Shown piece by piece: positions 1-64,000 of a stretch of DNA of 64,000 bases. Numbering within the stretch: position 1 is the stretch's first letter; each line of letters starts with the position of its first letter. This stretch comes from Parazoarcus communis SWub3 = DSM 12120. Lineage in GTDB: Bacteria; Pseudomonadota; Gammaproteobacteria; Burkholderiales; Rhodocyclaceae. The position numbers and the translations under genes were made by a program. Location: contig NZ_QKOE01000001.1 of NCBI RefSeq assembly GCF_003226565.1, positions 620,001 to 684,000 on the forward strand, in the 5' to 3' direction. The notes under the pieces were generated by a model. The model did not search any database. It was given only the letters and a program-made list of their open reading frames with translations, and was not told the origin of the DNA.

Positions 1-231
1 GGCAAGACACCCATTTTCAACGCTACCGAACTGGGCGAACTGGGTTACGGCATCGTGCTGTACGCCAACGCCGCGCTGCAAGGCGCGGTGATGGGCATGC
101 AGAAAGCGCTCACCGTGCTGCGCGACCGGAAGGAGGTCAAGGAATCCAGCGGCCTTGTCACCCCCTTCGCCGAACGCCAGCGCCTGGTCGACAAAGCCGA
201 TTGGGACGCGCTCGAGCAGCGCTACAGCTAA
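1..231 (+). CDS. PEP mutase / isocitrate lyase family enzyme, C-terminal end
   Basis: This is the last 76 codons of a gene that starts before the window; the frame is open from base 1 to a TAA at 229-231. The residues ELGYGIVLYANAALQGAV resemble the C-terminal helices of the isocitrate lyase/phosphoenolpyruvate mutase superfamily (2-methylisocitrate lyase, oxaloacetate decarboxylase, carboxyphosphonoenolpyruvate mutase). These enzymes make or break C-C or C-P bonds of small oxo-acids. The active site lies in the missing part, so the exact reaction cannot be given. The GntR gene that follows on the same strand may regulate it, which is an inference from position only. Confidence 0.6.
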   Translation, partial: GKTPIFNATELGELGYGIVLYANAALQGAVMGMQKALTVLRDRKEVKESSGLVTPFAERQRLVDKADWDALEQRYS

Positions 232-317
232 GACCGCCGGGCCGCAGGGAAGTCAGATCGAGGCAGGGCCCGTCACCGAATTCGAAGCGGATGTTTGAGT
301 GCAGGATCGAGAGAAAC

Positions 318-914
318 ATGAAAAGCGAAAGTCAGGACTGGTTGCGCCCGCGCGCGCTCTACGAGAGCGTGGCCGAATCGCTGCGTACGCGCATCTTCGC
401 GCATGAGTTCGTGCCGGGTTGCCCGCTGGACGAAAACGAACTCGCCCGCAGCTACGGGGTGAGCCGCACCCCGGTGCGCGAGGCCCTGAAGGTGCTGGGT
501 CGAGAAGGGCTGGTGGATATTGAACCCCGTCGCGGCTGCTGCGTTGCCGAGCTCTCGGCCGCTGACGTCGCCGGGCTGTTGAGCGTGATCGCCATGCTCG
601 GCCTGCACGCCGTGCGCGAGGCAGCCCACAATGGCCTCCAACCGGCGAAACCCGCAGGCCTTGCCGAACTACTTGAATGCGGTGGCAACCGCTACCTGAC
701 CGACACCATCCTGCGCCTCAACGACAAGGTTCAACTCGCCTGCGGGCCGCAGTTCAGCGCCGCCGACGCGGCCCTGCTGGCAGTCGCAATGCCGGCCCTT
801 TCCGCCGCGCTGGCGCAGCGGCAGCCCCATCGGGCGGAACACCTGTGGACAACATACGCCCAGGACCGGCACTGGCTCGCGGCCCGCCACATTGCCTCGC
901 TGCCCGAAGGCTAG
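318..914 (+). CDS. GntR family transcriptional regulator, short C-terminal domain
   Basis: A DNA-binding regulator of 198 residues. Residues of about 12-75 form the GntR winged helix-turn-helix; the recognition part reads ENELARSYGVSRTPVREALK and the wing follows as GLVDIEPRRG. The rest should be the effector domain, probably FCD type, but only about 120 residues remain and the usual metal-binding His pattern is not evident, so the sensor part is shortened or diverged. I chose the ATG at 318, which has a purine-rich stretch (GATCGAGAGA) before it. A TTG at 201 would extend the protein over the upstream gene's end with unlike sequence. It likely controls the upstream enzyme gene, though the target is not shown by the sequence. 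Confidence 0.75.
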   Translation: MKSESQDWLRPRALYESVAESLRTRIFAHEFVPGCPLDENELARSYGVSRTPVREALKVLGREGLVDIEPRRGCCVAELSAADVAGLLSVIAMLGLHAVREAAHNGLQPAKPAGLAELLECGGNRYLTDTILRLNDKVQLACGPQFSAADAALLAVAMPALSAALAQRQPHRAEHLWTTYAQDRHWLAARHIASLPEG

Positions 915-986
915 CGCAGCACCGATCCAGTATCGGCGTCAGCCTTGCCGCGGGCAAGCCTCAAGCGTAACAGCGCAGCCCCGCCA

Positions 987-2291
987 TCAACCCAGACGAG
1001 CAATACGCACTGCAGCCTCATCGATGTGCTGTCGAATCGCGACCACACAGGGACCAAAGCTGCCGGAAAAATCATCGCAATCGCTGACCTTGGCAAAGAA
1101 TCTTTCCGCCAGACTCAAGGCCTCACGCCAGCCCGCGCCCTCCACCGTCGCGGATAGTGATGCCGGCGCCAAGGTATTCACAAGCGTACCGCCGCCTCTG
1201 GGCGCAAACCCCATGGGTAGCACATCATAAGCAGGCGCAAGCTGATAGGGGCCATCATGCCGATTGAGAAAAGACAGATTTCCCGCATGCATGTCGGTGT
1301 TACCGATCAAGGTCCCAAACGCCCAACGCAGTGCGGCGTCTGCGATCGCGTCGGCATGGACATGACCATCGGCAACCAGACGGCGTACCAGCGACGGCCA
1401 GGGTGCCGTCACATCGCCGACGAACTCGGCGTCGAGCGCACGCAGGGAAAACACCCCGATACGACCGAACTCACCGACGCGGTCGAACCGTGGCACCTCC
1501 AGGAATCGCTGACCGCCAAAATCAAAAACCCGGGTATCAACACCAAGCACGGAAAGCGCCAGATGCTCGGCAAGCAGCAGGTCACGCCATCGCTCGCTGA
1601 CCGGGTTGTCGTCTGGCGCCGAGAACTTCACCAGCACATGACCCTGCTCGGTATATGCGCAGAACTTCGGCTGTTCGCCACCCGCGGACGACCCAGCCGC
1701 CTCCCCCGCTGCGGCTGCACGCGCCAGCGCAGGATAGTCGGCCGCCCGATCGACAGGGCGCGGCGCCGGCATTTCAAGAAACTGGTCGCGCGCCGACGCG
1801 CCGACCAACAGATCACCGATCGCGTCCCCCCCCTGTGCCAGTAAGGCCCTGATCACCTCCGTGTCACTCCAGTGCTCCGGGTTCGGTGACAAACCGAGGC
1901 CAGCCGCGTGCGCAGAGGCATAGGCCCGGCCAAGATAGCCCTCTGGGCGCAAGTCGAACAAGCACCACGGCAAGCCATCACTGTGCCGCGCCCCGCCATC
2001 AGCCTGCACCATGACAAACCCGGCCGGACAAACAGGAATGAGCAGCCCCAAGTCCAGAACCCGCCCCGCTTCGTTCACACGGTAGACCGGAGCCGACACG
2101 AAGCCGCGAGACGCATCCCTGAGCGCATAACGAATAGATGGGCCAGCCCCGATGCGGACAAGCTCATCCCCCAGCGCAGTCAGCGCACGCGAAACCGTCG
2201 GCTGGCTGACCCCCGCCTTTTCAACAACTTGCCGAGTCGTCACTGGCCCCTTGCGGAGCAGCAAGCGAATCAAGTCGGAATGGCGGCTCAT
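987..2291 (-). CDS. yjjJ: HipA-family serine/threonine kinase with fused N-terminal HTH (YjjJ/HipH type)
   Basis: A 434-residue protein with a helix-turn-helix at the N-terminus (about residues 1-55, TTRQVVEKAGVSQPTVSRAL) fused to a HipA-like kinase. Visible kinase motifs are the glycine loop SSAGGEQPKF, the catalytic loop GNTDMHAGN with its Asp and Asn, and the metal-binding Asp in APAYDVLP. Family members phosphorylate cytosolic proteins and can arrest growth. In classical modules the DNA-binding antitoxin HipB is a separate gene; here the HTH is in the same chain, as in E. coli YjjJ, and no separate hipB is next to it. The length matches YjjJ. The kinase appears complete. The gene ends against the convergent GntR gene. 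Three spaced repeats lie just upstream of its start. Confidence 0.82.
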   Translation of the reverse strand: MSRHSDLIRLLLRKGPVTTRQVVEKAGVSQPTVSRALTALGDELVRIGAGPSIRYALRDASRGFVSAPVYRVNEAGRVLDLGLLIPVCPAGFVMVQADGGARHSDGLPWCLFDLRPEGYLGRAYASAHAAGLGLSPNPEHWSDTEVIRALLAQGGDAIGDLLVGASARDQFLEMPAPRPVDRAADYPALARAAAAGEAAGSSAGGEQPKFCAYTEQGHVLVKFSAPDDNPVSERWRDLLLAEHLALSVLGVDTRVFDFGGQRFLEVPRFDRVGEFGRIGVFSLRALDAEFVGDVTAPWPSLVRRLVADGHVHADAIADAALRWAFGTLIGNTDMHAGNLSFLNRHDGPYQLAPAYDVLPMGFAPRGGGTLVNTLAPASLSATVEGAGWREALSLAERFFAKVSDCDDFSGSFGPCVVAIRQHIDEAAVRIARLG

Positions 2292-2296
2292 GAGCG

Positions 2297-2327
2297 TGAA
2301 TAGCTATATGAATAGATTTATGAATAG
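2297..2327 (-). promoter_or_regulatory. Triple direct repeat in the yjjJ promoter, candidate operator
   Basis: The heptamer TGAATAG (CTATTCA on the gene's strand) occurs exactly three times, at 2297-2303, 2309-2315 and 2321-2327, with a strict 12-base period. It starts 6 bases upstream of the yjjJ start codon. The stretch is strongly AT-rich in a GC-rich region and probably also contains the promoter -10 region. The regular spacing suggests binding of several copies of a regulator on one face of the helix, possibly the HTH of YjjJ itself. Binding is inference. Confidence 0.5.
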
Positions 2328-2755
2328 TCAGTCTAGCCAATTGAAGACAAGCCGTCACGGCCTTCCGAGCAATGAGGGCGAGCGCCTTGCGCTACGGACC
2401 TGACGCGGAGCCTGCCCTGAAGAAAGGATGGCGTATTGCGCAGGCGTCTGGTCCGTGAAAAAGCTACCCGCAGGCAGGACGGTTTATCCCACAGATTCAG
2501 TCCGGAATTTCGAGAATGCCTCTCAACCATGACATGCAAGTGCTATGCTTCACAGCCATGCCCTTGGGCTGGAACAACGCGCATCGCAGCCCATGTGGCA
2601 GCCGTCCCTGATCACGCACCTATCTGGCGGTGACTGTACCGCCCGCAGGTCACCCCCTGCCACACGCTTAGGGGCATGACCGGATGACATCGCAAGCGCA
2701 ACATTCAGGGGCAACTTGAGCCGTACATCACCGTCACCTACTGCAGGAGCACGTC
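2328..2755. other. Non-coding gap between divergent yjjJ and sod
   Basis: About 430 bases with no convincing gene. Short frames here have no recognisable protein and no ribosome site. An inverted repeat GGTGAC / GTCACC (2629-2634 and 2649-2654, 14-base loop) lies about 100 bases before sod and may be regulatory. The sod promoter should be in this gap, but I could not place it with confidence. Confidence 0.4.
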
Positions 2756-3436
2756 ATGACGCCATTCAAGACCTTCATCACCCTGGCTGCCAGCATCCTT
2801 CCTACCCTGGCCGCTGCCCAGTTCGTTCAGGCACCGCTGCCCTACCCCAGCGCGGCGCTCGAACCTCATATCGATCAGACCACGATGGAGATCCATCATG
2901 GCCGGCATCATGCAGCCTACGTCAATAACCTGAACGCCCAGATCCAGACCTATCCCGAACTGGCCAAGCTGTCGATCGAGGAAGTGCAGGGTCAGATGTC
3001 CAAGTACAACACCGCCGTCCGCAACAACGGAGGCGGTCATTACAACCACGATCTGTTCTGGAAGGTCATGGCACCCGAAGGCCAGCGCGGCACACCCGCC
3101 CCCGCATTGGCGAGTGCAATCAATGCCGCGTTCGGCTCATTGGACGAGATGAAGAAGCGCTTCGATCAAGCGGCGCTGAGTCGCTTCGGGTCCGGCTGGG
3201 CATGGCTGATCGTGACCGCCGACAAGAAGCTTGCGATCACCTCCACCCCCAATCAGGACAACCCGCTGATGGACCTGCCGGGCATCGAGCGCGGCACCCC
3301 CATCCTGGGGCTGGATGTCTGGGAGCACGCCTACTATCTCAAGTACCAGAACAAGCGCGGCGAATATGCCACCAACTGGTGGAACGTGGTGAATTGGAAT
3401 GAGGTCAACGCGCGCTTCGAAGCTGCATCGAAGTAA
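2756..3436 (+). CDS. Exported Mn-type superoxide dismutase
   Basis: Converts superoxide to oxygen and hydrogen peroxide. The 226-residue chain has all four metal ligands of the Fe/Mn family: His47 (MEIHHGRHH), His98 ([10 protein letters not shown]), Asp187 and His191 ([11 protein letters not shown]). Gly at the GGH position and Gln167 in NQDNP are the pattern of Mn-type rather than Fe-type enzymes. Residues 1-21 form a signal peptide (hydrophobic core, then LAAA), so the enzyme should act in the periplasm. That is less usual for this family, where most proteins are cytosolic and periplasmic forms are often Cu/Zn. The start has a good ribosome site (AGGAG). It sits beside a copper locus, and periplasmic superoxide protection there would make sense. 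Confidence 0.9.
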
Positions 3437-3461
3437 TGTCCCCCGGCCCGCGAACCCGCGT

Positions 3462-4052
3462 TCAGGGCCGCAAGGTACGCGTGGGGGCCAGTTCGGCCCC
3501 ACCGATCCGCCGTCCTTGCCGACAGCCTTCGACCTCGAGCGCGCCTTCTTCATCCAGGGCGTGGAGGGTACGGGAGACCGTCTCGATGGTCAGACCTGTG
3601 ATATCCGCAATGTCGCGCAGTCGCGGTAACCTGAAGACCGCACCAGCCGAACCCAGCAGCGCGAGCAAGCCTCCCACGCGCTGATCCGCCCTGCCATTGC
3701 GCAGGGCCAGGATGTCGGCCATGCGTTGCTCGGTCGCTGCGAGCAGGCGCAGCATGCTCTCGCCAAAACGCTCGGCCGGCGCCCCCCAAGGTTCGACCAC
3801 GCACCCCGACAATGCCTGGGCCGTGTAGGTGTAGGCGCCGAACAATAGGGTTTCGGCACCAATCACGTCTCCAGCCAGAGAAAGCCCGGCGAAGGCAGGT
3901 CCGTCGTCTTCGTGCCGATCCAGACGAACGCTACCGGCGACAATGCGCCACGCCTTGCCCCGTTCACCCGCATGATAGATGTACTCCCCTCGCGCGACTT
4001 CCCGCTGCGGGGCACGTGAAGTCCCGTCGGTATTTTGCTGACTCTCTCGCAT
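3462..4052 (-). CDS. Crp/Fnr family transcriptional regulator
   Basis: A 196-residue regulator with an N-terminal cyclic-nucleotide-binding-like beta domain (about residues 15-105, EVARGEYIYHAGERG and LAGDVIGAETLLFG). It ends in a winged HTH (LRDIADITGLTIETVSRTLHAL) of the Fnr type. The N-terminal cysteines that hold the Fnr iron-sulfur cluster are absent, so it resembles DNR/NnrR-type or cAMP-independent members; its signal is unknown. I chose the ATG at 4052; a TTG at 4109 would add 19 residues. It lies downstream of the copper receptor gene on the same strand, and two palindromes precede it. Its 3' end lies 25 bases from the convergent sod end. Confidence 0.8.
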   Translation of the reverse strand: MRESQQNTDGTSRAPQREVARGEYIYHAGERGKAWRIVAGSVRLDRHEDDGPAFAGLSLAGDVIGAETLLFGAYTYTAQALSGCVVEPWGAPAERFGESMLRLLAATEQRMADILALRNGRADQRVGGLLALLGSAGAVFRLPRLRDIADITGLTIETVSRTLHALDEEGALEVEGCRQGRRIGGAELAPTRTLRP

Positions 4053-4136
4053 TTCCTGTCTGTACCCCGGAACAGACGTCCGGGGTGGCTCCTTCAAAGC
4101 GGGGCTCAACCCCAGGGAAATCCGTGTGCGCTCTGC

Positions 4137-4152
4137 ATCCTGAAGTCAGGAT
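4137..4152. promoter_or_regulatory. Palindrome upstream of the Crp/Fnr gene
   Basis: Perfect inverted repeat ATCCTGA-AG-TCAGGAT located 85 bases before the chosen regulator start. It does not match the Fnr box TTGAT-N4-ATCAA. It is a possible operator. Confidence 0.35.
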
Positions 4153-4188
4153 CACAGCACAGCGGACACACGCCGTGCAGGGCACTAC

Positions 4189-4205
4189 TCATGCATTATG
4201 CATGA
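4189..4205. promoter_or_regulatory. 17-bp perfect palindrome between oprC and the Crp/Fnr gene
   Basis: TCATGCAT-T-ATGCATGA is a perfect dyad just downstream of the copper receptor stop codon. It is AT-rich for its surroundings and lacks a T-run, so it looks more like a protein-binding site than a terminator. The binding protein is unknown. Confidence 0.4.
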
Positions 4206-4210
4206 ACACA

Positions 4211-6286
4211 TCAATCCAGTGCGAACTGTGCCTTCACCCACACATTGCGACCCGGCTCATTGATCCGGGTGTTGGCCGGAAACACGAAACCGGGCAGGGA
4301 TGAACCGGTACGCGACAGATGCTCGGCATAGGTCCGGTCGAACAGGTTGTCGATACCCGCGGTCAGTAACACACCCTTGGCCGCACGCCAGCCGGCATTG
4401 AGCGATACCACCGCAAAGCCCGAGGACGGACCGATGTCCTGACCGTTCATGACGATGTTGCCTGAGCCGATGTCGACACGTTTCTGGTCGGCCACCATGC
4501 GCAACAGACCGCCATAGGAGAACGTGCCATCGTCGTACTCGAGCATCAGCCGGGCCTCCAGGGGCGGCTGCTGGGCCAAGGCGGTATCGTCAGTATCGTT
4601 CTCACCCCGTACCCAAGCCAGCGTCCCGGTGGTGCGCCAGTTGCGGGCAAAGCGCCAGGCCACATCGGCTTCGAGCCCGACCAGGGTAGCGTCGACATTG
4701 CGTACCCGGGTCGGTGCAATCCAGGTCAGCAGCACGTAGTCGCGGACCTTGCCGTAGTAGCCCGACAACGATCCACTCCACGCCCCCTGCTGCCAGTGCG
4801 TGCCAACGTCGAGCTGGGTGGTCTTTTCCGGGCGGATACTCAGGAAGGCGCTGTTGAGCGTGTTCTCATCGCGCAGCAGGCGCTCCCAGTAGTCGGGGAA
4901 GCGTTCCGCATGGCCAAGGCCTGCGTACCAGTTGCCCAGTGCGTACTCGCCTTCGTAGCGCACAAACCCGCTGCGTAGCGTCGCGCGGTCGGTCTCTCCC
5001 CGGGTCCGGTTGACCGGCACCATCATGCACATGCCGTTCATGTACATCCCGGCAACGCAGCGGCGGCCATCCTTGGCGGCATGCTGGTCGATGCGCAGCC
5101 CCGCCACCGTGCGCCCACCATCCGCATCGCGGTACGCCGCCTCACCAAACACGCCGAACTGGTCGAAGCGCATGTCTTCCTCGTACGGCAAGCTGCGGAA
5201 GGTATCGTCCGCGGCATCGCCGCTGGCGCGGTTCATCGCGTTACGGGCGCGATGGATGTCGCGCTTGGTGTCGGCACCCAGGGTGAGCCGCCACGGCTCG
5301 CTGGGGGCAAGCACCACGCCAGCCCGCGCACCAGTGGTGATGCGGTCCGGATTCATCGCCGAAAAACGGTTTGCCAGCGGCTGATCACGCAGGCTGTAGT
5401 TGTCCATCACATGATCGACATAGTTGTAATAGGCCTGCGCCCACACCTTTTCCACCAACGGCGACAGCTTGCGCTGCTCAAACTTCAACGCGATATTCTC
5501 GCGGGCAAAGCGCGACCCATCCATGCCACGGTCGGCATAGGCGGCACGACCATCGCTGCGCGCCATCGACAGCTCGACCGCGGTGTCGGCATCCGGCGTC
5601 CACGCCAGTGCGGCCTGGGTGTTCCAGCGCGTGTAGCGCGAGTGCACCTTGTCGCCATCGCCATCACGATAGTTCTCGGCATGGGCATGGGTGCCGCCCG
5701 CACGCACCTGGAACATCGGCGTGCTGCCGCGCACATCGATGACCTGGTCGTTGCGGCCAAAGCTGCCCACGGTCAGGCTGCCGTCAAGGCGCCAGCCGGC
5801 TTCATCGAGCGGCTTCAGGTCGCGCTCGAACAGCACCGCGCCTGCCGACACCCCAGCCCCGTAGATCACCGTCTGCGGGCCTTTCAGCACTGTTACCCGG
5901 TCATACGATTCGGGATAGACATAGGCCGTTGGCGGGTCCATCCGGCCGCCGCAGCCACCGTAGATCTCCTGACCATCCAGAAAGATGCCCAGCCGCGAAC
6001 CCGACATGCCGCGCAGCACCGGATCGCCATCGGTACCGCCCTTGCGGATCACCGAGAAGCCCGGGATGCTCTTCAGGAAATCCGCGCCATCGTGCGCAGG
6101 AATCGGCTGCCGCGGCGCCTTCGGATCGGTGACCACGGTCAGCGCATCGACGGTGACCGGTGCGGTCACCACGACCGGCGCCAGTCGGTTCTCGGTATCG
6201 GTTTCAGTGGCATAAGCCGCCGGAATCCAGGCACAAGCGATCAGCGCCGCCAGCAGGCTGCACTTCATGGGAGGTTTGATATTCAT
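4211..6286 (-). CDS. oprC: TonB-dependent copper receptor (OprC/NosA family)
   Basis: Outer-membrane beta-barrel that takes up copper with TonB energy. The 691-residue protein has a signal peptide (cut near AAYA, residue 28), a plug with MSGSRLGIFLDGQEIYGGCG and the family signature MDPPTAYVYPESYDRV, and a barrel that ends in a C-terminal FALD. A Met/Cys-rich stretch (VAGMYMNGMCMMVP) in the barrel is a plausible copper-binding loop. OprC of Pseudomonas aeruginosa and NosA of P. stutzeri belong to this family; NosA supplies copper for nitrous oxide reductase. I chose the ATG at 6286, preceded by TGGAAG; a longer reading frame upstream runs over the preceding membrane gene in the wrong frame. 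It is the last transporter gene of a long minus-strand copper operon. Confidence 0.92.
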   Translation of the reverse strand: MNIKPPMKCSLLAALIACAWIPAAYATETDTENRLAPVVVTAPVTVDALTVVTDPKAPRQPIPAHDGADFLKSIPGFSVIRKGGTDGDPVLRGMSGSRLGIFLDGQEIYGGCGGRMDPPTAYVYPESYDRVTVLKGPQTVIYGAGVSAGAVLFERDLKPLDEAGWRLDGSLTVGSFGRNDQVIDVRGSTPMFQVRAGGTHAHAENYRDGDGDKVHSRYTRWNTQAALAWTPDADTAVELSMARSDGRAAYADRGMDGSRFARENIALKFEQRKLSPLVEKVWAQAYYNYVDHVMDNYSLRDQPLANRFSAMNPDRITTGARAGVVLAPSEPWRLTLGADTKRDIHRARNAMNRASGDAADDTFRSLPYEEDMRFDQFGVFGEAAYRDADGGRTVAGLRIDQHAAKDGRRCVAGMYMNGMCMMVPVNRTRGETDRATLRSGFVRYEGEYALGNWYAGLGHAERFPDYWERLLRDENTLNSAFLSIRPEKTTQLDVGTHWQQGAWSGSLSGYYGKVRDYVLLTWIAPTRVRNVDATLVGLEADVAWRFARNWRTTGTLAWVRGENDTDDTALAQQPPLEARLMLEYDDGTFSYGGLLRMVADQKRVDIGSGNIVMNGQDIGPSSGFAVVSLNAGWRAAKGVLLTAGIDNLFDRTYAEHLSRTGSSLPGFVFPANTRINEPGRNVWVKAQFALD

Positions 6287-6318
6287 GCGTATTGCTTCCA
6301 TAGGGATGAGAAAGAAAA

Positions 6319-7062
6319 TCAGATCAACAGCAGGCGCCGGATGCCCAGCAGGACCAACACCGCCCCCGCGCCACCGGCCAGCCAGCGATGCAGCCAGGCG
6401 CGGCCGGACAGCAGACGGGCGCCAAGGGTGCCGAATAGAGGGACCAGCAGCAGCAGTGGCGTCACCGCGGCGCCCAGCCCGAACGCCAGCCCGTGACCGG
6501 CCCCGGCCAACGCACTGCCGGACAAGGAGCAGATGCCCAGCAGCCAACCCAGCGGAGCACAGGGCGTGAGGCTGAGCGACAGCCCCAGTAGAAAAGGCGG
6601 TAGCCGGGCACCACTTGATGGACGACGGCAGCCGGCGCTCATGCCGGCGCTGGGGCGCTGACGATGAAACTGCAGGGGGCGGGCACTTGTCGCTGCGTCG
6701 GCCGTGCGCGGCTGGGCCGACCTGAGCAGTTGGTAAATCAGGACGCCGCCTGCCAGACAACTCGCCAGACCGATTGCAAGATGCCCGATGCCGCCAGAGA
6801 GCCAGCCGGCCAGCCGCGCGCCCATCCATCCGGCAAGCAGCCCGAGCAGGCCATAGGCCAGTACCCGCCCACCCAGAAACAGCCAGGTGTCGCGCATTGC
6901 AAGGTCATGCCCACGGCCCCGACCCAGCGCCCAGGTGCCCAGAAAAGGCAGGCAGGTCACGGTGCAGGCCGTCAGCCCCATCGACAAGCCCAGGGTCATC
7001 GACCCGAACAGCCCCAAGGGCAGCGCCGACAGGCTGCCCGCGACCGGCAGCTCACCGCTCAT
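6319..7062 (-). CDS. TauE/SafE (UreH/DsbD-like) integral membrane protein
   Basis: A 247-residue inner-membrane protein with about six hydrophobic helices in two similar halves. Each half has a Cys-Pro style element: TACTVTCLPFLG near residue 35 and SLTPCAPLG near residue 170. This is the pattern of the sulfite exporter TauE/SafE, UreH and CcdA/DsbD superfamily, whose members move thiol electrons or transport ions, including metals. The function here is probably copper transport or copper-linked redox work, judged only from the neighbours. Its ATG overlaps the polyferredoxin stop codon (ATGA) and has a strong AAGGAGG site. The copper receptor gene starts 32 bases downstream. Confidence 0.75.
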   Translation of the reverse strand: MSGELPVAGSLSALPLGLFGSMTLGLSMGLTACTVTCLPFLGTWALGRGRGHDLAMRDTWLFLGGRVLAYGLLGLLAGWMGARLAGWLSGGIGHLAIGLASCLAGGVLIYQLLRSAQPRTADAATSARPLQFHRQRPSAGMSAGCRRPSSGARLPPFLLGLSLSLTPCAPLGWLLGICSLSGSALAGAGHGLAFGLGAAVTPLLLLVPLFGTLGARLLSGRAWLHRWLAGGAGAVLVLLGIRRLLLI

Positions 7063-8117
7063 GAGGCCTCCTTGCCGGGTTGACGGCGCACGATGCGGAC
7101 CGGCTTGACGGTGCCATCCGGCAGTTCTCCCGCCACCCGGCCTCGGTAGTAGTCGCGCGAGGACCGGAACACGGGAATCGGACCGAACCGGATCGAGATC
7201 ACGTCGTCATCCGGGCAGAACTCGGCACAACGTCCGCACAGGGTGCAGTCATCGTGATAGGCGCGCCGGCCGTGCTCGGTATGAATCTCATGGATATCCA
7301 TCGGGCACGCCTTCGCGCACACCCCGCACTTGTCGCATTTGTCGTGGCGACGCTTGACCAGCCGGGTCAGGGAGAAACGCCGGAATGCCGCGTTCATCGC
7401 CAGCATCGGGCAGATCCGGCAGAACGGCTGCCGCACCGCCAGCGCCGCAATCATCACGAAGCCGAACAGGGTATTGGCCAGCGCCCCCAGCGCAAAGGTC
7501 CAGCCGTCACCCAGCCGGATGGCCAGTTCGCTGCTGTCTGCGGTCAACAAGGTGGTCGCGATCCGCGACGGACAAACGTCGCAGTAGGGGTTGCCAAAGC
7601 TGTGCGGCGTCACCCCCAAGCCTGTCAGCAAGGGCAGCAGGAACACCAGCCCGAGCAACACCAGCCATTTCACCGGACGCACCCGCCCGGTTGCCGCTGG
7701 ATCCAGGGTATGCAGGGGCCGGCCGAATCGACGACCCAGTTTGTGGGTCCATTCCTGCAGGGTCCCGAGCGGGCAGACCCAGCCACAGAAAGCCTTGCCC
7801 AACACAAGGAAGAACGCAGCAAACGATGCCAGCGTAAACAGCAGCGGCAACACGATCTTCAGGCTGACCTCCTGAGCCCGCACCAGTGCTTCGCCCACGC
7901 GGTGATGCATCTGGTGTTGCAGCGGCACCAGCACGCAGTAGCCGCCGTTCTGCTGGTCATAAGCGCAAGACAGCGCAGGCAGGGCATTCGAGATTTTGTC
8001 TGCGGCATAGTGACCCACCAGACTGCCGCCCCAGACCGTCAGGAACAGCATCACCAACTGCACATACAGCCGCACCCGCCCCAGCGTCGGAAACAGCGCT
8101 TTCATCGCCTCAGCCAT
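7059..8117 (-). CDS. Membrane polyferredoxin (NapH/CcoG-like, multiple 4Fe-4S)
   Basis: A 352-residue inner-membrane electron-transfer protein. It has four hydrophobic helices (near residues 15-35, 85-105, 150-172 and 205-230). Between helices it carries two pairs typical of NapH/NosR proteins (CGWVCPLGT and CRICP). A C-terminal region with two 4Fe-4S motifs follows (CDKCGVCAKACP and CTLCGRCAEFCP). Relatives pass electrons from quinol across the membrane; CcoG, a related polyferredoxin, has been reported to reduce Cu(II) to Cu(I). Lying inside a copper-uptake operon, this protein may do the same, which is inference. The start overlaps the previous stop by 8 bases and the stop overlaps the next start by 4, so the four genes are translationally coupled. 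Confidence 0.85.
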   Translation of the reverse strand: MAEAMKALFPTLGRVRLYVQLVMLFLTVWGGSLVGHYAADKISNALPALSCAYDQQNGGYCVLVPLQHQMHHRVGEALVRAQEVSLKIVLPLLFTLASFAAFFLVLGKAFCGWVCPLGTLQEWTHKLGRRFGRPLHTLDPAATGRVRPVKWLVLLGLVFLLPLLTGLGVTPHSFGNPYCDVCPSRIATTLLTADSSELAIRLGDGWTFALGALANTLFGFVMIAALAVRQPFCRICPMLAMNAAFRRFSLTRLVKRRHDKCDKCGVCAKACPMDIHEIHTEHGRRAYHDDCTLCGRCAEFCPDDDVISIRFGPIPVFRSSRDYYRGRVAGELPDGTVKPVRIVRRQPGKEAS

Positions 8118-8967
8118 GTTCCCGCCTCCTGTTCCTCAACAAGGGCAAGGCGGCGACCATGCCCAAGACCATGAAACCCACGCCATAGCCCAGGCTGCGG
8201 TTGCGCATCGGGTCGGGGCCATACTGGCCGTTGAACGCGGAGACATGCTCGAGATCACCACTACGATGCGTGGTGCTGACGACAAACCCGGCGGAGGTGC
8301 GACGCCCACCTTGCGCGATTTCCTGCGGATCGAGGTCATCCGGGAAGCGGATCGCCACCTCGCCCTGGGTATCGGTCAGCGCCCGGATGCGGCTGCCCCG
8401 TGCTGTCTCAAGCACCACCGCAACCCCGGCCAGCGGCACGCCGTCGAAGTACACCGAAAACAGCCGGCGTTCGCCCTCCTTATAGGGGCCACGATTGGGC
8501 AGGCGGTCGGGAAGCAGTTCCAGCCCGCCACGGTGCTGCTTCAACATGATCTCGGGCGAGGGACCGGGCTTGGGAAAGAACCACCACGTCGCGGCAGTCA
8601 GCACACGCTGGCCTTCGCGCATCGTGCCACGCAGCAGGTGGTGATGCCCCTCGGTGACCTGCCCGGCACTCCAGCTGCCGTCCGCCTCGCGCCTTGCCTG
8701 CGCGGGGGAGGCGTCGGCGTCGGGGCCGAAAACCTCGATCACACCGCCCTCGAACCCAATGACGCGGAAGCGCACACGCCCATCCTCACCGGGGCGGCCC
8801 GGCTCGATCAGCGGCGCGCGAGTCCAGTCGGTCGCACTGCTACGCGCTGCCGTCGGACGCCCCGGGTGCTCACCTTCGTGACCGGCACCCGACAATGGCT
8901 GCAAGAGCACCGTCGCCATCATCAGCCCCGCCCAGTTGCGCACGCGCGGCCTGCGGTCAGAACACAT
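8110..8967 (-). CDS. Periplasmic protein with His-rich mature N-terminus and C-terminal membrane anchor, unknown function
   Basis: I do not recognise a named family with certainty; it weakly resembles DUF4198-type metal-linked periplasmic proteins. From the ATG at 8967 it has 285 residues: a signal peptide (RNWAGLMMATVLLQPLSG), a mature start GHEGEHPG that could bind metal, a beta-rich middle with a TDTQGEVAIRFPDDL segment typical of Ig-like or carboxypeptidase-regulatory folds, and a C-terminal helix (LGYGVGFMVLGMVAALPLL) followed by basic residues. That makes it a periplasmic domain tethered to the inner membrane. The start overlaps the TonB receptor's last codons by 11 bases and the stop overlaps the polyferredoxin start, so it is made together with them. 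Confidence 0.6.
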   Translation of the reverse strand: MCSDRRPRVRNWAGLMMATVLLQPLSGAGHEGEHPGRPTAARSSATDWTRAPLIEPGRPGEDGRVRFRVIGFEGGVIEVFGPDADASPAQARREADGSWSAGQVTEGHHHLLRGTMREGQRVLTAATWWFFPKPGPSPEIMLKQHRGGLELLPDRLPNRGPYKEGERRLFSVYFDGVPLAGVAVVLETARGSRIRALTDTQGEVAIRFPDDLDPQEIAQGGRRTSAGFVVSTTHRSGDLEHVSAFNGQYGPDPMRNRSLGYGVGFMVLGMVAALPLLRNRRREHG

Positions 8968-10891
8968 AACGGCCGGATACATAGGCAAACCTCGCGGCGG
9001 GTTCGGTGGCCGAGCCGTAGTTTGACGGCGCACGGGTGTTGAAGACGTTGTCCACGCCGATGGCTGCAGTCAATGCCTCAGTCACCCGGTAACTCAACTT
9101 GAGGTCGGTAGCGCCAAAATTGCTGTTGAACGCCGGCGCATCCGTGCTGCGGTCGTTCGGGTCCGAGTTGTAGTAGTCAAAGTGGTAGCGGGCCTGCACG
9201 TCGGCAGACAGCCGGCCTGCGTCATAACGCACGCCGAGGCGCGCAATCTGCCGGCTGCGGTCGCGCAGGCGCTCGTCGCTGCTGGCATCCCGGGCATCGA
9301 TGTACTCCCAGCCCCCTTGCAGGAACCAGCGAGCATCCAGTTGCCAGGCCAGGGAGAGTTCGGCGCCACGCACCCGGGCGTCGGACACATTGGTGTAGAC
9401 ACTGCGTACCGTGATCGCAGCCGGATCACCACTTTCCCGCGGTTTGCGCACCGTGGTGATGAGATCACTCACACGGCTGTCGTATGCGACGAGTTCGGCG
9501 CGCAGGCGCGCGCCTGCGTAGCCAAAGGCGATCTCCCAGCTGCGGTTTTGCTCGGGTTTCAGATCGGGATTACCGACGATCAGCGAACGTCCGCCACGCA
9601 CAAATCGGGAGTACTGCTCAAGCACGGAAGGCGCACGGAAGGCCTCTCCATAGCCCAGTCTGACCGACCAGGGCCCCGGCTGCCACGAGACGGACAGGCG
9701 TGGATTGGTGGTGCTGCCAAAGTCATCGAAGCGGTCGTGGCGAACGCCCAGCAAGGCACGCCAGTCGCCAGCGATGACCCATTCGTCCTGCAACAGCAAG
9801 TGATCGTTGACGCGTGTTGCATTCCGGCTGTTCAGGCTGACATCCAGCTCGTCGCGGCTGCTGCCCGCCCCCAGCACCAGGGTATGCGCTCCCCAGCTAC
9901 GGGTGTAGCGCGCCGTTGCCTGGTGCTGCACGAAATCGGTTGTCTCGATGGTCGGATAGGCGCGGGTTGTCTTTGCATCCGAATGCCCCCGCGACAGATC
10001 GACATCGAGCACACCGCCGGCCACAAGCCCCTGATAGCCCAGTTGGACAAAATCCCGGCGCTCTCGCTCATAGGCGTCAAACGGCACTGCCACCGGTCTC
10101 GACGGCGGTGCCGCAGCCAGCAAGCCGGGGCCGGTATCATTCTGGTCCAGGTGCTCGATACGCCAGTTGATGCGGTGGTCGGATCCGACCCTGGCATAAC
10201 CGTCATACGCGTAGTAGCGCTCGTCGATGCGGTTCAGGTCCGCAGTGGGACTGTCGCGGTCGTAACGGAACAAACCGCGGTCACGATGCTCGACGCTGAC
10301 CCGGTGGGCGCTGACGTCCCCGCCATACTCGACGCTCGCACCAGTGATGGCTGTCTCGCGCTGACCGTGGGCGGAACGCCCCCAGGTACTCGCGACACGC
10401 CCACCCGGACCGCTCCCCAATGCCGGCTTGCGGGTGATCACATTCACCACGCCACCGCTTGCGTCCGCACCGTACAGCGCGGACATCGGACCACGCACGA
10501 TCTCGATGCGCTCCACATCTTCCACCGCAAACAGGTTCAGGTTGCGGCTGCCGTACTTGCTCGTCCGCCGCTGCCCGTCCACCAGTAGCAGGGTTGCCGA
10601 ACTGCTCAGGCCACGCATGGTGACCGTCGAGTTTGCACCATTGGGGCGGGCATCCACCCCAACCGCCAGCTTGAGCGCCTCGGTCACGCTGGTCCCGGTG
10701 TAGGCCTGCAGGTCGCGCTCACCCACCACCTGTACCGCAGCCTGCACATCGGCAATGGACTGCGCCCGCCCGCTCGCGGTGTAGACCACCACATCACCCA
10801 GCACCGTGTCCTCCGCCAGCACGGGGCTCATACCGAACACGGGCACCGTAAGTGCGACCAGCGCCTTCAACTTCATGCTTCGCTTCTTCAT
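8957..10891 (-). CDS. TonB-dependent outer-membrane receptor
   Basis: A 644-residue receptor with a signal peptide (KALVALTVPVFGMSPVLA), a plug domain (AVGVDARPNG, MRGLSSSATLLLVDGQRR, GPMSALYGADASGGVVNVITRK) and a barrel ending in SGRYVF with the usual terminal Phe. It belongs to the FepA/CirA/BtuB class; the substrate cannot be read from sequence. It heads a block of overlapping genes that ends with the copper receptor, so a copper complex or chalkophore is possible. The start has a good ribosome site (AAGGAAG). The gap before it, about 145 bases, holds a hairpin at 10941-10959 with no T-run. Confidence 0.85.
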   Translation of the reverse strand: MKKRSMKLKALVALTVPVFGMSPVLAEDTVLGDVVVYTASGRAQSIADVQAAVQVVGERDLQAYTGTSVTEALKLAVGVDARPNGANSTVTMRGLSSSATLLLVDGQRRTSKYGSRNLNLFAVEDVERIEIVRGPMSALYGADASGGVVNVITRKPALGSGPGGRVASTWGRSAHGQRETAITGASVEYGGDVSAHRVSVEHRDRGLFRYDRDSPTADLNRIDERYYAYDGYARVGSDHRINWRIEHLDQNDTGPGLLAAAPPSRPVAVPFDAYERERRDFVQLGYQGLVAGGVLDVDLSRGHSDAKTTRAYPTIETTDFVQHQATARYTRSWGAHTLVLGAGSSRDELDVSLNSRNATRVNDHLLLQDEWVIAGDWRALLGVRHDRFDDFGSTTNPRLSVSWQPGPWSVRLGYGEAFRAPSVLEQYSRFVRGGRSLIVGNPDLKPEQNRSWEIAFGYAGARLRAELVAYDSRVSDLITTVRKPRESGDPAAITVRSVYTNVSDARVRGAELSLAWQLDARWFLQGGWEYIDARDASSDERLRDRSRQIARLGVRYDAGRLSADVQARYHFDYYNSDPNDRSTDAPAFNSNFGATDLKLSYRVTEALTAAIGVDNVFNTRAPSNYGSATEPAARFAYVSGRYVF

Positions 10892-11036
10892 GTCTTCCTT
10901 CCAGACCTGGAGCCGGGGTCAGACAACGCCCGGCCGGGCACCTGCCCAATGCGGGCAGGCAAACGTGCAACGCACGACGACAGGCAGACGCCCGCCTTGC
11001 GGCGTGGCATCCGTTCGTCATCAGATGAGAAGAAGA

Positions 11037-11426
11037 TCAGGCGAGGACGGGAGGGCCGCGGGGATGCGGAGCGAGGCGATACGGTTGGGATTCAGGTACG
11101 GTCGAAGCGGCGCAAGGCGGTGTGTCGCACAAGGCCGTGCCGCAGAACCCGCAACCGAACTCGGGCGGCGGCAAGGCAATGCTGGCTGCGAGCAGGATGC
11201 ACAGCGGACAATGCGGTACGGCAAGCGGGTCACTGGGCGCACCGCCGTCCAGCGGCTCGGCGATACGGACAACGCCCGCCGAGGTACAGACTTCCGACCA
11301 GCGCACACCACCCTCACCCAGCGCGTCGGCAACACGGGCGATCGTCGGCGCAAGGGCGCCCAGCAGGATGGCCAAGGCGGCAATCCTGGCAAACAGCAGG
11401 CGGGTGGCGGTCGAAAACATGGTCAT
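11037..11426 (-). CDS. DUF2946 family protein, Cys-rich (copper locus)
   Basis: A 129-residue protein with an N-terminal signal or membrane segment (LLFARIAALAILLGALAPTI) and the DUF2946 pattern: VCTSAGV, then HCPLC. Its Cys-rich tail (CGFCGTALC, then PPC) could bind metal. DUF2946 genes are often found near copper transport genes in proteobacteria, but their role is not established. It sits between the PCuAC gene (42 bases upstream) and the TonB receptor on the same strand. The start may be the ATG at 11426 or the one two codons later. A second member of the family lies at 12137-12535. Confidence 0.7.
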   Translation of the reverse strand: MTMFSTATRLLFARIAALAILLGALAPTIARVADALGEGGVRWSEVCTSAGVVRIAEPLDGGAPSDPLAVPHCPLCILLAASIALPPPEFGCGFCGTALCDTPPCAASTVPESQPYRLAPHPRGPPVLA

Positions 11427-11467
11427 GCCGACTGGCGGGACGTGCCCGCCGTCAGATCAGACTGGAA

Positions 11468-11944
11468 TCAATGTTTGTGCTTCATTTCGCCGTGTCCCTG
11501 CCCCATTGGCGCGGCACTGTTCAACGGGCGCGCATCTGCCTTCAGCTCCAGCGTCTCGCGCTTGCCGTCGGCGCCTTCGACCACGATCGATACCGGCACG
11601 ACATCACCGACCTTCACCTGCTGCTTCAGGTCGATCAGCATCACGTGATAGCCACCGGGCTTGAGCTCGACCGCCTGCCCGGCCGGCAGCGCCAGCCCGG
11701 GGATGGCGCGCATCTTCATGATCTCGCCGTCCATCACCATCTCGTGGATCTCGACCACACCGGCAACCGGCGAACTGGCGGACACCAGACGGGCATCCGC
11801 CGGCGAGGTGATGCGCATGAAGGCACCGGTGGCCTTTTGCTGGGCAACGGTGGCACGCACCCAGGGATCACTGACCGACACATCGGCCTGGGCAGCGGTG
11901 GACACGAGGGCGGCGACCAGCGCCGAAGCGAACAGGGCTTTCAT
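11468..11944 (-). CDS. Periplasmic copper(I) chaperone PCuAC
   Basis: A 158-residue exported protein that binds Cu(I) and hands it to copper enzymes such as cytochrome oxidase. It has a signal peptide (MKALFASALVAALVSTAAQA) and the family copper site: HEMVMDGEIMKM, then about 20 residues later GGYHVMLI. A His/Met-rich tail (GQGHGEMKHKH) may be a second site, as in many PCuAC proteins. The ATG at 11944 follows a strong AAGGAG; an upstream frame extension lacks support. It lies between two DUF2946 genes in the copper operon. Confidence 0.93.
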   Translation of the reverse strand: MKALFASALVAALVSTAAQADVSVSDPWVRATVAQQKATGAFMRITSPADARLVSASSPVAGVVEIHEMVMDGEIMKMRAIPGLALPAGQAVELKPGGYHVMLIDLKQQVKVGDVVPVSIVVEGADGKRETLELKADARPLNSAAPMGQGHGEMKHKH

Positions 11945-12136
11945 TTGAGGCTCCTTGCAGCAGTGATGAAACGGAAACCCGCCCGCCCCGGAAGGACGGA
12001 CGAATGCCATGGTATTGACGGACTCAGCACAGCCGGGTCACGTCAGCCAACAGGACAAAAAGGAATCAGATTGAGCTTGCCCGACAGGGCAATGGCGGCG
12101 GACGCAGGGAAAGCCCCCCGCGTCAGCGGGTGCGGA

Positions 12137-12535
12137 TCAGGCCGCCAGGGGCGGTGCGCGCGGGTGGGACGCCGCCCAGGCGAAGAGCGGGCGCGGCGCA
12201 AGATAGAAAAGCGGGGGCAACAACAGATCGGGATGCACAACGCCAAGGCCGGCTGAATCTAGCGGCGGCAGCGCAAACGCCCCGGCATGGGGACAGCAGT
12301 AGGGACAACTGGCCATGTCGGCCATATCACCCTGCCCTTGTTCGCGCTCGGCGGCATCGACCGCTACCCACTGCATGCCCTGGGAGGTGCAGATTTCCAC
12401 CAGGGCCAGGCCATTGGCCTCGAACACGGGCACCATCGCCTGGCTGATTGCCGGCGCCAGCGCACTGAGCAGCATCGCGAACAGCGCGATCGAGGCCATC
12501 AGGCGTTGGCGAAGGGCGGAGCGAAAGGTCTGCAC
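12137..12535 (-). CDS. DUF2946 family protein, second copy
   Basis: About 132 residues from a GTG at 12535; an ATG at 12499 and a longer GTG at 12595 are alternatives, and no strong ribosome site decides between them. The N-terminus is a basic-then-hydrophobic segment (MASIALFAMLLSALAPAIS). The family pattern follows: EICTSQGMQWV, then CPYCCPHAGAF with three Cys and a His. It shares its architecture with the protein at 11037-11426, so the two are paralogues flanking PCuAC. It would be the first gene of the copper operon. The role is unknown; metal handling at the membrane is an inference. Confidence 0.65.
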   Translation of the reverse strand: MQTFRSALRQRLMASIALFAMLLSALAPAISQAMVPVFEANGLALVEICTSQGMQWVAVDAAEREQGQGDMADMASCPYCCPHAGAFALPPLDSAGLGVVHPDLLLPPLFYLAPRPLFAWAASHPRAPPLAA

Positions 12536-12561
12536 GGGCGTGAGCGTCGGGTCCGGTAAGG

Positions 12562-12579
12562 GTGCTGCGCAAACAGCAC
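12562..12579. promoter_or_regulatory. Inverted repeat upstream of the copper operon
   Basis: GTGCTG-N6-CAGCAC lies 27 bases upstream of the chosen start of the first copper-operon gene. It could be an operator for the operon; nothing links it to a known regulator. Confidence 0.25.
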
Positions 12580-12637
12580 GTGCGAATGCTAACACATCCG
12601 CTTACACGCACAAAAACGGGGCGTCACCTGAAGCGGC

Positions 12638-13942
12638 TCAGGCGGCGACTTCGGCGCCCAACAAGCGTGCGACCGCCAGCGGGTTGGAGGGAAAGTAGAA
12701 GTGCACATACGACGCGGTCAGACGCCCGCTCCGATACACCGCCTCGCCCTCACGCCCGTCTGGCGTACGTGCGCGCACCAGCGCCGGCAGCGGCGTCTCG
12801 CTTTTTGAGTAGTGGAAGGTATGACCGGTCAGCCGCCCTTCCGGCAGCTCGACTTCCTGCATGCCGAGCGCGGCCAGACGTTTCTGCATCACCGAACGCC
12901 CCGGGAGCAAACCACCAAAGCGGTGTTCGACCCCGGCCTTGTCCACCACGCACTCGAACAGGCTCATCATGCCACCGCATTCGGCTAGCACCGGTTTGCC
13001 TGCATCCACATGGGCCCGCAGGCTCGCCCAGAATGCCTGGCTGGCGCCCAACACTTCACCGTGAAGTTCGGGATAGCCGCCCGGCAGCCACACCGCGTCG
13101 CAGGCCGGCAGGGCATCACCCGCGAGCGGCGAAAAGAAGCACAGCCTGGCCCCCAGCTCGCTCAGCGTGTCGAGATTGGCCGGGTAGATGAAGCCGTAGG
13201 CCGCGTCGCGCGCCACGGCCACCGTCCGCCCTGCCAGCGCAGGCTCGACCACGGCAGGACGCTGATCGACAAAGGCCACGGCCGCCGGCAGTTCAGCCGC
13301 ACCGGTCTGCGCCAGGCTGTCAGCCAGCCGGTTGAGCCGCGCGTCCAGATCCTCGATCTCGGCCGCCTGCATCAAGCCCAGATGGCGCTCGGGCAGCGCA
13401 GCCTCGGCGTCGCGCATCACCGCGCCAAAGAAACGCATGCCGGGTGGCAGTGCCTCGCGCAACATGTCGGCATGACGCGCACTCCCAACGTGGTTGGCCA
13501 GCACCCCGGCAAAGGGCAGCCCCGGCCGGAAAGTCGCCAGCCCATGTGCGATTGCGCCAAAGGTCTGTGCCATTGCCCGGGCGTCAATCACTGCCATCAC
13601 CGGCAAGCCGAAACGGCAGGCAATGTCGGCACCGGACGGCTTGCCGTCGTAAAGCCCCATCACCCCTTCAACCAGGATCACATCGGCCTCGCCTGCGGCA
13701 AGGTACAACCGGTGGGCAATGTCAGCCTCGCCACACATGCCGAGGTCGGCGTTATAGACCGGGGCACCACTGGCCACCGCATGGATCTGCGGGTCAAGAA
13801 AATCCGGCCCGGACTTGAACACCCGTACGCGGCGTCCCAGGCGGGCATGCATGCGCGCAAGCGCAGCAGTGATGGTGGTCTTGCCCTGGCCGGAAGCCGG
13901 TGCAGCGATGAACAGGGCGGGACAGTGTCGAACGGTCGTCAT
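12638..13942 (-). CDS. cobB: Cobyrinate a,c-diamide synthase (CobB/CbiA)
   Basis: Amidates the a and c side chains of the corrin ring with glutamine and ATP. The 434-residue protein has an N-terminal ATP-binding domain of the MinD/BioD fold (APASGQGKTTITAAL, then KSGPDFLDP). A class I glutamine amidotransferase domain follows, with the nucleophile in LAECGGMMSLFE and the His in TGHTFHYSKSE. The start is the ATG at 13942; the frame continues upstream over a hairpin without likeness to the family. It is the last gene of the riboswitch-controlled btuB operon, though a long inverted repeat separates it from cobA. Its presence with cobU, cobT, cobS and cobC indicates salvage or partial synthesis of B12. 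Confidence 0.93.
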   Translation of the reverse strand: MTTVRHCPALFIAAPASGQGKTTITAALARMHARLGRRVRVFKSGPDFLDPQIHAVASGAPVYNADLGMCGEADIAHRLYLAAGEADVILVEGVMGLYDGKPSGADIACRFGLPVMAVIDARAMAQTFGAIAHGLATFRPGLPFAGVLANHVGSARHADMLREALPPGMRFFGAVMRDAEAALPERHLGLMQAAEIEDLDARLNRLADSLAQTGAAELPAAVAFVDQRPAVVEPALAGRTVAVARDAAYGFIYPANLDTLSELGARLCFFSPLAGDALPACDAVWLPGGYPELHGEVLGASQAFWASLRAHVDAGKPVLAECGGMMSLFECVVDKAGVEHRFGGLLPGRSVMQKRLAALGMQEVELPEGRLTGHTFHYSKSETPLPALVRARTPDGREGEAVYRSGRLTASYVHFYFPSNPLAVARLLGAEVAA

Positions 13943-13962
13943 GGTCAATCCAGATTCAATGA

Positions 13963-14017
13963 GGTGTGTGGCTAAGCCCCGGTGCCGGACGACAGCAGCG
14001 TGGCTTAGCCACACACC
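13963..14017 (-). repeat. 16-bp inverted repeat in the cobA-cobB gap
   Basis: Two perfectly complementary 16-base arms, 13963-13978 and 14002-14017, are separated by 23 bases. The core of the arms is GTGTGGCTAAGCC. The transcript would form a strong stem-loop 21 bases before cobB. No T-run follows, so it is not a standard intrinsic terminator. It may be a processing or attenuation element. Confidence 0.6.
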
Positions 14018-14040
14018 CGGAAACGTCAATTCAGCATGCG

Positions 14041-14883
14041 TCAGCGTGCAGGGCCATGAACCACGGTACAGCCGGCATGAGGCGGATGTGCCGCCTCGTC
14101 GGCCTCGGCCGCAAACCATGCCAGCCGCGGGTACAAACCGACCACACCGCCAACCACGGTCAGCGCTGGCGGGCGGATGCCAGCCCCCTTCACCCGCTCG
14201 GCCAGCGTTGCCAGATCGGCGGTCACCACGCGCTGCGCTGCCGTGGTTCCACGCTCGACCACGCCCGCTGGCGTGGTCGCGGACAGACCGTGGGCAACCA
14301 GCTGATCACAGATCTCCGCCAGCCGGGAAATGCCCATGTAGATCACCAGGGTCTGGCCCGGGCGCGCCAGCATCGGCCAGTCGAGATCGAGCGCCCCATC
14401 CTTCAGGAAGCCGGTGGTAAACACCACCGATTGGGCGTGGTCACGATGGGTCAGGGGTATGCCGGCATAAGCGGCAATGCCGGCGGCGGCCGTCACCCCG
14501 GGGACCACCTCGACGGTAACGCCGGCCTCGACCAGCACCTCCATTTCTTCGCCCCCACGGCCAAAGATGAAAGGATCACCGCCCTTCAGCCTCACCACCC
14601 GCTTGCCCTCACCCGCGAGCCGCACCAGCAGGCGGTTGATCTCGTCCTGTGGCAGCGTGTGGTCGGCCGCCTTCTTGCCCACATAGATGCGCTCTGCACT
14701 TTCAGGCGCCAGGCCAACAATGGCGGGACTGACCAGATTGTCATACACCACGACATCCGCACCCTGTACCAGGCGCGCGCCGCGCAGCGTCAATAGTTCG
14801 GGATCACCCGGCCCTGCGCCTACGAGATAGACATGACCGGCCTGCGGCCCCGGACGGGCCACCTTGATGCTGGGCAGACTCAT
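14041..14883 (-). CDS. cobA: Uroporphyrinogen-III C-methyltransferase
   Basis: Methylates uroporphyrinogen III twice with S-adenosylmethionine to give precorrin-2, the branch point to B12 and siroheme. The 280-residue protein has the family signatures VYLVGAGPGDPELLTLRG near the start and VVRLKGGDPFIFGRGGEE near residue 90. It also has GVTAAAGIAAYAGIPLTHR and the PGQTLVIYMG element. It is a stand-alone CobA without the CysG dehydrogenase domain. The ATG at 14883 follows GGAG. The neighbours btuF and cobB place it in corrinoid synthesis rather than siroheme. Confidence 0.95.
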   Translation of the reverse strand: MSLPSIKVARPGPQAGHVYLVGAGPGDPELLTLRGARLVQGADVVVYDNLVSPAIVGLAPESAERIYVGKKAADHTLPQDEINRLLVRLAGEGKRVVRLKGGDPFIFGRGGEEMEVLVEAGVTVEVVPGVTAAAGIAAYAGIPLTHRDHAQSVVFTTGFLKDGALDLDWPMLARPGQTLVIYMGISRLAEICDQLVAHGLSATTPAGVVERGTTAAQRVVTADLATLAERVKGAGIRPPALTVVGGVVGLYPRLAWFAAEADEAAHPPHAGCTVVHGPAR

Positions 14884-15017
14884 TTCACCACTCCATGCCG
14901 GCCATCCCGCGGATGCCGGCGACAAACGTCCGATCGCCACGGTGTAGCTTGCACACCGGGTGCCAGGCGCAACGCGCGCCCTGATGCCGCTTTAGACAGA
15001 GGCGGCTACATCCGGAC

Positions 15018-15821
15018 TTACTTGATGCGCTCGGCCAGTTCCGCCAGCCCCTGCAGCATGTCCGGCCCGGGCTGGAAGAAATGCTCGCCGGTCAGCATCA
15101 CCAGGCGCACGGGCAGCATGCCAAGTTGCGCATTGCAATGTTCCGCCGTCGTCCGGTTGAGCGAGATCACCACATCAGGCTGGAAGCGCGCCACCGCCGA
15201 CAGGATATCAGGCAGTTCCTCGCCCGCACGCAGATGACGGATGCGCGGCAGCGTCTCCACGACCTCGAACCCCGCATGCGAGAACAGATCGCCGACCACA
15301 TGACCGCGCCCGAACGAGTAGGGCTCGCCGGAACAGGCCGACAGCACCAGTGCGCGCAAGCTCTCACCCTCCACCTTGCGCGCGGCAGTGCGCCAGTCAC
15401 GGGCAAACGCATCCACCCGGGCGCTGCCCTCTGCCGCGCCGCTGGCCTGGGCCACCGTACGCAGCATCGATTCGGTCGCCGCCATCGACTCGAAACCGTC
15501 GACCTGGACGATCCGGGTGCTGGGCGCCAGATCCGCAGCCAGCAGACGGGCATCGCTACCACGCGATATCAGCACCAGATCGGGCTCGAGTGCATCGATT
15601 GCCAGCGTGTCCGGGTCTCGAACCCCGCCCGTTCGGGGCAGCGCTTCACGCCCGCGCTCGTAACGCGATACGCCCACGACACAGTCTCCCCGACCCAACC
15701 AGTCCAGTACCCGAGTCAGATAGGGGGACTGGCTGACAATGCGCGGGCACTCCGCCGCCATCGCCGGCACACTAAGGACAAACAGCACTGCCGCGCAGAC
15801 GCGGCAAATCCATGGGTTCAT
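15018..15821 (-). CDS. btuF: Periplasmic corrinoid-binding protein (BtuF-like)
   Basis: Captures cobalamin or a precursor in the periplasm for the BtuCD importer. The 267-residue protein has a signal peptide (AAVLFVLSVPAMA) and the two-lobed class III binding-protein fold. Typical elements are RIVSQSPYLTRVLDWLG, then ALEPDLVLIS, and a C-terminal lobe with ARFQPDVVISLN. It starts 3 bases after the btuD stop. The family also binds iron chelates, but the btuB-C-D-F order behind a cobalamin riboswitch decides for corrinoids. Confidence 0.87.
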   Translation of the reverse strand: MNPWICRVCAAVLFVLSVPAMAAECPRIVSQSPYLTRVLDWLGRGDCVVGVSRYERGREALPRTGGVRDPDTLAIDALEPDLVLISRGSDARLLAADLAPSTRIVQVDGFESMAATESMLRTVAQASGAAEGSARVDAFARDWRTAARKVEGESLRALVLSACSGEPYSFGRGHVVGDLFSHAGFEVVETLPRIRHLRAGEELPDILSAVARFQPDVVISLNRTTAEHCNAQLGMLPVRLVMLTGEHFFQPGPDMLQGLAELAERIK

Positions 15822-15824
15822 GAC

Positions 15825-16625
15825 TCACTCCGGAATGAAGGTGATACGGCCATCCAGATCGTAGCGCCGTAGCGCATGACCGAAGGCGTGGCTCAGGCAG
15901 TCGGCCCGCAGCACGGTGTCACGCCCGCCGGCCACCACGCCGCCGCGGCCGTCGAGCAGGATGATGTGATCGGCGTAGCGCGCCGCCAGGTTGATGTCGT
16001 GCAGCACCATGACCACGCCGCTACCCCGCTGCGCCGCCTGACGCCGGAACAGGTCAAGGACGGCAATCTGGTAGCGCAGGTCGAGATGATTGAGCGGTTC
16101 ATCGAGCAGGAAGAGACGCGGGGCCTGCGCCAGCAGGGTCGCCACCGCAACGCGTTGCCGCTCGCCACCGGACAGGGTCAGGACGCCACGGTGCTCGAAC
16201 CCGGCCAGCCCCACATCCTGCAAGGCTGCACGACAGATCCGTTCGTCCTCGGGGCCTTCCCAGCCCCAGCGACCCAGATGGGGATGGCGACCGATCAGCA
16301 CCGTCTCGAGCACGCTGGCGGCGAAGTGATCCGGCTGCTGCTGCAGCAGCACACCACGGTAGCGGGCCGCATCCTGCGCCGACCACGCCGCGTAAGGCAA
16401 GCCCCCCAGGCGCACTGCGCCAACGCTGGGCTCGCGCAGGCCCGCGAGGGTATGCAGCAATGTGGTCTTGCCTGCCCCATTGGGCCCAAGCAATACCAGA
16501 CACTCACCGGCAGCCAGCGACAGGCTGAACTCGCAGCACAACCAGCGCTCGCCCACCTGCAGCGCCAGGCGCTCGGCCTCGAGCAATGGCGCCTCGTCCA
16601 GCGGCAGTGAGCGACTTGCGTTCAT
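15825..16625 (-). CDS. btuD: Cobalamin ABC transporter ATP-binding protein
   Basis: The ATPase subunit that drives corrinoid import. The 266 residues contain the Walker A motif LGPNGAGKTTLL, the Q-loop region around GVLLQQQPDH, the ABC signature LSGGERQRVAVA and Walker B LFLLDEPLNHLD, followed by the switch His in VLHDINLA. The ATG overlaps the btuC stop by four bases, so the two are translationally coupled. Confidence 0.93.
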   Translation of the reverse strand: MNASRSLPLDEAPLLEAERLALQVGERWLCCEFSLSLAAGECLVLLGPNGAGKTTLLHTLAGLREPSVGAVRLGGLPYAAWSAQDAARYRGVLLQQQPDHFAASVLETVLIGRHPHLGRWGWEGPEDERICRAALQDVGLAGFEHRGVLTLSGGERQRVAVATLLAQAPRLFLLDEPLNHLDLRYQIAVLDLFRRQAAQRGSGVVMVLHDINLAARYADHIILLDGRGGVVAGGRDTVLRADCLSHAFGHALRRYDLDGRITFIPE

Positions 16626-17602
16626 CGTGGATTCCGCGACAGCAGGTACAGGAACACCGGCACGCCGATCAGCGCGGTCAGCACGCCAACCGGCAACTGT
16701 TGTGGCGCCATTACCGTACGGGCCAGCGTATCGGCCACGGTCAGCAACACGCCGCCGGCCAGCATGGCCGCCGGCAACAGGATACGTTGATCGTTACCCA
16801 GTGCCAGCCGGACCAGATGTGGCACGATCAGGCCGACAAAGCCCACCGATCCGACCAAGGTCACCGCGACCGCCGTCAGCAGCGAGGCCACCACATACAG
16901 CACGCGGCGCAGGCGCTGCACACTGACACCCAGCGCCCGTGCGCTCATCTCGCCGCGCGCCAGCACATTGAGATCGCGCGCCCACGGCAGGATCAGCACC
17001 AGGCCGACAATCAGCACGCCCAGCGCGGGCCAGGGCCGCGCCGCACCGCTGGCATCGCCCATCAGCCAGAACAGCATCGACTGGACCCGGGTGTCGGGTG
17101 CCAGCGCCAGCATCAGGGTCACTGCGGCACCGCAGCCAGCCGCCACGATCACCCCGGTCAGCAGCAGACGGGTCTGCGTCCAGCTGCCGTCTCCATGTGC
17201 CAGGCCAAACACCAGCATCATGGCCGTCAGCGCCCCGGCAAACGCGGCAGCATCCACCCACACGGCGGCCACACCGAGCGAGATCGCCGATAACGCGCCC
17301 ACCGCCGCGCCCCCGGAAATTCCCAGGATATAAGGGTCGGCCAGGGGGTTTCGCAACAGCACCTGCATCAGGGCGCCCGCGATTGCCAGCAGGCCGCCAC
17401 AGACAAAGGTGGCCACTGCACGCGGCAGGCGCAGCTCACGCACGACATTCGCGGCCATGCCGGTATCGCCAGAAAACAGCGCCCCCCAGACCTGCTTGCC
17501 GTCAATCGGCAGACTGCCCGCCGACAAGGCCCAGCCAAAAGCCGCCACCGCCGCAAGCAGCAGCACGACGATGACGAACAGGGCCTGTCCGGGCGCTTTC
17601 AC
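16622..17602 (-). CDS. btuC: Cobalamin ABC transporter permease
   Basis: The inner-membrane channel of the corrinoid importer, FecCD/BtuC family. The 326-residue protein has about ten hydrophobic helices and family signatures RLPRAVATFVCGGLLAIAG, RNPLADPYILGISGGA and VGFVGLIVPHLVR. The start is a GTG at 17602, 12 bases after the btuB stop. It works with BtuD (overlapping by 4 bases) and BtuF. Confidence 0.93.
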   Translation of the reverse strand: MKAPGQALFVIVVLLLAAVAAFGWALSAGSLPIDGKQVWGALFSGDTGMAANVVRELRLPRAVATFVCGGLLAIAGALMQVLLRNPLADPYILGISGGAAVGALSAISLGVAAVWVDAAAFAGALTAMMLVFGLAHGDGSWTQTRLLLTGVIVAAGCGAAVTLMLALAPDTRVQSMLFWLMGDASGAARPWPALGVLIVGLVLILPWARDLNVLARGEMSARALGVSVQRLRRVLYVVASLLTAVAVTLVGSVGFVGLIVPHLVRLALGNDQRILLPAAMLAGGVLLTVADTLARTVMAPQQLPVGVLTALIGVPVFLYLLSRNPR

Positions 17603-17614
17603 GTCGGCCTGCGG

Positions 17615-19486
17615 TCAGCGCGGCGTGTAGCGTACGCCGACGAAGACGTTGGTGCCGGGCGTGCGGTAGCCACGTGCCAGCTCGTAGTCCTGGTCGAGGA
17701 TGTTGTCGGCACGGGCTTCGATCCGCCAGTCACGCGCGACACGGTAATGCGCAAATGCACTGAGCAAACCATAGCCATGCAGTTCGACGGTATTTGCAGC
17801 ATTGTCGTAGCGACGGCCTGCACCGCTCCACTCCACGCCCCAGTCGAAGCTGTCCAGCGTATGCGACAAGCGAAGGAAACCGGCACGCTGGGCACGGCGC
17901 TGCAGGCGGCGACCGCTGTTCTCATCCTTGGCGCTCAGGAAATCGGCACCCGCCGCAAGGTTGAAGTTGCCCACGTTCAGAAAGTAAGCCAGTTCAACCC
18001 CTTTCAAGCGGGCTTCCCCGATATTGACCTGCAGCCCATTCGGGCTGCCAGTGCTCACCAGGTTCTTGACCTTATTGTCGAAGTACACCGCCTCGACCAT
18101 CTGCGCACCGCTGCTCCAGCGCACGCCAATCTCGCGGTTCAGCGCTTCCTCCGGCTTGAGGTCCGGGTTACCGGTAAAGGACGACGATGCCGGCCAGTAC
18201 AGCTGGTTGAAGGTCGGCGCATTGAACGCGGTGGCAATGCTGCCGCGCAGCCGCCATTGCGCGTTCAGGTCGTAGCCATACGCGAACAAGCCGGTGGTCT
18301 TGGCGCCGAACTGCGAGTTGTCGTCATGACGGGCATTGATCTGCAGATGGTGCGCATCGATTGCCGCAGTCCAGCCCAGCACTGCGGAATTGACCCGCCG
18401 GCTATCCTGACGGTAGGCGGTGGTACTGTCGAGCTTGCTCTCGACATACTCGTAGGCCGCCAGCAGCGTTCCCACTGGCAAGGCAAGGTCGTGCTGCCAC
18501 ACGAACTGATCCTGCAAGGTGTTGAAGTAGGTCGGGTTTGCCGTGCTGGCCTTGTTGAGCGTCTTGTCCTGGCTCTGCCCCAGGCGCAGGGTGCTGGTCC
18601 AGCCCTCGAGCACTTCATTACGCATGTACACATTGGTCATGCTGGATTTCTTGTCGATGTAGGAATCGAAGTAGCCGCCCGCGATCAAACCGCTGGCGTC
18701 ATACCAGTTGCGCGCATCCGACTGCGCAAAGCTGACCCCGACCTCATCGCGGCTGCGAAAACCCAGCGACAGCGAACCGCTCAGCATGTCGTTGCGCAGG
18801 CCATCATCGTCTGCCCAGTAAGAAGTGCGTGTGCTGCTGCTGACCCAGTAGCGCGGATCGCGCTTCGAATTGTAGCCGTCGGTGCGTTCCTTTCCCGCAG
18901 TCAGGCTGTAGCGTAGCCGCTCCACGCCGCCTGCCAGGGTTGCCGAGCCCTTGAACGTATTGTGGGTGCCGTAGCCGACAAAGAGTTCGGGATGAAAGCC
19001 TTCCTCGCCCTTGCGGGTAAAGATCTGGATGACGCCGCCGATCGCCTCGGAACCGTAGAGGGCGCTGGCCGGGCCGCGCAACACCTCGATACGCTCGATC
19101 ATGGCAAGCGGAATCGTCTCCAGCGTCGGCGCACCCGAACTTGCCGAGCCAACCCGGACTCCGTCGATCAGCAACAGCGTATGGCGCGACTCGGCACCGC
19201 GGATATAGCTTGTCGCGTTCGAACCCGGCCCACCATTGGCACTGACCTGCACGCCAGGCAGCGCACGCAGGACGTCAATCAGCGAAGACTGGCCGGCACG
19301 CTCGATATCGGCACGGGTCAGCACCTCGACACTGGCCAGACTGTCATCGGCGCGCTGGGCCTGCCGGGTGGCAGTCACCACCACCGGCGCCAGATCGGCA
19401 TCATGCTGGGCGTAAACGGAAACACTGGGCAGCGGCAAGGCAGCCGCAAGCGCCACGGCAGGCGCGGACAATCGGATGGACAACAT
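17615..19486 (-). CDS. btuB: TonB-dependent vitamin B12 receptor
   Basis: Outer-membrane receptor that brings cobalamin into the periplasm. The 623-residue protein starts at the ATG at 19486, which has GGGGAG before it; the frame runs further upstream through the riboswitch but that part is not protein-like. It has a signal peptide (SAPAVALAAALPLPSVSVYA), a TonB box (APVVVTATR), a plug (SYIRGAESRHTLLLIDGVRV, GPASALYGSEAIGGVIQIFTRK) and a barrel ending in GVRYTPR. It is the first gene of a btuB-btuC-btuD-btuF-cobA-cobB run and is controlled by the cobalamin riboswitch just upstream. Confidence 0.93.
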   Translation of the reverse strand: MLSIRLSAPAVALAAALPLPSVSVYAQHDADLAPVVVTATRQAQRADDSLASVEVLTRADIERAGQSSLIDVLRALPGVQVSANGGPGSNATSYIRGAESRHTLLLIDGVRVGSASSGAPTLETIPLAMIERIEVLRGPASALYGSEAIGGVIQIFTRKGEEGFHPELFVGYGTHNTFKGSATLAGGVERLRYSLTAGKERTDGYNSKRDPRYWVSSSTRTSYWADDDGLRNDMLSGSLSLGFRSRDEVGVSFAQSDARNWYDASGLIAGGYFDSYIDKKSSMTNVYMRNEVLEGWTSTLRLGQSQDKTLNKASTANPTYFNTLQDQFVWQHDLALPVGTLLAAYEYVESKLDSTTAYRQDSRRVNSAVLGWTAAIDAHHLQINARHDDNSQFGAKTTGLFAYGYDLNAQWRLRGSIATAFNAPTFNQLYWPASSSFTGNPDLKPEEALNREIGVRWSSGAQMVEAVYFDNKVKNLVSTGSPNGLQVNIGEARLKGVELAYFLNVGNFNLAAGADFLSAKDENSGRRLQRRAQRAGFLRLSHTLDSFDWGVEWSGAGRRYDNAANTVELHGYGLLSAFAHYRVARDWRIEARADNILDQDYELARGYRTPGTNVFVGVRYTPR

Positions 19487-19616
19487 CGGAGACACTCCCC
19501 TGGCCACGCCGCACGTCCCCGCACGATCGTGGCTGATCGCAAACTGGAAGGCTTCTGGGGAAAAGACAGGCACACTCGTCACCGCCACCCCGCGGCACTT
19601 CCGCTCATTTGCATCC

Positions 19617-19826
19617 GGGCCGGTATCCGGGCTCGTGAGCTGTGCCGGTCGGATCACGACCGGACTCAGCACATCGCCTTCCCGGAAGGTCGTCCTTCCA
19701 GTGGCTTCTCGATGCGCCTTGCGCTCACTTACCGTTGCGGGGGCAGCACAGGCCTTGCGCGCCATGGGCGACGCTCACCTGTTTCCCGTTTAACCCACCG
19801 GCAGGAACCGCCGGCGAGCACCACGA
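19617..19826 (-). promoter_or_regulatory. Cobalamin (AdoCbl) riboswitch
   Basis: Read on the minus strand, the leader before btuB has the conserved elements of the cobalamin riboswitch in order. These are GGGTTAAACGGGAA and ACAGGTGAG in the 5' half, CCCCCGCAACGGTAA (complement at 19729-19743), the B12 box GCCACTGGA (complement at 19697-19705), and the closing segment AGCCCGGATACCGGCC near 19618-19634. About 130 bases remain between the aptamer and the btuB start for the expression platform. Bound coenzyme B12 should switch btuB and the genes behind it off. Confidence 0.95.
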
Positions 19827-19908
19827 ACGCGCTACCCCTTTCGGAGCAGTGGGGGCGGATGATACCTTGTCCGGCTTCTTCTTGCAGTGCAAAAAACCAG
19901 ACCTTCCA

Positions 19909-20469
19909 ATGACCTGCGAACTGATCCTCGGCGGCGCCCGCTCCGGCAAGAGCCGCTTCGCCGAACAATCCGCGCTGGAGTCCGGCCTCGCCGTCACCGT
20001 CATCGCCACCGCCGAAGCGCTTGACGATGAAATGCAGGCGCGCATCCGCCGCCACCAGCACGATCGCCCCGCGGGCTGGCACACCATCGAGGCCCCCCGC
20101 CAGCTCGCTGCAGCCTTGCGTACCCATGCGGCAGCCGACCGCTGCCTGATCGTGGATTGCCTGACCCTTTGGCTGACAAACCTGCTGCTCGACGGCGACC
20201 CACAGACAGAGGTAGCACCGGCCGCCTTTCACCTCGACACGCCCCCCGCGCTGCGTGCTGCACGCGACGAACTGCTCGACACCCTTCCCACGCTGCCCGG
20301 CCGTATCCTCCTGGTGGCCAATGAGGTCGGCCTGGGGCTGGTCCCCGAAACCCCGCTCGGACGCCTGTTCCGTGACGAGGCGGGGCGCCTCAACCAGATC
20401 GTCGCCACACGCTGCAGTCGCGTCGTCTTCGTGGCGGCGGGACTGCCGCTGATCCTGAAGCAGGGCTAA
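19909..20469 (+). CDS. cobU: Adenosylcobinamide kinase / guanylyltransferase
   Basis: Phosphorylates adenosylcobinamide and adds GMP to give AdoCbi-GDP in nucleotide-loop assembly. The 186-residue protein has the P-loop [15 protein letters not shown] at its N-terminus, the Walker B-like [14 protein letters not shown] and the [10 protein letters not shown] element typical of CobU/CobP. The ATG at 19909 matches the family start, though no clear ribosome site precedes it. It is transcribed away from the btuB riboswitch; no second riboswitch was seen on the plus strand. cobT follows. Confidence 0.93.
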
Positions 20470-20564
20470 ACTGCCGCCACCCGAAAGGCTGCCAGCAGCG
20501 GGAATGCCGCAAGACAGACAGCCTCCGGCCCCTGCACCACCCTTCATCTTTCAGTGAAATCCGT

Positions 20565-21626
20565 ATGTCCCAGACCTTCGACACCGCCCAACTCCACGCG
20601 CCAGACACTGCGATCGCCCCACGCCTGCAGCATCGCATCGACCGCAAGACCAAGCCGCTGGGTGCGCTCGGCCGGCTCGAGGCGCTGGCGCTGCAGATCG
20701 GCCTGATCCAGCAGAGCGAGACCCCCGTGCTGAACCAGCCTCACATCATGGTGTTCGCGGGGGATCACGGCGCAGCGCGAGCCGGTGTATCGGCCTACCC
20801 GCAGGACGTGACCTGGCAGATGGTGGAGAACTTCCTCGCAGGCGGCGCCGCCATCAACGTGTTCAGCCGCCAGATGGGGCTCGGGCTGACCGTCATCGAC
20901 GCTGGCGTCAATCACGACTTCGGCAAGCGCCCCGGCCTGATCGACGCCAAGATTGCACCCGGCACCGACAACTACCTCGAGCGCCCGGCCATGACGCCCG
21001 CGCAATGCGAGGCGGCACTGGCCCGCGGCCGCCAGCTGGCGCATGCGCTGGCCGCCAACGGTTGCAACTGCGTCGGTTTTGGCGAGATGGGCATCGGCAA
21101 CACCGCTGCCGCATCGCTGCTGACTCACTGCCTGATCGGCAGCCGGGGCGGTGCCGACCTCGCCACCGTCACCGGCCGCGGGACTGGCCTGGATGATGCC
21201 GGGCTGGCACGCAAACGCGCACTGCTGGCACAGGCCCTGGCCCGTGGCGGCCAGCCGGACGAACCACTGGCACTGCTGGCGGAGTACGGTGGTTTCGAGA
21301 TCGCAATGATGGCGGGCGCCATGCTGGGCGCGGCCGAAAAGCGCATGGTGCTGATGATCGACGGTTTCATCGTCACCTCGGCGCTGCTCGTCGCCCACGC
21401 CCTGAACCCTGCCATCCTGCCCTACTGCGTGTTCGCCCACCGCTCGAAAGAACCCGGCCACACCCTGCAGCTGCAGTACCTTGGCGTCGAGCCGCTGATG
21501 GAGCTCGACCTGCGTCTGGGCGAAGGCACCGGCGCGGCGCTGGCGTATCCGCTGGTTCAGGCGGCAGTCGGTTTCCTGAACGAGATGGCCAGTTTCGAAT
21601 CCGCCGGGGTCAGCGACCAGGGATAA
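20565..21626 (+). CDS. cobT: Nicotinate-nucleotide:dimethylbenzimidazole phosphoribosyltransferase
   Basis: Makes alpha-ribazole phosphate, the lower ligand of B12, from nicotinate mononucleotide and dimethylbenzimidazole. The 353-residue protein carries family motifs [51 protein letters not shown] and the catalytic Glu region [19 protein letters not shown]. Length matches the family. It ends four bases before the end of the convergent ccdB gene. Confidence 0.96.
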
Positions 21627-21630
21627 GGGC

Positions 21631-21948
21631 TCAGAATCCCTGAAATACGAAATCGAGCGCTGCCGTAATATCGGCCTGGTGATCCGCGACCGAACACACC
21701 TTGTCGCGCAGCATGCGGGCCGGCACCGCTGCAAGCTTGGGCACCTCCAGCAAGCAGGCGACGCCTTCAAGCTCGATGACCGGCATCAGACGGTGCGGCA
21801 CCTTTACCGTGGAAAACCGGTCGCGGCGGCGCAGTGGCACGACGACCCGGGAGTCGAGTGCATCAAGCAGGTCTGCCTGCACGACGACCAGATACGGCAC
21901 CTCGGCGGCAAGCGTGCCCGTGTTGCGATAGACGTCGAAGCGCGCCAT
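21631..21948 (-). CDS. ccdB: CcdB-type toxin
   Basis: A 105-residue toxin of the CcdB family, which poisons DNA gyrase. The start FDVYRN, the VVVQADLLDALDSRVVVPL core and the MPVIELEG segment line up with F-plasmid CcdB. In F CcdB the last three residues Trp-Gly-Ile are needed to kill; here the chain ends VFQGF, so Trp is replaced by Gln. Many chromosomal copies differ at this point, and activity cannot be assumed. The ATG lies one base after the ccdA stop. The pair is oriented against the surrounding cob genes and separates cobT from cobS. Confidence 0.85.
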   Translation of the reverse strand: MARFDVYRNTGTLAAEVPYLVVVQADLLDALDSRVVVPLRRRDRFSTVKVPHRLMPVIELEGVACLLEVPKLAAVPARMLRDKVCSVADHQADITAALDFVFQGF

Positions 21949-21949
21949 G

Positions 21950-22189
21950 TCAGAACGCACGCCACTCATCCAGAGGCAAGCCTTCCTGCTCGACCACCTT
22001 GTTGTACTCGGCAAAGAAGTCCGCGTGCTCGTCCCGCCAGCGTCGCGCACGTTCCTCCCGGATCAAGCCACGCAGATAATCGTCGCAAACTTGAGAGAGA
22101 TTGATGCCCAACGCCCGCGCTTCGACCAGGACATCGGCCGACAAGCTAAGATTGGTCGCTTTCTTGCCTGAACTGACCTGAACCGACAT
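21950..22189 (-). CDS. ccdA: CcdA-type antitoxin
   Basis: A 79-residue antitoxin that binds CcdB and represses the pair. The N-terminus is the ribbon-helix-helix part (KKATNLSLSADVLVEARALGINLSQ). The acidic C-terminus (HADFFAEYNKVVEQEGLPLDEWRAF) is the CcdB-binding tail. The ATG at 22189 follows GAGGA at good spacing; the frame extends further upstream without support. It is translated together with ccdB. Confidence 0.87.
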   Translation of the reverse strand: MSVQVSSGKKATNLSLSADVLVEARALGINLSQVCDDYLRGLIREERARRWRDEHADFFAEYNKVVEQEGLPLDEWRAF

Positions 22190-22265
22190 CACGTCCTCGC
22201 ATACGCATTCATTGTGCGCATTGTAGGGGCGCATCCGGCTGACAATCAAACTTGACGACGCTCCT

Positions 22266-23036
22266 GTGCGCTACCAGATCGAACTCTTCTTCACTGCGCT
22301 CGGCTTTTTCACCCGCTTGCCGGTGCCAGCCTGGGTGCCGTGGTCGCCAGAGCGGCTCAATCATGCGGCGCGTTACTTTCCGCTGATCGGCTGGGTCATT
22401 GGCGCAATCGGCGCGGCAAGCTACCTGGCCTTTGCCTGGATCCTGCCGCCCACCCTGGCCGTCATCCTGTCGATGGCAGTGACGATACGTGCCACCGGCG
22501 CCTTCCATGAGGATGGCTGGGCGGATGCCTGCGACGGACTCGGCGGCGGCTGGGACAAGGCGCAGGTACTGATGATCATGAAGGATTCACGCATCGGCAG
22601 TTACGGCACCGTCGGCCTGGTGCTGATGCTGCTGGCGAAGGCGGTGGCGCTGATCGAGATCGGCATCGAGGACGACCTCAGTGTGGTACTTGCCCTGGCA
22701 GTTGCGCATCCGCTGTCGCGCCTGGCGTCCACCAGCCTGATCCATCTGCTGCCCTATGTCCGGGAAGACGAAACCAGCAAATCCAAGCCTCTGGCACGTC
22801 GCCTGACACCGGCCGAATTGCTGATTGCCACGATCTTCGGCCTGCTGCCGCTGGCGCTGCTGCACCCGCTCGAAGCCCTTGCTGCCGTGCTCGCCGTCAC
22901 CGCGGTCACGCTGTGGTCGGCGCGCCTCTTCATCCGCCGCCTCGGCGGCTACACCGGCGACCTGCTCGGCGCCACCCAACAGGCGAGCGAACTCGCCTGC
23001 TACCTCGGCATCCTGATCGCATGGAACTTCATCTGA
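22266..23036 (+). CDS. cobS: Adenosylcobinamide-GDP ribazoletransferase (cobalamin synthase)
   Basis: Joins AdoCbi-GDP and alpha-ribazole (phosphate) to give cobalamin; an inner-membrane protein. The 256 residues contain several hydrophobic helices and the family motifs FFTRLPVP near the start, [18 protein letters not shown] with the acidic metal-binding residues, and [15 protein letters not shown]. The start is a GTG at 22266. The next gene cobC begins inside its end (16-base overlap). Confidence 0.95.
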
Positions 23037-23578
23037 TCCGACACCCCAAGCCGGATGTCGCCTCCGGCGTCTGTTACGGCCAGCTTGACCTCGGCCTGGC
23101 CGAATCCGCCACAGCGGTCGCGGCGCGGCTGCGCCCCATCCTGCCCGAACGGTTCGAACTTCACACCAGCCCGCTGCAGCGCGCCCGCCTGCTGGCCGAA
23201 GCGCTTGGCGAGGCAAGGACCGACCCCCGGCTGATGGAAATCAGCTTCGGCGAGTGGGAAGGCCGGCGCTTCGACGATATCGGCCAGGCGATCGATGACT
23301 GGGCCAGCGATCCGCTGGGTTTCCGCGCCCCTGGCGGCGAATCGGCACGCGAGATGAGCACCCGGGTACTCGACTGGCTGGCGGGGTTGCGCGCAAACCC
23401 TTCATCGCAAACGGTGGTCGTGGTCGCCCACGGCGGGCCGCTGCGCGTGATTGCCGGCCACTTGCTCGGCCTGCCGCCCGACCGCTGGCTGGGCCTGGAC
23501 TTTGCCTGCGGACAGGCGACCCGGATCGATGTCGCGACCTGGGGTACGACGCTGAAGTGGTTCAATCGCCACGCCTGA
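23021..23578 (+). CDS. cobC: Alpha-ribazole phosphatase / histidine phosphatase
   Basis: Removes the phosphate from the B12 lower-ligand nucleotide. The 185-residue protein is a histidine phosphatase: LIRHPKPD carries the phospho-accepting His (RHP instead of the common RHG), with [14 protein letters not shown], the acid [15 protein letters not shown] and the second His in [11 protein letters not shown]. It starts within cobS, so the two are coupled. Other phosphoglycerate-mutase-like roles are possible, but the position after cobS makes CobC the best call. Confidence 0.88.
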
Positions 23579-23644
23579 GCGGGATTTTGCACCCCCACAC
23601 GGGCTGAAACACACGCATGCCTCCTAGACGCCCGGGCTTCATGG

Positions 23645-23658
23645 GATAATTCGCCCCT
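23645..23658 (+). promoter_or_regulatory. Candidate -10 element and discriminator before rfaE1
   Basis: GATAAT followed by TCGCCCCT lies about 20 bases before the rfaE1 start. The same arrangement of a -10-like hexamer then GCGCCCCT is seen before two other genes of the LPS region (32802 and 34941). No good -35 was found. Confidence 0.35.
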
Positions 23659-23678
23659 TTCACTTGTCGTCGCACTGC

Positions 23679-24626
23679 ATGCCCACCTCGCTGCCCGATT
23701 TTTCTACCGGTCGTCTCGTCATCGTCGGCGACGTCATGCTCGACCGCTACTGGCACGGCTCGACCACACGGATATCGCCCGAGGCCCCCGTCCCGGTGGT
23801 CAAGGTCGAGAACGACGAGTTCCGCGCGGGCGGCGCCGGCAACGTGGCACTCAATGCCGCCTCGCTGGGTGCGCTCACCACGCTGGTAGGGCTGATCGGT
23901 CGCGATGAGGCCGGCCGCCTGCTGCGCGAAAGGCTGGAAGCCGGCCAGGTTGTCTGCCACCTGCTGGAGGCACCGCAACACCCCACCATCACCAAGCTAC
24001 GCATCATCAGCCGCCACCAGCAACTGATCCGGCTCGACTTCGAAGACAACTTCGCGGTACTCGAATGCGCCGGCATCGAACAAGCGTTCGAGGGTGCGCT
24101 GGCGAACCGTGGCGCGGTGGTGCTGTCGGATTACGGTAAGGGCACGCTGGCCCAGGCCGGCAGCCTGATCCGGGTGGCACGCGAACACGGACTACCGGTG
24201 GTGGTCGACCCCAAGGGCACCGATTTTGGCCGCTACTGCGGCGCGACGGTGATTACCCCGAACATGAGCGAGTTCGAAGCCGTGGTGGGTCATTGCAAGG
24301 ACGAGGCCACGGTACGCGAACGTGGCGAGGCGCTACGCCAGGCGCTGGGCCTGCAGGCGCTGCTGATCACCCGCTCTGAGCGTGGCATGACCCTGCTGCA
24401 ACAGGATCAAGCCGCACTGGATCTGCCCACCCGGGCACGCGACGTATTCGACGTGACCGGCGCAGGCGACACCGTGGTCGCCGTACTGGGCGCCGGCCTC
24501 GCCTGCGGGCTGCCGATGGCGCAGGCTACCGCGCTGGCCAACCTGGCCGCCGGCATCGTGGTCGGCAAGCTCGGCACCGCCACGGTAAGTCGCGAAGAGC
24601 TGGCAGGCGCGCTCGCTGCCGGCTGA
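23679..24626 (+). CDS. rfaE1: D-glycero-beta-D-manno-heptose-7-phosphate kinase
   Basis: Phosphorylates heptose 7-phosphate at C1 in ADP-heptose synthesis for the LPS core. It is a 315-residue PfkB/ribokinase-family protein. It has VIVGDVMLDRYWHG near the start, SPEAPVPVVKVE, FRAGGAGNVALNAASLGA and the ATP-binding DVTGAGDTVVAVLGAGLA with the catalytic Asp. It lacks the nucleotidyltransferase domain of full-length HldE, so the adenylyltransferase (RfaE2) must be encoded elsewhere. I chose the ATG at 23679; a TTG at 23664 would add five residues. rfaD follows. Confidence 0.92.
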   Translation: MPTSLPDFSTGRLVIVGDVMLDRYWHGSTTRISPEAPVPVVKVENDEFRAGGAGNVALNAASLGALTTLVGLIGRDEAGRLLRERLEAGQVVCHLLEAPQHPTITKLRIISRHQQLIRLDFEDNFAVLECAGIEQAFEGALANRGAVVLSDYGKGTLAQAGSLIRVAREHGLPVVVDPKGTDFGRYCGATVITPNMSEFEAVVGHCKDEATVRERGEALRQALGLQALLITRSERGMTLLQQDQAALDLPTRARDVFDVTGAGDTVVAVLGAGLACGLPMAQATALANLAAGIVVGKLGTATVSREELAGALAAG

Positions 24627-24650
24627 TAACTGAAACTTAAGGAGCACCAG

Positions 24651-25613
24651 ATGATCATCGTCACCGGCGGCGCCGGCTTCATCGGCAGCAATATCGTGCA
24701 CGGGCTCAACGCCCGCGGCATCACCGACATCCTGGTGGTGGACGATCTGAGCGACGGCCGCAAGTGCCTCAACCTGGCCGACGCCGACATCCGCGACTAC
24801 ATGGACAAGGACGACTTTCTTGCCCGTCTGCAGGCAGGAGAGGATCTGGGCACGGTCGAAGCCGTGTTCCACGAAGGCGCCTGCTCTTCCACCACCGAGT
24901 GGGACGGCCGCTTCGTGATGAAGGTGAACTACGAGTACACCAAGGCCCTGCTGGCCTGGTGCGTGACGCGCAGGATCCCGCTGATCTACGCCTCGTCAGC
25001 ATCCGTCTATGGCATGGGCCCGAACTTCCGCGAAGAGCGTCGCTTCGAGCAGCCGCTCAACATGTACGCGTACTCCAAATTCCTGTTCGATTGCCACCTG
25101 CGCCCCCAGTTGGGCAAGCTCGACAGCCAGGTGGTCGGTTTGCGCTACTTCAACGTCTACGGCCCGCGTGAACAGCACAAGGGCAGCATGGCCAGTGTTG
25201 CCTTCCACTTCAACACCCAGCTTGAGGAATCCGGCCGGGTGCGTCTGTTCGAAGGCTCGGACGGCTATGGCCCGGGCGAACAACGTCGTGACTTCATCCA
25301 TGTCGACGACATCGTCGCGGTCAACCTGTGGCTGCTCGACAACCCGCAGGTCTCCGGCATCTATAACCTGGGCACCGGCAAGGCGCAAAGCTTCAACGAC
25401 GTCGCACGGGCGGCGATCAAGTGGTACCGCGCCCAGGGCGAGGAAGGCGGTGGCATCGACTACATCCCCTTCCCCGATCATCTCAAGGGTCGCTACCAGA
25501 GCTTTACCGAAGCTGACATGAGCGCGCTGCGCGCGGCGGGCTACGACCGCCCCTTCATGGATGTCGAAACCGGCGTACCGCTTTACCTCGACTGGCTGGC
25601 CGCGCGCAGCTGA
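24651..25613 (+). CDS. rfaD: ADP-L-glycero-D-manno-heptose-6-epimerase
   Basis: Converts ADP-D-glycero- to ADP-L-glycero-manno-heptose, the donor for WaaC and WaaF. The 320-residue short-chain dehydrogenase-type protein has the NADP-binding [15 protein letters not shown], the [13 protein letters not shown] segment unique to this epimerase, the catalytic Tyr-x3-Lys in YAYSKFLFD, and [11 protein letters not shown]. The ribosome site AAGGAG is strong. Confidence 0.97.
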
Positions 25614-25624
25614 GCGACCCTGGC

Positions 25625-26662
25625 ATGCGCAAGATCCTCGTCATCGGTCCGTCCTGGGTGGGCGACATGGTCATGGCCCAGAGCCTGTTCATGGTGCTCA
25701 AGCAAGCCGGGGAATGCACCATCGACGTGCTCGCGCCGGGCTGGTCGCTGCCCATCCTCGAGCGCATGCCCGAGGTCCGCAAGGGTCTGGTAATGCCGCT
25801 TGGCCACGGCCAGTTCGGGCTGGGCGCGCGCTGGCGCCTGGGGCGTGAGCTGGCCGCCGCGGGCTACGACCAGGCCATCCTGCTGCCAAACTCGCTCAAA
25901 TCCGCGCTGGTGCCTTTCTTTGCCGGTATCGGGCAACGCACCGGCTTTCGTGGCGAGATGCGCTACGGCCTGGTGAATGACTTGCGCATCCTGGACGAAA
26001 CCGCACTACCGATGACGGTGCAGCGTTTCGTCGCCCTCGGCCAGGCCGACGGCATGCCCCTGCCGACACCCTTCCCTTGGCCACACCTGCTCGCCGATAC
26101 TGGCAACCAGGCAACGCTGCGCGGGCGCCTGGGCCTCGCCGAGGATCGTCCCGCCATCGCCTTCATGCCCGGCGCCGAATATGGACCGGCCAAGCAGTGG
26201 CCGCTGCCGCACTATGCCGCACTCGCCGACGAACTGGTGGAGCGCGGCTACCAGGTGTGGATACTTGGCGCACAAAAGGACCATGCGGCAGCCGCCGAGA
26301 TCGCCGCCGACCGGCCGCAGGTGCACAACCTGGCCGGACGCACCCAGCTTGGCGACGCGGTGGACCTGCTCGCGCTGGCCGACGCTGCAGTCACCAACGA
26401 CTCCGGCCTGATGCACGTTGCTGCGGCACTGGATCTGCCGCTGGTGGCCATCTACGGCTCGTCCAGCCCCGAACACACCCCGCCGCTGTCGAAGCGGGTC
26501 GCGATCACCAGCCTGCGCCTGGAATGCGCACCCTGCTTCAAGCGTGTCTGCCCGCTAGGCCATACCCGTTGCCTGCAGGACATCGCCCCTGGCCAGGTGC
26601 TGGCAGCACTTGACTGCCTGGGCGCCGCCGGCCGCATCATCATGCCGATCACACAGGCCTGA
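25625..26662 (+). CDS. waaF: LPS heptosyltransferase II
   Basis: Adds the second heptose to the LPS inner core at the cytoplasmic face of the inner membrane (GT9 family). The 345 residues include the N-terminal IGPSWVGDMVMAQSLF typical of WaaF. The family's acceptor/donor region follows as FMPGAEYGPAKQWPLPHYA, TNDSGLMHVAAALDLPLVAIYGSSSP and the Cys-rich APCFKRVCPLGHTRC. It starts 12 bases after rfaD and is followed by waaC 8 bases later. Confidence 0.95.
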   Translation: MRKILVIGPSWVGDMVMAQSLFMVLKQAGECTIDVLAPGWSLPILERMPEVRKGLVMPLGHGQFGLGARWRLGRELAAAGYDQAILLPNSLKSALVPFFAGIGQRTGFRGEMRYGLVNDLRILDETALPMTVQRFVALGQADGMPLPTPFPWPHLLADTGNQATLRGRLGLAEDRPAIAFMPGAEYGPAKQWPLPHYAALADELVERGYQVWILGAQKDHAAAAEIAADRPQVHNLAGRTQLGDAVDLLALADAAVTNDSGLMHVAAALDLPLVAIYGSSSPEHTPPLSKRVAITSLRLECAPCFKRVCPLGHTRCLQDIAPGQVLAALDCLGAAGRIIMPITQA

Positions 26663-26669
26663 GCCGGCG

Positions 26670-27797
26670 ATGCGCGTACTCATCGTCAAGACCTCCTCGC
26701 TCGGCGACGTCATTCATACCCTGCCAGCGCTGACCGACGCCGCACAGGTGTTTCCGGACATCCGCTTCGACTGGGTGGTGGAGGAATCCTTCGCCGAGAT
26801 CCCCGCCTGGCATCCTGCGGTTGACCGGGTCATTCCAGTCGCAGTCAGGCGCTGGCGCAAACACCCGCTGAAGGCACGCCAGAGCGGCGAGTGGCAGGCC
26901 TTCACCCGGACAATCTCCAGCACCGGCTACGATGCGGTGATTGACGCCCAGGGCCTGCTCAAGAGCGCCTTCCTGTGTCGCTTCGCGCGCAGCCCGGTAC
27001 ATGGGCTGGATTGGAAGTCCGCACGTGAAACACTGGCGGGCCTGTTCTACGACAACCGCCACCCGGTGCCATGGGGGCGGCACGCCGTGCTGCGCGTGCG
27101 CGAGCTCTTCGCCCAGGCGCTGGGCTACCGCCTGCCGGAGGAGGCCAGCGGCCCACGTGATGGCGCAACTCGCGCCAGCGCGGCCACTTACGGGCTAGAT
27201 CACGCGCGCGTGCTCGCCACCGCCGCGCACCAGCCGGACACCTCGCGCCCCTACCTGGTCTTCCTGCACGGCACCACCTGGGCAACCAAACACTGGCCGG
27301 AAACTTACTGGCGCCAACTTGCCGAACGCGCCAGTGCCCACGGCTGGGCCGTGCGCCTGCCCTGGGGCAGCATCACCGAGCACGAACGCGCCGACCGCAT
27401 CGTGGCCGGCATTCCCGGCGCCAGCGTACTGCCACGGCTGACGCTGACCGACCTCGCCGCAGAACTGGCCGAGGCACGCGCCTGCGTGGCGGTCGACACC
27501 GGCCTGGGCCATCTTGCCGCCGCACTGGATGTGCCCACACTGTCACTGTTCGGCCCCACCAACCCGGGCTACACCGGCGCCTGGGGGCAACGCCAGCGTC
27601 ACCTGGCCAGCGATTTCGGCTGCGCACCCTGCCTGCGCAAGACCTGCAATCACGTCGCAACGGCCGATGAACGCCAGCACTTCGACCTCGCCACCGAACA
27701 TCCACTGTGCTTCACCCGCCTCGCCCCGCCGCAAGTCTGGTCGGCACTCGAAGACCTGGCCGGCACGCCCACGCCGCCATTGACGGACCCCGATTGA
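26670..27797 (+). CDS. waaC: LPS heptosyltransferase I
   Basis: Transfers the first heptose to Kdo of the LPS core (GT9). The 375-residue protein begins MRVLIVKTSSLGDVIHTLPA, the WaaC hallmark. It has FDWVVEESFAEIPAWHP, the donor site LHGTTWATKHWPE, VDTGLGHLAAALDVPTLSLFGPT and a C-terminal Cys pair (CAPCLRKTC). At 375 residues it is longer than the usual 320-330; part of the extra length is an Ala/Arg-rich insert near residues 155-190. Its stop shares one base with the waaG start (TGATG). Confidence 0.95.
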   Translation: MRVLIVKTSSLGDVIHTLPALTDAAQVFPDIRFDWVVEESFAEIPAWHPAVDRVIPVAVRRWRKHPLKARQSGEWQAFTRTISSTGYDAVIDAQGLLKSAFLCRFARSPVHGLDWKSARETLAGLFYDNRHPVPWGRHAVLRVRELFAQALGYRLPEEASGPRDGATRASAATYGLDHARVLATAAHQPDTSRPYLVFLHGTTWATKHWPETYWRQLAERASAHGWAVRLPWGSITEHERADRIVAGIPGASVLPRLTLTDLAAELAEARACVAVDTGLGHLAAALDVPTLSLFGPTNPGYTGAWGQRQRHLASDFGCAPCLRKTCNHVATADERQHFDLATEHPLCFTRLAPPQVWSALEDLAGTPTPPLTDPD

Positions 27798-28930
27798 TGC
27801 AACTCGCCTTCTGCCTGTACAAGTACTTTCCCTTCGGCGGCCTGCAACGCGACTTCCTGCGCATTGCGCTCGCCTGCCAGGCGCGTGGCCACGCCATCCG
27901 CGTCTATGTGCTGGAGTGGGAAGGCGAGGTGCCACCAGGCTTCGAGCTGATCAAGGTACCGGTACGTTCGGTGTTCAACCATTGGCGCTATGCCGGATTC
28001 ACCCGCTGGGTACAGGCCGATCTCGCTCGCCGACCTGCCGATCGCGTGATCGGGTTCAACAAGATGCCCGGGCTCGACGTCTATTACGCCGCCGACCCCT
28101 GCTTCGAGGAAAAGGCGCGCACCCTGCGCAAACCCCTGTATCGCTACAGCCCGCGCTACCGGCATTTTTCCGCCTACGAGGCAGCGGTGTTCGGCCCGGA
28201 AAGCCATACCGAGATCCTGATGATCTCGACCACCCAGCAACCCCTTTTCAAACGCCACTACGGCACCCCCGCACGGCGCTTTCACCTGCTGCCCCCCGGC
28301 ATCGCCCCCGACCGTCGCGCGCCCGCCGATGCGGGTACACGACGCACCGCTGCGCGCGCGCGCTTCGCTGACGAATTCGGCCTGCAGAATGGCGAATTGC
28401 TGATCGTGCAGATTGGTTCGGATTTCCACCGCAAGGGGCTGGACCGCAGCATCGAGGCCCTGGCCGCACTGCCTGAACCCTTGCGCCGCCGCACCCGGCT
28501 GGTGGCAATCGGCGCCGACGACCCCACGCCCTTCACTGCACAGGCCGCACGACTGGGCGTGGGCGAGCGGGTGTTCATGCCCGGCGGGCGCAAGGACGTG
28601 CCGGACTTCCTGCTTGCCGCAGACGTGTTGATGCATCCAGCTCGCCACGAAAACACCGGCACCGTGCTGCTCGAAGCACTGGTCGCCGGCCTGCCAGTGC
28701 TGGCCTCGGCCGCCTGCGGCTATGCGCACTACATCCTTGATGCCGACGCGGGCAATATCGTTGCCGAACCCTTCAGCCAGACCGCACTCAACGACACCCT
28801 GCGCGGCATGCTGGACAACCCCGATGCGCTGCGCTGCTGGCAGCACAACGCGCTGGCCTTTGCCGACAGCGCCGACCTATACAGTCTGCCCGAGCGCGCG
28901 GCTGACATCATCGTGGGCCAGCGCGGATGA
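27797..28930 (+). CDS. waaG: LPS core glucosyltransferase I (WaaG)
   Basis: Adds the first hexose of the outer core to heptose II (GT4, GT-B fold). The 377-residue protein begins MQLAFCLYKYFPFGGLQRDF, nearly identical to known WaaG starts. It contains FNKMPGLDVYYAADPC and the donor-binding QIGSDFHRKGLDRSIEAL, with the EX7E element in HPARHENTGTVLLEALVAG. It overlaps waaC by one base and waaP by four. Confidence 0.95.
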   Translation: MQLAFCLYKYFPFGGLQRDFLRIALACQARGHAIRVYVLEWEGEVPPGFELIKVPVRSVFNHWRYAGFTRWVQADLARRPADRVIGFNKMPGLDVYYAADPCFEEKARTLRKPLYRYSPRYRHFSAYEAAVFGPESHTEILMISTTQQPLFKRHYGTPARRFHLLPPGIAPDRRAPADAGTRRTAARARFADEFGLQNGELLIVQIGSDFHRKGLDRSIEALAALPEPLRRRTRLVAIGADDPTPFTAQAARLGVGERVFMPGGRKDVPDFLLAADVLMHPARHENTGTVLLEALVAGLPVLASAACGYAHYILDADAGNIVAEPFSQTALNDTLRGMLDNPDALRCWQHNALAFADSADLYSLPERAADIIVGQRG

Positions 28931-29766
28931 GGAAGGTCGAGCTGCGTCCGCCGCTCACCACCCTGTGGGCCGGCCGCGACCCCTTCGCTGCTGCGGCCGA
29001 ACTGGCGCGCTCTGCACCTGCCGGAGCACTCGCCCGCGATATCGAGGGCCGGCGTACATTGCGCTTCGAGATCGACCATCGCGGCTACTACCTGAAGGCG
29101 CAGAACGGTGTCAGCTGGGGGCGTATCGCCGAGGAATGGCTGCACCTGCGCCGTCCTATTCTGGGCGCCAGCAATGAGTGGCAGGCCATCGAGCGCTGCC
29201 ACGCACTCGGCATCCCCACCATGACTGCGGTGGGCTACGGTGAGTGCGGCGCCAGCCCGGCCCGGCGACAGTCCTTTCTCGTCACCGAGGCGATCGAGCC
29301 GGCGGAAGACCTCGATGTTGTCACCCGCACATGGCGGGAACACCCCCCTGCCACCCGCGACAAGCGTGCGCTGCTGCTGCAGGTGGCCGATATCGCACGC
29401 CGCCTGCACCAGGGGGGCATGAACCATCGCGATTTCTACCTGTGCCACTTCCTGCTGAGACTGGCGCCAGACGGCGCCTCGACGCGCCCGCAGCTGGCGC
29501 TGATCGACCTGCACCGCGCCCAGATCCGTCGCAGCACACCCAGGCGCTGGCGTGACAAGGATCTGTCGGCACTGTACTTTTCGGCGCTCGACATCGGTCT
29601 GACGCAGCGTGACAAGCTGCGCTTCCTGAAGGCCTACTTCGACCGCCCGCTGCGTGACATCCTGCAGCAGGAAGCCCGGTTGCTGCAGGCGCTCGAACGC
29701 GAAGCCGCGCGCCTGAAGCGACGCTTCGAACGCAAGTTTGCACACCGCCCGGCGCTGCAGCGATGA
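28927..29766 (+). CDS. waaP: LPS core heptose(I) kinase
   Basis: Phosphorylates heptose I of the LPS core, which strengthens the outer membrane. The 279-residue protein has the kinase-like fold: YYLKAQNGVSWGRIAEEW near residue 54 with the ATP-binding Lys, SNEWQAIERCHALGIPT and the catalytic loop NHRDFYLCHF with Asp159. The second metal-binding Asp is in LIDLHRAQIRR. The length matches WaaP/RfaP. Start and stop overlap its neighbours by four bases each. It is the first of four consecutive kinase genes. Confidence 0.95.
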   Translation: MRKVELRPPLTTLWAGRDPFAAAAELARSAPAGALARDIEGRRTLRFEIDHRGYYLKAQNGVSWGRIAEEWLHLRRPILGASNEWQAIERCHALGIPTMTAVGYGECGASPARRQSFLVTEAIEPAEDLDVVTRTWREHPPATRDKRALLLQVADIARRLHQGGMNHRDFYLCHFLLRLAPDGASTRPQLALIDLHRAQIRRSTPRRWRDKDLSALYFSALDIGLTQRDKLRFLKAYFDRPLRDILQQEARLLQALEREAARLKRRFERKFAHRPALQR

Positions 29767-30512
29767 GCGCCTGGACACTACAACGCGACGGTCTCGACGC
29801 CGCCGCCCGCACCGCATTCGCATCGCTCGACGCGGTGTTCGCACTTCAGGGCGAGCAGGTCGCGCGCGATCCACTGAGCCGGGTACTGAAGGTCAGCGTC
29901 GGCGCACGCAATTATTACGTCAAGCTGTACCACGGTGCCGGCAAGAACCCCCTGCGACGCTGGCTGGGCCGCACCCGCGTTCGGGCCGAATGGGAAAACC
30001 TGCAACATTTCGCCGACTGGGGCATCCCCACCGCGCATCTGGTGGGCTGGGGCGAGGAGCGCCGCCATGGCCGGTTTGTGCGCGGCGCGCTGATCACCGC
30101 CGAACTGCCCGACACTGTGGACCTCAACCGCATGGCGCTGGACAAGGATGCCTGCCTGCGCAACCGCCCCTGGGTCGCCCAGGTATCGCGGCAGGTGGCC
30201 GCCGCCACCCAGGCCATGCACCGCCATCGCTTCACCCACAACGATCTGAAATGGCGCAACCTGCTGGTCACCCGCGACACGCCGCCTGCGCTCTACCTGA
30301 TCGACTGCCCGGCCGGCGAGTTCTGGTGGGGGCCCTTCCTGCGTTACCGCATGGTCAAGGACCTGGCTTGCCTGGACAAGGTCGCCAAGTATCACCTGAG
30401 CGCCACCCAGCGCTTGCGCTTCTACCTCGACTACGCCGGCAAGACACGGCTGGATGCCGCCGACAAGGGCAGGATCCGGCATATCCTGCGTTTCTTCGCC
30501 GGCAGGGAGTAG
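29763..30512 (+). CDS. LPS kinase, InaA/WapP-like
   Basis: A 249-residue protein of the lipopolysaccharide kinase group. It has the Lys-containing NYYVKLYHGAGKNPLRRW near residue 50, a WaaP-like EWENLQHFADWGIPTAHLVG and a catalytic loop THNDLKWRNLL with Asp161. The metal-binding Asp follows in LIDCPAG. All expected catalytic residues are present. The order waaP, then a protein of this size, then a 259- and a 484-residue kinase is like the Pseudomonas aeruginosa waa locus, where the matching gene is wapP. Likely substrate: a core heptose hydroxyl. Overlaps waaP by four bases. Confidence 0.85.
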   Translation: MSAWTLQRDGLDAAARTAFASLDAVFALQGEQVARDPLSRVLKVSVGARNYYVKLYHGAGKNPLRRWLGRTRVRAEWENLQHFADWGIPTAHLVGWGEERRHGRFVRGALITAELPDTVDLNRMALDKDACLRNRPWVAQVSRQVAAATQAMHRHRFTHNDLKWRNLLVTRDTPPALYLIDCPAGEFWWGPFLRYRMVKDLACLDKVAKYHLSATQRLRFYLDYAGKTRLDAADKGRIRHILRFFAGRE

Positions 30513-30519
30513 ACCAGGA

Positions 30520-31299
30520 ATGAAGGATTTCATTGCCCCGGAATGCCGCCCCCTGCTCGCCCGCCACGGCCTGGACCGTTTCAGTGCGCTGTGGGCGCTC
30601 GAGCTGGACGCGGTGGACGCCCCCAACACCGGGCGCGGTGGCTGGAGCAGCGTCAGCCGGCTGGAACTGCGTGACGAGCACGGCAAGATGCACGCCTTCT
30701 ACCTGAAGCGACAGATCGACCACCTCAGCCGCAGCCTGCTCCACCCACTGGGTGAAGCCACGTTCGCGCGCGAATTCCGCAACATCCAGCGCTACCGCAA
30801 GCTGGACATCCCCGCGCTGCAGGCGGCCTACTTCGGGCAGCGCAAGATCGCCGGCAAGGTCTGCGCCCTGCTGCTGACCCATGCCCTCGACGACTACCGC
30901 CCGCTCGACACCTGGATGCAGGACTGGCACGCGCTATCGCGTGCCCAACGCAATGCCCTGATCGATGCGGCGGCGGATCTGGTCGGCCGGCTGCACGACG
31001 CAGGCCAGCTGCACAACTGCCTGTACCCGAAGCACATCTTCGTCCGCCTGCCCAACGCAGACAGCAGCACCCCGGCAGCCTGCCTGATCGATCTCGAGAA
31101 AACCCGCCGGACCCTGCGTGGCCGCCGCAGCGGTCTGCGCGATCTCGACACCCTGAACCGGCATAGCGGCACCCTGAGCCGTAGCGACCGGCTGCGCTTC
31201 CTGCTGCGCTACTGCAATATTGGTCAGGCCGACGCGCTCAGTCGCCGATTGGCACATGCCATCGAGGCCCGCCGCAGTCGCAAGGCCCGACATCGATGA
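30520..31299 (+). CDS. LPS kinase-like protein, InaA family (WapQ-like), altered catalytic loop
   Basis: A 259-residue protein of the InaA/lipopolysaccharide kinase family. Recognisable parts are FYLKRQIDHL near residue 65 with the ATP-binding Lys and TFAREFRNIQRYRKLDIPALQ. The loop LHNCLYPKHIFV stands where other kinases have HxDLxxxN, and LIDLEKTRRTLRGR has the metal-binding Asp. The usual catalytic Asp is replaced (Asn-Cys-Leu), as in other InaA proteins, so the chemistry is unclear. It starts 8 bases after the previous gene and overlaps the next by four. Probably acts on the LPS core or supports the neighbouring kinases. Confidence 0.75.
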   Translation: MKDFIAPECRPLLARHGLDRFSALWALELDAVDAPNTGRGGWSSVSRLELRDEHGKMHAFYLKRQIDHLSRSLLHPLGEATFAREFRNIQRYRKLDIPALQAAYFGQRKIAGKVCALLLTHALDDYRPLDTWMQDWHALSRAQRNALIDAAADLVGRLHDAGQLHNCLYPKHIFVRLPNADSSTPAACLIDLEKTRRTLRGRRSGLRDLDTLNRHSGTLSRSDRLRFLLRYCNIGQADALSRRLAHAIEARRSRKARHR

Positions 31300-32750
31300 C
31301 CCCGGCCCCCGGCTCATCATCCGCAGCGCTCCTGGACGCGGCCTCCCTGCGTACCGCCGGACGGCAGCCGCCGGCGGTGTTTCGTGTCCAGCTGGCCGAC
31401 GGACGCAGCCTGCACATGCTGCGCACATTGCGCGTGCTGCCTGGCAGGCGCATTGTCGGCCAGGCCCTCCTCGACGGTAAGCTCGTACTGGCCAAACTGT
31501 TTGTGGACAAGCATAGCGCGCGCAACCAGACGCGCGAATGGCAGGGCATCACCAGGCTGGCCACTGCGGGCATTCCGACACCGGCACCACTTTTCCATGC
31601 CGGACTCGCCAATGGCGGTCACATGCTGGCCATTGACTATCTCACCAACGCGGAGACCCTGCTGGAGGTCTGGCGCAGAACCGCCTCACCCTTGCCTGGC
31701 GCACCTAGGGACCTGGCGCTGCTGCAATCCGCCTTCGCCCTGCTGGGCAAGCTGCACCACGCCAGACTGAGCCATGATGACCTGCATCTGGGGAATTTCC
31801 TGCAGACACCGGATGCACTGCTGCTGATCGATGGCGATGCCGTCCGCCAACACGCCACGCTCGAGGACAAGACCGCTGCCCGCGACCTCGGCATGCTGTT
31901 CGCCCAGCTGCCGCGCAGCTGGAAACCCCATTTCCCCGATCTGCTGAACGCCTACGCCACCGCCGCGGGACGCCAGCCCGAGCGCGCCGTGCTCGATCGT
32001 GCCATGGACAGCGAGGCGCGCTGGCGCCTGCGTGATTATCTGGACAAATGTGGCCGCGACTGCACGCTGTTCCGTGTGCGCAAGCGCTTTCGCCGCTTCG
32101 AGGCGGTATGGCGAGCGCAGTCTGAAGACATCGATACCGTCATCAACACCCTCGACCAAGCAATCGACAACGGACAGTTGCTCAAACGTGGCAACACCTG
32201 CACGGTTGCCAGCGTAGACGCTGGCGGGCTGGCAGTCGTCATCAAACGCTATAACCGGAAAAGCCTGGGCCACGCGCTGTCCCGCCTGTGGCGCCCCAGC
32301 CGTGGCTGGCACTCGTGGCGCGAAGGCCACCGCCTGCGCCTGTTCGGCATCCCGACACCGGCACCACTGGCGATTGTGGAGGAGCGCTGGGGACCGCTGC
32401 GTGGACGCGCCTGGCTGATCAATGCACGCTGCACAGGCACCGACCTGTTGAGCCTGCTCGACGCCGACCTACCGCCCCCACCCCCCATCGCCGCTGCACT
32501 GCAGACCTTGTTTTCGACGCTGCACCGCGAGCACATCAGCCACGGCGATCTGAAGGCCACCAACCTGCTCTGGGATGGCGAGCAGATCCAGGTCATCGAT
32601 CTCGACGCGATGAAACAGCATCACAGCGCAAGCAGCCACACCCGGGCATGGGCCCGCGATCGTGCCCGCCTGCTGCGCAACTGGCCGACAGACAGCGCAC
32701 TGCACGACTGGCTGGACCGGGCGTTGCCAGCGGGAGTGCGTCACAAGTGA
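31296..32750 (+). CDS. Tandem double LPS kinase
   Basis: A 484-residue protein with two complete kinase-like domains in one chain. The first (about residues 30-240) has KLVLAKLFVDKHSARNQTREW and a catalytic loop SHDDLHLGNFL around Asp162, then LLIDGDAV. The second (about 290-480) has AVVIKRYNRKSLGHALSR, the loop SHGDLKATNLL around Asp418, then VIDLDAM. Both keep the catalytic Asp and Asn, so both may be active, perhaps on two core positions. A protein of similar size follows wapQ in Pseudomonas; its role there is not settled to my knowledge. Overlaps the preceding gene by four bases, so it is part of the waa operon. Confidence 0.8.
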   Translation: MTPAPGSSSAALLDAASLRTAGRQPPAVFRVQLADGRSLHMLRTLRVLPGRRIVGQALLDGKLVLAKLFVDKHSARNQTREWQGITRLATAGIPTPAPLFHAGLANGGHMLAIDYLTNAETLLEVWRRTASPLPGAPRDLALLQSAFALLGKLHHARLSHDDLHLGNFLQTPDALLLIDGDAVRQHATLEDKTAARDLGMLFAQLPRSWKPHFPDLLNAYATAAGRQPERAVLDRAMDSEARWRLRDYLDKCGRDCTLFRVRKRFRRFEAVWRAQSEDIDTVINTLDQAIDNGQLLKRGNTCTVASVDAGGLAVVIKRYNRKSLGHALSRLWRPSRGWHSWREGHRLRLFGIPTPAPLAIVEERWGPLRGRAWLINARCTGTDLLSLLDADLPPPPPIAAALQTLFSTLHREHISHGDLKATNLLWDGEQIQVIDLDAMKQHHSASSHTRAWARDRARLLRNWPTDSALHDWLDRALPAGVRHK

Positions 32751-32801
32751 TGCGTATCGCCGCCTATACAAAGCTTTACCCCAACACCCCCGCGCCGGGT
32801 T

Positions 32802-32816
32802 TAAGCTAGCGCCCCT
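32802..32816 (+). promoter_or_regulatory. Candidate -10/discriminator before the LtaS-like gene
   Basis: TAAGCT followed by AGCGCCCCT lies about 20 bases before the start of the sulfatase-type gene. It is a weaker version of the pattern at 23645 and 34941. No clear -35 is seen. Confidence 0.25.
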
Positions 32817-32836
32817 CTCTATTCCCAGACCTTCCT

Positions 32837-34879
32837 ATGTCCTGGCTGAAATCCCGCCGCATCCGCTATTTCGCTGCCTTGGTCGCGTCATTCTTTTTGC
32901 TGCTGCTTGGGCTCAGGATGGTGTTTCTGGCCTTCTTTGCCGACCACCATGGCCTTGTTCACGAAAGCCCCCGCGCGATCCTCCAGGCGCTGTCGATCGG
33001 CGCGCGTTTCGATCTGCGCCTGGCCCTGCTGATCAGCCTGCCGGTTGCGGTGCTGGCGGCGATTCCACGGTTCAACCTAACAAAATGTCGCTTGTTACGT
33101 GGGGCCGCCCTGCTCTATCTCGGCATCGCCACACTGCTGACACTGTTGATCCACATCCTGGACTTCGGTCACTACGCCTACCTGGAACAACGCCTCAGCG
33201 CCACCGCATTGCGCTTCCTCTCCAATGCGGACATCTCCACGCAAATGGTCTGGGAAAGTTATCCAGTAGTCTGGATCACGCTCGGCTGGTTGCTCGCATC
33301 GGCCCTGTTCATTACCTTTCTTGCCCGTATCCAGCGCCGCTTCCTTGAGCGCCAAGCCAGTGTCCAGCCCAGTTGGACGCGTACAGGCATCACCGCGGCC
33401 GTCGTCATCCCACTGGTTTTCCTCGGTCTGATTGGCCGGGTGGATGACCTGAATCTGCAGAACCCGGTACCCTTGCGCTGGAGCGACGCCTTCTTCTCCG
33501 GCAATCCCGCGGTCGATGCACTTGGCCTGAATCCGGCGATATTCATCTACGACACCCACCGCATCGCACAAGAACGCTACGACGAGAACGCCCTACGCCA
33601 GCACTATGACGTCGTGGCGCGCTATCTCGGCGTCACGACGCCTGATCCGGCAACCCTGACGATGACCCGCACCGTGGGTCCGCAAGCACATCGGATCCAG
33701 AGTCCGAAGCCACCCAACGTGGTGTTCGTGATGCTTGAGTCCCTTGGCGCCAGTCGCTCCGCCCTGTTCGGAAATCCGTTGAACCCCACCCCGAACCTGG
33801 ACCGACTGGCAACGGAAGGCTGGCTATTCAAGAACTTCCATGTGCCGGTTTCGGGCACGGCAAAAACCGTGTGGGCCAGCATCACTGGCATTCCCGACGC
33901 GGCTCGCAGCGAAAGCGCCACGCGCAACCCGTTCATCAGCAATCAGAAGGTACTGATCAACGACCTGAAAGGCTACGAGCGTATCTACGCCGTCGGCGGC
34001 AGCGCGGGCTGGGCCAACATGAACGCCCTGATCAAGGGCAGCATCGAAGACATCCAGCTTCATGAAGAAGGCGCCTGGCAGTCGCCCAATGAAGACGTCT
34101 GGGGGATCTCCGATCTGAACCTGTTCCGCGAAACCGATGCGCTGCTGCGGGAAAAAGCGAAATCCGGGCCGTTCTTTGCCTACATCCAGACAGCCGGAAA
34201 CCATCGCCCATTCACCATTCCGGAAGACAACGACGGCTTCGTCAAGGTGGACATTCCGGATGCGGAAGCCGAAGCCGCCGGTTTCCAGAGCACCGCCCAG
34301 CTCAACGCGGTGCGCCTGCTCGACCATAGCGTAGGTCGCTTCATCGAAATGGCAAAACGTAGCGGCTATTACGACAATACGATATTTGTGCTTTTCGGCG
34401 ACCACAACGGGCGGATCTCCCGGCTGCCTTTCATGCCACCCGCGTTCGAGTTGCTCAATCTCGAAAGCACGCATGTGCATGCAATGATTCATGCTCCCCG
34501 CTGGATCGAACCTCGCGTCACCGAGGAGGCGGCAAGCCTGGTCGATCTCCTGCCCACGGTCGCAGGCATGCTGGGGCTGAATTACACCACGGCAACCATG
34601 GGGCGCGATCTGCAGCTGCCCCCGCCTGAAGGCGAACGAGCCGTTCCGGTCATCCTTCGCGAGGGGGCATATCCACTGATCGGAGCCGTGACGCGTCACC
34701 ATCTGGTCACGATGAATGCGGACGGTAGCCAGGCCTCGATGCACGATCTCGCATCCGGGACACCTTTGCAGGATGTATCGGCAACGGCGCCGGAGGAGTT
34801 TGCGAGACTATCCGCACTGGCACGCGGACTGCATGAGGCCGCACGCTTCATGATGTACGACAACGTCGTGGATGATTGA
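32837..34879 (+). CDS. LtaS-like membrane phosphotransferase (sulfatase fold)
   Basis: A 680-residue inner-membrane protein with about five N-terminal helices (residues 10-220) and a large periplasmic alkaline-phosphatase/sulfatase domain from about 290. The metal site includes VVFVMLESLGASR, a nucleophile region VSGTAKTVWASITG with Thr, and FGDHNGRIS near the end. This is the LTA synthase/phosphoglycerol transferase group. In Gram-negatives such proteins decorate glycans or LPS with phosphoglycerol or phosphoethanolamine, or make osmoregulated glucan substituents. Its place after the waa operon favours an LPS-core or O-glycan substituent. The donor cannot be read from sequence. Confidence 0.85.
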   Translation: MSWLKSRRIRYFAALVASFFLLLLGLRMVFLAFFADHHGLVHESPRAILQALSIGARFDLRLALLISLPVAVLAAIPRFNLTKCRLLRGAALLYLGIATLLTLLIHILDFGHYAYLEQRLSATALRFLSNADISTQMVWESYPVVWITLGWLLASALFITFLARIQRRFLERQASVQPSWTRTGITAAVVIPLVFLGLIGRVDDLNLQNPVPLRWSDAFFSGNPAVDALGLNPAIFIYDTHRIAQERYDENALRQHYDVVARYLGVTTPDPATLTMTRTVGPQAHRIQSPKPPNVVFVMLESLGASRSALFGNPLNPTPNLDRLATEGWLFKNFHVPVSGTAKTVWASITGIPDAARSESATRNPFISNQKVLINDLKGYERIYAVGGSAGWANMNALIKGSIEDIQLHEEGAWQSPNEDVWGISDLNLFRETDALLREKAKSGPFFAYIQTAGNHRPFTIPEDNDGFVKVDIPDAEAEAAGFQSTAQLNAVRLLDHSVGRFIEMAKRSGYYDNTIFVLFGDHNGRISRLPFMPPAFELLNLESTHVHAMIHAPRWIEPRVTEEAASLVDLLPTVAGMLGLNYTTATMGRDLQLPPPEGERAVPVILREGAYPLIGAVTRHHLVTMNADGSQASMHDLASGTPLQDVSATAPEEFARLSALARGLHEAARFMMYDNVVDD

Positions 34880-34925
34880 CATCGCCCACAGCACGAAGCG
34901 GGCGCATGAACCCGGCCACGACGGG

Positions 34926-34946
34926 CTAACCCGCCCGGGTTAGAAT
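34926..34946 (+). promoter_or_regulatory. Palindrome with embedded -10 before the kinase-like gene at 34955
   Basis: CTAACCCG-CC-CGGGTTAG (34926-34943) is a perfect dyad whose right arm runs into TAGAAT (34941-34946). GCGCCCCT and the ATG of the next gene follow directly. If TAGAAT is the -10, the transcript would begin at or next to the start codon. The palindrome could then be an operator over the promoter. Confidence 0.35.
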
Positions 34947-34954
34947 GCGCCCCT

Positions 34955-35593
34955 ATGAGACACATGGGTAAGATGACGCCGCTTGAGCCCGATGCCTTCA
35001 TGACCCTGAGAGCCAATGCTCGCGTCATTGAGGCAGATCGTTACGGAGAAAAGGTCCTTCTTCTCCCTGACGACACTTATCTGAAACTGTTCCGGCGCAA
35101 GCGTCTGCTAAGCTCGGCCGGCTTGTATCCGTACGCGCAGCGCTTTGCGGACAATCTTCGGGCCCTGCAGCATCGTGGCATCCCTTGCCCGGAGTTGGTC
35201 ACGCTATACCGCATACAGGCCATGGCACGGGACGTGGTCCATTACCGCCCGCTGGTCGGCACGACGCTGAGGCATCGGCTACGCGCGCCCCTCTCCCTCG
35301 ATGAGGCGAACCAGTTGCGCCACATGCTGGGCGCGTTCGTCGCCAGACTTCACCACCTTGGGGTCTACTTCCGTTCGCTGCACCTGGGCAATGTCGTGCT
35401 CACCCCTGACGGACGACTGGGGCTGATCGACGTGTCGGACATGAGCACCCAGCAACGCCCACTTGGCCGTATCAAGCGTGCGCGCAACATGAAGCATCTG
35501 CTGCGCTACGCAGACGAAGCCGCGTGGATTCACGCTGGAGGCTTGTTCACCGCGGCCTACCGTGACGGTGCGACCACGCGGCACACTCGCTGA
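34955..35593 (+). CDS. Kinase-like protein (toluene-tolerance/LPS-kinase type) without catalytic Asp
   Basis: A 212-residue protein related to the small LPS kinases. It has the Lys-containing TYLKLFRRKRLLSSAG near residue 42, a middle helix AQRFADNLRALQHRGIPCPE, and a loop GVYFRSLHLGNVVL. A normal kinase has HxDLHxxN there; here Ser141 stands at the Asp position and Phe139 at the His. The metal-binding Asp159 (GLIDVSDM) and Asn146 are kept. Relatives are annotated as toluene tolerance proteins. It may be a pseudokinase or use a different mechanism. Start could be 34955 or the ATG at 34973. A glycosyltransferase follows 24 bases later. Confidence 0.7.
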   Translation: MRHMGKMTPLEPDAFMTLRANARVIEADRYGEKVLLLPDDTYLKLFRRKRLLSSAGLYPYAQRFADNLRALQHRGIPCPELVTLYRIQAMARDVVHYRPLVGTTLRHRLRAPLSLDEANQLRHMLGAFVARLHHLGVYFRSLHLGNVVLTPDGRLGLIDVSDMSTQQRPLGRIKRARNMKHLLRYADEAAWIHAGGLFTAAYRDGATTRHTR

Positions 35594-35617
35594 ACGACGA
35601 CCGGAGCCTCCAACGCC

Positions 35618-36715
35618 ATGAACCGACTGCTCTACATCGTCTACGGTGCAGAAACCTACCACCAGGAAGCCTTTTTCAGCATTGCCAGCGCCCTGACCCG
35701 GCTTCGCTCCACACCCGGGGCGGACATCGCGATCGAAGTCCTGACCGACAACCCTGCTCCCTATGCCGCACTGCCCGTCACTATCACCCCGGTCAGCAGC
35801 CAGACGCTGCAATCGTGGTGGGCCCCCCATGGCTATCATTTCCGCGCCAAGCATGTGGCCCTGTTGCAACGCTTGCAAGGAGACGAGGATCGAGTGGTAT
35901 TGATCGACACCGACACCTTCTTTCATCAATCCCCCCAAACGCTGTTCGACAAAGTGCGACAGGGCCAGCTGTTGTGCAACCGGATCGGCGGGCGCTACGG
36001 CGACAGACCTGACGCACTGCTTTACCGTACCCTGTCTGCGGAACTGCAGGCTCGCGGGCTTGGCGGCAAGGAAATGCCGCTTCTCAATTCGGGCGTCATC
36101 GGTCTCTGCGGCGCAGACAGATCAGTCCTCGAGCGCTCGATCGAGCTGATGGACGAACTTTTTCCGCATGCTCAGGGCGCCTACACCCTGGAAGAGTTCG
36201 TCCTCGCCGTTGCCGCAGATCAGGCAGGCCTGTCGCTCGAGGAATGCCCGGACGAGATCCATCACTACTGGAGCCGCAAGGACATCTTTCGTGCCAAGGT
36301 CAAGGCCTGGATTGCCAAGCATGGTTCAGCCCCATGCTCGGATGCGGCTGTCGCCGACATTCCGCGCGTGACGGACGCACTGCCGCGCCCCCCCCAGGCA
36401 ACCCGTCTGATGATCAAGTTGCGGACCTGCATCCTGCCAAGCACCCAGCGTCAGTTCGCGCGCGAACTGCTGTACGGCTGCTACCCCTACAGTAACGAAT
36501 TTGACCGCGCCTGTGGCCCGGTATGGTGGGAGAAAGCGGTCAACAATCTGGAGCAGCGCGCCAAGAATGAAGCACACGAGATTGCGGCATGGTTCCAGCA
36601 AGACCGGTTCCGGCACCTGCTTGGCGGGCACCTACCGATGATTGAAGCCCATCTCCGCAGCCGAGGAATTCTCGACCAGAACCCCCATGCCCCCGCTGCG
36701 GCGCACATCCCCTAG
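35618..36715 (+). CDS. Putative glycosyltransferase with DxD motif
   Basis: A 365-residue cytosolic protein without a recognised name. The N-terminal half looks like a GT-A nucleotide-sugar transferase: RLLYIVYGAETYHQEAF, then VVLIDTDTFFHQSP with a DTD metal-binding motif near residue 94, and LLNSGVIGLCG. The C-terminal half is rich in Trp, Arg and His and may bind the acceptor. It is placed between a kinase-like gene and the O-antigen ligase, so a sugar addition to the outer core or O-unit is likely. The sugar and linkage are unknown. Confidence 0.65.
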   Translation: MNRLLYIVYGAETYHQEAFFSIASALTRLRSTPGADIAIEVLTDNPAPYAALPVTITPVSSQTLQSWWAPHGYHFRAKHVALLQRLQGDEDRVVLIDTDTFFHQSPQTLFDKVRQGQLLCNRIGGRYGDRPDALLYRTLSAELQARGLGGKEMPLLNSGVIGLCGADRSVLERSIELMDELFPHAQGAYTLEEFVLAVAADQAGLSLEECPDEIHHYWSRKDIFRAKVKAWIAKHGSAPCSDAAVADIPRVTDALPRPPQATRLMIKLRTCILPSTQRQFARELLYGCYPYSNEFDRACGPVWWEKAVNNLEQRAKNEAHEIAAWFQQDRFRHLLGGHLPMIEAHLRSRGILDQNPHAPAAAHIP

Positions 36716-36732
36716 CCCACCACAGAACCACG

Positions 36733-37959
36733 ATGAATGCCCCGCCCAAGCTCTCTCCGGCTCAACCGGATGCGACTCCGTCAGCGTGGTGCTCACGACT
36801 GGCCAGCTGGCTCGAAGCCGGCGTCCTGCCGGTCGGTCTGCTGATCCTGCTGACCGGCATGTTGTGGGCGGAAGAACGACCCGAGTACCACACCCTGTTC
36901 TACGCCCTGGTTGCCCTGCCTGCTTTCGTACTGCTGTTGCTCAAGAAGGACGCCCGACCGCTGCTGCTGTCATCCCCGATCTTTCTGTCCTACCTTGCTT
37001 TTGCTGCCTGGGTGATGCTGAGCATTGCATGGTCAGACACCGACAAGAGTCTTGGGAGCCTGCTCAAGCGCCCACTCTACATTGCACTGCTTTTTGCAGC
37101 CGTCATGCAGGTTGGACTAGCAGATGCGCAGCGATCCCGAAAGCTCCTGAAGCTGGCAGTTGTAATCGCCTGCAGTATTGGTTCCGTGTCGCTCCTGCTG
37201 TTCCTGACGACGGCGAGCGAGCCCCGGTTGGTTGGCTATCGTGCACTGTCGAACCCCATACTGACTGCGCATGTTTTCGGCTTCTTCCTCGCACTCTGTA
37301 TCGCTGCATGGATCGTCGAGGGCAATCAGCATCGCCCGTGGAAAATGCTTGCCATGTTCGCCCTCGGTGGAGTCATCCTCGCCACGGCATCCCGTGGCGG
37401 AATGGCCGCCGCAGGCGCCGCGCTGCTGTGGAGCGCACTCCTCAGCACCAACAGACGGGCGGCCATCGCCTGTCTGGTCGCCGCGCTTGCCAGCATTGCC
37501 ATCCTCAGTGCCGAGCCCGAGATCTTTACCCAGCGTGGGCTTTCGCTACGCCCGCAACTCTGGGCGGAAACCTTGCGTGAAGTCAGCCTGCGCCCCTGGC
37601 TGGGATATGGCTATGACGCCTACATCATGCTCGAAATTGAGGGAGACACCGAGAAATACCCGAATCCACACAGCATCCCGATGGCCGTCCTGCGCCAGCA
37701 AGGCATCATCGGCCTACTGCTGTGGATCGGTCTCTACGGAATCGCCTTAGTCTCCAGTTGGCGGGCTCGTCGTGACCCGATGGTGCTCATCTGCTCCGCC
37801 GCGGTCGTCTCGGGACTGGTTGCCGGTCTGACCGAAGGCATTTCCTATCTGTCGCGTCCCAAGGAGCACTGGTTCCTGATCTGGATTCCGCTGTCCTTCC
37901 TGGCGGCCGCGCTGGCACTGAGAAACAAGTCGATGGACAAGACGCATGAGAGCACCTGA
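36733..37959 (+). CDS. waaL: O-antigen ligase family protein
   Basis: A 408-residue inner-membrane protein with about ten hydrophobic helices. It should transfer undecaprenyl-linked O-polysaccharide to the LPS core in the periplasm. The Wzy_C-type region has ILATASRGGMAAAGAALL, a periplasmic loop with RPQLWAETLREVSLRPWLGYG, and NPHSIPMAVLRQQGIIG with the His that is usual in WaaL. O-antigen polymerases have the same fold; the position in the waa locus favours the ligase. Its end overlaps the acetyltransferase gene by 14 bases. Confidence 0.8.
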   Translation: MNAPPKLSPAQPDATPSAWCSRLASWLEAGVLPVGLLILLTGMLWAEERPEYHTLFYALVALPAFVLLLLKKDARPLLLSSPIFLSYLAFAAWVMLSIAWSDTDKSLGSLLKRPLYIALLFAAVMQVGLADAQRSRKLLKLAVVIACSIGSVSLLLFLTTASEPRLVGYRALSNPILTAHVFGFFLALCIAAWIVEGNQHRPWKMLAMFALGGVILATASRGGMAAAGAALLWSALLSTNRRAAIACLVAALASIAILSAEPEIFTQRGLSLRPQLWAETLREVSLRPWLGYGYDAYIMLEIEGDTEKYPNPHSIPMAVLRQQGIIGLLLWIGLYGIALVSSWRARRDPMVLICSAAVVSGLVAGLTEGISYLSRPKEHWFLIWIPLSFLAAALALRNKSMDKTHEST

Positions 37960-38611
37960 GCACGCAAAACCCAAGGGCCTGCGCGGATGGTGGCGCGCCC
38001 GCCAGGAACGTCGCGCCCTGAGGAAGCTTCCCAGCTTCCTGCGCGGGCAAGCAAAGTTCCTCGCCCATTACCCCAGCTATACCATGGGTATTGGCACCTA
38101 CGGCCTGCCCTATGTACATGACTGGGGGGAAGGCAGTACCTTGCGCATCGGGGCTTATTGCTCGATCGGTCACGACGTGCAGATCTTCCTCGGCGGTCAG
38201 CATCGCGTGGACTGGGCGAGCAGCTACCCCTTTCCCGCGTTCTTCGACGAATTGAAAGACATCACCGATTACAGCTGGACACGGGGCGACGTCATCGTCG
38301 GCAACGACGTATGGATCAGTACCGGCGTCACGATACTTGCTGGTGTGACCATTGGCGATGGCGCAGTGATCGGCGCCAATGCCGTCGTCAGCCGTGACGT
38401 CCCGCCTTATGCAGTCGTCGTCGGCAACCCGGGCAAGGTCGTACGCTGGCGATTTGATGAGCCGACGCGTACCGCATTGCTGGAATCACGCTGGTGGCAC
38501 TGGCCAGCCGACGAGGTCCGCCAGATCGCGCGCCTGCTGTGCTCAACCGATCTCGGCCCCTTTCTGGCGTACGCCCGCGAGCGCAAGGCGCGAGATCAGG
38601 ACAGCAAATAA
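37946..38611 (+). CDS. CatB-like hexapeptide O-acetyltransferase
   Basis: A 221-residue xenobiotic-type acyltransferase with a left-handed beta-helix. Hexapeptide repeats run from LRIGAYCSIGHDVQIFLGGQ, over the catalytic His (GQHRVDWASSYPF), to GNDVWISTGVTILAGVTIG and VVSRDVPPYAVVVGNPGKVV. It probably acetylates a sugar of the core or O-antigen with acetyl-CoA. It begins inside waaL. Its last 16 bases overlap the end of the convergent glycosyltransferase gene. Confidence 0.85.
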   Translation: MRAPEHAKPKGLRGWWRARQERRALRKLPSFLRGQAKFLAHYPSYTMGIGTYGLPYVHDWGEGSTLRIGAYCSIGHDVQIFLGGQHRVDWASSYPFPAFFDELKDITDYSWTRGDVIVGNDVWISTGVTILAGVTIGDGAVIGANAVVSRDVPPYAVVVGNPGKVVRWRFDEPTRTALLESRWWHWPADEVRQIARLLCSTDLGPFLAYARERKARDQDSK

Positions 38612-39495
38612 CGCATCACGCCACGCACCACCTTGCCGTTCCAGTGGCGCAAGGGCAGTTGCTTGAGCAGATCCCGCGCCAATGCCTTGTCACGGTCTGC
38701 GGCCTTGACGAACAGTGATGCCAGCAGGCGCCGGCGAACCCGCGCATAGTCGGGATGGTCTGCGTAGTCCGCATAGGTGCGCAGCAGGCTCTCCGCCATG
38801 AAGCGCAGGTTCTTGTAGGTATTGGTGGCGTGCTTCCGGTAGCGCGCCATCACCACGGGAATACGGTCGATGTAGTAGCCCGCGTGGGTCAGCCGAAGCC
38901 AGATATAGACGTCCTCAAGACGGATCTCGGGGTTGAAGCCACCGACCTTGTCCAGTGCGTCCTTGCGGAACATCAACGTCGCCGTTGGTGGAATCGGTTT
39001 CCGGTCAAGAAAGACATCGTCAAAATCGATGTGTTGCGGGCCGATATCGCGCTGTTTTTGCTCGGCGTCCGGATACAGCCGGCCTTCGGCGTCAATGAAC
39101 TCGATATTGCCCCCACAAAGCCCGACCTCGGGCTTATCCGCCAGATAACGGACCTGGGTCTCGATCCGCCCCGGCATCATGATGTCGTCCGAACCAAAAG
39201 GCGCAATCAGGCTGCCACGGGCACGGGCGATCGATTCGTTGAGCGTATGCGTCAAGCCCTTGTTCTGTTGCTCACGAAAATCAAAGCCGTGCTTCTGCTG
39301 CAGCGTGCGGATGCGGGCCACGCTGTCATCACTGGACCCATCGTCCACCACCAGCAACTCGATATGCGGGTAGGTCTGCGCCAGTACGCTCTCGATCGAC
39401 GCCTCGATATAGGGTGCGTGGTTGTAGGACGCGATGATGACCGTAACCAGCGGTTCTGCTGCCATTCCATGTTGAGCGGCATGTCCCATGCTCAC
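38596..39495 (-). CDS. Family 2 glycosyltransferase
   Basis: A 299-residue GT2 (GT-A fold) enzyme: VTVIIASYNHAPYIEASIES at the N-terminus, LLVVDDGSSDDS, and the metal-binding APFGSDDIMMPGRI. A further part, GGFNPEIRLEDVYIWLRLTHAG, contains the likely catalytic ED. It is cytosolic and adds a sugar to a lipid- or core-linked glycan. Last gene of a four-gene glycosyltransferase run whose members overlap by four bases. Confidence 0.9.
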   Translation of the reverse strand: MSMGHAAQHGMAAEPLVTVIIASYNHAPYIEASIESVLAQTYPHIELLVVDDGSSDDSVARIRTLQQKHGFDFREQQNKGLTHTLNESIARARGSLIAPFGSDDIMMPGRIETQVRYLADKPEVGLCGGNIEFIDAEGRLYPDAEQKQRDIGPQHIDFDDVFLDRKPIPPTATLMFRKDALDKVGGFNPEIRLEDVYIWLRLTHAGYYIDRIPVVMARYRKHATNTYKNLRFMAESLLRTYADYADHPDYARVRRRLLASLFVKAADRDKALARDLLKQLPLRHWNGKVVRGVMRYLLS

Positions 39496-40451
39496 ATCCC
39501 CAGACGCAAGCGCAGACGCGCCCAGAACCCCAATGCGGGCGCAACGCGCAAAGGGGCCTGAAGGGCCTCGACACAGCGCTCACCGATCCGCGAAAAGGCG
39601 TAATCCCGCTCGACCAGCGCCTGGCCAGCCGCCGCGATACGACTGGCGAGATCCGGCTGGGTGCGCAACATCGCAAGCTTGGCCTGCAGCTCATCGACAT
39701 TGCGATACAGCACCAGGTTATGCATATCCTCAAACCCCAGGGCACGATTCTCCGCCTCGCCCTGATCATAGGCGAGCAGCACGCACCCGCAGGCCATGGC
39801 CTCAAAATTCTTGATCATGTACTCGCCCATTCCAATGTCGGCACTGACAAAGAAGCGGATACGGTTGAGCATCTGCAGGTACTCGTCCCCCGAACGGGTC
39901 CGGACAATCTGCAAGGGTTCGCGCCGGGCAATGTCCTCGAGCATGGCCCGGCGCTCGCCGTAGATGCCGCTCTTGGTGCTGCCGACAAATCCGAGTTCGA
40001 TATCGCGCGGGTTGCCCAGGTTGCGCAGCAGGGTCTGATCGTAGCCCTTGGGCACAAAAACAGCGTCGGTTCCCTCCGCCTTCAGCCGCTCCGCAACCTG
40101 AAAGCCCGAGCACAGCACCCGGGCCGCCGGCAAATTGCGGTAGTGCGCACTGAACTTGCCCTGATACTTGCACGGAAAATAATTCTGCCAGGCATCGTGT
40201 TCGAGGATGACCAGATTGGGCACCGTGCGAATGAAGGACACCTGCCGGATCTCCTTCTTGAAACGCAGGAAGAACACGATGTGGGTATAGCGGGACAGCT
40301 CGACCCTGTCACGGAAGTAGCGACGCAGATCTGCTTGCTCCTCATCGCTGAGCCAGCGCAGATCGCAGTCGACATGTGCAGCAATCCCCTCATACAAACG
40401 ATCGAGGATCACCCGCTGCTCTTTCTGAACCAGTAACAACACCTTCATCAT
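39492..40451 (-). CDS. Glycosyltransferase, GT-B fold
   Basis: A 319-residue protein of the glycosyltransferase 1 / CgeB-like group. It has an N-terminal lobe VLLLVQKEQRVILDRL, a linker PKGYDQTLL and a donor-binding C-terminal lobe ELGFVGSTKSGIYGERRAML. The usual Glu-containing segment reads IKNFEAMACGCVLLAYDQGE. Sugar specificity is unknown. Start and stop overlap its neighbours by four bases each, so it is in one operon with them. Confidence 0.82.
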   Translation of the reverse strand: MMKVLLLVQKEQRVILDRLYEGIAAHVDCDLRWLSDEEQADLRRYFRDRVELSRYTHIVFFLRFKKEIRQVSFIRTVPNLVILEHDAWQNYFPCKYQGKFSAHYRNLPAARVLCSGFQVAERLKAEGTDAVFVPKGYDQTLLRNLGNPRDIELGFVGSTKSGIYGERRAMLEDIARREPLQIVRTRSGDEYLQMLNRIRFFVSADIGMGEYMIKNFEAMACGCVLLAYDQGEAENRALGFEDMHNLVLYRNVDELQAKLAMLRTQPDLASRIAAAGQALVERDYAFSRIGERCVEALQAPLRVAPALGFWARLRLRLGM

Positions 40452-41353
40452 ATCTCTCCGGCTCGCGTGACAAGGGGTTCAAACCCTTGCGCCGACACCT
40501 GCCAGGCCGGCTCACGCGCCAGGCTCGGATAAGTGGCAAACACCGATTCGCTCAACTGTTTCCAGGCCAGCCCCTTCCACACCAGAAAATGGACATAGGG
40601 AAAGGTGCGCCCGCCATCGCGGTCATTGGTCAGGACCCCATCACGCCAGAACCAGCTGGCCGGAAAATTGCGACTACCGTCCACCCAGGGCACCTTGGCA
40701 TCAGGCGTGCTGTAGGCCTCGATGAACTCCGCGCGGCGATACCAGGGGTTCAGGCGCCAGAACAGCCTGGCCAGGGGCCGGGGCCAGTTCTTGCGGCGGA
40801 TGAAGATACGGCTGAAAGCCCCTTCATCCAGCCCCTCATGTCGATCCATTGCCAACCGGATACGCCAGTCCTTCATTTGCAGAAACAACTCGCGAAGCTC
40901 CTGGGTATTGCGCAGCAGACAACAGTGACCGGATATCCGCCGTTCATGCGTGGAAAACACATCCTTGCCGGCAAGACGCGCTGCATGAAAGTACGCACGC
41001 AAGTCGCCGAACACCAGATCAAGGTCTCCGAAGGCCCAGAAATCATAAGTGGCAAGCTCGGCCTCGTGGATGTAACCCAAAGCCGGCTTCAGATCGCAGA
41101 GTTTGTAAGGATTGCTCGGATGAAAATCAATGCCCAGCCTCGCGGATACACGATCGCAATAGGCGGCGTAGCTGGTCTCAATCACACGGACGTTCGACGG
41201 ACAATCCGGCAGCGGGCCGCAATCGGAAAACAGCAGCCAATCAACCGTCGGATTGGCCCTGCAACCGGCGAGGAAGAACGGCATCCAGAACGGCCAGCGG
41301 CCAAAGTAAGGGATGACGAAACACAAGCTTGGCATGGTTCGCCCGGTACTCAT
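40448..41353 (-). CDS. DUF6625-type putative glycosyltransferase
   Basis: A 301-residue protein that begins SLCFVIPYFGRWPFWMPFFL and has the acidic motif FWAFGDLDLVFGDLRAYF, a DxD-like nucleotide-sugar site near residue 110. Such proteins are found in capsule and LPS loci and are thought to be glycosyltransferases. The function is not proven. Overlaps of four bases on both sides place it in the glycan operon. Confidence 0.75.
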   Translation of the reverse strand: MSTGRTMPSLCFVIPYFGRWPFWMPFFLAGCRANPTVDWLLFSDCGPLPDCPSNVRVIETSYAAYCDRVSARLGIDFHPSNPYKLCDLKPALGYIHEAELATYDFWAFGDLDLVFGDLRAYFHAARLAGKDVFSTHERRISGHCCLLRNTQELRELFLQMKDWRIRLAMDRHEGLDEGAFSRIFIRRKNWPRPLARLFWRLNPWYRRAEFIEAYSTPDAKVPWVDGSRNFPASWFWRDGVLTNDRDGGRTFPYVHFLVWKGLAWKQLSESVFATYPSLAREPAWQVSAQGFEPLVTRAGEI

Positions 41354-42480
41354 GATCCGATGACGTCACCGAGCACGGCACGAACCATCGGCAAGGCGAA
41401 AAAGCGCCGGCGTGCTGCCTCATCGGAGAAATGCGCATGCAGGTGCAGCAGGGCTCGCTCAGCGACTGCCTTCCGCGTTTCATTCGTGAAACCGGCATGT
41501 GCCAGCAACTGCTCAGCCAACGCAGCGTCATCACGCAAGGGGAACAAGGCCCCGACACCGCCGACCACTTCAGGCGCGCCGCCACAATCACTGGCGATCA
41601 CCGGCACACCGGCCGCCATCGCCTCAAGCAATACCATGCCGAAAGGCTCATGGTCGGAGCTGAGTGCAAACACGTCAAATGCTGAAAAAGCCTGCCAGGC
41701 GTCCGGCACCTGACCTAGAAAACGCACCTGCTCGGCAATGCCCAGCGTCACTGCCAGCGCCTTCAGTTGTTGCTCGAGCCGGCCCTTGCCGAGGATGACC
41801 AGCAAGGCATCTGCCGGCAAGGCCAACCGCGCCCGGGCGAAAGCCCGGAGCAGGGTCGCCTGATCCTTGTCCGGATGAAGACGACCGACGTTGCCAACCA
41901 CGAACGCATCCTGTGGCAGCCCAAGTCGGTCACGCGCCACCTCGCGCGGCAGCACACCGGCACGCACCGTGTCGACATCGATCCGGTTGTGCAAGGTCTC
42001 GATCCGGTCTGCGGGCCACGCCGGTACCCCCTTGCGGATGTCGTCGCGGATGGCGTCCGAGACCCCGAGCAGGCCCAGGCGTTGGCCAAACCAGCGGGCA
42101 AAAAGCTTGTGCGTCAGGCGTTCGTAGTCGCCGAACGCATGATGCACGCCAATGACCGGCAACTGCGTACCCCAGCACGAGATGTGGATCGGCTTGAAAC
42201 GATGCGCCAGGATGAGCCTGAAATCGCGTCCGGCAATCACTTCGCGCAGGCGGCGCATCGCCCCGACCTTCAGCCCTCTGACATCCTTGCCGTCGTAGTC
42301 GAAAAACACCACTTCGTCGGATGCCGAGCGCTCGACAACGGACTCACTGGGCGGATCAGTCAGATAGACCGTCGTGACCTTGTAAGGCGTATCGCGGAAC
42401 AGCACCGCATACTGTCGCGCCACGTCAAGAAACGGGCCATAGTGACAGTGGCAGAACTGAAGAATCCTGGGCTCACTCAT
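41350..42480 (-). CDS. Family 4 glycosyltransferase
   Basis: A 376-residue GT4 (GT-B) enzyme. The N-terminal lobe starts ILQFCHCHYGPFLDVARQY. The donor site has VGNVGRLHPDKDQATLLRAF, and the EX7E element lies in SSDHEPFGMVLLEAMAAGVPVIASD. I used the ATG at 42480, which has AAAGGGG upstream; a GTG nine bases earlier is possible. It is the first glycosyltransferase of the minus-strand run and lies 39 bases after an acyltransferase gene. Confidence 0.9.
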   Translation of the reverse strand: MSEPRILQFCHCHYGPFLDVARQYAVLFRDTPYKVTTVYLTDPPSESVVERSASDEVVFFDYDGKDVRGLKVGAMRRLREVIAGRDFRLILAHRFKPIHISCWGTQLPVIGVHHAFGDYERLTHKLFARWFGQRLGLLGVSDAIRDDIRKGVPAWPADRIETLHNRIDVDTVRAGVLPREVARDRLGLPQDAFVVGNVGRLHPDKDQATLLRAFARARLALPADALLVILGKGRLEQQLKALAVTLGIAEQVRFLGQVPDAWQAFSAFDVFALSSDHEPFGMVLLEAMAAGVPVIASDCGGAPEVVGGVGALFPLRDDAALAEQLLAHAGFTNETRKAVAERALLHLHAHFSDEAARRRFFALPMVRAVLGDVIGS

Positions 42481-42519
42481 GCTTCGCACCCCTTTGATCC
42501 ATCGGGCACCTCATCCGGA

Positions 42520-44559
42520 TCACGGTCTCGCTCCGGACGTCACCGCCTCGACGATGGTGTCACGCCAGCGCCTGCCCAGCCAGTCAGCACCCGCCAGCGA
42601 CAGATGATCATCATCACGGTACAACAAGGTATCGTCCTGGCGCCCCTGGCAGACACGTTCGGAACACATCACCTCATGCGGGTCCAGCACCCTTACCGCG
42701 GGAAACTCGGCCAGCACCGGATCCAGCACCGGACGGAACTCCCGGTTACGTGCCTCGATCAGGCTTCCGGACACTTCACAGTCCGGCCGGGGCGTGCGAT
42801 TGACATACGCATTCGGCGCCCAGGTCACGCACATTCGCGCATTGAAATCGAGTTCCGGCACGGTATGCAGGAATACCACCCGTTTACCTGCCTGCAGCAA
42901 CTCGCGCAGCGTCTGTCGCAGTCCTACCTGGAAAGCCTCCTCGCTGGGCAGCCCCTCACGTCGTCGCCCATTCTCGACCAACACCACATCCTGGTCTTCG
43001 ATGGCACCCGTCGCCCAGTCCTTGAGCTCACGGCGCGAGATGTAAGCCCCCCAGCGGCCGGCGAGGATCACCGTTTTCACCTCAACATGGGTCAGCACAT
43101 AGTCAAACGCTGCGTCGGTAGTCAGGTTACAGCCCAGGTATCGTCCTTCCTTGAATAGATCTGCGCTGCGGACGGGCATGCACCCCCCCTGGGCACGCTG
43201 AAGCAGATTGATGCTGCGTTCAAGAAGGGCGTCCTTGAACGCCCAGTAGTAATGATTGGCGTGGCTATCGCCGATGATCACTGCGTTCGGAACGCGCGTC
43301 GCGTCGGCAATCATGCACCAGCCGGCTGAACGATCCTTGTCAAAATGTGCGGCGCAGTCAGCATCCGTCCGCAGACTGTTGGGCCACTCCATGGCCACCG
43401 CCTCCCGCTTGGCTTGCGCCCCCTTCAACCGGAACACCCAGCCATCGCGTACAAACAGGTTACCAGCAACAACTGCCAGCGCGAGACTGCTGACAATCAA
43501 GCCCCAGACCCAACGCCCCCCCTGCCGCCTGATCGGCTTCTCCACCAACCAGTAACTCATACAGGAGAAGAACACCGCAGCGGCGAGCACGGATACCAAT
43601 ACCCACTCCGAATCCGCGTGGTCCGGAAAGACGATCCTCAAGAATGACAGCAGGGGCCAGTGCCACAGATAGAGCGGAAAACTGATCAAGCCCAGCCCGA
43701 CCATCATCCGGTTGGACAGCAGATGTCGATTGACCCACGTCCGGGGCCCAGCAGAGATCAACAGGACCGCGCCACCAACCGGCAGCATGGCCCACGCGCC
43801 CGGAAACCCCCGATGCTTGTCGATCAGCACGAGGCCAAGCGCAATCAAGGCGGCCCCCACCAGCGCCGCCATGTCAGCGCCCCGCGCCCCAGCCCATGTG
43901 AGGCGCCGTTGATGAACTAGCCACGCCAGACCCGCACCGGCGAACAACTCCCATGCACGCGTGAAGGGCAAAAAGTAACTTGCGACCGGCTCCGGTCCGG
44001 TCAGCAGCACGCTCGCGAGCAGGGACACCCCGCCCAGGACCAGGATGATGCGTCCGGCCCCCCAACCCAGGCGCCAGGCAATCACCGCCAGCGCAGGCCA
44101 CACAATGTAGAACTGCTCTTCGATGCCCAAGGACCACAAATGCAACAGCGGCTTCAACTCAGCAGCGTTATCGAAGTAGCCCGCTTCCTGCCAGAGCACG
44201 AAATTGGCGACAAAGCCGAGGCCAGCCAATGCATGCTTGCCCAGCTGAGCATACTCATCGGGCAACAGGACGTGCCACCCCAGGAAGAGGCAAAAGGCCA
44301 CCACCACGATCAAGGGAGGAAAGATCCTCCGCACCCGGCGAGCATAGAAATCAACAAAACTGAATTCCCCCTGCGCCAGCGCCTTGAACAGGATGGACGA
44401 GATCAGATAGCCGGAAATGACAAAGAAGATGTCCACGCCAATGAATCCACCCGGCACCCAAGACGGAAAGGCGTGAAACAGAACCACCGCGAGCACGGCA
44501 ACCGCACGCAGGCCGTCAATATCGGCCCGGTAGGCCAGATGTGGATTGGGATGACTCAT
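42520..44559 (-). CDS. OafA/YrhL-type acyltransferase with SGNH domain, copy 1
   Basis: A 679-residue inner-membrane O-acyltransferase. Residues of about 10-370 are the Acyl_transf_3 domain with about ten helices, beginning YRADIDGLRAVAVLAVVLFH with the His used in catalysis. The rest is a periplasmic SGNH hydrolase-like domain: VIIGDSHANHYYW with Ser and DDDHLSLAGADWL with Asp-His. Such fusions acetylate O-antigen or other surface glycans. It is closely alike in layout and sequence to the gene at 46412-48475, so they are paralogues. It starts 17 bases from the msbA stop. Confidence 0.9.
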   Translation of the reverse strand: MSHPNPHLAYRADIDGLRAVAVLAVVLFHAFPSWVPGGFIGVDIFFVISGYLISSILFKALAQGEFSFVDFYARRVRRIFPPLIVVVAFCLFLGWHVLLPDEYAQLGKHALAGLGFVANFVLWQEAGYFDNAAELKPLLHLWSLGIEEQFYIVWPALAVIAWRLGWGAGRIILVLGGVSLLASVLLTGPEPVASYFLPFTRAWELFAGAGLAWLVHQRRLTWAGARGADMAALVGAALIALGLVLIDKHRGFPGAWAMLPVGGAVLLISAGPRTWVNRHLLSNRMMVGLGLISFPLYLWHWPLLSFLRIVFPDHADSEWVLVSVLAAAVFFSCMSYWLVEKPIRRQGGRWVWGLIVSSLALAVVAGNLFVRDGWVFRLKGAQAKREAVAMEWPNSLRTDADCAAHFDKDRSAGWCMIADATRVPNAVIIGDSHANHYYWAFKDALLERSINLLQRAQGGCMPVRSADLFKEGRYLGCNLTTDAAFDYVLTHVEVKTVILAGRWGAYISRRELKDWATGAIEDQDVVLVENGRRREGLPSEEAFQVGLRQTLRELLQAGKRVVFLHTVPELDFNARMCVTWAPNAYVNRTPRPDCEVSGSLIEARNREFRPVLDPVLAEFPAVRVLDPHEVMCSERVCQGRQDDTLLYRDDDHLSLAGADWLGRRWRDTIVEAVTSGARP

Positions 44560-44576
44560 GACAATCTGAAAGTGTG

Positions 44577-46370
44577 TTACGACTCGGCGTGCTGACCAAA
44601 GTGCTGAGCATGCAGGCGCGCATAATGTCCGCCGGCGGCAAGCAGCTCCGCATGCCGGCCACGTTCCACGATCCGCCCTTGGTCCATGACCAGGATGAGA
44701 TCGGCACGCTCGATCGTAGTCAACCGGTGCGCAATGACCAGCGTGGTACGACCACGCGTGGCGTGGTCGAGCGCAGCCTGGATGTGGCGCTCCGACTCGG
44801 AATCCAGCGCAGAGGTTGCCTCATCCAGGATGAGGATGGGTGCATCCTTGAGCAGGGCGCGGGCAATTGCCAGGCGCTGGCGCTGTCCACCAGAGAGGTT
44901 CACACCGTTCTCGCCGATCGGCGTGTCCAGCCCCTGGGGCAGGCGCTCGATGAATTCCATCGCGTAGGCCGCCTCAGCGGCCTGTTCGATAGCCTGTCGC
45001 GGCATCCCGGCAAGTTCGCCATAAGCAATGTTTGCCGCCACGGTGTCGTTGAACAGGGTGACCTGCTGGGTCACCAGCGCAATATGCTTGCGCAGATTGC
45101 TCAGGGTGTAATCCTCCACATCGACACCGTCGATAAGGATTTGCCCACCTGCATGGTGATAGAAGCGTGGAATCAGGTTAACCAGTGTCGATTTGCCACT
45201 CCCCGACCGCCCCACCAGCGCCACCATTTTTCCGGGCGGCACCTCGAACTCGACGTTTTCGAGTACATCGCGTTCGCTACCCGGGTAACGGAAGCTCAGA
45301 TCACGTACCAGCAGATGTCCGGCGACGCGGTCGCGCTCGACGGTCCCGGTGTCGCACTCCGGCGTCTCATCGAGCTGGGCAAAGATACTCTCGGCTCCGG
45401 CCACGCCTTTCTGGATGGTGGAACTGACCTCGGACAATTGCCGGATCGGCTTCGGCAGCAGTCCCGCAGCCGTGATGTAGGCAACCAGATCCCCCACCGT
45501 GGCCTCGCCCCGCAGCATCAACACCAGGAACAGCACGACCGCCATGGCGGAATAGGTGACCAGTTGCAGGGTCGGGGTGTAGGTTGCCCCGGTCTTGACC
45601 ATACGGAGCTGCTTACGGGTGCTGTCATCGCTGGCCGCACGGAAGCGGGCAGACTCGTAAGGCGCCCCACCGAAACTGCGAACCACGCGGTAGCCCTGGA
45701 TGAACTCCGACGCCACATGCGTCACGTCTCCCATTGCCAACTGGATTTTCTTCGCCTGCTTGCGGAACTTGCGGTTTGCAGCGCCAACCAGCACACCGAT
45801 GACTGGCAGGATCGCCACCATGACCAATGTGAGTTTCCAGTTCATCCACATCAGGTAGGCGAACAGGAAGACGACTGTCAGCCCCTCACGGATCAACACC
45901 TTGATCGCATCGGTCGCGGCACCGGTCACCATGGTGACGTTGAAGGTGATGCGCGAGATCAGGTGCCCGGAGTTATGGGTGTCGAAATAGCGATTGGGCA
46001 GGGTCAGCAGATTGTCGAACAGGGCAAGCCGCAGGTCATGCACAAGCCCCAGCGAAACCTTGGCGAGAAAATAGTTTCCCAGATAGGAGCCTATACCCTG
46101 CCACAGCGCAATCAGGATGATCAGTACTGGAACCGCCTGAATGACGTCCATCGACCCCAGTACCGGAACAGATGACCACTGCACCAGCGCAGGATCGGTC
46201 AAACCGTCGACGAAGTACTTGAGCACGCCAGCCAGCATCGGCTGTGCCGACGCAAAGATGATGAACCCCACGATACTGATCGCGAAAGGAACGACATACG
46301 GCCTCAGGTACGACAACAGCCGTAAGTAGACCTTGAGGCTGGAAGCCGTCGAAGCGTCGGGTCGCGACAT
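44577..46370 (-). CDS. msbA: Lipid A/LPS flippase ABC transporter MsbA
   Basis: Homodimeric ABC exporter that flips core-lipid A across the inner membrane. The 597-residue half-transporter has six helices in residues 1-310. The ATPase domain follows: Walker A ALVGRSGSGKSTLVNL, Q-loop ALVTQQVTLFNDT, signature LSGGQRQRLAIARALL, Walker B PILILDEATSALD and switch His VIAHRLTT. The length and the NYFLAKVSLGLVHDLRLALF segment fit MsbA. It lies between two acyltransferase paralogues in the envelope glycan block. Confidence 0.93.
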   Translation of the reverse strand: MSRPDASTASSLKVYLRLLSYLRPYVVPFAISIVGFIIFASAQPMLAGVLKYFVDGLTDPALVQWSSVPVLGSMDVIQAVPVLIILIALWQGIGSYLGNYFLAKVSLGLVHDLRLALFDNLLTLPNRYFDTHNSGHLISRITFNVTMVTGAATDAIKVLIREGLTVVFLFAYLMWMNWKLTLVMVAILPVIGVLVGAANRKFRKQAKKIQLAMGDVTHVASEFIQGYRVVRSFGGAPYESARFRAASDDSTRKQLRMVKTGATYTPTLQLVTYSAMAVVLFLVLMLRGEATVGDLVAYITAAGLLPKPIRQLSEVSSTIQKGVAGAESIFAQLDETPECDTGTVERDRVAGHLLVRDLSFRYPGSERDVLENVEFEVPPGKMVALVGRSGSGKSTLVNLIPRFYHHAGGQILIDGVDVEDYTLSNLRKHIALVTQQVTLFNDTVAANIAYGELAGMPRQAIEQAAEAAYAMEFIERLPQGLDTPIGENGVNLSGGQRQRLAIARALLKDAPILILDEATSALDSESERHIQAALDHATRGRTTLVIAHRLTTIERADLILVMDQGRIVERGRHAELLAAGGHYARLHAQHFGQHAES

Positions 46371-46411
46371 ACCGTTACACGAGAAAAAAGTGGGGCGATG
46401 GTAGCACAGCG

Positions 46412-48475
46412 CTAACCCTCGCCGCCGCCGACCACTGCCGGTACGGTGGCGAGCGGCCGCAGCAGCGCCGCGGCAAACGCATCCCGCAATTGCCCTGCGA
46501 CCCAGTACGAACCACCCAGGGACAGGTGGTCGTCATCACGATACAGCAGCACACCATCACGCCGTCCGTAGCAGGCCCGTGCATCGCACATGTAGCCGAC
46601 GGGATCGATGACGCTCACAGCTGGATGACGCTCAAGGACATGATATAGCGCGGGACGATACTGTTCCGCACGCACCTCGATCCGCTCGCGCGACACCTCG
46701 CACTCCGTTCGGGGAATCCGCTTGACGAAACGATTCGGCTCCCAGGCGATACACTCCCGGATGTTGAAATCGAGCTCTGGTACAGAATCGAGAAAAATCA
46801 CCCGTTTGCCTGCAGCCTGCAGCACCGACAATGTACGATCCACCGCCTCGATCAACACCTCGGCCCGGCTCAATGACACCGAGACGCCATCGCGCCCGAC
46901 GGCCACGATATTCCTACCCACGTCGCTTCGTCCCGCCAACTGAACCCCCGTCATTGCGGCCACCCAGCGCCCAGCCAGAATCACCGTATGAATGGAAGAG
47001 GTATCGAGCACGTGCTGAAAGGCAGACATCGCTACTGCACGACATCCCTGCGACTCGCCGCCCTGAAGCAGATCGTAGTCAAATAACAAAGGGCACCCCT
47101 CGGCTGCAAACTGAAGCAGGTTCAGGTTCATAGAAGCCAATTCGCGGGACAACCCCCAGTAATAGTGATTTGCGTGGCTGTCACCAATCAGAGCGACATC
47201 CGGCACGCGCGTCACATCGGCGACCAGGCAGCGCCCCACGAGGTGCTCCGGCACGCCGTCACCGCACGCCTCGCTGCCGCTGAGGTGCGAAGGCCAGGCC
47301 ATTGCCCCTGCCTCCTCCTTGGCTTGCGCATCCTTCAACCTGAACGGCATCCCTTCACGATTGAAGGTGCTCCAACCCTGCCCACCCACCACGACACAGA
47401 TCAGCACGAGCGCAGCCACCGTCCGCCAACCCGGCAAATGGCGCACCGGTGCTTCGATGAGTCGATAGGTCAGCCAGGCCAGCACGATCGCCAAACCGAC
47501 CGCAGCCAGCAGCAATTGCCCGTCAAGTTCGCCGCCTTTGACAATGCGCAGGAAAGCCAACAAGGGCCAGTGCCATAGATACAGCGGGAAGCTGATCAGA
47601 CCAAGCCACACCATGACGCGATTCGACAGCAACCGACGCCCGATCCAGGAGCCCGGCGCACAGGCAATCAGCAACACCGCGCCCAACACTGGCAGCAAGG
47701 CCCAGGCGCCCGGAAAATCGCGGGTTTTGTTGACCAGCACCAGCGCCAGCACGATCAGCACCAAGCCCAGGCCAACAAGCGTCTCCTGCAACAGGCCAGG
47801 CCTGACAAACGACTGCCCGCCGCGACTGCGCAGCGCCAGTGCCAGCATGGCGCCTGCCAGCAACTCCCAGGCTCGCGAGAAAGGCAGAAAATAGCTTGCC
47901 GAGGGGAACACCGGGCTCAGCCAGACCGAAATCCCGAACGACACCAACGCCAGCCCCGCAGTCGCCCACCACAGGCCAGACCCAAAACGCCACAGCAACA
48001 GCACCACGGCCGGCCAGACGATGTAGAACTGCTCCTCAACCCCAAGAGACCAAAGATGCAGCAGAGGCTTGAGCTCTGCCGCAGTATCGAAGTAGCCGGA
48101 CTCCATCCAGTAGGCCACATTGGCCACAAAACCCAGACCTGCCGCGGCATGCTTGCCCAGTTGGGCATATTCGTCAGGCAGCAGCACTGCCCAGCCCAGC
48201 AGCAAGGACGTCAGCACCACCAACACAAGCGCGGGGAAGACCCGTCGCACCCGGCGGGCATAGAAATCCGCAAAACTGAACGTCCCGCCGTCGAGCGCCT
48301 TGAAGATGATCGACGAGATCAGGTAACCGGAAATGACGAAAAAGACGTCTACCCCGACAAAGCCCCCAGGCAAAGCCTGCGGAAACGCGTGAAAGATGAC
48401 GACCGCCAGCACGGCAATCGCACGCAGGCCATCAATATCGGGACGGTAGGTTAAAACAGGGGACACTAAGAACAT
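46412..48475 (-). CDS. OafA/YrhL-type acyltransferase with SGNH domain, copy 2
   Basis: A 687-residue paralogue of the protein at 42520-44559: an Acyl_transf_3 membrane domain (YRPDIDGLRAIAVLAVVIFH) and a periplasmic SGNH domain (ALIGDSHANHYYWGLS and YRDDDHLSLGGSYW). Long stretches such as LHLWSLGVEEQFYIVWPA and ISFPLYLWHWPLLAFLRI are nearly the same in both, while the SGNH halves differ more. The catalytic residues are present. Likely acetylates a different position or glycan. It is the most upstream gene of the minus-strand block; about 200 bases without a gene lie before it. Confidence 0.9.
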   Translation of the reverse strand: MFLVSPVLTYRPDIDGLRAIAVLAVVIFHAFPQALPGGFVGVDVFFVISGYLISSIIFKALDGGTFSFADFYARRVRRVFPALVLVVLTSLLLGWAVLLPDEYAQLGKHAAAGLGFVANVAYWMESGYFDTAAELKPLLHLWSLGVEEQFYIVWPAVVLLLWRFGSGLWWATAGLALVSFGISVWLSPVFPSASYFLPFSRAWELLAGAMLALALRSRGGQSFVRPGLLQETLVGLGLVLIVLALVLVNKTRDFPGAWALLPVLGAVLLIACAPGSWIGRRLLSNRVMVWLGLISFPLYLWHWPLLAFLRIVKGGELDGQLLLAAVGLAIVLAWLTYRLIEAPVRHLPGWRTVAALVLICVVVGGQGWSTFNREGMPFRLKDAQAKEEAGAMAWPSHLSGSEACGDGVPEHLVGRCLVADVTRVPDVALIGDSHANHYYWGLSRELASMNLNLLQFAAEGCPLLFDYDLLQGGESQGCRAVAMSAFQHVLDTSSIHTVILAGRWVAAMTGVQLAGRSDVGRNIVAVGRDGVSVSLSRAEVLIEAVDRTLSVLQAAGKRVIFLDSVPELDFNIRECIAWEPNRFVKRIPRTECEVSRERIEVRAEQYRPALYHVLERHPAVSVIDPVGYMCDARACYGRRDGVLLYRDDDHLSLGGSYWVAGQLRDAFAAALLRPLATVPAVVGGGEG

Positions 48476-48631
48476 GGGTTTGGGTCGTTATCGGAACAGC
48501 ATCATTGCGCGCCGATCGGCACACAAGACGAGCGCTGCACCATAGCCGGACAAATGACTGTTATCACGCAGTGCCCGTGATGAACTTGCTGGGGATAGAT
48601 CCAGGCCCTTCCGAGGAGGTAGTGGGGACCT

Positions 48632-48650
48632 ATGGGGTCAGAGTCGATTG
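48632..48650 (+). repeat. REP-like repeat, copy 1 (partial)
   Basis: ATGGGGTCAGAGTCGATTG matches 18 of the first 19 bases of the repeat at 49271-49292. It is a single, unpaired copy in the gap beyond yoeB. Confidence 0.55.
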
Positions 48651-48658
48651 GCCGCAAG

Positions 48659-48679
48659 GATCAAAGATCAAAGATCAAT
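48659..48679. repeat. Three tandem 7-bp units at the yoeB end
   Basis: GATCAAA, GATCAAA and GATCAAT stand in tandem. The last unit covers the yoeB stop codon. Probably replication slippage. Confidence 0.6.
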
Positions 48680-48953
48680 AGTGGTACCTACCTTGCAAGA
48701 ACTCGATCCGGTCCGCTTTTACCAGATAAACGCAGCGATGCTCTTGGGTAATGCGCCTTGACCAGACGTCTGAACCCAGATATTTAAGGGACTCAGGACT
48801 GCCAATGCCTTTAAAAGGGTCTCGAAGAATCGCCTTGACCAACTCAAGCAAACGCTTGGCGGTACGTCGGTCAGTCTCTACCCAGTAACTCAAATCCTCC
48901 AGAAACTCCGGCTGAAACACCGCGACCCGGCTCGCCTCAATCCTGGAGGTCAT
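48675..48953 (-). CDS. yoeB: YoeB-type mRNA interferase toxin
   Basis: A 92-residue RelE-superfamily toxin that cuts mRNA on the ribosome. It keeps the YoeB catalytic set: Glu in GIGSPESLKYLG, Arg in DVWSRRITQEHRCVY and the terminal RYHY with the His. The start ATG at 48953 follows GGAGG. It overlaps the antitoxin gene by 17 bases. It appears intact. Confidence 0.92.
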   Translation of the reverse strand: MTSRIEASRVAVFQPEFLEDLSYWVETDRRTAKRLLELVKAILRDPFKGIGSPESLKYLGSDVWSRRITQEHRCVYLVKADRIEFLQGRYHY

Positions 48954-49218
48954 ATCGTGCTTCAAGCATCTCGATAGCGGTCGGCGCAAGTTCGCCGGCT
49001 CGCGCCCGCGCCAAGGCGGCCAGCAGACGCTCGGCATTGTGCGGAGAACGCAGCAGGTGAGCAGTTTCCATCAGACTTTGGAGCTCGTCTGCAGCGATCA
49101 TCGCGACCGCTCCGCCCGATCGGCGACGAACTACGACCACTTCGCGATCATCAACCGCGCGATCCATCAACGTCTTAAGTTGCTCACGTGCCTGGCTATA
49201 TGTCGTTTCGATGGTCAT
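48937..49218 (-). CDS. yefM: YefM/Phd-type antitoxin
   Basis: A 93-residue antitoxin that binds YoeB and represses the pair. It has the Phd/YefM fold (TYSQAREQLKTLMDRAVDDREVVVVRRRSGGAVAMIAADE) in its N-terminal half, here quoted in two parts: TYSQAREQLKTLMDRAV and VAMIAADELQSLMET. The C-terminal part neutralises the toxin. The next element downstream is yoeB, in the usual antitoxin-first order. Confidence 0.92.
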   Translation of the reverse strand: MTIETTYSQAREQLKTLMDRAVDDREVVVVRRRSGGAVAMIAADELQSLMETAHLLRSPHNAERLLAALARARAGELAPTAIEMLEARYDLQD

Positions 49219-49270
49219 GACAGCACCCCTTCATTGGACAGGAAAATTGTACAACACAATGCCGTCCATA

Positions 49271-49292
49271 ATGGGGTCAGACTCGATTGATC
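49271..49292 (+). repeat. REP-like terminal repeat, left copy
   Basis: A 22-base unit starting ATGGGGTCAGACTCGATT. Its inverted copy at 50061-50082 has one mismatch. Together they flank the transposase pseudogene. Confidence 0.75.
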
Positions 49293-49297
49293 AAGCA

Positions 49298-49997
49298 TCA
49301 TCGAGCCACTGATGATTTTCTGTCGCCACCCCGAGTGGACGGCGCGACTCGACGACCCAACTGCCCCTCGATCTCAGCCTTGAAACGATCGCACCCAAGC
49401 ACCCAGGCCCTGTTGGTCGCCTCTCGGATCTCATCAGCAGTGGTGACATCCAACACCGCTCTTAAACAGGCTCTATAAGCAGCCCTCCGATCATCCGCAA
49501 CACCGGCCAAACCAAGGTAAGCCAAGTGAGGCGTAACCAGTTCATCCTGCTTGCCCAGTGCATTGCACTTGTAACTGCTCCATGGATAGGCCGAAGCTTG
49601 ATCAACCATCCCAGCTCGAACCGGATTAAGTTCGATGTAGTGCATGCAACTGAACAGGTAGTGCTCGGAGTCGATCAGCGTCACCCTGTAGCGCCCTTCC
49701 CACAGCGTGCCGCTGTGCCCGTAGCGGTGATTGAAGTACCGAACGTACTTTCTGCCAACCGACTGCATCACCTTGCCGATACCCATACCATCGTGAGACG
49801 TCATTAACAGATGCACGTGGTTGGTCATCAAGACATACGCATGAATATCACAGCAATGCCGCGCAGCAGCCTCACCCAAGACATTCCAGAAAGAAAGGGT
49901 AGTCCTCATCCGCGCCGAATATCGCTTGCCGGTTGTTTCCTCGCTGGATGACATGCTGCGGCTGACCTGGGATCACGTATCGGGGGAGGCGCGCCAT
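49298..49997 (-). pseudogene. REP-associated tyrosine transposase (RAYT), frameshifted
   Basis: The gene begins at an ATG at 49997 and encodes the typical RAYT start MARLPRYVIPGQPQHVIQRG, then GNNRQAIFGADEDYPFFLECL, here split. It hits a TGA at codon 42. The rest, GEAAARHCCDIHAYVLMTN, then HVHLLMTSHDG and later the Tyr-containing region, is in another frame down to 49298. One extra base in the C-run at 49875-49877 (G-run on the coding strand) would explain the break. The HUH motif (NHVHLL) is intact. RAYTs move or maintain REP sequences. The copy is probably inactive unless the run slips or the extra base is a sequencing error. Confidence 0.85.
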
Positions 49998-50060
49998 CAA
50001 AAATCTTCAATGTCATAAACACTGGGTTTTATCCCACCAATCCGCTCCTGCTAACCGCAG

Positions 50061-50082
50061 GATCAATCGAGTCTGACCTCAT
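50061..50082 (-). repeat. REP-like terminal repeat, right copy
   Basis: Inverted copy of 49271-49292, 21 of 22 bases the same, lying 64 bases upstream of the RAYT start. The pair bounds an 812-base unit. Confidence 0.75.
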
Positions 50083-50157
50083 CGACCCGCACTGCATTTA
50101 CACAAATTAAAAGACTGTACAAGCTTGGCAAAACCTGCTCAGCGAGTGCACAACAAA

Positions 50158-50177
50158 ACGGGCGCCGAAGCGCCCGT
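50158..50177 (-). terminator. Intrinsic terminator of the porin gene
   Basis: On the minus strand an ACGGGCGC / GCGCCCGT stem with a TTCG loop is followed by TTTTGTTG. It lies 30 bases after the porin stop codon. Confidence 0.85.
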
Positions 50178-50206
50178 TTCTCGTTCAAACCTGCCTGAAA
50201 GACAGA

Positions 50207-51304
50207 TTAGAAGGTGTGGCGAACGCCCACTGCCAGGCCACGCTGATAGCCTTGACCATTGCCGGAGGTCGCATCGCCCACAGACACGGCGAACATTCCA
50301 GTAAGGCCTTCCTGACGGGAGTTCTGGTTCTGGTGTGCATAGGCAGCGTAGAGGCTGGTGCGCTTCGACAGCGCATGCTCGTAACCAACTGCCCACTGAC
50401 CAACGCGAGCATCGCCCGTGCCGTTGTCAAAGTCGGTGGTGCGGTGGTTGTACGAAGCCAGCACCTTGCCACTTGCACCAACCGGAACGGTTGCGCCGAG
50501 CAGCCACTGGGTCATCTCGATGTCTGCGCCAGCAGTCGTTTCAATCGTACGCTTGCCGTAGATCGCGCCGAGCTTGACCACGCCCAGATCATACGAACCA
50601 TAGAGATCCCAAACCTTCAGGGCATCCAGACCAGAGTTCTGCACGTTCTCACGACCCTGGTGGATGTTCAGACCCACGAACAGGGGACCGTTCTTGTAGG
50701 ACGGAGCCAAGGCCCAGACGCGGACGTCGCCAAAATCGCCGTTGCCGAGCACGGTGGCAGCAGCCTTGTTGTCACGGCTTTCGTTACCGGTATGCGAGTT
50801 GGTAAAGGCTGCGACGACCGAGAAACCGCCGAAGGTCGGGGACACGTAAGCGGCCAAGTTGTCCAGACGGGCGTCCTGAGCCAGCACGTTGCCAGCCGAA
50901 CCCACGTTACCCTTGGCGAAAGGATCGATGGCAGCGGTCCAGAGGTGCTGCGGGGTGTACTGACGACCCAGCGCAACGGTACCGAAGTTGCCGGACAAGG
51001 CAACGTAGGACTGACGATGGAAGCCACCGCCCACGAAGCCAGCGGTGTCACCGTTCAGACCGGTTTCGTACACGAAAGAAGCCTTCAGGCCATTGCCCAG
51101 ATCTTCGGTACCGCGGAAACCCAGGCGGTTGCCAGCAGTGATACCGGAATCAACAGCGCTACGCGAACCGACGCCGCTGGTCACGTTGTCGCCCTGCCAC
51201 TTGTAACCCATGTCAATCAGACCATAGATGGTCACGTTCGACTGAGCGAAGACCGGTGCCGACATCAGGCCAGCAACAGCCAGCGCGATCAGTTTCTTTT
51301 GCAT
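50207..51304 (-). CDS. Gram-negative (betaproteobacterial) trimeric porin
   Basis: A 365-residue general porin. It has a signal peptide (KKLIALAVAGLMSAPVFA) and the mature start QSNVTIYGLIDMGYKWQ. Barrel strands follow, such as ATVPVGASGKVLASYNHR, and it ends in GVRHTF with the terminal Phe needed for outer-membrane assembly. It allows diffusion of small solutes. A strong ribosome site (GAGGAG) precedes the ATG and a clean terminator follows. The upstream gap shared with hoxM contains two inverted repeats that may control it. Confidence 0.95.
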   Translation of the reverse strand: MQKKLIALAVAGLMSAPVFAQSNVTIYGLIDMGYKWQGDNVTSGVGSRSAVDSGITAGNRLGFRGTEDLGNGLKASFVYETGLNGDTAGFVGGGFHRQSYVALSGNFGTVALGRQYTPQHLWTAAIDPFAKGNVGSAGNVLAQDARLDNLAAYVSPTFGGFSVVAAFTNSHTGNESRDNKAAATVLGNGDFGDVRVWALAPSYKNGPLFVGLNIHQGRENVQNSGLDALKVWDLYGSYDLGVVKLGAIYGKRTIETTAGADIEMTQWLLGATVPVGASGKVLASYNHRTTDFDNGTGDARVGQWAVGYEHALSKRTSLYAAYAHQNQNSRQEGLTGMFAVSVGDATSGNGQGYQRGLAVGVRHTF

Positions 51305-51413
51305 GTGTTTCTCCTCTAGTTGAAGTTGAGACCCCTGTTTTGCAGGGACCCGACTTACCTCTCATGCGAGAAGTTGAAGCGATTCTGATCATCCGGCCAT
51401 GACTCACGCAAGC

Positions 51414-51441
51414 GCCGAAACAAAAAACCAACGGTTTCGGC
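51414..51441. repeat. Inverted repeat GCCGAAAC / GTTTCGGC
   Basis: Two 8-base arms at 51414-51421 and 51434-51441 with a 12-base A-rich loop. It lies directly beside the 22-bp palindrome. It could be part of the porin control region. Confidence 0.5.
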
Positions 51442-51446
51442 CGAAT

Positions 51447-51468
51447 CTTGTTGCACCGGTGCAACAAG
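51447..51468. promoter_or_regulatory. 22-bp perfect palindrome, candidate operator or enhancer site
   Basis: The two 11-base half-sites CTTGTTGCACC and GGTGCAACAAG are exact reverse complements with no spacer. The centre is 143 bases before the porin start codon and about 190 bases upstream of the sigma-54 -24 element of hoxM. Either a porin regulator or an enhancer-binding protein such as HoxA could bind here. Confidence 0.55.
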
Positions 51469-51644
51469 CGCGATTGTCATTAAACCGACATCTCACAGGA
51501 GAGGAGGTGACAGCAGCGCTACTTGCAGCATGCATCCAAAGTGGAAAGCAGATAACCACTTGTCGCTGGATAGTTACTTTGCACATGCGCTGGAAAGCGC
51601 GCTTTCAGCGTGGATCCTCCGATCCGTTTCAGCAAAGACCCACG

Positions 51645-51661
51645 CTGGCACGCTCTGTGCA
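51645..51661 (+). promoter_or_regulatory. Sigma-54 (-24/-12) promoter of the hox/hyp operon
   Basis: CTGGCACGCTCTGTGCA matches the consensus YTGGCACG-N4-TTGCW except for one base (G for T). The invariant GG (51647-51648) and GC (51659-51660) are exactly 10 bases apart. Transcription should start near 51672, giving a leader of about 38 bases before hoxM. Sigma-54 control by HoxA is established for hydrogenase genes of Cupriavidus. Confidence 0.8.
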
Positions 51662-51709
51662 CAGATGAGCCATTCGTTACATGCGGCTCAGCCCGGAGGA
51701 TGATCCCCG

Positions 51710-52357
51710 ATGGAAACCCTGCACACTCCACCCCGATATGCCGCGCTGGTACTGGGCATCGGCAACCTGCTGTGGGCGGACGAGGGCTTTGGCGTGCGCT
51801 GTGCGGAAGCCTTTGCTGCCAGATGGCAATTGCCGGAATCGGTGCGCGTCATGGACGGCGGCACCCAGGGCCTGTACCTGCTGCCTTATGTCAGCGCCGC
51901 CGACCGCCTGATCGTGTTCGATGCGGTGGACTACGGCTTGCCGCCGGGCACCTTGCGCCTGGTCGAGGATGACGAGGTGCCGCGCTTCATGGGCGCCAAG
52001 AAGATGAGCCTGCACCAGACCGGTTTCCAGGAAGTGATTGCCTCGGCCGCACTGCTGGACCGCTGTCCGTGTTCGATGTTGCTGATTGGCGTGCAGCCGG
52101 AGGAGCTGGAAGACTTTGGTGGCAGCCTGCGCCCGGCCGTACGCGACCGGGTTGCCGAAGCCGTGGAGCTGGCCGCTGACCGGCTGCGACAGTGGGGGCT
52201 GGACGTGCGCCCACGATGCATGGCGCAGGCGACGCCCGACGACGCCAGTGCGCTGAGCGATGCGGCGCTTCAACTCGACGCCTACGAAGGCGGCCGGCCA
52301 TCAGCCGAGCTGGCCTGCCGCATTGGCGACGCCCGTTTTCTGCCCGAGGCGGGTTGA
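51710..52357 (+). CDS. hoxM: [NiFe]-hydrogenase maturation protease
   Basis: Cuts the C-terminal peptide from the hydrogenase large subunit after nickel insertion. The 215-residue protein is of the HyaD/HybD/HycI family; the nickel-sensing residues are Glu25 in LWADEGFGVR, Asp71 in IVFDAVDYG and His102 in SLHQTGFQEV. It has a C-terminal extension of about 40 residues relative to HyaD. The ATG follows CGGAGG. It is the first gene of a long operon; hoxKGZ, which precede hoxM in Cupriavidus, are not upstream here. Confidence 0.93.
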   Translation: METLHTPPRYAALVLGIGNLLWADEGFGVRCAEAFAARWQLPESVRVMDGGTQGLYLLPYVSAADRLIVFDAVDYGLPPGTLRLVEDDEVPRFMGAKKMSLHQTGFQEVIASAALLDRCPCSMLLIGVQPEELEDFGGSLRPAVRDRVAEAVELAADRLRQWGLDVRPRCMAQATPDDASALSDAALQLDAYEGGRPSAELACRIGDARFLPEAG

Positions 52358-52360
52358 ACC

Positions 52361-52672
52361 ATGTGCATCGGCATTCCCCTGCAAGTGGTACGCAACGAAG
52401 GCAGCCATGCAATCTGCCGCAGCGCCGATGGCGAAGAGGTCCGCATCGACACGCTGCTGACCGGCCCGCAGCCCGAAGGCTGCTGGCTGATGACTTTTCT
52501 GGGCGCGGCACGCGCGGTCATCAGCGCCGAGGAGGCACGCCAGTCGCAGGCCGCGCTCACCGCACTCGAAACCCTGATGGCCGGCGGCATGCCCGACCTG
52601 GACGCGGCCTTTGCCGACCTGCTTGATCGCCCGCCCCAACTCCCTGACTTTCTGCGCGAGACCAAGACATGA
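52361..52672 (+). CDS. hoxL: HypC-family hydrogenase chaperone HoxL
   Basis: A 103-residue member of the HypC/HoxL family, starting MCIGIPLQVV with the N-terminal Cys that binds the Fe(CN)2CO unit. It then has a beta-barrel and a C-terminal acidic helix. HoxL is the copy dedicated to the membrane-bound hydrogenase; a second HypC is encoded at 59658. Starts 3 bases after hoxM and overlaps hoxO by four bases. Confidence 0.92.
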   Translation: MCIGIPLQVVRNEGSHAICRSADGEEVRIDTLLTGPQPEGCWLMTFLGAARAVISAEEARQSQAALTALETLMAGGMPDLDAAFADLLDRPPQLPDFLRETKT

Positions 52673-53124
52673 ACCTGACCCCGCCCACCGACCCACTCGC
52701 ACAAGGCCTGCAACGCCTGATCGCCGACAAGGGCTTCGTCCGCGTCGACGCCGGCAGTGCCGACACCTTTGCGGCAGCGGACGACGCCAGCGTGTTGCTG
52801 CTGACCGACGAACTGGTGCGCAGCCCGGAGACCTGGGACATGATCGTGGTGTTGCCGGAAGCCCTCAAGGCGGTGGGTCCCCTTGCCGACGCCGGCGTTG
52901 CCGACCCCGAAGCCAGCCGCAGCATCGCAGCCCGTTTCGGCATCAGCCGATTCCCGGCGCTGGTGCTGCAACGGGGTGGCGACTATCTGGGCAGCATCGA
53001 GGGCATGCGCGACTGGCAGCCGCTGGTTCAGAGCTTGCGCGAACTGGCGCTTGCCCCTGCGAGCCGCCGTCCTGGTATCGGCATTGTCGTACGTAGCGCC
53101 GATACCCCTGCCTGCCGGCCCTGA
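52669..53124 (+). CDS. hoxO: Hydrogenase small-subunit chaperone HoxO (HyaE family)
   Basis: A 151-residue protein with the thioredoxin-like fold of HyaE/HoxO but no CxxC. It has DDASVLLLTDELVRSPETWD and a conserved cis-Pro-like RFGISRFPALVLQRGGDYLG. It helps protect and assemble the small subunit before export by the Tat pathway. It is typical of oxygen-tolerant membrane-bound hydrogenase systems. Overlaps hoxL; hoxQ follows after 24 bases. Confidence 0.9.
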   Translation: MNLTPPTDPLAQGLQRLIADKGFVRVDAGSADTFAAADDASVLLLTDELVRSPETWDMIVVLPEALKAVGPLADAGVADPEASRSIAARFGISRFPALVLQRGGDYLGSIEGMRDWQPLVQSLRELALAPASRRPGIGIVVRSADTPACRP

Positions 53125-53148
53125 CCCCACCTGGAGCCCCGCCTCGCC

Positions 53149-54012
53149 ATGAAACCTTTTCCGATACCGGTCGTTGCCCTCGGTCCCGGCGCTCAAAACA
53201 CCGAAGACGACAATCTGGCCATCATGCCCATGCCCAGCGACATGGCCGTATTCCAGTCACCCCGCCTGCCGGACGAGATCGACCCGGCCGCACGCGACCG
53301 CGCCGTCGCCCTGCTGGTCGGGATGGCCGACGAGATGGACCACTGGATGCATGCCGGTGGCCCTCACCCGGTAAGGGACCTGAGCGCGACCGACGCAGCC
53401 ACGCTGGCCCTGATCAACGACGCGCTGGGCCAGGGTGAAGTCAGCGCACGGGTGGCGGGCTCACCCGAAGTCGACATCCAGGAGACGATTTTCGCTGGCT
53501 TGTGGCGAGTGCAGGTGCGCCGCCCCGACGGCGAGTTGCTGGCCGACCGGCTGGAAGCGTGCTCGATGCCCCGAATTGTCACCGAGCGCGCGGGCGCCTT
53601 TGCCACCCGCCTGCCCGATGAGGCCAAGGCGTCACAACCGGCAGGGCTGATGAACGCACCGGCCGTGCTGGCCGAGCTCATCGATGCGGCGCGCCAGCAT
53701 CGCCCCGGGCAAGCCGCCCATGTCATCAACCTGACCCTGCTGCCGATGACGCCGGAAGACCTCGGCTGGCTGGGCGAGTTGCTTGGCATCGGTCCGGTCG
53801 CCATCCTGTCGCGCGGCTATGGCAACTGCCGGATCACCAGCACCGGTCTGGCGCACACCTGGTGGGTGCAGTACTTCAACAGCGCCGACACCTTGATCCT
53901 GAACACGCTGGAGATCGCCGACCTGCCCGAGGCGGCGCTTGCCGCGCGCGACGATCTTGCCGACAGCATCGTGCGCCTGCGTGAGTGGACTGAAACCCTG
54001 TGCGAGATCTGA
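53149..54012 (+). CDS. hoxQ: Hydrogenase small-subunit chaperone HoxQ (HyaF family)
   Basis: A 287-residue protein of the HyaF/HupH family. Visible family parts are an N-terminal stretch with Met/Pro (NLAIMPMPSDMAVFQSPRLP), a middle QETIFAGLWRVQVR, and a C-terminal RGYGNCRITSTGLAHTWWVQ followed by YFNSADTLILNTLEI. Together with HoxO it binds the small-subunit precursor. Cytoplasmic. Confidence 0.92.
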   Translation: MKPFPIPVVALGPGAQNTEDDNLAIMPMPSDMAVFQSPRLPDEIDPAARDRAVALLVGMADEMDHWMHAGGPHPVRDLSATDAATLALINDALGQGEVSARVAGSPEVDIQETIFAGLWRVQVRRPDGELLADRLEACSMPRIVTERAGAFATRLPDEAKASQPAGLMNAPAVLAELIDAARQHRPGQAAHVINLTLLPMTPEDLGWLGELLGIGPVAILSRGYGNCRITSTGLAHTWWVQYFNSADTLILNTLEIADLPEAALAARDDLADSIVRLREWTETLCEI

Positions 54013-54060
54013 ACACGCGCTATGCTTGTATCACCTTCGGCAAATCACGGATGACGCCCC

Positions 54061-54273
54061 ATGTTTGAAGGCAGCTTTCTCGGCGACAAGGAACGCATCG
54101 CCCCCCAGGCACGGCTGGAATGCGGCATCTGCTGGTGGATCTATGACCCTGAGCAAGGCGACGAGCTTGGCCAGGTTGCCCCCGGCACGCCTTTCGCCGC
54201 ACTGCCGCCGCACTGGACCTGCCCCAACTGCGACGCGCCGCAACACAAGTTCATGGTCATCGACGGCGAATGA
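54061..54273 (+). CDS. hoxR: Rubredoxin HoxR
   Basis: A 70-residue iron protein with the two rubredoxin Cys pairs, ECGICWWIYDP and WTCPNCDAPQHKF. It supports maturation of the oxygen-tolerant hydrogenase's iron-sulfur clusters in air, as known for HoxR and HupI. The N-terminus (MFEGSFLGDKERIAPQAR) is longer than in free-standing electron-transfer rubredoxins, as usual for this group. It overlaps hoxT by four bases. Confidence 0.93.
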   Translation: MFEGSFLGDKERIAPQARLECGICWWIYDPEQGDELGQVAPGTPFAALPPHWTCPNCDAPQHKFMVIDGE

Positions 54274-54821
54274 GCACCACTGGGTCAGCCCCCCTGCAGG
54301 TTCACGCCGACAACCCGGCGGCCTTGCTGCAACACGCATTCGCGATGATTGCCGACGGCCGCATGGCCGGCCTGCCGATCTGCAATCCGGCACTGACCGT
54401 CGCGGTACCGACAATGCGCCTGCACGAGGACATCTGGATTGGCGTGCTGGTCACCCCGTGGACAATCGCGCTCGCGGTGCTGCCACACAGCGCCAACCGC
54501 TTTCGGCCGATTGAAGTCGGGCAGCAACAATGCTGGACCTTTGCGTCCGGCGATTATGTGTTCATGGGCAACCATGAGCCTGGCCTGGGGCATTATCAGA
54601 CCTGCTCGCTGTTCTCACCGGTTTTCGAGTTCGCCTATCAAGCCACGGCCGAAGCCACGGCCTGTGCCGCGCTTGACGCCCTGCTCACCGAACCCGCGCG
54701 GGCGCCTGCTGCTCCACACAATCCTGCCGAAGCGGCCCGCCTCAGCGGCACGCCGCTGGGTGACCAGCCGATGGACCGGCGCCGTTTCCTGCGCGGTGGA
54801 CTGTTCGGAGCACGGGGATGA
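54270..54821 (+). CDS. hoxT: [NiFe]-hydrogenase assembly chaperone HoxT (HybE/HupJ family)
   Basis: A 183-residue protein of the HybE family, with MAGLPICNPALTVAVPTM, WIGVLVTPWTIALAVLP and a GHYQTCSLFSPVFEFA segment. The C-terminal DRRRFLRGG is usual in the family and is not a Tat signal. It helps in assembly and export of the hydrogenase. Overlaps hoxR and hoxV by four bases each. Confidence 0.9.
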   Translation: MSTTGSAPLQVHADNPAALLQHAFAMIADGRMAGLPICNPALTVAVPTMRLHEDIWIGVLVTPWTIALAVLPHSANRFRPIEVGQQQCWTFASGDYVFMGNHEPGLGHYQTCSLFSPVFEFAYQATAEATACAALDALLTEPARAPAAPHNPAEAARLSGTPLGDQPMDRRRFLRGGLFGARG

Positions 54822-55957
54822 TGCCGCACACCACCACCGACAGCCCGCTGCAGCTGCACGCCCGCCTGGCAAACGGCCACATGGTCGATGCACGGGTGGC
54901 CAGCGCGCGCCCTCACGCCGCGCAGCTGCTGATCGGCCGCAGTCCGGCCGAGGCGGTGGCCATGGTGCCGCGCCTGTTCGCGCTGTGCAGCCACGCACAG
55001 GGCACCGCTGCCCGGCTGGCCTGTGATGCGGCACTCGGCGCAGCAGCGCCAGACGCGGTTGAAGCCCTGGCGATCGAGCGCCAGCTGGCAGCGGAAGCCG
55101 CCCAGGAGCACCTGTGGCGGCTGTTGCTGGACTGGCCCGCCCTGTTCGGCATCGAGGCCCGGCGTAACCGCTATGCCGAGCTGCACCGCCGCCTGTCCCG
55201 ACCGCAGGAGGCGGACGCTGCCTATACGCTTGGTGGCGATCTGCTTGACCTGGTCGCACGCGAGCTTCTGGCGGGCTTCTTCCGCCACAACCGCGAGCCA
55301 CGCACACTGGCTGAGTTTGTCGACCGTGCCGACAGCGGTGGCGACCTGGGCAGCGTACTGGCCCGCATGATCAAGCTTGGGGCGGCGGAGCCACCCGCTA
55401 CAGGCCCCACCCCACTACTCCCGCTCCGCGACGCCCGGGCGTGGGCAAAGACCCTGGGCGACGTGCCGGATCTTGCGTTCTGCCGCACGCCCTCCTTCGA
55501 CGGGATGGCGGCCGAGACCGGCCCGCTGGCGCGCCACCAGAGTTCGCCGCTGGTCGCCATGCTGGTACAGCGCGGCCATCGAATTTCCGCCCGCCTGATG
55601 GCCAAGGTCATCGACCTGGCCGATTGCGGCAGCCGGCTGCGCAGCCCGCTCGCCCCCGAGGTACCGGCACTGGCCGATGCCTGTCCGATTGCGCCCGGCT
55701 GTGGCCTGGCGCGCGTCGAGACCGCGCGTGGCTTGCTGCTGCATGTGGTACGGATTGAAGCTGGCACGATCTCCGATTACGCGATCTGTGCCCCCACCGA
55801 GTGGAACTTCCACCCGACAGGCAGTTTCGTGCGCGAAGGCATGGGCTGGACCTGTGCTGACGCCGACACCGCCCGCCTGCGCCTGCACGCACTCATTCTT
55901 GCGCTCGACCCCTGCGTTGGCTGGGCATTGCATGTCGAGGAGGCTGACCATGCATGA
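54818..55957 (+). CDS. hoxV: Hydrogenase maturation protein HoxV (HupK family)
   Basis: A 379-residue protein distantly like the hydrogenase large subunit, with RLFALCSHAQGTAARLACDA near residue 50 and a C-terminal GMGWTCADADTARLRL, then LDPCVGWALHVEE. HoxV/HupK is thought to act as a scaffold for the NiFe site before transfer to the true large subunit. The large-subunit Cys pairs are only partly kept. It overlaps hypA by 8 bases. Confidence 0.9.
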   Translation: MMPHTTTDSPLQLHARLANGHMVDARVASARPHAAQLLIGRSPAEAVAMVPRLFALCSHAQGTAARLACDAALGAAAPDAVEALAIERQLAAEAAQEHLWRLLLDWPALFGIEARRNRYAELHRRLSRPQEADAAYTLGGDLLDLVARELLAGFFRHNREPRTLAEFVDRADSGGDLGSVLARMIKLGAAEPPATGPTPLLPLRDARAWAKTLGDVPDLAFCRTPSFDGMAAETGPLARHQSSPLVAMLVQRGHRISARLMAKVIDLADCGSRLRSPLAPEVPALADACPIAPGCGLARVETARGLLLHVVRIEAGTISDYAICAPTEWNFHPTGSFVREGMGWTCADADTARLRLHALILALDPCVGWALHVEEADHA

Positions 55958-56315
55958 GATGTCGCTTGCGGAAGGCATCCGCAGCATTGTCGAAGACAGC
56001 GCCCACAGCCACGACAGCTCGCGGGTGGAACGCGTGGTGCTGGAAATCGGCGCACTCGCCGCAGTCGAGGTGGAAGCCTTGCGCTTTTGCCTCGAGGTCG
56101 TGCTGCGTGACAGCGTGGCCGAAAGTGCGGAGATCGTCATCGACCCCGTACCCGGCCAGGGCTGGTGCATGCAGTGCGCCCTCACCGTTCCCATTGCACA
56201 ACTTTACGATCCCTGTCCGCACTGTGGCAGCTACCAGGTGCAAGCCACCGGTGGCACCGAGATGCGTGTCAGGGAACTGATGCTGGCCGCAACGCACGAC
56301 CAGCCCGAGCACTGA
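55950..56315 (+). CDS. hypA: Hydrogenase nickel-insertion protein HypA
   Basis: A 121-residue protein that passes nickel to the large subunit with HypB. It begins MHEMSLAEGI with the nickel-binding His2. It has two zinc-binding Cys pairs (GWCMQCALT and DPCPHCGSY). Length and residues are standard. It follows hoxV with an 8-base overlap, and hypB starts 15 bases later. Confidence 0.95.
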   Translation: MHEMSLAEGIRSIVEDSAHSHDSSRVERVVLEIGALAAVEVEALRFCLEVVLRDSVAESAEIVIDPVPGQGWCMQCALTVPIAQLYDPCPHCGSYQVQATGGTEMRVRELMLAATHDQPEH

Positions 56316-56330
56316 ACAGGAGCCCCGACC

Positions 56331-57293
56331 ATGTGCACCGTATGCGGATGCGGCAGCGGCGAGCTGCGCTACAACGGACAACCCGCCAGCCAGCGGGACA
56401 AGCCTGCCCGACCCGGCACCACCAGCCAGGCTTTCCGCCCACGGGCGGGGGACGCCTCACCGTGGGGACAGGCTGCGCCCCCCCGCGCGGGCGCGCGCGC
56501 GCGCGATGCCGCCTCAACAGCCAACGCCGACGCGCCTGTGGACACCGCGGGCCGCCTCGACTTCGGCAGCGGTCCGGCACACGCACATGCCCCCGGTCTT
56601 AGTCAGGCACAGATGGTCAGGATCGAGCGCGACATCCTGGGCAAGAACGACCTGCTCGCTGCCGCCAACCGCAGTTGGCTGGCCACGCGTGGCATCCTGG
56701 CCCTGAATCTGGTCTCCAGCCCCGGATCGGGCAAGACCACGCTGCTGTGCGAGACCATAACCCGGCTGGCGGGTGCGGTACCGGTGGCCGTGATCGAGGG
56801 CGACCAGCAGACCGAGTTCGACGCCGAACGCATCCGCGCCACCGGTGCACCGGCGCTGCAGATCAATACCGGCAAGGGCTGTCACCTGGACGCCCACATG
56901 GTGGGCGAGGCCTTCCGCCGGCTGCACATTGCCGACGACAGCCTGCTGCTGATCGAAAACGTCGGCAATCTGGTGTGCCCGGCAGCCTTCGATCTTGGCG
57001 AGGCCCACAAGGTGGTGATCCTGTCGGTCACCGAAGGCGAGGACAAGCCACTGAAGTACCCTGACATGTTCGCCGCGGCCGACCTGATGCTGCTATCCAA
57101 GACCGACCTGCTGCCGCATCTGCGCTTTGATGTCGCACGGGCGATCGACTTCGCACGCCGGGTCAACCCGCGGCTGACGGTAATGCAACTCTCCTCCTCC
57201 ACCGGTGAGGGCTTCGACGCCTGGCTGGACTGGATCCGCCGCGGCCTGGCGGGTGCGCGACGCCCCACCGCCTTCCAGGAGTCCAGGACATGA
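56331..57293 (+). CDS. hypB: Hydrogenase nickel-incorporation GTPase HypB
   Basis: A 320-residue GTPase. The N-terminus MCTVCGCG is the high-affinity metal motif. A linker of about 80 residues, rich in Ala, Arg and Pro, follows; it contains a GC-dinucleotide run in the DNA. The G domain has the P-loop [24 protein letters not shown], the metal site [18 protein letters not shown] and SKTDLL. The linker is not His-rich, so nickel storage is probably small. The hypF start overlaps its stop. Confidence 0.95.
56491..56505 (+). repeat. GC-dinucleotide run inside hypB
   Basis: Fifteen alternating G and C bases in the linker part of hypB (around codons 54-58). A gain or loss of one unit would shift the hypB frame. 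Confidence 0.7.
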
Positions 57294-59656
57294 ACGACGA
57301 TCACGGCACCTCGGCCCGCCCCATTCCACAACTGGAACGCCGCCGCCTGCGTGTGCGCGGCGTGGTTCAGGGTGTGGGGTTCCGGCCTTTCGTCTATCGT
57401 CTGGCGCAGGAACTGGGGCTGTCGGGCTGGGTGCGCAACGACGGCGGCGGCGTGGAACTGGAAGCGCAGGGCAGCCCGGGCAACCTGTCCGCGCTGATTG
57501 CGCGCCTGCATGGCGAGGCACCACCGCTGGCACGCATCGACCGCCTGGAAAGTACCTTGTGCGAGACCGATCCGGCCGACCACGGCTTCACCATTACGGC
57601 CTCGCAAGGGGGTGGCGTGACCACCGCGATTGCGCACGACAGCACGGTGTGCCCGGACTGCCTGGAAGAGCTTTTCAACCCGGCGGACCGCCGCTGGCGT
57701 TACCCCTTCATCAACTGTACCCACTGCGGCCCGCGCTACACGATTACCCGGGGCCTGCCCTACGATCGTGTCAGCACCAGCATGGCGCCGTTTGCGCTGT
57801 GCCCGGAATGCGCCGACGAGTACGGCGATCCGGCAGATCGCCGTTTTCATGCCGAACCCAACGCCTGTCCGGTGTGCGGCCCCAGGCTGAGCCTGCTCGA
57901 AGCCTATGGCGTGACCGTTGCCACCCGCGACCCGGTGGCCGACACCCTGCTGCGCCTGCTGTGCGGCGAAATTGTTGCGGTAAAGGGCCTGGGCGGCTTT
58001 CACCTGATGTGCGACGCCCGCAACCCGGAAGCGGTCGCCCGCTTGCGCGAGCGCAAGTCGCGCGACGACAAGCCTTTTGCCATCATGGTGGCCAACCTGG
58101 CCTCCGCACGGCACTGGGCGCGACTGAGCGAAGCCGATGAAGCCCTGCTGGGCAGCCCGGAACGGCCGGTGGTGTTGTGCGACAAACGCGACAGCGTCGA
58201 AGCAGAGTTGTGCGGCGTGGCCCCGGAGCTGGGCTGGATCGGCCTGATGCTGCCCTACACCCCACTTCACTACCTGCTGTTTCACGACCATGCCGGCCGC
58301 CCTGTCGGCACGGCCTGGCTCGACACCCTGCAGGACCTGGTGCTGGTATGCACCTCGGCCAACCCCGGCGGGGAACCGCTGGTCACCGGCAACCGCGAAG
58401 CCACCCGCCGGCTAATGGGCATTGCCGATGCCTATCTGATCCACGACCGCGAGATCGTGGTGCGGTGCGACGACTCGGTGGTTCGCAGCCTGCCCACCGT
58501 GCGTGCCGGCGACAGCCCCACCCAGTTCATCCGCCGCTCTCGCGGCTACACCCCGCGCGCACTCAAGCTGGCCGACAAGGGTGAACCGGTGCTGGCATTT
58601 GGTGGCCTGCTCAAGAACACCGTCTGCCTGACCCGTGGCGACGAAGCCTTCCTGTCGCAGCACGTCGGTGATCTGGCCAGTGCCAGTGCCTGCCAGGCGC
58701 TGGACGAGGTCGCCGACCACCTGCAGCGCATCCTTGCGCTGGAGCCGGTCGCCGTCGCGCACGACCTGCACCCCGACTACCCCTCGACCCGTGCCGCCGA
58801 GGCGATGGCCGAACGCCTGGGCATTCCGGCCTTTCCGGTACAGCACCACCACGCTCATGTGGCCGCAGTGCAGGCCGAACATGGCCACCGTGGCGCGGTC
58901 ATCGGCCTGGCACTGGACGGCGTCGGCCTGGGCACCGACGGCAAGGCCTGGGGCGGCGAACTGCTGCAGGTTGATGGAGCCCACTTCAAGCGCCTTGCCC
59001 ACCTCGCCGCACTGATGCAACCCGGCGCAGACAAGGCGGCGCGCGAGCCATGGCGAATGGCCTCGGCCGTACTGCACCGACTGGGGCGCGGGCGCGAGAT
59101 TGCCACCCGGTTCAACACCGAACCTGCCGCCTGGCGCATGGCCGAACTGCTGGCAGCCGGCACCCGCTGCCCCCCCACCACCAGCCTGGGGCGCTGGTTC
59201 GACGCTGCCGCTGGCTTGCTCGGGGTGTGCCTGCGCATGGGCTACGAAGGCGAGGCCGCGATGCGCCTGGAAACCCTGGCCGCCCGCAGCGGCGCCTGTC
59301 TGCCGATGCATGGCGGTTGGCGCATCGACAGCGAGGGCACACTCGACCTGTTGCCGCTGCTCGCCCGCCTCGCCGACGAACGTGACGTGGCCCGCGGCGC
59401 GGCACTGTTTCACGCCACCCTGGCCGCAGCGCTCGAAGCCTGGGTGCTGCGCGCAGTGGATCACAGCGGCATCCGCGCCGTGGTGTTGTCGGGAGGCTGT
59501 TTCCTCAACCGCCAGCTGTCGCGCGACCTTGCCCGCCGGCTGGCGGCACGCGGCCTGGACGTGCTGGAAGCGCGCCAGGTTCCGCCCAACGATGGCAGTC
59601 TGGCCCTGGGCCAGGCCCATGTTGCGCGCCATATTCTGTCCGAAGGAGGCTGTTGA
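57290..59656 (+). CDS. hypF: Carbamoyltransferase HypF
   Basis: Makes the thiocarbamate precursor of the CN ligands from carbamoyl phosphate and passes it to HypE. The 788-residue chain has all domains in order. These are an acylphosphatase-like domain ([17 protein letters not shown]), two zinc-finger halves ([11 protein letters not shown] with [21 protein letters not shown] with ACPVCGPRL), a YrdC-like domain ([24 protein letters not shown]) and a Kae1-like domain ([14 protein letters not shown]). Full length for the family. It overlaps hypB by four bases. Confidence 0.97.
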
Positions 59657-59657
59657 T

Positions 59658-59894
59658 ATGTGCCTGGCCATTCCCGCCCGGGTTGCCGAGCTGCTGCCGG
59701 GCGACGCCGCCCGGGTCGAACTTGGCGGTGTGCTGAAGGAGATCTCGCTCGCGCTGGTGGACGAGGTGGCCGTCGGTGACTACGTCATCGTTCATGTCGG
59801 CTACGCACTGTCCAAGCTCGACCAGGAAGAAGCCGAAGCCACACTGGCGCTGTTTGCCCAGGCAGGGCTGACGTCATCGCTGGAGGACGCATGA
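59658..59894 (+). CDS. hypC: Hydrogenase maturation chaperone HypC
   Basis: A 78-residue protein starting MCLAIPARVAELL with the Cys that holds iron of the Fe(CN)2CO unit together with HypD. The strong AAGGAGG site precedes the ATG. It is the general partner of HypD; HoxL at 52361 is the specialised one. Overlaps hypD by four bases. Confidence 0.96.
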   Translation: MCLAIPARVAELLPGDAARVELGGVLKEISLALVDEVAVGDYVIVHVGYALSKLDQEEAEATLALFAQAGLTSSLEDA

Positions 59895-61033
59895 AATACG
59901 TCGATGAGTTCCGCGACGGCACACTTGCCCGCGGCCTAGGCGAGGCCATTGCCCGCGCCGCCGATCCGGCGCGCGACTATGCCTTCATGGAGTTCTGCGG
60001 GGGGCACACCCACGCGATCTCGCGTTACGGCGTCATCGATCTGCTGCCATCCAACGTACGCATGATCCACGGCCCAGGCTGCCCGGTATGCGTCCTGCCG
60101 GTTGGCCGCATCGACATGGCCATCCGGCTGGCGATGGAACAGGCCGTGACGATCTGCACTTATGGCGACTGCCTGCGGGTGCCGGCCTCGGATGGGCTGT
60201 CGCTGCTCAAGGCACGCGCGCGGCTGGACAAGTCACGCGCCGACATCCGCATGGTGTATTCCGCCGCCGACGCCCTGGCACTGGCCCAGCGCGAACCGCA
60301 GCGCGAGGTCGTCTTCCTTGCGATCGGCTTCGAGACCACCACACCGCCGACCGCGCTGGTGTTGCAGCAGGCGCGGGCATTGGGGCTGAAGAACTTCAGC
60401 GTGCTGTGCAACCATGTGCTGACCCCGGCCGCCATCGTCGCCATCCTCGACCATCCCGAAGGCAAGGGCGTGAGGCTGGACGGCTTCATCGGCCCGGCCC
60501 ATGTGTCGACGGTGATCGGCAGCCGCCCCTACGATTTCGTCGCCGAGCACTACCGCAAACCGGTGGTGATCGCCGGCTTCGAGCCGCTGGATGTAATGCA
60601 GTCGATCCTGATGCTGGTAAGCCAGGTCAACGAAGGTCGACACGACATCGAGAACGAGTTCTCGCGCGCCGTCACCCGCGACGGCAATCGCAAGGCCCAG
60701 GCGCTGGTCGAAGCGGTGTTCGAACTGCGCCCACAATACGAATGGCGCGGCCTGGGCAGCCTGCCCGACTCGGCGCTGCGCATCCGGCCCGAATTCGCTG
60801 CCTGGGATGCGGAGGCCAGGTTCGGCCTTGATTACGCCCCGGTGGCCGATCACAAATCCTGCGAGTGCGGCACCATCCTGCGCGGCGAAAAACGCCCGGC
60901 CGACTGCAAGCTGTTCGGCACCGCATGCACACCCGAAACGCCAATGGGTTCGTGCATGGTGTCGTCCGAAGGCGCCTGCGCCGCACACTTCAATTACGGC
61001 CGCTTCCGCGACATCGCGGTCGTTGCAGCCTGA
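59891..61033 (+). CDS. hypD: Hydrogenase Fe-ligand assembly protein HypD
   Basis: A 380-residue iron-sulfur scaffold where the Fe(CN)2CO group is built. Conserved motifs are EFCGGHTHAISRYG, GPGCPVCVLP and a central ETTTPPTALVL. The C-terminal 4Fe-4S region follows with CECGTILRGEKRPADCKLFG and CTPETPMGSCMVSSEGACA. All family cysteines appear present. Confidence 0.97.
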   Translation: MKYVDEFRDGTLARGLGEAIARAADPARDYAFMEFCGGHTHAISRYGVIDLLPSNVRMIHGPGCPVCVLPVGRIDMAIRLAMEQAVTICTYGDCLRVPASDGLSLLKARARLDKSRADIRMVYSAADALALAQREPQREVVFLAIGFETTTPPTALVLQQARALGLKNFSVLCNHVLTPAAIVAILDHPEGKGVRLDGFIGPAHVSTVIGSRPYDFVAEHYRKPVVIAGFEPLDVMQSILMLVSQVNEGRHDIENEFSRAVTRDGNRKAQALVEAVFELRPQYEWRGLGSLPDSALRIRPEFAAWDAEARFGLDYAPVADHKSCECGTILRGEKRPADCKLFGTACTPETPMGSCMVSSEGACAAHFNYGRFRDIAVVAA

Positions 61034-61089
61034 GGCCGCATGCACCGATCCTCGTCGCAACCGACACAATCAGAACCCAAGACCTGCCC

Positions 61090-62142
61090 GTGAAAGCTCA
61101 TTACACCCGCCCGCTCGACCTCAAGCAGGGTCGTGTCGACATGAACCATGGTGCCGGTGGCCGTGCCACCGCCCAACTGGTTGCCGAACTGTTCGGACGC
61201 GCCTTTGACAATCCCTGGCTGGCCCAGGGCGATGACGGAGCCGTGCTGCCAGCGCCCACCGCCGACGAACAACTGGTCATGGCCTGCGACGGCCATGTCG
61301 TGTCGCCGCTGTTCTTTCCGGGTGGCGACATCGGCAGCCTCGCGGTACACGGTACCGTCAATGACCTGGCGGTCATGGGCGCGCGGCCGCTCTACCTTTC
61401 GGCCAGTTTCATCCTTGAAGAAGGCTATCCCCTGGCTGACCTGAAGCGCATTGTCGACTCGATGGCGGCGGCCAGCCGCGCGGCCGGCGTGCCAGTGGTC
61501 ACTGGCGACACCAAGGTGGTCGAACAGGGCAAGGGCGACGGCGTGTTCATCACCACCACCGGCGTCGGCGCCCGGCCGGCCGGCCGCATCGCCAGTGGCG
61601 CACGTGCAGCAGCAGGCGACGTGGTGCTGGTGTCGGGCAGCATGGGCGACCATGGCATGGCGATCCTGGCGGTACGCGAATCGCTAGCCTTCGATTCCGC
61701 GATCCAGTCAGACAGTGCCGCCCTGCATGGTCTGGTCGACGCCTTGTATCAGGCCTTGCCGGCAGATGCAGTGCACGTGCTGCGCGACCCGACCCGCGGC
61801 GGGCTGGCGACCACGCTCAACGAAATCGCGCGTCAGTCAGGCCTTGGCATGCGCATCGACGAAGCCTCGATTCCGGTACACCCTCAGGTCGAGGCGGCCT
61901 GCGAGCTGCTCGGCCTGGACCCGCTCTACCTCGCCAACGAGGGCAAGCTGATCGTCATTTGCGCTGCATCCCACGCCGATGCGGCCCTTGCCGCGCTACG
62001 CGACCATCCACTGGGCCGCCAGGCCGCCCGCATTGGTGAGGTCATTGCCGACGACCACCACTTTGTGCAGTTGCGCACGCCGCTCGGCGGCATGCGCATG
62101 CTCGACTGGCTCAGCGGCGAGCCGCTGCCGCGCATCTGCTGA
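61090..62142 (+). CDS. hypE: Carbamoyl dehydratase HypE
   Basis: Turns the carbamoyl group on its C-terminal Cys into cyanide for the active site. The 350-residue PurM-like protein has DMNHGAGGRATAQLV, DDGAVL and GDIGSLAVHGTVNDLAVMGA. It also has an ATP-binding VTGDTKVVEQGKGDG and ends PRIC with the required terminal Cys350. The start is a GTG at 61090, which gives the family's usual N-terminus. The gap from hypD is 56 bases; hoxA follows after 10. Confidence 0.95.
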   Translation: MKAHYTRPLDLKQGRVDMNHGAGGRATAQLVAELFGRAFDNPWLAQGDDGAVLPAPTADEQLVMACDGHVVSPLFFPGGDIGSLAVHGTVNDLAVMGARPLYLSASFILEEGYPLADLKRIVDSMAAASRAAGVPVVTGDTKVVEQGKGDGVFITTTGVGARPAGRIASGARAAAGDVVLVSGSMGDHGMAILAVRESLAFDSAIQSDSAALHGLVDALYQALPADAVHVLRDPTRGGLATTLNEIARQSGLGMRIDEASIPVHPQVEAACELLGLDPLYLANEGKLIVICAASHADAALAALRDHPLGRQAARIGEVIADDHHFVQLRTPLGGMRMLDWLSGEPLPRIC

Positions 62143-62152
62143 CCCCTGCGAC

Positions 62153-63625
62153 ATGACGCCTCCCCTCCCCCCCGAACTACCAGCCATCCTGGTCGTCGAC
62201 GACGAAATCCGCTCGCAGGAGGCCCTGCGCCGCACGCTGGAAGAAGATTTCGAGGTGTTCACCGCCTCCACTGCGGAAGATGCGCTGACGGTGCTCGAGC
62301 GCGAGTGGATCCGCATCGTACTGTGCGACCAACGCATGCCCGGTACCTCCGGCGTTGCCCTGCTACGTCAGGTGCGCGAGCGCTGGCCCGATGCAATCCG
62401 CATCATCATCTCCGGCTACACCGACTCGGAAGACATCATTGCAGGCATCAACGAGGCGGGCATCTACCAATATCTGCTCAAGCCCTGGCAACCCGAGCAG
62501 TTGTTGCTGACGCTGAAATCCGCTGCCGAAGCCGCCCGCCTGCACGCCGACAACCAGCGCCTGGCGATGGAGTTGCGCACCGCCGGGCCGGTACTGGAAA
62601 AGCAGGTCCACAGCCGGCGCGAGTCGGTACGCCAGCGCTTTGCCCTCGATGCGGTGCTGCGCGCGCCCGATTCGCCCATGAATGCGGTCTGCGCACTGAT
62701 CCGCAAGCTTGCCGCGCTCGACATCCCGGTGCTGCTGACCGGTGAGTCGGGTACCGGCAAGGAATTGCTCGCACGTGCGCTGCACTATGACAGTCCACGT
62801 GCCAGCGAAGCCTTCGTTGTGGAAAACTGTGGCGCCCTGCCCGACCAGTTGCTGGAATCCGAACTCTTCGGCCACAAACGCGGGGCCTTTACCGGTGCCT
62901 TCGAGGACCGGATCGGCCTGTTCAAGCAGGCCGATGGCGGCACCATGCTGCTGGACGAAATCGGCGAAACCTCGGCCGCCTTCCAGGTCAAGCTGCTGCG
63001 CGTACTGCAGGAAGGCGAGATGCGCCCGGTCGGCGCGAGCCGGCCTTTGCCGGTGGATGTGAGGGTGATTGCCGCGACCAATCGCGATCTTGAAACCGAG
63101 GTGCGAGAAGGCCGCTTCCGCGAGGATCTGTATTACCGGCTTGCCGCACTGACGGTGACGGTACCGCCGCTGCGCGAACGACCAATGGACATCCCGCTGA
63201 TCGCCGCAGCCCTGGTTGAGGAGACCCAGCAGGCGCTCGGCCGCCGCTTTGCGCCCCTGTCACGCGAAGTCATCACCTGCCTGCAGGCGTGGCGCTGGCC
63301 AGGCAATGTGCGCGAACTGCGCAACGAGGTACTGCGCATGATCGCACTTGCCGACGGCGACGAACTGGCCGCCGCCCACCTGAGCCCACGCGTGCTGCGC
63401 GCCGCGGAGGAAGCCGAGGAGCACGCCCTGTCAGCCGCCAGCGGCAACCCGCTGGGGCCGCTCAGCGGCGACCTGAAGACCCGCCTGGAGACACTGGAAG
63501 CGCGCATCGTGCGCGAGTGCCTGATCCGCCATCGCTGGAACAAGACCCAGGCTGCGCGCGAACTCGGCCTGTCGCGCGTCGGCCTGCGCAGCAAGCTGAC
63601 CCGCTACGGACTGGATCGCGATTGA
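62153..63625 (+). CDS. hoxA: NtrC-type hydrogenase transcription activator HoxA
   Basis: Response regulator that activates sigma-54 promoters of hydrogenase genes. The 490-residue protein has a receiver domain (VVDDE, the phospho-acceptor Asp59 in VLCDQRMPG, and the switch Lys in YLLKPW). The AAA+ domain has Walker A GESGTGKELLAR, the sigma-54 contact loop GAFTGAF and Walker B GGTMLLDEIGE. It ends in a Fis-type HTH (NKTQAARELGLSRVGLRSKL). In Cupriavidus it is controlled by the kinase HoxJ and the H2 sensor HoxBC, which are not in this window. It probably activates the promoter at 51645, which would make the operon self-regulating. Confidence 0.94.
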   Translation: MTPPLPPELPAILVVDDEIRSQEALRRTLEEDFEVFTASTAEDALTVLEREWIRIVLCDQRMPGTSGVALLRQVRERWPDAIRIIISGYTDSEDIIAGINEAGIYQYLLKPWQPEQLLLTLKSAAEAARLHADNQRLAMELRTAGPVLEKQVHSRRESVRQRFALDAVLRAPDSPMNAVCALIRKLAALDIPVLLTGESGTGKELLARALHYDSPRASEAFVVENCGALPDQLLESELFGHKRGAFTGAFEDRIGLFKQADGGTMLLDEIGETSAAFQVKLLRVLQEGEMRPVGASRPLPVDVRVIAATNRDLETEVREGRFREDLYYRLAALTVTVPPLRERPMDIPLIAAALVEETQQALGRRFAPLSREVITCLQAWRWPGNVRELRNEVLRMIALADGDELAAAHLSPRVLRAAEEAEEHALSAASGNPLGPLSGDLKTRLETLEARIVRECLIRHRWNKTQAARELGLSRVGLRSKLTRYGLDRD

Positions 63626-63708
63626 GCACTCACACTTTGTATGCAGCCGGACCGCTTGGCATGCGACTGGATAATGACTGAGCCGGATTGCGGTGCTAGA
63701 CTTTTTGC

Positions 63709-63933
63709 ATGAATGCTCATGTAGACCACATCCTGGACGATGCGCTGGGGCTGCCGCCAGATCAACGTTCAGCCTTGATTGTTGTGCTGCTCGACAGCCT
63801 TGAAGGCAGTCAGGACGATTCAATTACGGATGCCTGGCGCCAGGAAGTCCGAGCACGACAGGCGGCACTGCGTGCAGGCACAAGCCAAGCATTGTGCTGG
63901 ACGGAAGCCCGGGTACGACTCAGCAGCCTGTGA
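63709..63933 (+). CDS. Addiction-module antitoxin (Unstab_antitox type)
   Basis: A 74-residue protein with the pattern of small addiction-module antitoxins (TIGR02574-like): HILDDALGLPPDQRSALIVV, LLDSLEG and a basic C-terminal half. The following toxin gene begins within its stop codon (GTGA). Classification rests on the first half and the paired arrangement. Confidence 0.7.
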   Translation: MNAHVDHILDDALGLPPDQRSALIVVLLDSLEGSQDDSITDAWRQEVRARQAALRAGTSQALCWTEARVRLSSL

Positions 63934-64000
63934 GCCGGTTCGTCATCGGCATCCTGCCTGAGGCAGAAGCGGAAATCCGGGAGGCCTTCCGCTGGTACGC
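63930..64000 (+). CDS. RelE/ParE-type toxin, N-terminal part
   Basis: Starts at a GTG that overlaps the antitoxin stop. The 23 codons seen, with VIGILPEAEAEIREAFRWY, match the N-terminus of ParE/RelE toxins. The gene runs out of the window, so catalytic or gyrase-binding parts are not seen. Confidence 0.7.
   Translation, partial: MSRFVIGILPEAEAEIREAFRWY

Follow-up and report, generated by a model that had tools for sequence, protein, structure and literature searches.

What joins outer-membrane copper receptors to an inner-membrane polyferredoxin, and could such a set of proteins reduce the metal that it imports? The question is raised by a minus-strand operon in the window (the whole stretch of DNA analysed here, 64,000 nucleotides, from a relative of the denitrifier Denitromonas), which a first-pass annotation had described as eight genes for copper acquisition, including a polyferredoxin of their own. 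Our ORF check recovered the same eight genes in the same order, running from an in-frame GTG of the first at 12535 to the end of the last at 4211. Neighbouring genes had been said to overlap or nearly touch, and the measured spacings agree (starts being partly uncertain): the TonB receptor and anchored protein genes overlap by 11–26 nt, the spacing is −8 from the anchored protein to the polyferredoxin and −4 from the polyferredoxin to the DsbD_2 gene, and a gap of 17–32 nt precedes oprC. Because the arrangement recurs in other genomes, it is not a product of chance. A promoter scan came back empty, which is little informative with a chance expectation of only 0.2 hits. Cobalamin genes lie just upstream, and a riboswitch is also close by. 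The features are:

12137–12535, minus strand: CruR-a, putative DUF2946 leader ORF before PCuAC (Pfam match; motif and spacing)
12128–12219, minus strand: C>G bubble at the CruR-a 3′ end, possible Rho site by analogy with PMC9426467 (maximum C−G 0.24 at 12178)
11468–11944, minus strand: PCu(A)C periplasmic copper chaperone (PF04314)
11037–11426, minus strand: CruR-b, putative second DUF2946 leader ORF, before the import unit (Pfam match; motif)
11023–11101, minus strand: C>G bubble at the CruR-b 3′ end, possible Rho site (C−G 0.33)
8957–10891, minus strand: TonB-dependent receptor, family F4 (profile, PDB and receptor-family comparisons)
8110–8982, minus strand: periplasmic protein of predicted DUF4198 fold (start codon uncertain, 8967 or 8982)
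7059–8117, minus strand: polyferredoxin (Fer4_5 and Fer4 matches)
6319–7062, minus strand: DsbD_2 membrane protein (PF13386)
4211–6286, minus strand: OprC/NosA TonB-dependent copper receptor (TIGR01778; start 6286 or 6301)
3462–4109, minus strand: Crp/Fnr-type regulator, possible operon member, about 100 nt past oprC

Proteins encoded by the operon

The PCuAC protein scores 128.6 bits against PF04314 (cut-off 29.4) and is the sole match in the genome, and the OprC/NosA receptor reaches 703 bits on TIGR01778 (cut-off 472). The upstream TonB receptor reaches the cut-off of neither the OprC nor the BtuB model; its best PDB matches are CirA and BtuB. The gene previously called TauE/SafE-like matches DsbD_2 instead (PF13386, 59.2 bits; cut-off 24.9). 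Its product has a Cys pattern reminiscent of CcdA, with C33, C37 and C168 conserved in 82/83, 83/83 and 83/83 family members.

The anchored periplasmic protein, earlier left without a family, has a DUF4198-type fold as judged from its predicted model (mean pLDDT 85), which Foldseek matched to Zcp (9mhl, 1.7e-9; TM 0.47/0.57) and to the DUF4198 structure 9gcb (4.1e-7; TM 0.41/0.52); at 17.4 bits its sequence falls short of the DUF4198 Pfam gathering score of 34. It carries a likely signal peptide, a His near the N-terminus and a predicted C-terminal membrane anchor. A Glu-His pair found in 81 of 82 DUF4198-like proteins is missing from the window protein. For one characterised DUF4198 protein, Ni gave the greatest stabilisation and Cu almost none (PMC12537917), and in Caulobacter a DUF4198 protein and a PepSY reductase serve iron (PMC11870441).

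The polyferredoxin has four predicted membrane helices and a cytoplasmic 2x[4Fe-4S] domain; the charge rule places its CxxxCP and CxxCP sites inside, and C51/C61/H68/H72 and C179/C182 outside. In alignments, C51, C61, H68, C179 and C182 are conserved in the family and absent from E. coli NapH, from one CcoG of the same genome and from another of its polyferredoxins. We rejected an assignment as CcoG, since the own-genome search gave this protein no match to the CcoG model at E≤0.001 and the genome encodes two CcoG elsewhere (TIGR02745, 517 and 465 bits; cut-off 316.7). Scores against NapH/MauN (TIGR02163, 73.6 bits; cut-off 213) and NosR (NF046105, 57.1 bits; cut-off 1000) also lie far below the thresholds. 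Foldseek matched no solved fold to the predicted model, which has a mean pLDDT of 75.6 and a poor key loop.

DUF2946 reading frames ahead of the import genes

Motif, spacing, position and C>G bubbles lead us to read the two DUF2946 genes as likely CruR-type leader ORFs with a regulatory role, rather than as components of the copper pathway itself. Both exceed the Pfam cut-off of 23.7 (66.6 and 33.7 bits). In CruR-a the CxxC is CPYC, 45 residues from a C-terminal RAPP, as in Bordetella CruR (PMC9426467); CruR-b has CPLC and 46 residues to RGPP, one residue off the motif. CruR-a stands in first position and CruR-b is first only relative to the import unit, with 192 nt and 145 nt, respectively, separating them from the next gene. 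We rejected the alternative that these proteins are structural copper carriers, since motif and position fit leader ORFs.

A C>G bubble is a mark of Rho termination, and bubbles occur at the 3′ ends of both leaders, that of CruR-b being the highest on the whole minus strand of the window. They may partly be a consequence of the proline-rich protein end. Elsewhere the bubble at CruR ends is weak in some cases (C−G 0.18 in locus L013, 0.22 in L024 and 0.24 in L099), and the latter two values are reached by 2–3% of windows there. A CruR-type ORF, sought with a DUF2946 HMM built from 14 checked seeds, lies directly before the receptor in L013–L015 (three genomes of the window's genus), Denitromonas halophila SFB-3 (L024), L066, L079 and L099; that of L052 lacks the CxxC, and in L038 TonB/ExbB genes intervene. 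Relatives of Azonexus and Gallionella are among the members that have no CruR. DUF2946 is not always copper-associated: PMC4176598 lists Caulobacter CC2720 next to czr genes.

Two leader peptides that sense copper probably control the operon, in the manner of CruR in Bordetella. At low copper, ribosomes would stall at the RAPP and RGPP ends of CruR-a and CruR-b, keeping Rho off so that the downstream genes are made; copper on the CxxC of the nascent leader would end the stalling, and Rho would stop transcription.

A conserved three-gene core and its metal neighbourhood

A search of genome contigs found 507 relatives, of which 80 were kept. In a class sample, close relatives turned up in 12 other genomes, and 10 of the loci concerned were retrieved. 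L026 duplicates L019 and was left out; L054 and L058, which are 97% identical, were both counted. Surrounding genes were called as conservation-scored ORFs, and gene gaps, counted from the first possible start, are lower bounds. The DUF4198-like, polyferredoxin and DsbD_2 genes occur together in 80 of 89 loci, and with a TonB receptor in 69; near the polyferredoxin, a DUF4198-like gene is found in 84 loci and a receptor in 75. This core extends across Proteobacteria and Campylobacterota. The earlier proposal of a single, tightly spaced uptake operon that is linked to copper and includes a polyferredoxin is supported. The co-occurrence with OprC and PCuAC by which the first-pass annotation would have judged its proposal held only in part: PCuAC lies near the unit in 7/89 loci and an OprC-like receptor of at least 250 bits in 5/89, whereas the polyferredoxin is regularly accompanied by DsbD_2, the DUF4198-like protein and a TonB receptor. 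The portable unit is DUF4198-like, polyferredoxin and DsbD_2, not OprC and PCuAC.

Across 49 genomes (165 Mb, with 1.0 Mb around the polyferredoxin), copper markers were enriched beside the polyferredoxin: DUF2946 (5 of 21 matches, expected 0.13, 3 of the 21 being below the curated cut-off), Csp1 (6 of 12, expected 0.07) and NosL (10 of 40, expected 0.24), ratios that overstate independence as the genomes are related and NosL is paired. For this test, 50 of the 80 loci were chosen by eye once the gene table had been inspected, in most cases because their flanks were long. Csp1 was identified by a match to PDB 5fjd (1.5e-20). Copper uptake by the window operon is well supported.

The unit might instead be a general reductive device for chelates of iron, nickel, cobalt or copper, depending on the receptor, with copper control only in some lineages such as that of the window. 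Consistent with this, receptor families are exchanged between loci (F0 30, F1 30, F4 8 and F5 7, among others); a copper marker (CruR, PCuAC, OprC-like, Csp1 or NosL) appears in only 28/89 loci and 61/89 have none within the stretch examined per locus; the DUF4198 proteins cited above are tied to Ni and to Fe; and cobalamin genes lie just upstream. However, besides the copper enrichment, strong FeoB (>150 bits) lay beside the polyferredoxin in 0/40 among the matches listed and NikR in 0/22 over the same 49 genomes and 1.0 Mb; a pair of NikR matches whose coordinates fall within a locus range proved, on reading back, not to be NikR in that locus. A consensus-based scan for Fur boxes upstream of the receptor, run on 69 loci and without a positive control, showed no excess. 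We rejected iron and nickel as cargo on these counts, and likewise cobalt/B12 uptake, prompted by the neighbouring cob genes and riboswitch, since only 1 of 89 loci, that of the window itself, has homologues of the window's CobA and CobB close to the unit. The general-metal reading is unlikely in our estimate.

Electron flow and relation to known systems

On balance, the account we favour as probable is that the operon acquires copper and is regulated by two copper switches, each a nascent peptide, with receptor import and Cu(II) reduction by the polyferredoxin. Two TonB receptors would import copper or copper chelates, and the anchored DUF4198-fold protein would receive the cargo. The polyferredoxin would pass electrons from its cytoplasmic 4Fe-4S domain to the periplasmic Cys/His sites, where Cu(II) would be reduced and Cu(I) freed; the DsbD_2 protein could keep the thiols of these sites reduced, or hand Cu(I) on, and PCuAC would supply cuproenzymes.

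Alternatively, the polyferredoxin and the DsbD_2 protein could supply electrons not to imported copper but to thiols at the copper sites of PCuAC, Sco-like proteins or cuproenzymes, keeping them reduced during metal insertion. The near-invariant DsbD_2 cysteines (82–83/83) with their likeness to CcdA, and thioredoxin-like genes (c9, c15) near some loci, fit that idea, but the rarity of PCuAC near the unit, set against the prevalence of DUF4198-like and receptor genes, makes it quite improbable. That the operon sequesters or detoxifies copper for tolerance we consider very improbable: the storage protein Csp1 lies near 7/89 unit members, but storage is consistent with import, TonB receptors import, and in Bordetella copper shuts off the operon that CruR controls (PMC9426467).

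Returning to Cu(II) reduction by the polyferredoxin, a sister set bears on the direction of electron flow. HGD-D proteins are linked to ATP-driven low-potential electrons, and in the sister set one follows the polyferredoxin in 6/6 loci. This hints at outward flow and points to a cytosolic electron source rather than quinol as donor. The make-up of the inner-membrane three-gene unit suggests that it drives electrons outward, and imported copper may be what they reduce. More tentatively, we see as possible an undescribed class of TonB uptake that wires cytoplasmic low-potential electrons across the inner membrane to reduce imported metal, with one class that uses a polyferredoxin for copper and, as its sister, another that is ATP-driven via an HGD-D/BadF (double-cubane type) pair; receptors would be exchangeable, and the DUF4198–polyferredoxin–DsbD_2 core would be the engine. 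The sister set, if true, would connect TonB uptake with a low-potential reductase driven by ATP, a connection for which we found no report in the literature searched.

The closest known system is the CruR-CrtA-CrpH operon of Bordetella pertussis, whose membrane protein was speculated by its authors to be a periplasmic copper reductase (PMC9426467, PMC12914433, PMC13038864). Both operons have a DUF2946 leader ORF, a TonB receptor (CrtA in Bordetella, in the window one whose best PDB matches are CirA and BtuB) and then a membrane protein. CrpH belongs to PepSY_TM and carries haem-binding motifs, whereas the window operon has a polyferredoxin, accompanied by DUF4198-like and DsbD_2 proteins, and two serial leaders with PCuAC between; none of its eight proteins gave a PepSY match at E≤0.1. 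The Caulobacter PepSY/DUF2271/DUF4198 system (CCNA_03155–03159; PMC11870441, PMC3751524) shares DUF4198 and a proposed membrane metal reductase with the window; it differs in serving iron under Fur control by a flavin and PepSY electron path, and the passages on it name no polyferredoxin. CcoG, like the window protein a copper-linked membrane polyferredoxin, is longer (481 versus 352 aa) and is a cupric reductase described in PMC13038864 as acting in the cytoplasm for cbb3 oxidase. NapH, NosR and MauN share membrane helices, CxxxCP-type sites and 2x[4Fe-4S] with the window polyferredoxin; its low scores on their models and the lack of its periplasmic Cys/His set in E. coli NapH set it apart.

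We found in the literature searched neither a description of this polyferredoxin version of copper uptake nor biochemistry on the three-gene unit. If our reading is right, it represents a second answer beside CrpH, built on iron-sulphur clusters, to the release of copper from its carrier after outer-membrane passage, and strains that grow in culture would allow the core to be removed and its function assayed. Copper bears on the extent of N2O reduction, and the unit would mark copper supply in organisms that denitrify or oxidise iron. Homologues of the Crp/Fnr-type regulator past oprC also lie near the unit in L013–L015 and L099.

Recurrence of the operon and its three-gene core

The first-pass annotation had described a copper-acquisition operon of eight minus-strand genes in this 5.0 Mb genome, and both the order and the positions of these genes were borne out in the window sequence:

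4211-12535 (-), operon: CruR-a (a DUF2946 leader ORF), PCuAC, CruR-b (a second DUF2946 leader ORF), TonB receptor, DUF4198-like anchored protein, polyferredoxin, DsbD_2, OprC/NosA
8110-8982 (-), DUF4198-like anchored protein

We traced the polyferredoxin through other genomes. Relatives were present in 10 of 61 genomes at E<=1e-20 (own included; one also with a distant paralog) and in 15 of 369 class-sample genomes at E<=1e-60 (own included), 13 with a match above 440 bits and two with a distant paralog only. A genome_contigs scan returned 507 relatives; judged by record title, the 80 kept came from Beta-, Gamma-, Alpha- and Zetaproteobacteria, Magnetococcales and Campylobacterota. The best named match there, from Denitromonas halophila, was 74% identical to the window's polyferredoxin, a level equal to that in three genomes of the window's own genus (73–74%). 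We compiled 89 loci from 79 of the 80 kept relatives (L026, a copy, was dropped), the window and nine loci from a further genome search. A DUF4198-like gene lay upstream of the polyferredoxin in 84/89 loci and DsbD_2 downstream in 85/89. The first-pass annotation had proposed recurrence of the gene set in other genomes as a check; the core did recur, with both partners flanking the polyferredoxin in 80/89 loci, but OprC-like receptors (5/89) and PCuAC (7/89) were only occasional. The full core had a TonB receptor within three genes in 69/89 loci, and ExbB/ExbD-type genes lay within about eight genes in 48/89. Of the 20 loci lacking the core with receptor, at least five (L028, L051, L072, L082, L093) have a contig end no more than 1.1 kb from the polyferredoxin. 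All 10 loci taken from the class sample had the core, the DsbD_2 of L115 being counted from a weak match to a short ORF, and nine had a receptor. The window operon is thus real and conserved, a variant, linked to copper, of an operon kind already known, and its function in Parazoarcus communis is very probably copper uptake.

On the flanks, a cobalamin riboswitch (19602-19840 (-), 86 bits) lies upstream of cob genes. The last of these to be read, cobB, stops 102 nt short of where CruR-a begins, so transcription may run on into the copper operon. A gene that by eye resembles superoxide dismutase (2756-3436 (+)) has a signal-like N-terminus and is convergent to a Crp-type regulator.

The polyferredoxin and direction of electron flow

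Hydropathy and charge predict four helices with both termini inside. Across 39 diverse polyferredoxins, C51, C61, H68 and H72 in the first outer loop and C179 and C182 in the second were invariant, as were C111, C115, C233, C236 and eight ferredoxin cysteines inside. The outer-loop pattern was present in 88 of 90 cluster members, counting the sister paralog of L096; it was missing from L082, a fragment at the end of a contig, and from L103, where the gene is split. The outer cysteines and H68 were absent from E. coli NapH, one of the two CcoG of P. communis and another of its polyferredoxins when aligned. The protein scored below the cut-offs for both NapH and NosR, and a CcoG model search that found two true CcoG elsewhere in the genome did not list it. 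Its AlphaFold model was moderate (75.6) and weak in the outer loop, and a PDB search with this model gave no match.

A paralog with about 32% identity occurs in a separate, sister gene set of DUF4198-like protein, polyferredoxin, HGD-D (PF06050, 325 bits in L022) and BadF-type ATPase (PF01869, 177 bits), often also with a receptor and DsbD_2:

L022, 4840-14110
L096, 1-6848 (Sulfuricurvum, cut at contig end)
L108 and L109 (one genus)
L110
L111

The DUF4198-like gene preceded and HGD-D followed the polyferredoxin in 6/6 loci, with the ATPase next in 5/5 uncut loci; a receptor was present in 4/6 and DsbD_2 in 3/5. HGD-D/BadF-type ATPase pairs spend ATP in the cytosol to generate electrons of very low potential. 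Because such pairs are present in the sister set, outward electron flow with reduction as its purpose is the simplest reading. We lean slightly towards electrons moving outward to the cargo, and the sister set is possibly an ATP-driven reductive uptake system.

Separately, two proteins recur jointly in the vicinity of the unit, in many cases next to an additional TonB receptor; one is a BNR-repeat protein with the motifs HSCECC and CPHHGG (c8; 10 loci), the other resembles thioredoxin (c9; seven loci):

L017, 1508-5842
L018, L024, L044, L055, L074, L088

Metal markers, partner proteins and receptors

We counted metal markers in 49 genomes (165 Mb), of which the polyferredoxin loci make up 1.0 Mb. 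Inside loci fell 5/21 DUF2946 matches (expected 0.13), 6/12 Csp1 (expected 0.07) and 10/40 NosL (in five loci; expected 0.24), all read back in locus DNA, with 0/40 FeoB among the strong matches listed and 0/22 NikR. By record title, the Csp1 and NosL cases represent few lineages: Gallionella, Ferrigenium or Sideroxydans account for four of the six Csp1 cases and Nitrosomonadales for the other two, and Rhodocyclaceae for four of the five NosL loci. CruR cases came from Beta- and Alphaproteobacteria, plus the Solemya velum symbiont (without CxxC). Among 10 polyferredoxin-bearing relatives, 9/11 DUF2946 matches lay within 10 kb of the polyferredoxin (eight in the window's genus, one in genome G050) and two farther away; three relatives had no DUF2946 match. 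Fur-box scores ahead of the receptor in 69 loci showed no excess (mean best 10.8 of 19 vs 10.6 shuffled; five loci at 13, none at 14). A copper marker was present in 28/89 loci (CruR 10, PCuAC 7, OprC-like 5, Csp1 7, NosL 7), and the 61 without one leave room for other metals.

The anchored protein scores under the DUF4198 cut-off. Its model (85.1) matches two structures, one of Zcp, whose entry title gives Zn, Cu and Co as the metals, and one of a Ni-bound DUF4198 protein. Among 82 DUF4198-like proteins, 74 have at least two His within 50 residues after the likely signal, 72 a C-terminal hydrophobic anchor and 81 a Glu-His pair; the window's is the sole exception to the last. It is 33–35% identical to its genus relatives, vs 74% for the polyferredoxin. 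In DsbD_2, C33 (82/83), C37 (83/83) and C168 (83/83) are conserved.

Receptor families are exchanged between loci: F0 (30) and F1 (30) both stand ahead of the core, and F4, the window's own type, before or after it (eight loci). TIGR01778 matched above cut-off in 4/10 polyferredoxin-bearing genomes of relatives; of these matches, only that in the window adjoins the unit. The OprC-like receptors counted score at least 250 bits.

Known systems and the leader ORFs

The closest system is CruR-CrtA-CrpH of Bordetella, which shares the logic of the window operon but has a different reductase (PMC12914433, PMC13038864). In the iron counterpart of Caulobacter, DUF4198 is combined with a reductase of the PepSY kind (PMC11870441, PMC3751524). 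'Ferredoxin' and '4Fe' are absent from the main texts of the three Bordetella papers (PMC9426467, PMC12914433 and PMC13038864), as is 'DsbD' from the two of them searched for it. A copper proteome survey of Betaproteobacteria omitted TonB receptors (PMC6769254). We found no description of a polyferredoxin-TonB copper unit in the open-licence papers searched, supplements aside; CruR tables may include one.

Roy et al., 2022 showed that the DUF2946 ORF CruR is a leader ORF that senses copper by CxxC and requires a C-terminal RAPP for expression, probably via ribosome arrest; Rho terminates transcription between CruR and the following gene, and C>G bubbles served as a mark (PMC9426467). CruR-a and CruR-b each have CxxC followed, after 45 and 46 residues, by RAPP/RGPP, and then 3' gaps of 192 and 145 nt. 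Both 3' ends carry C>G bubbles. No bubble on the entire minus strand of the window is longer or higher than that of CruR-b (C-G 0.33), and a value of 0.25 is attained there by 0.08% of 78-nt windows; that of CruR-a reaches 0.24. Values at 13 CruR-type ends of other loci were 0.18 to 0.35, some unremarkable within their locus, and the proline-rich protein end may partly explain the bubbles. The order CruR-PCuAC-CruR-import unit (core with receptor) recurs in L013, L014, L015 and L038, the last with TonB/ExbB genes preceding the receptors. Two switches in series would place one ahead of PCuAC and two ahead of the import unit.

The Solemya velum symbiont locus has two CruR-like leaders with RAPP and without CxxC (L052, 6578-6964 and 13898-14284); one precedes the unit and the other an OprC-like receptor.
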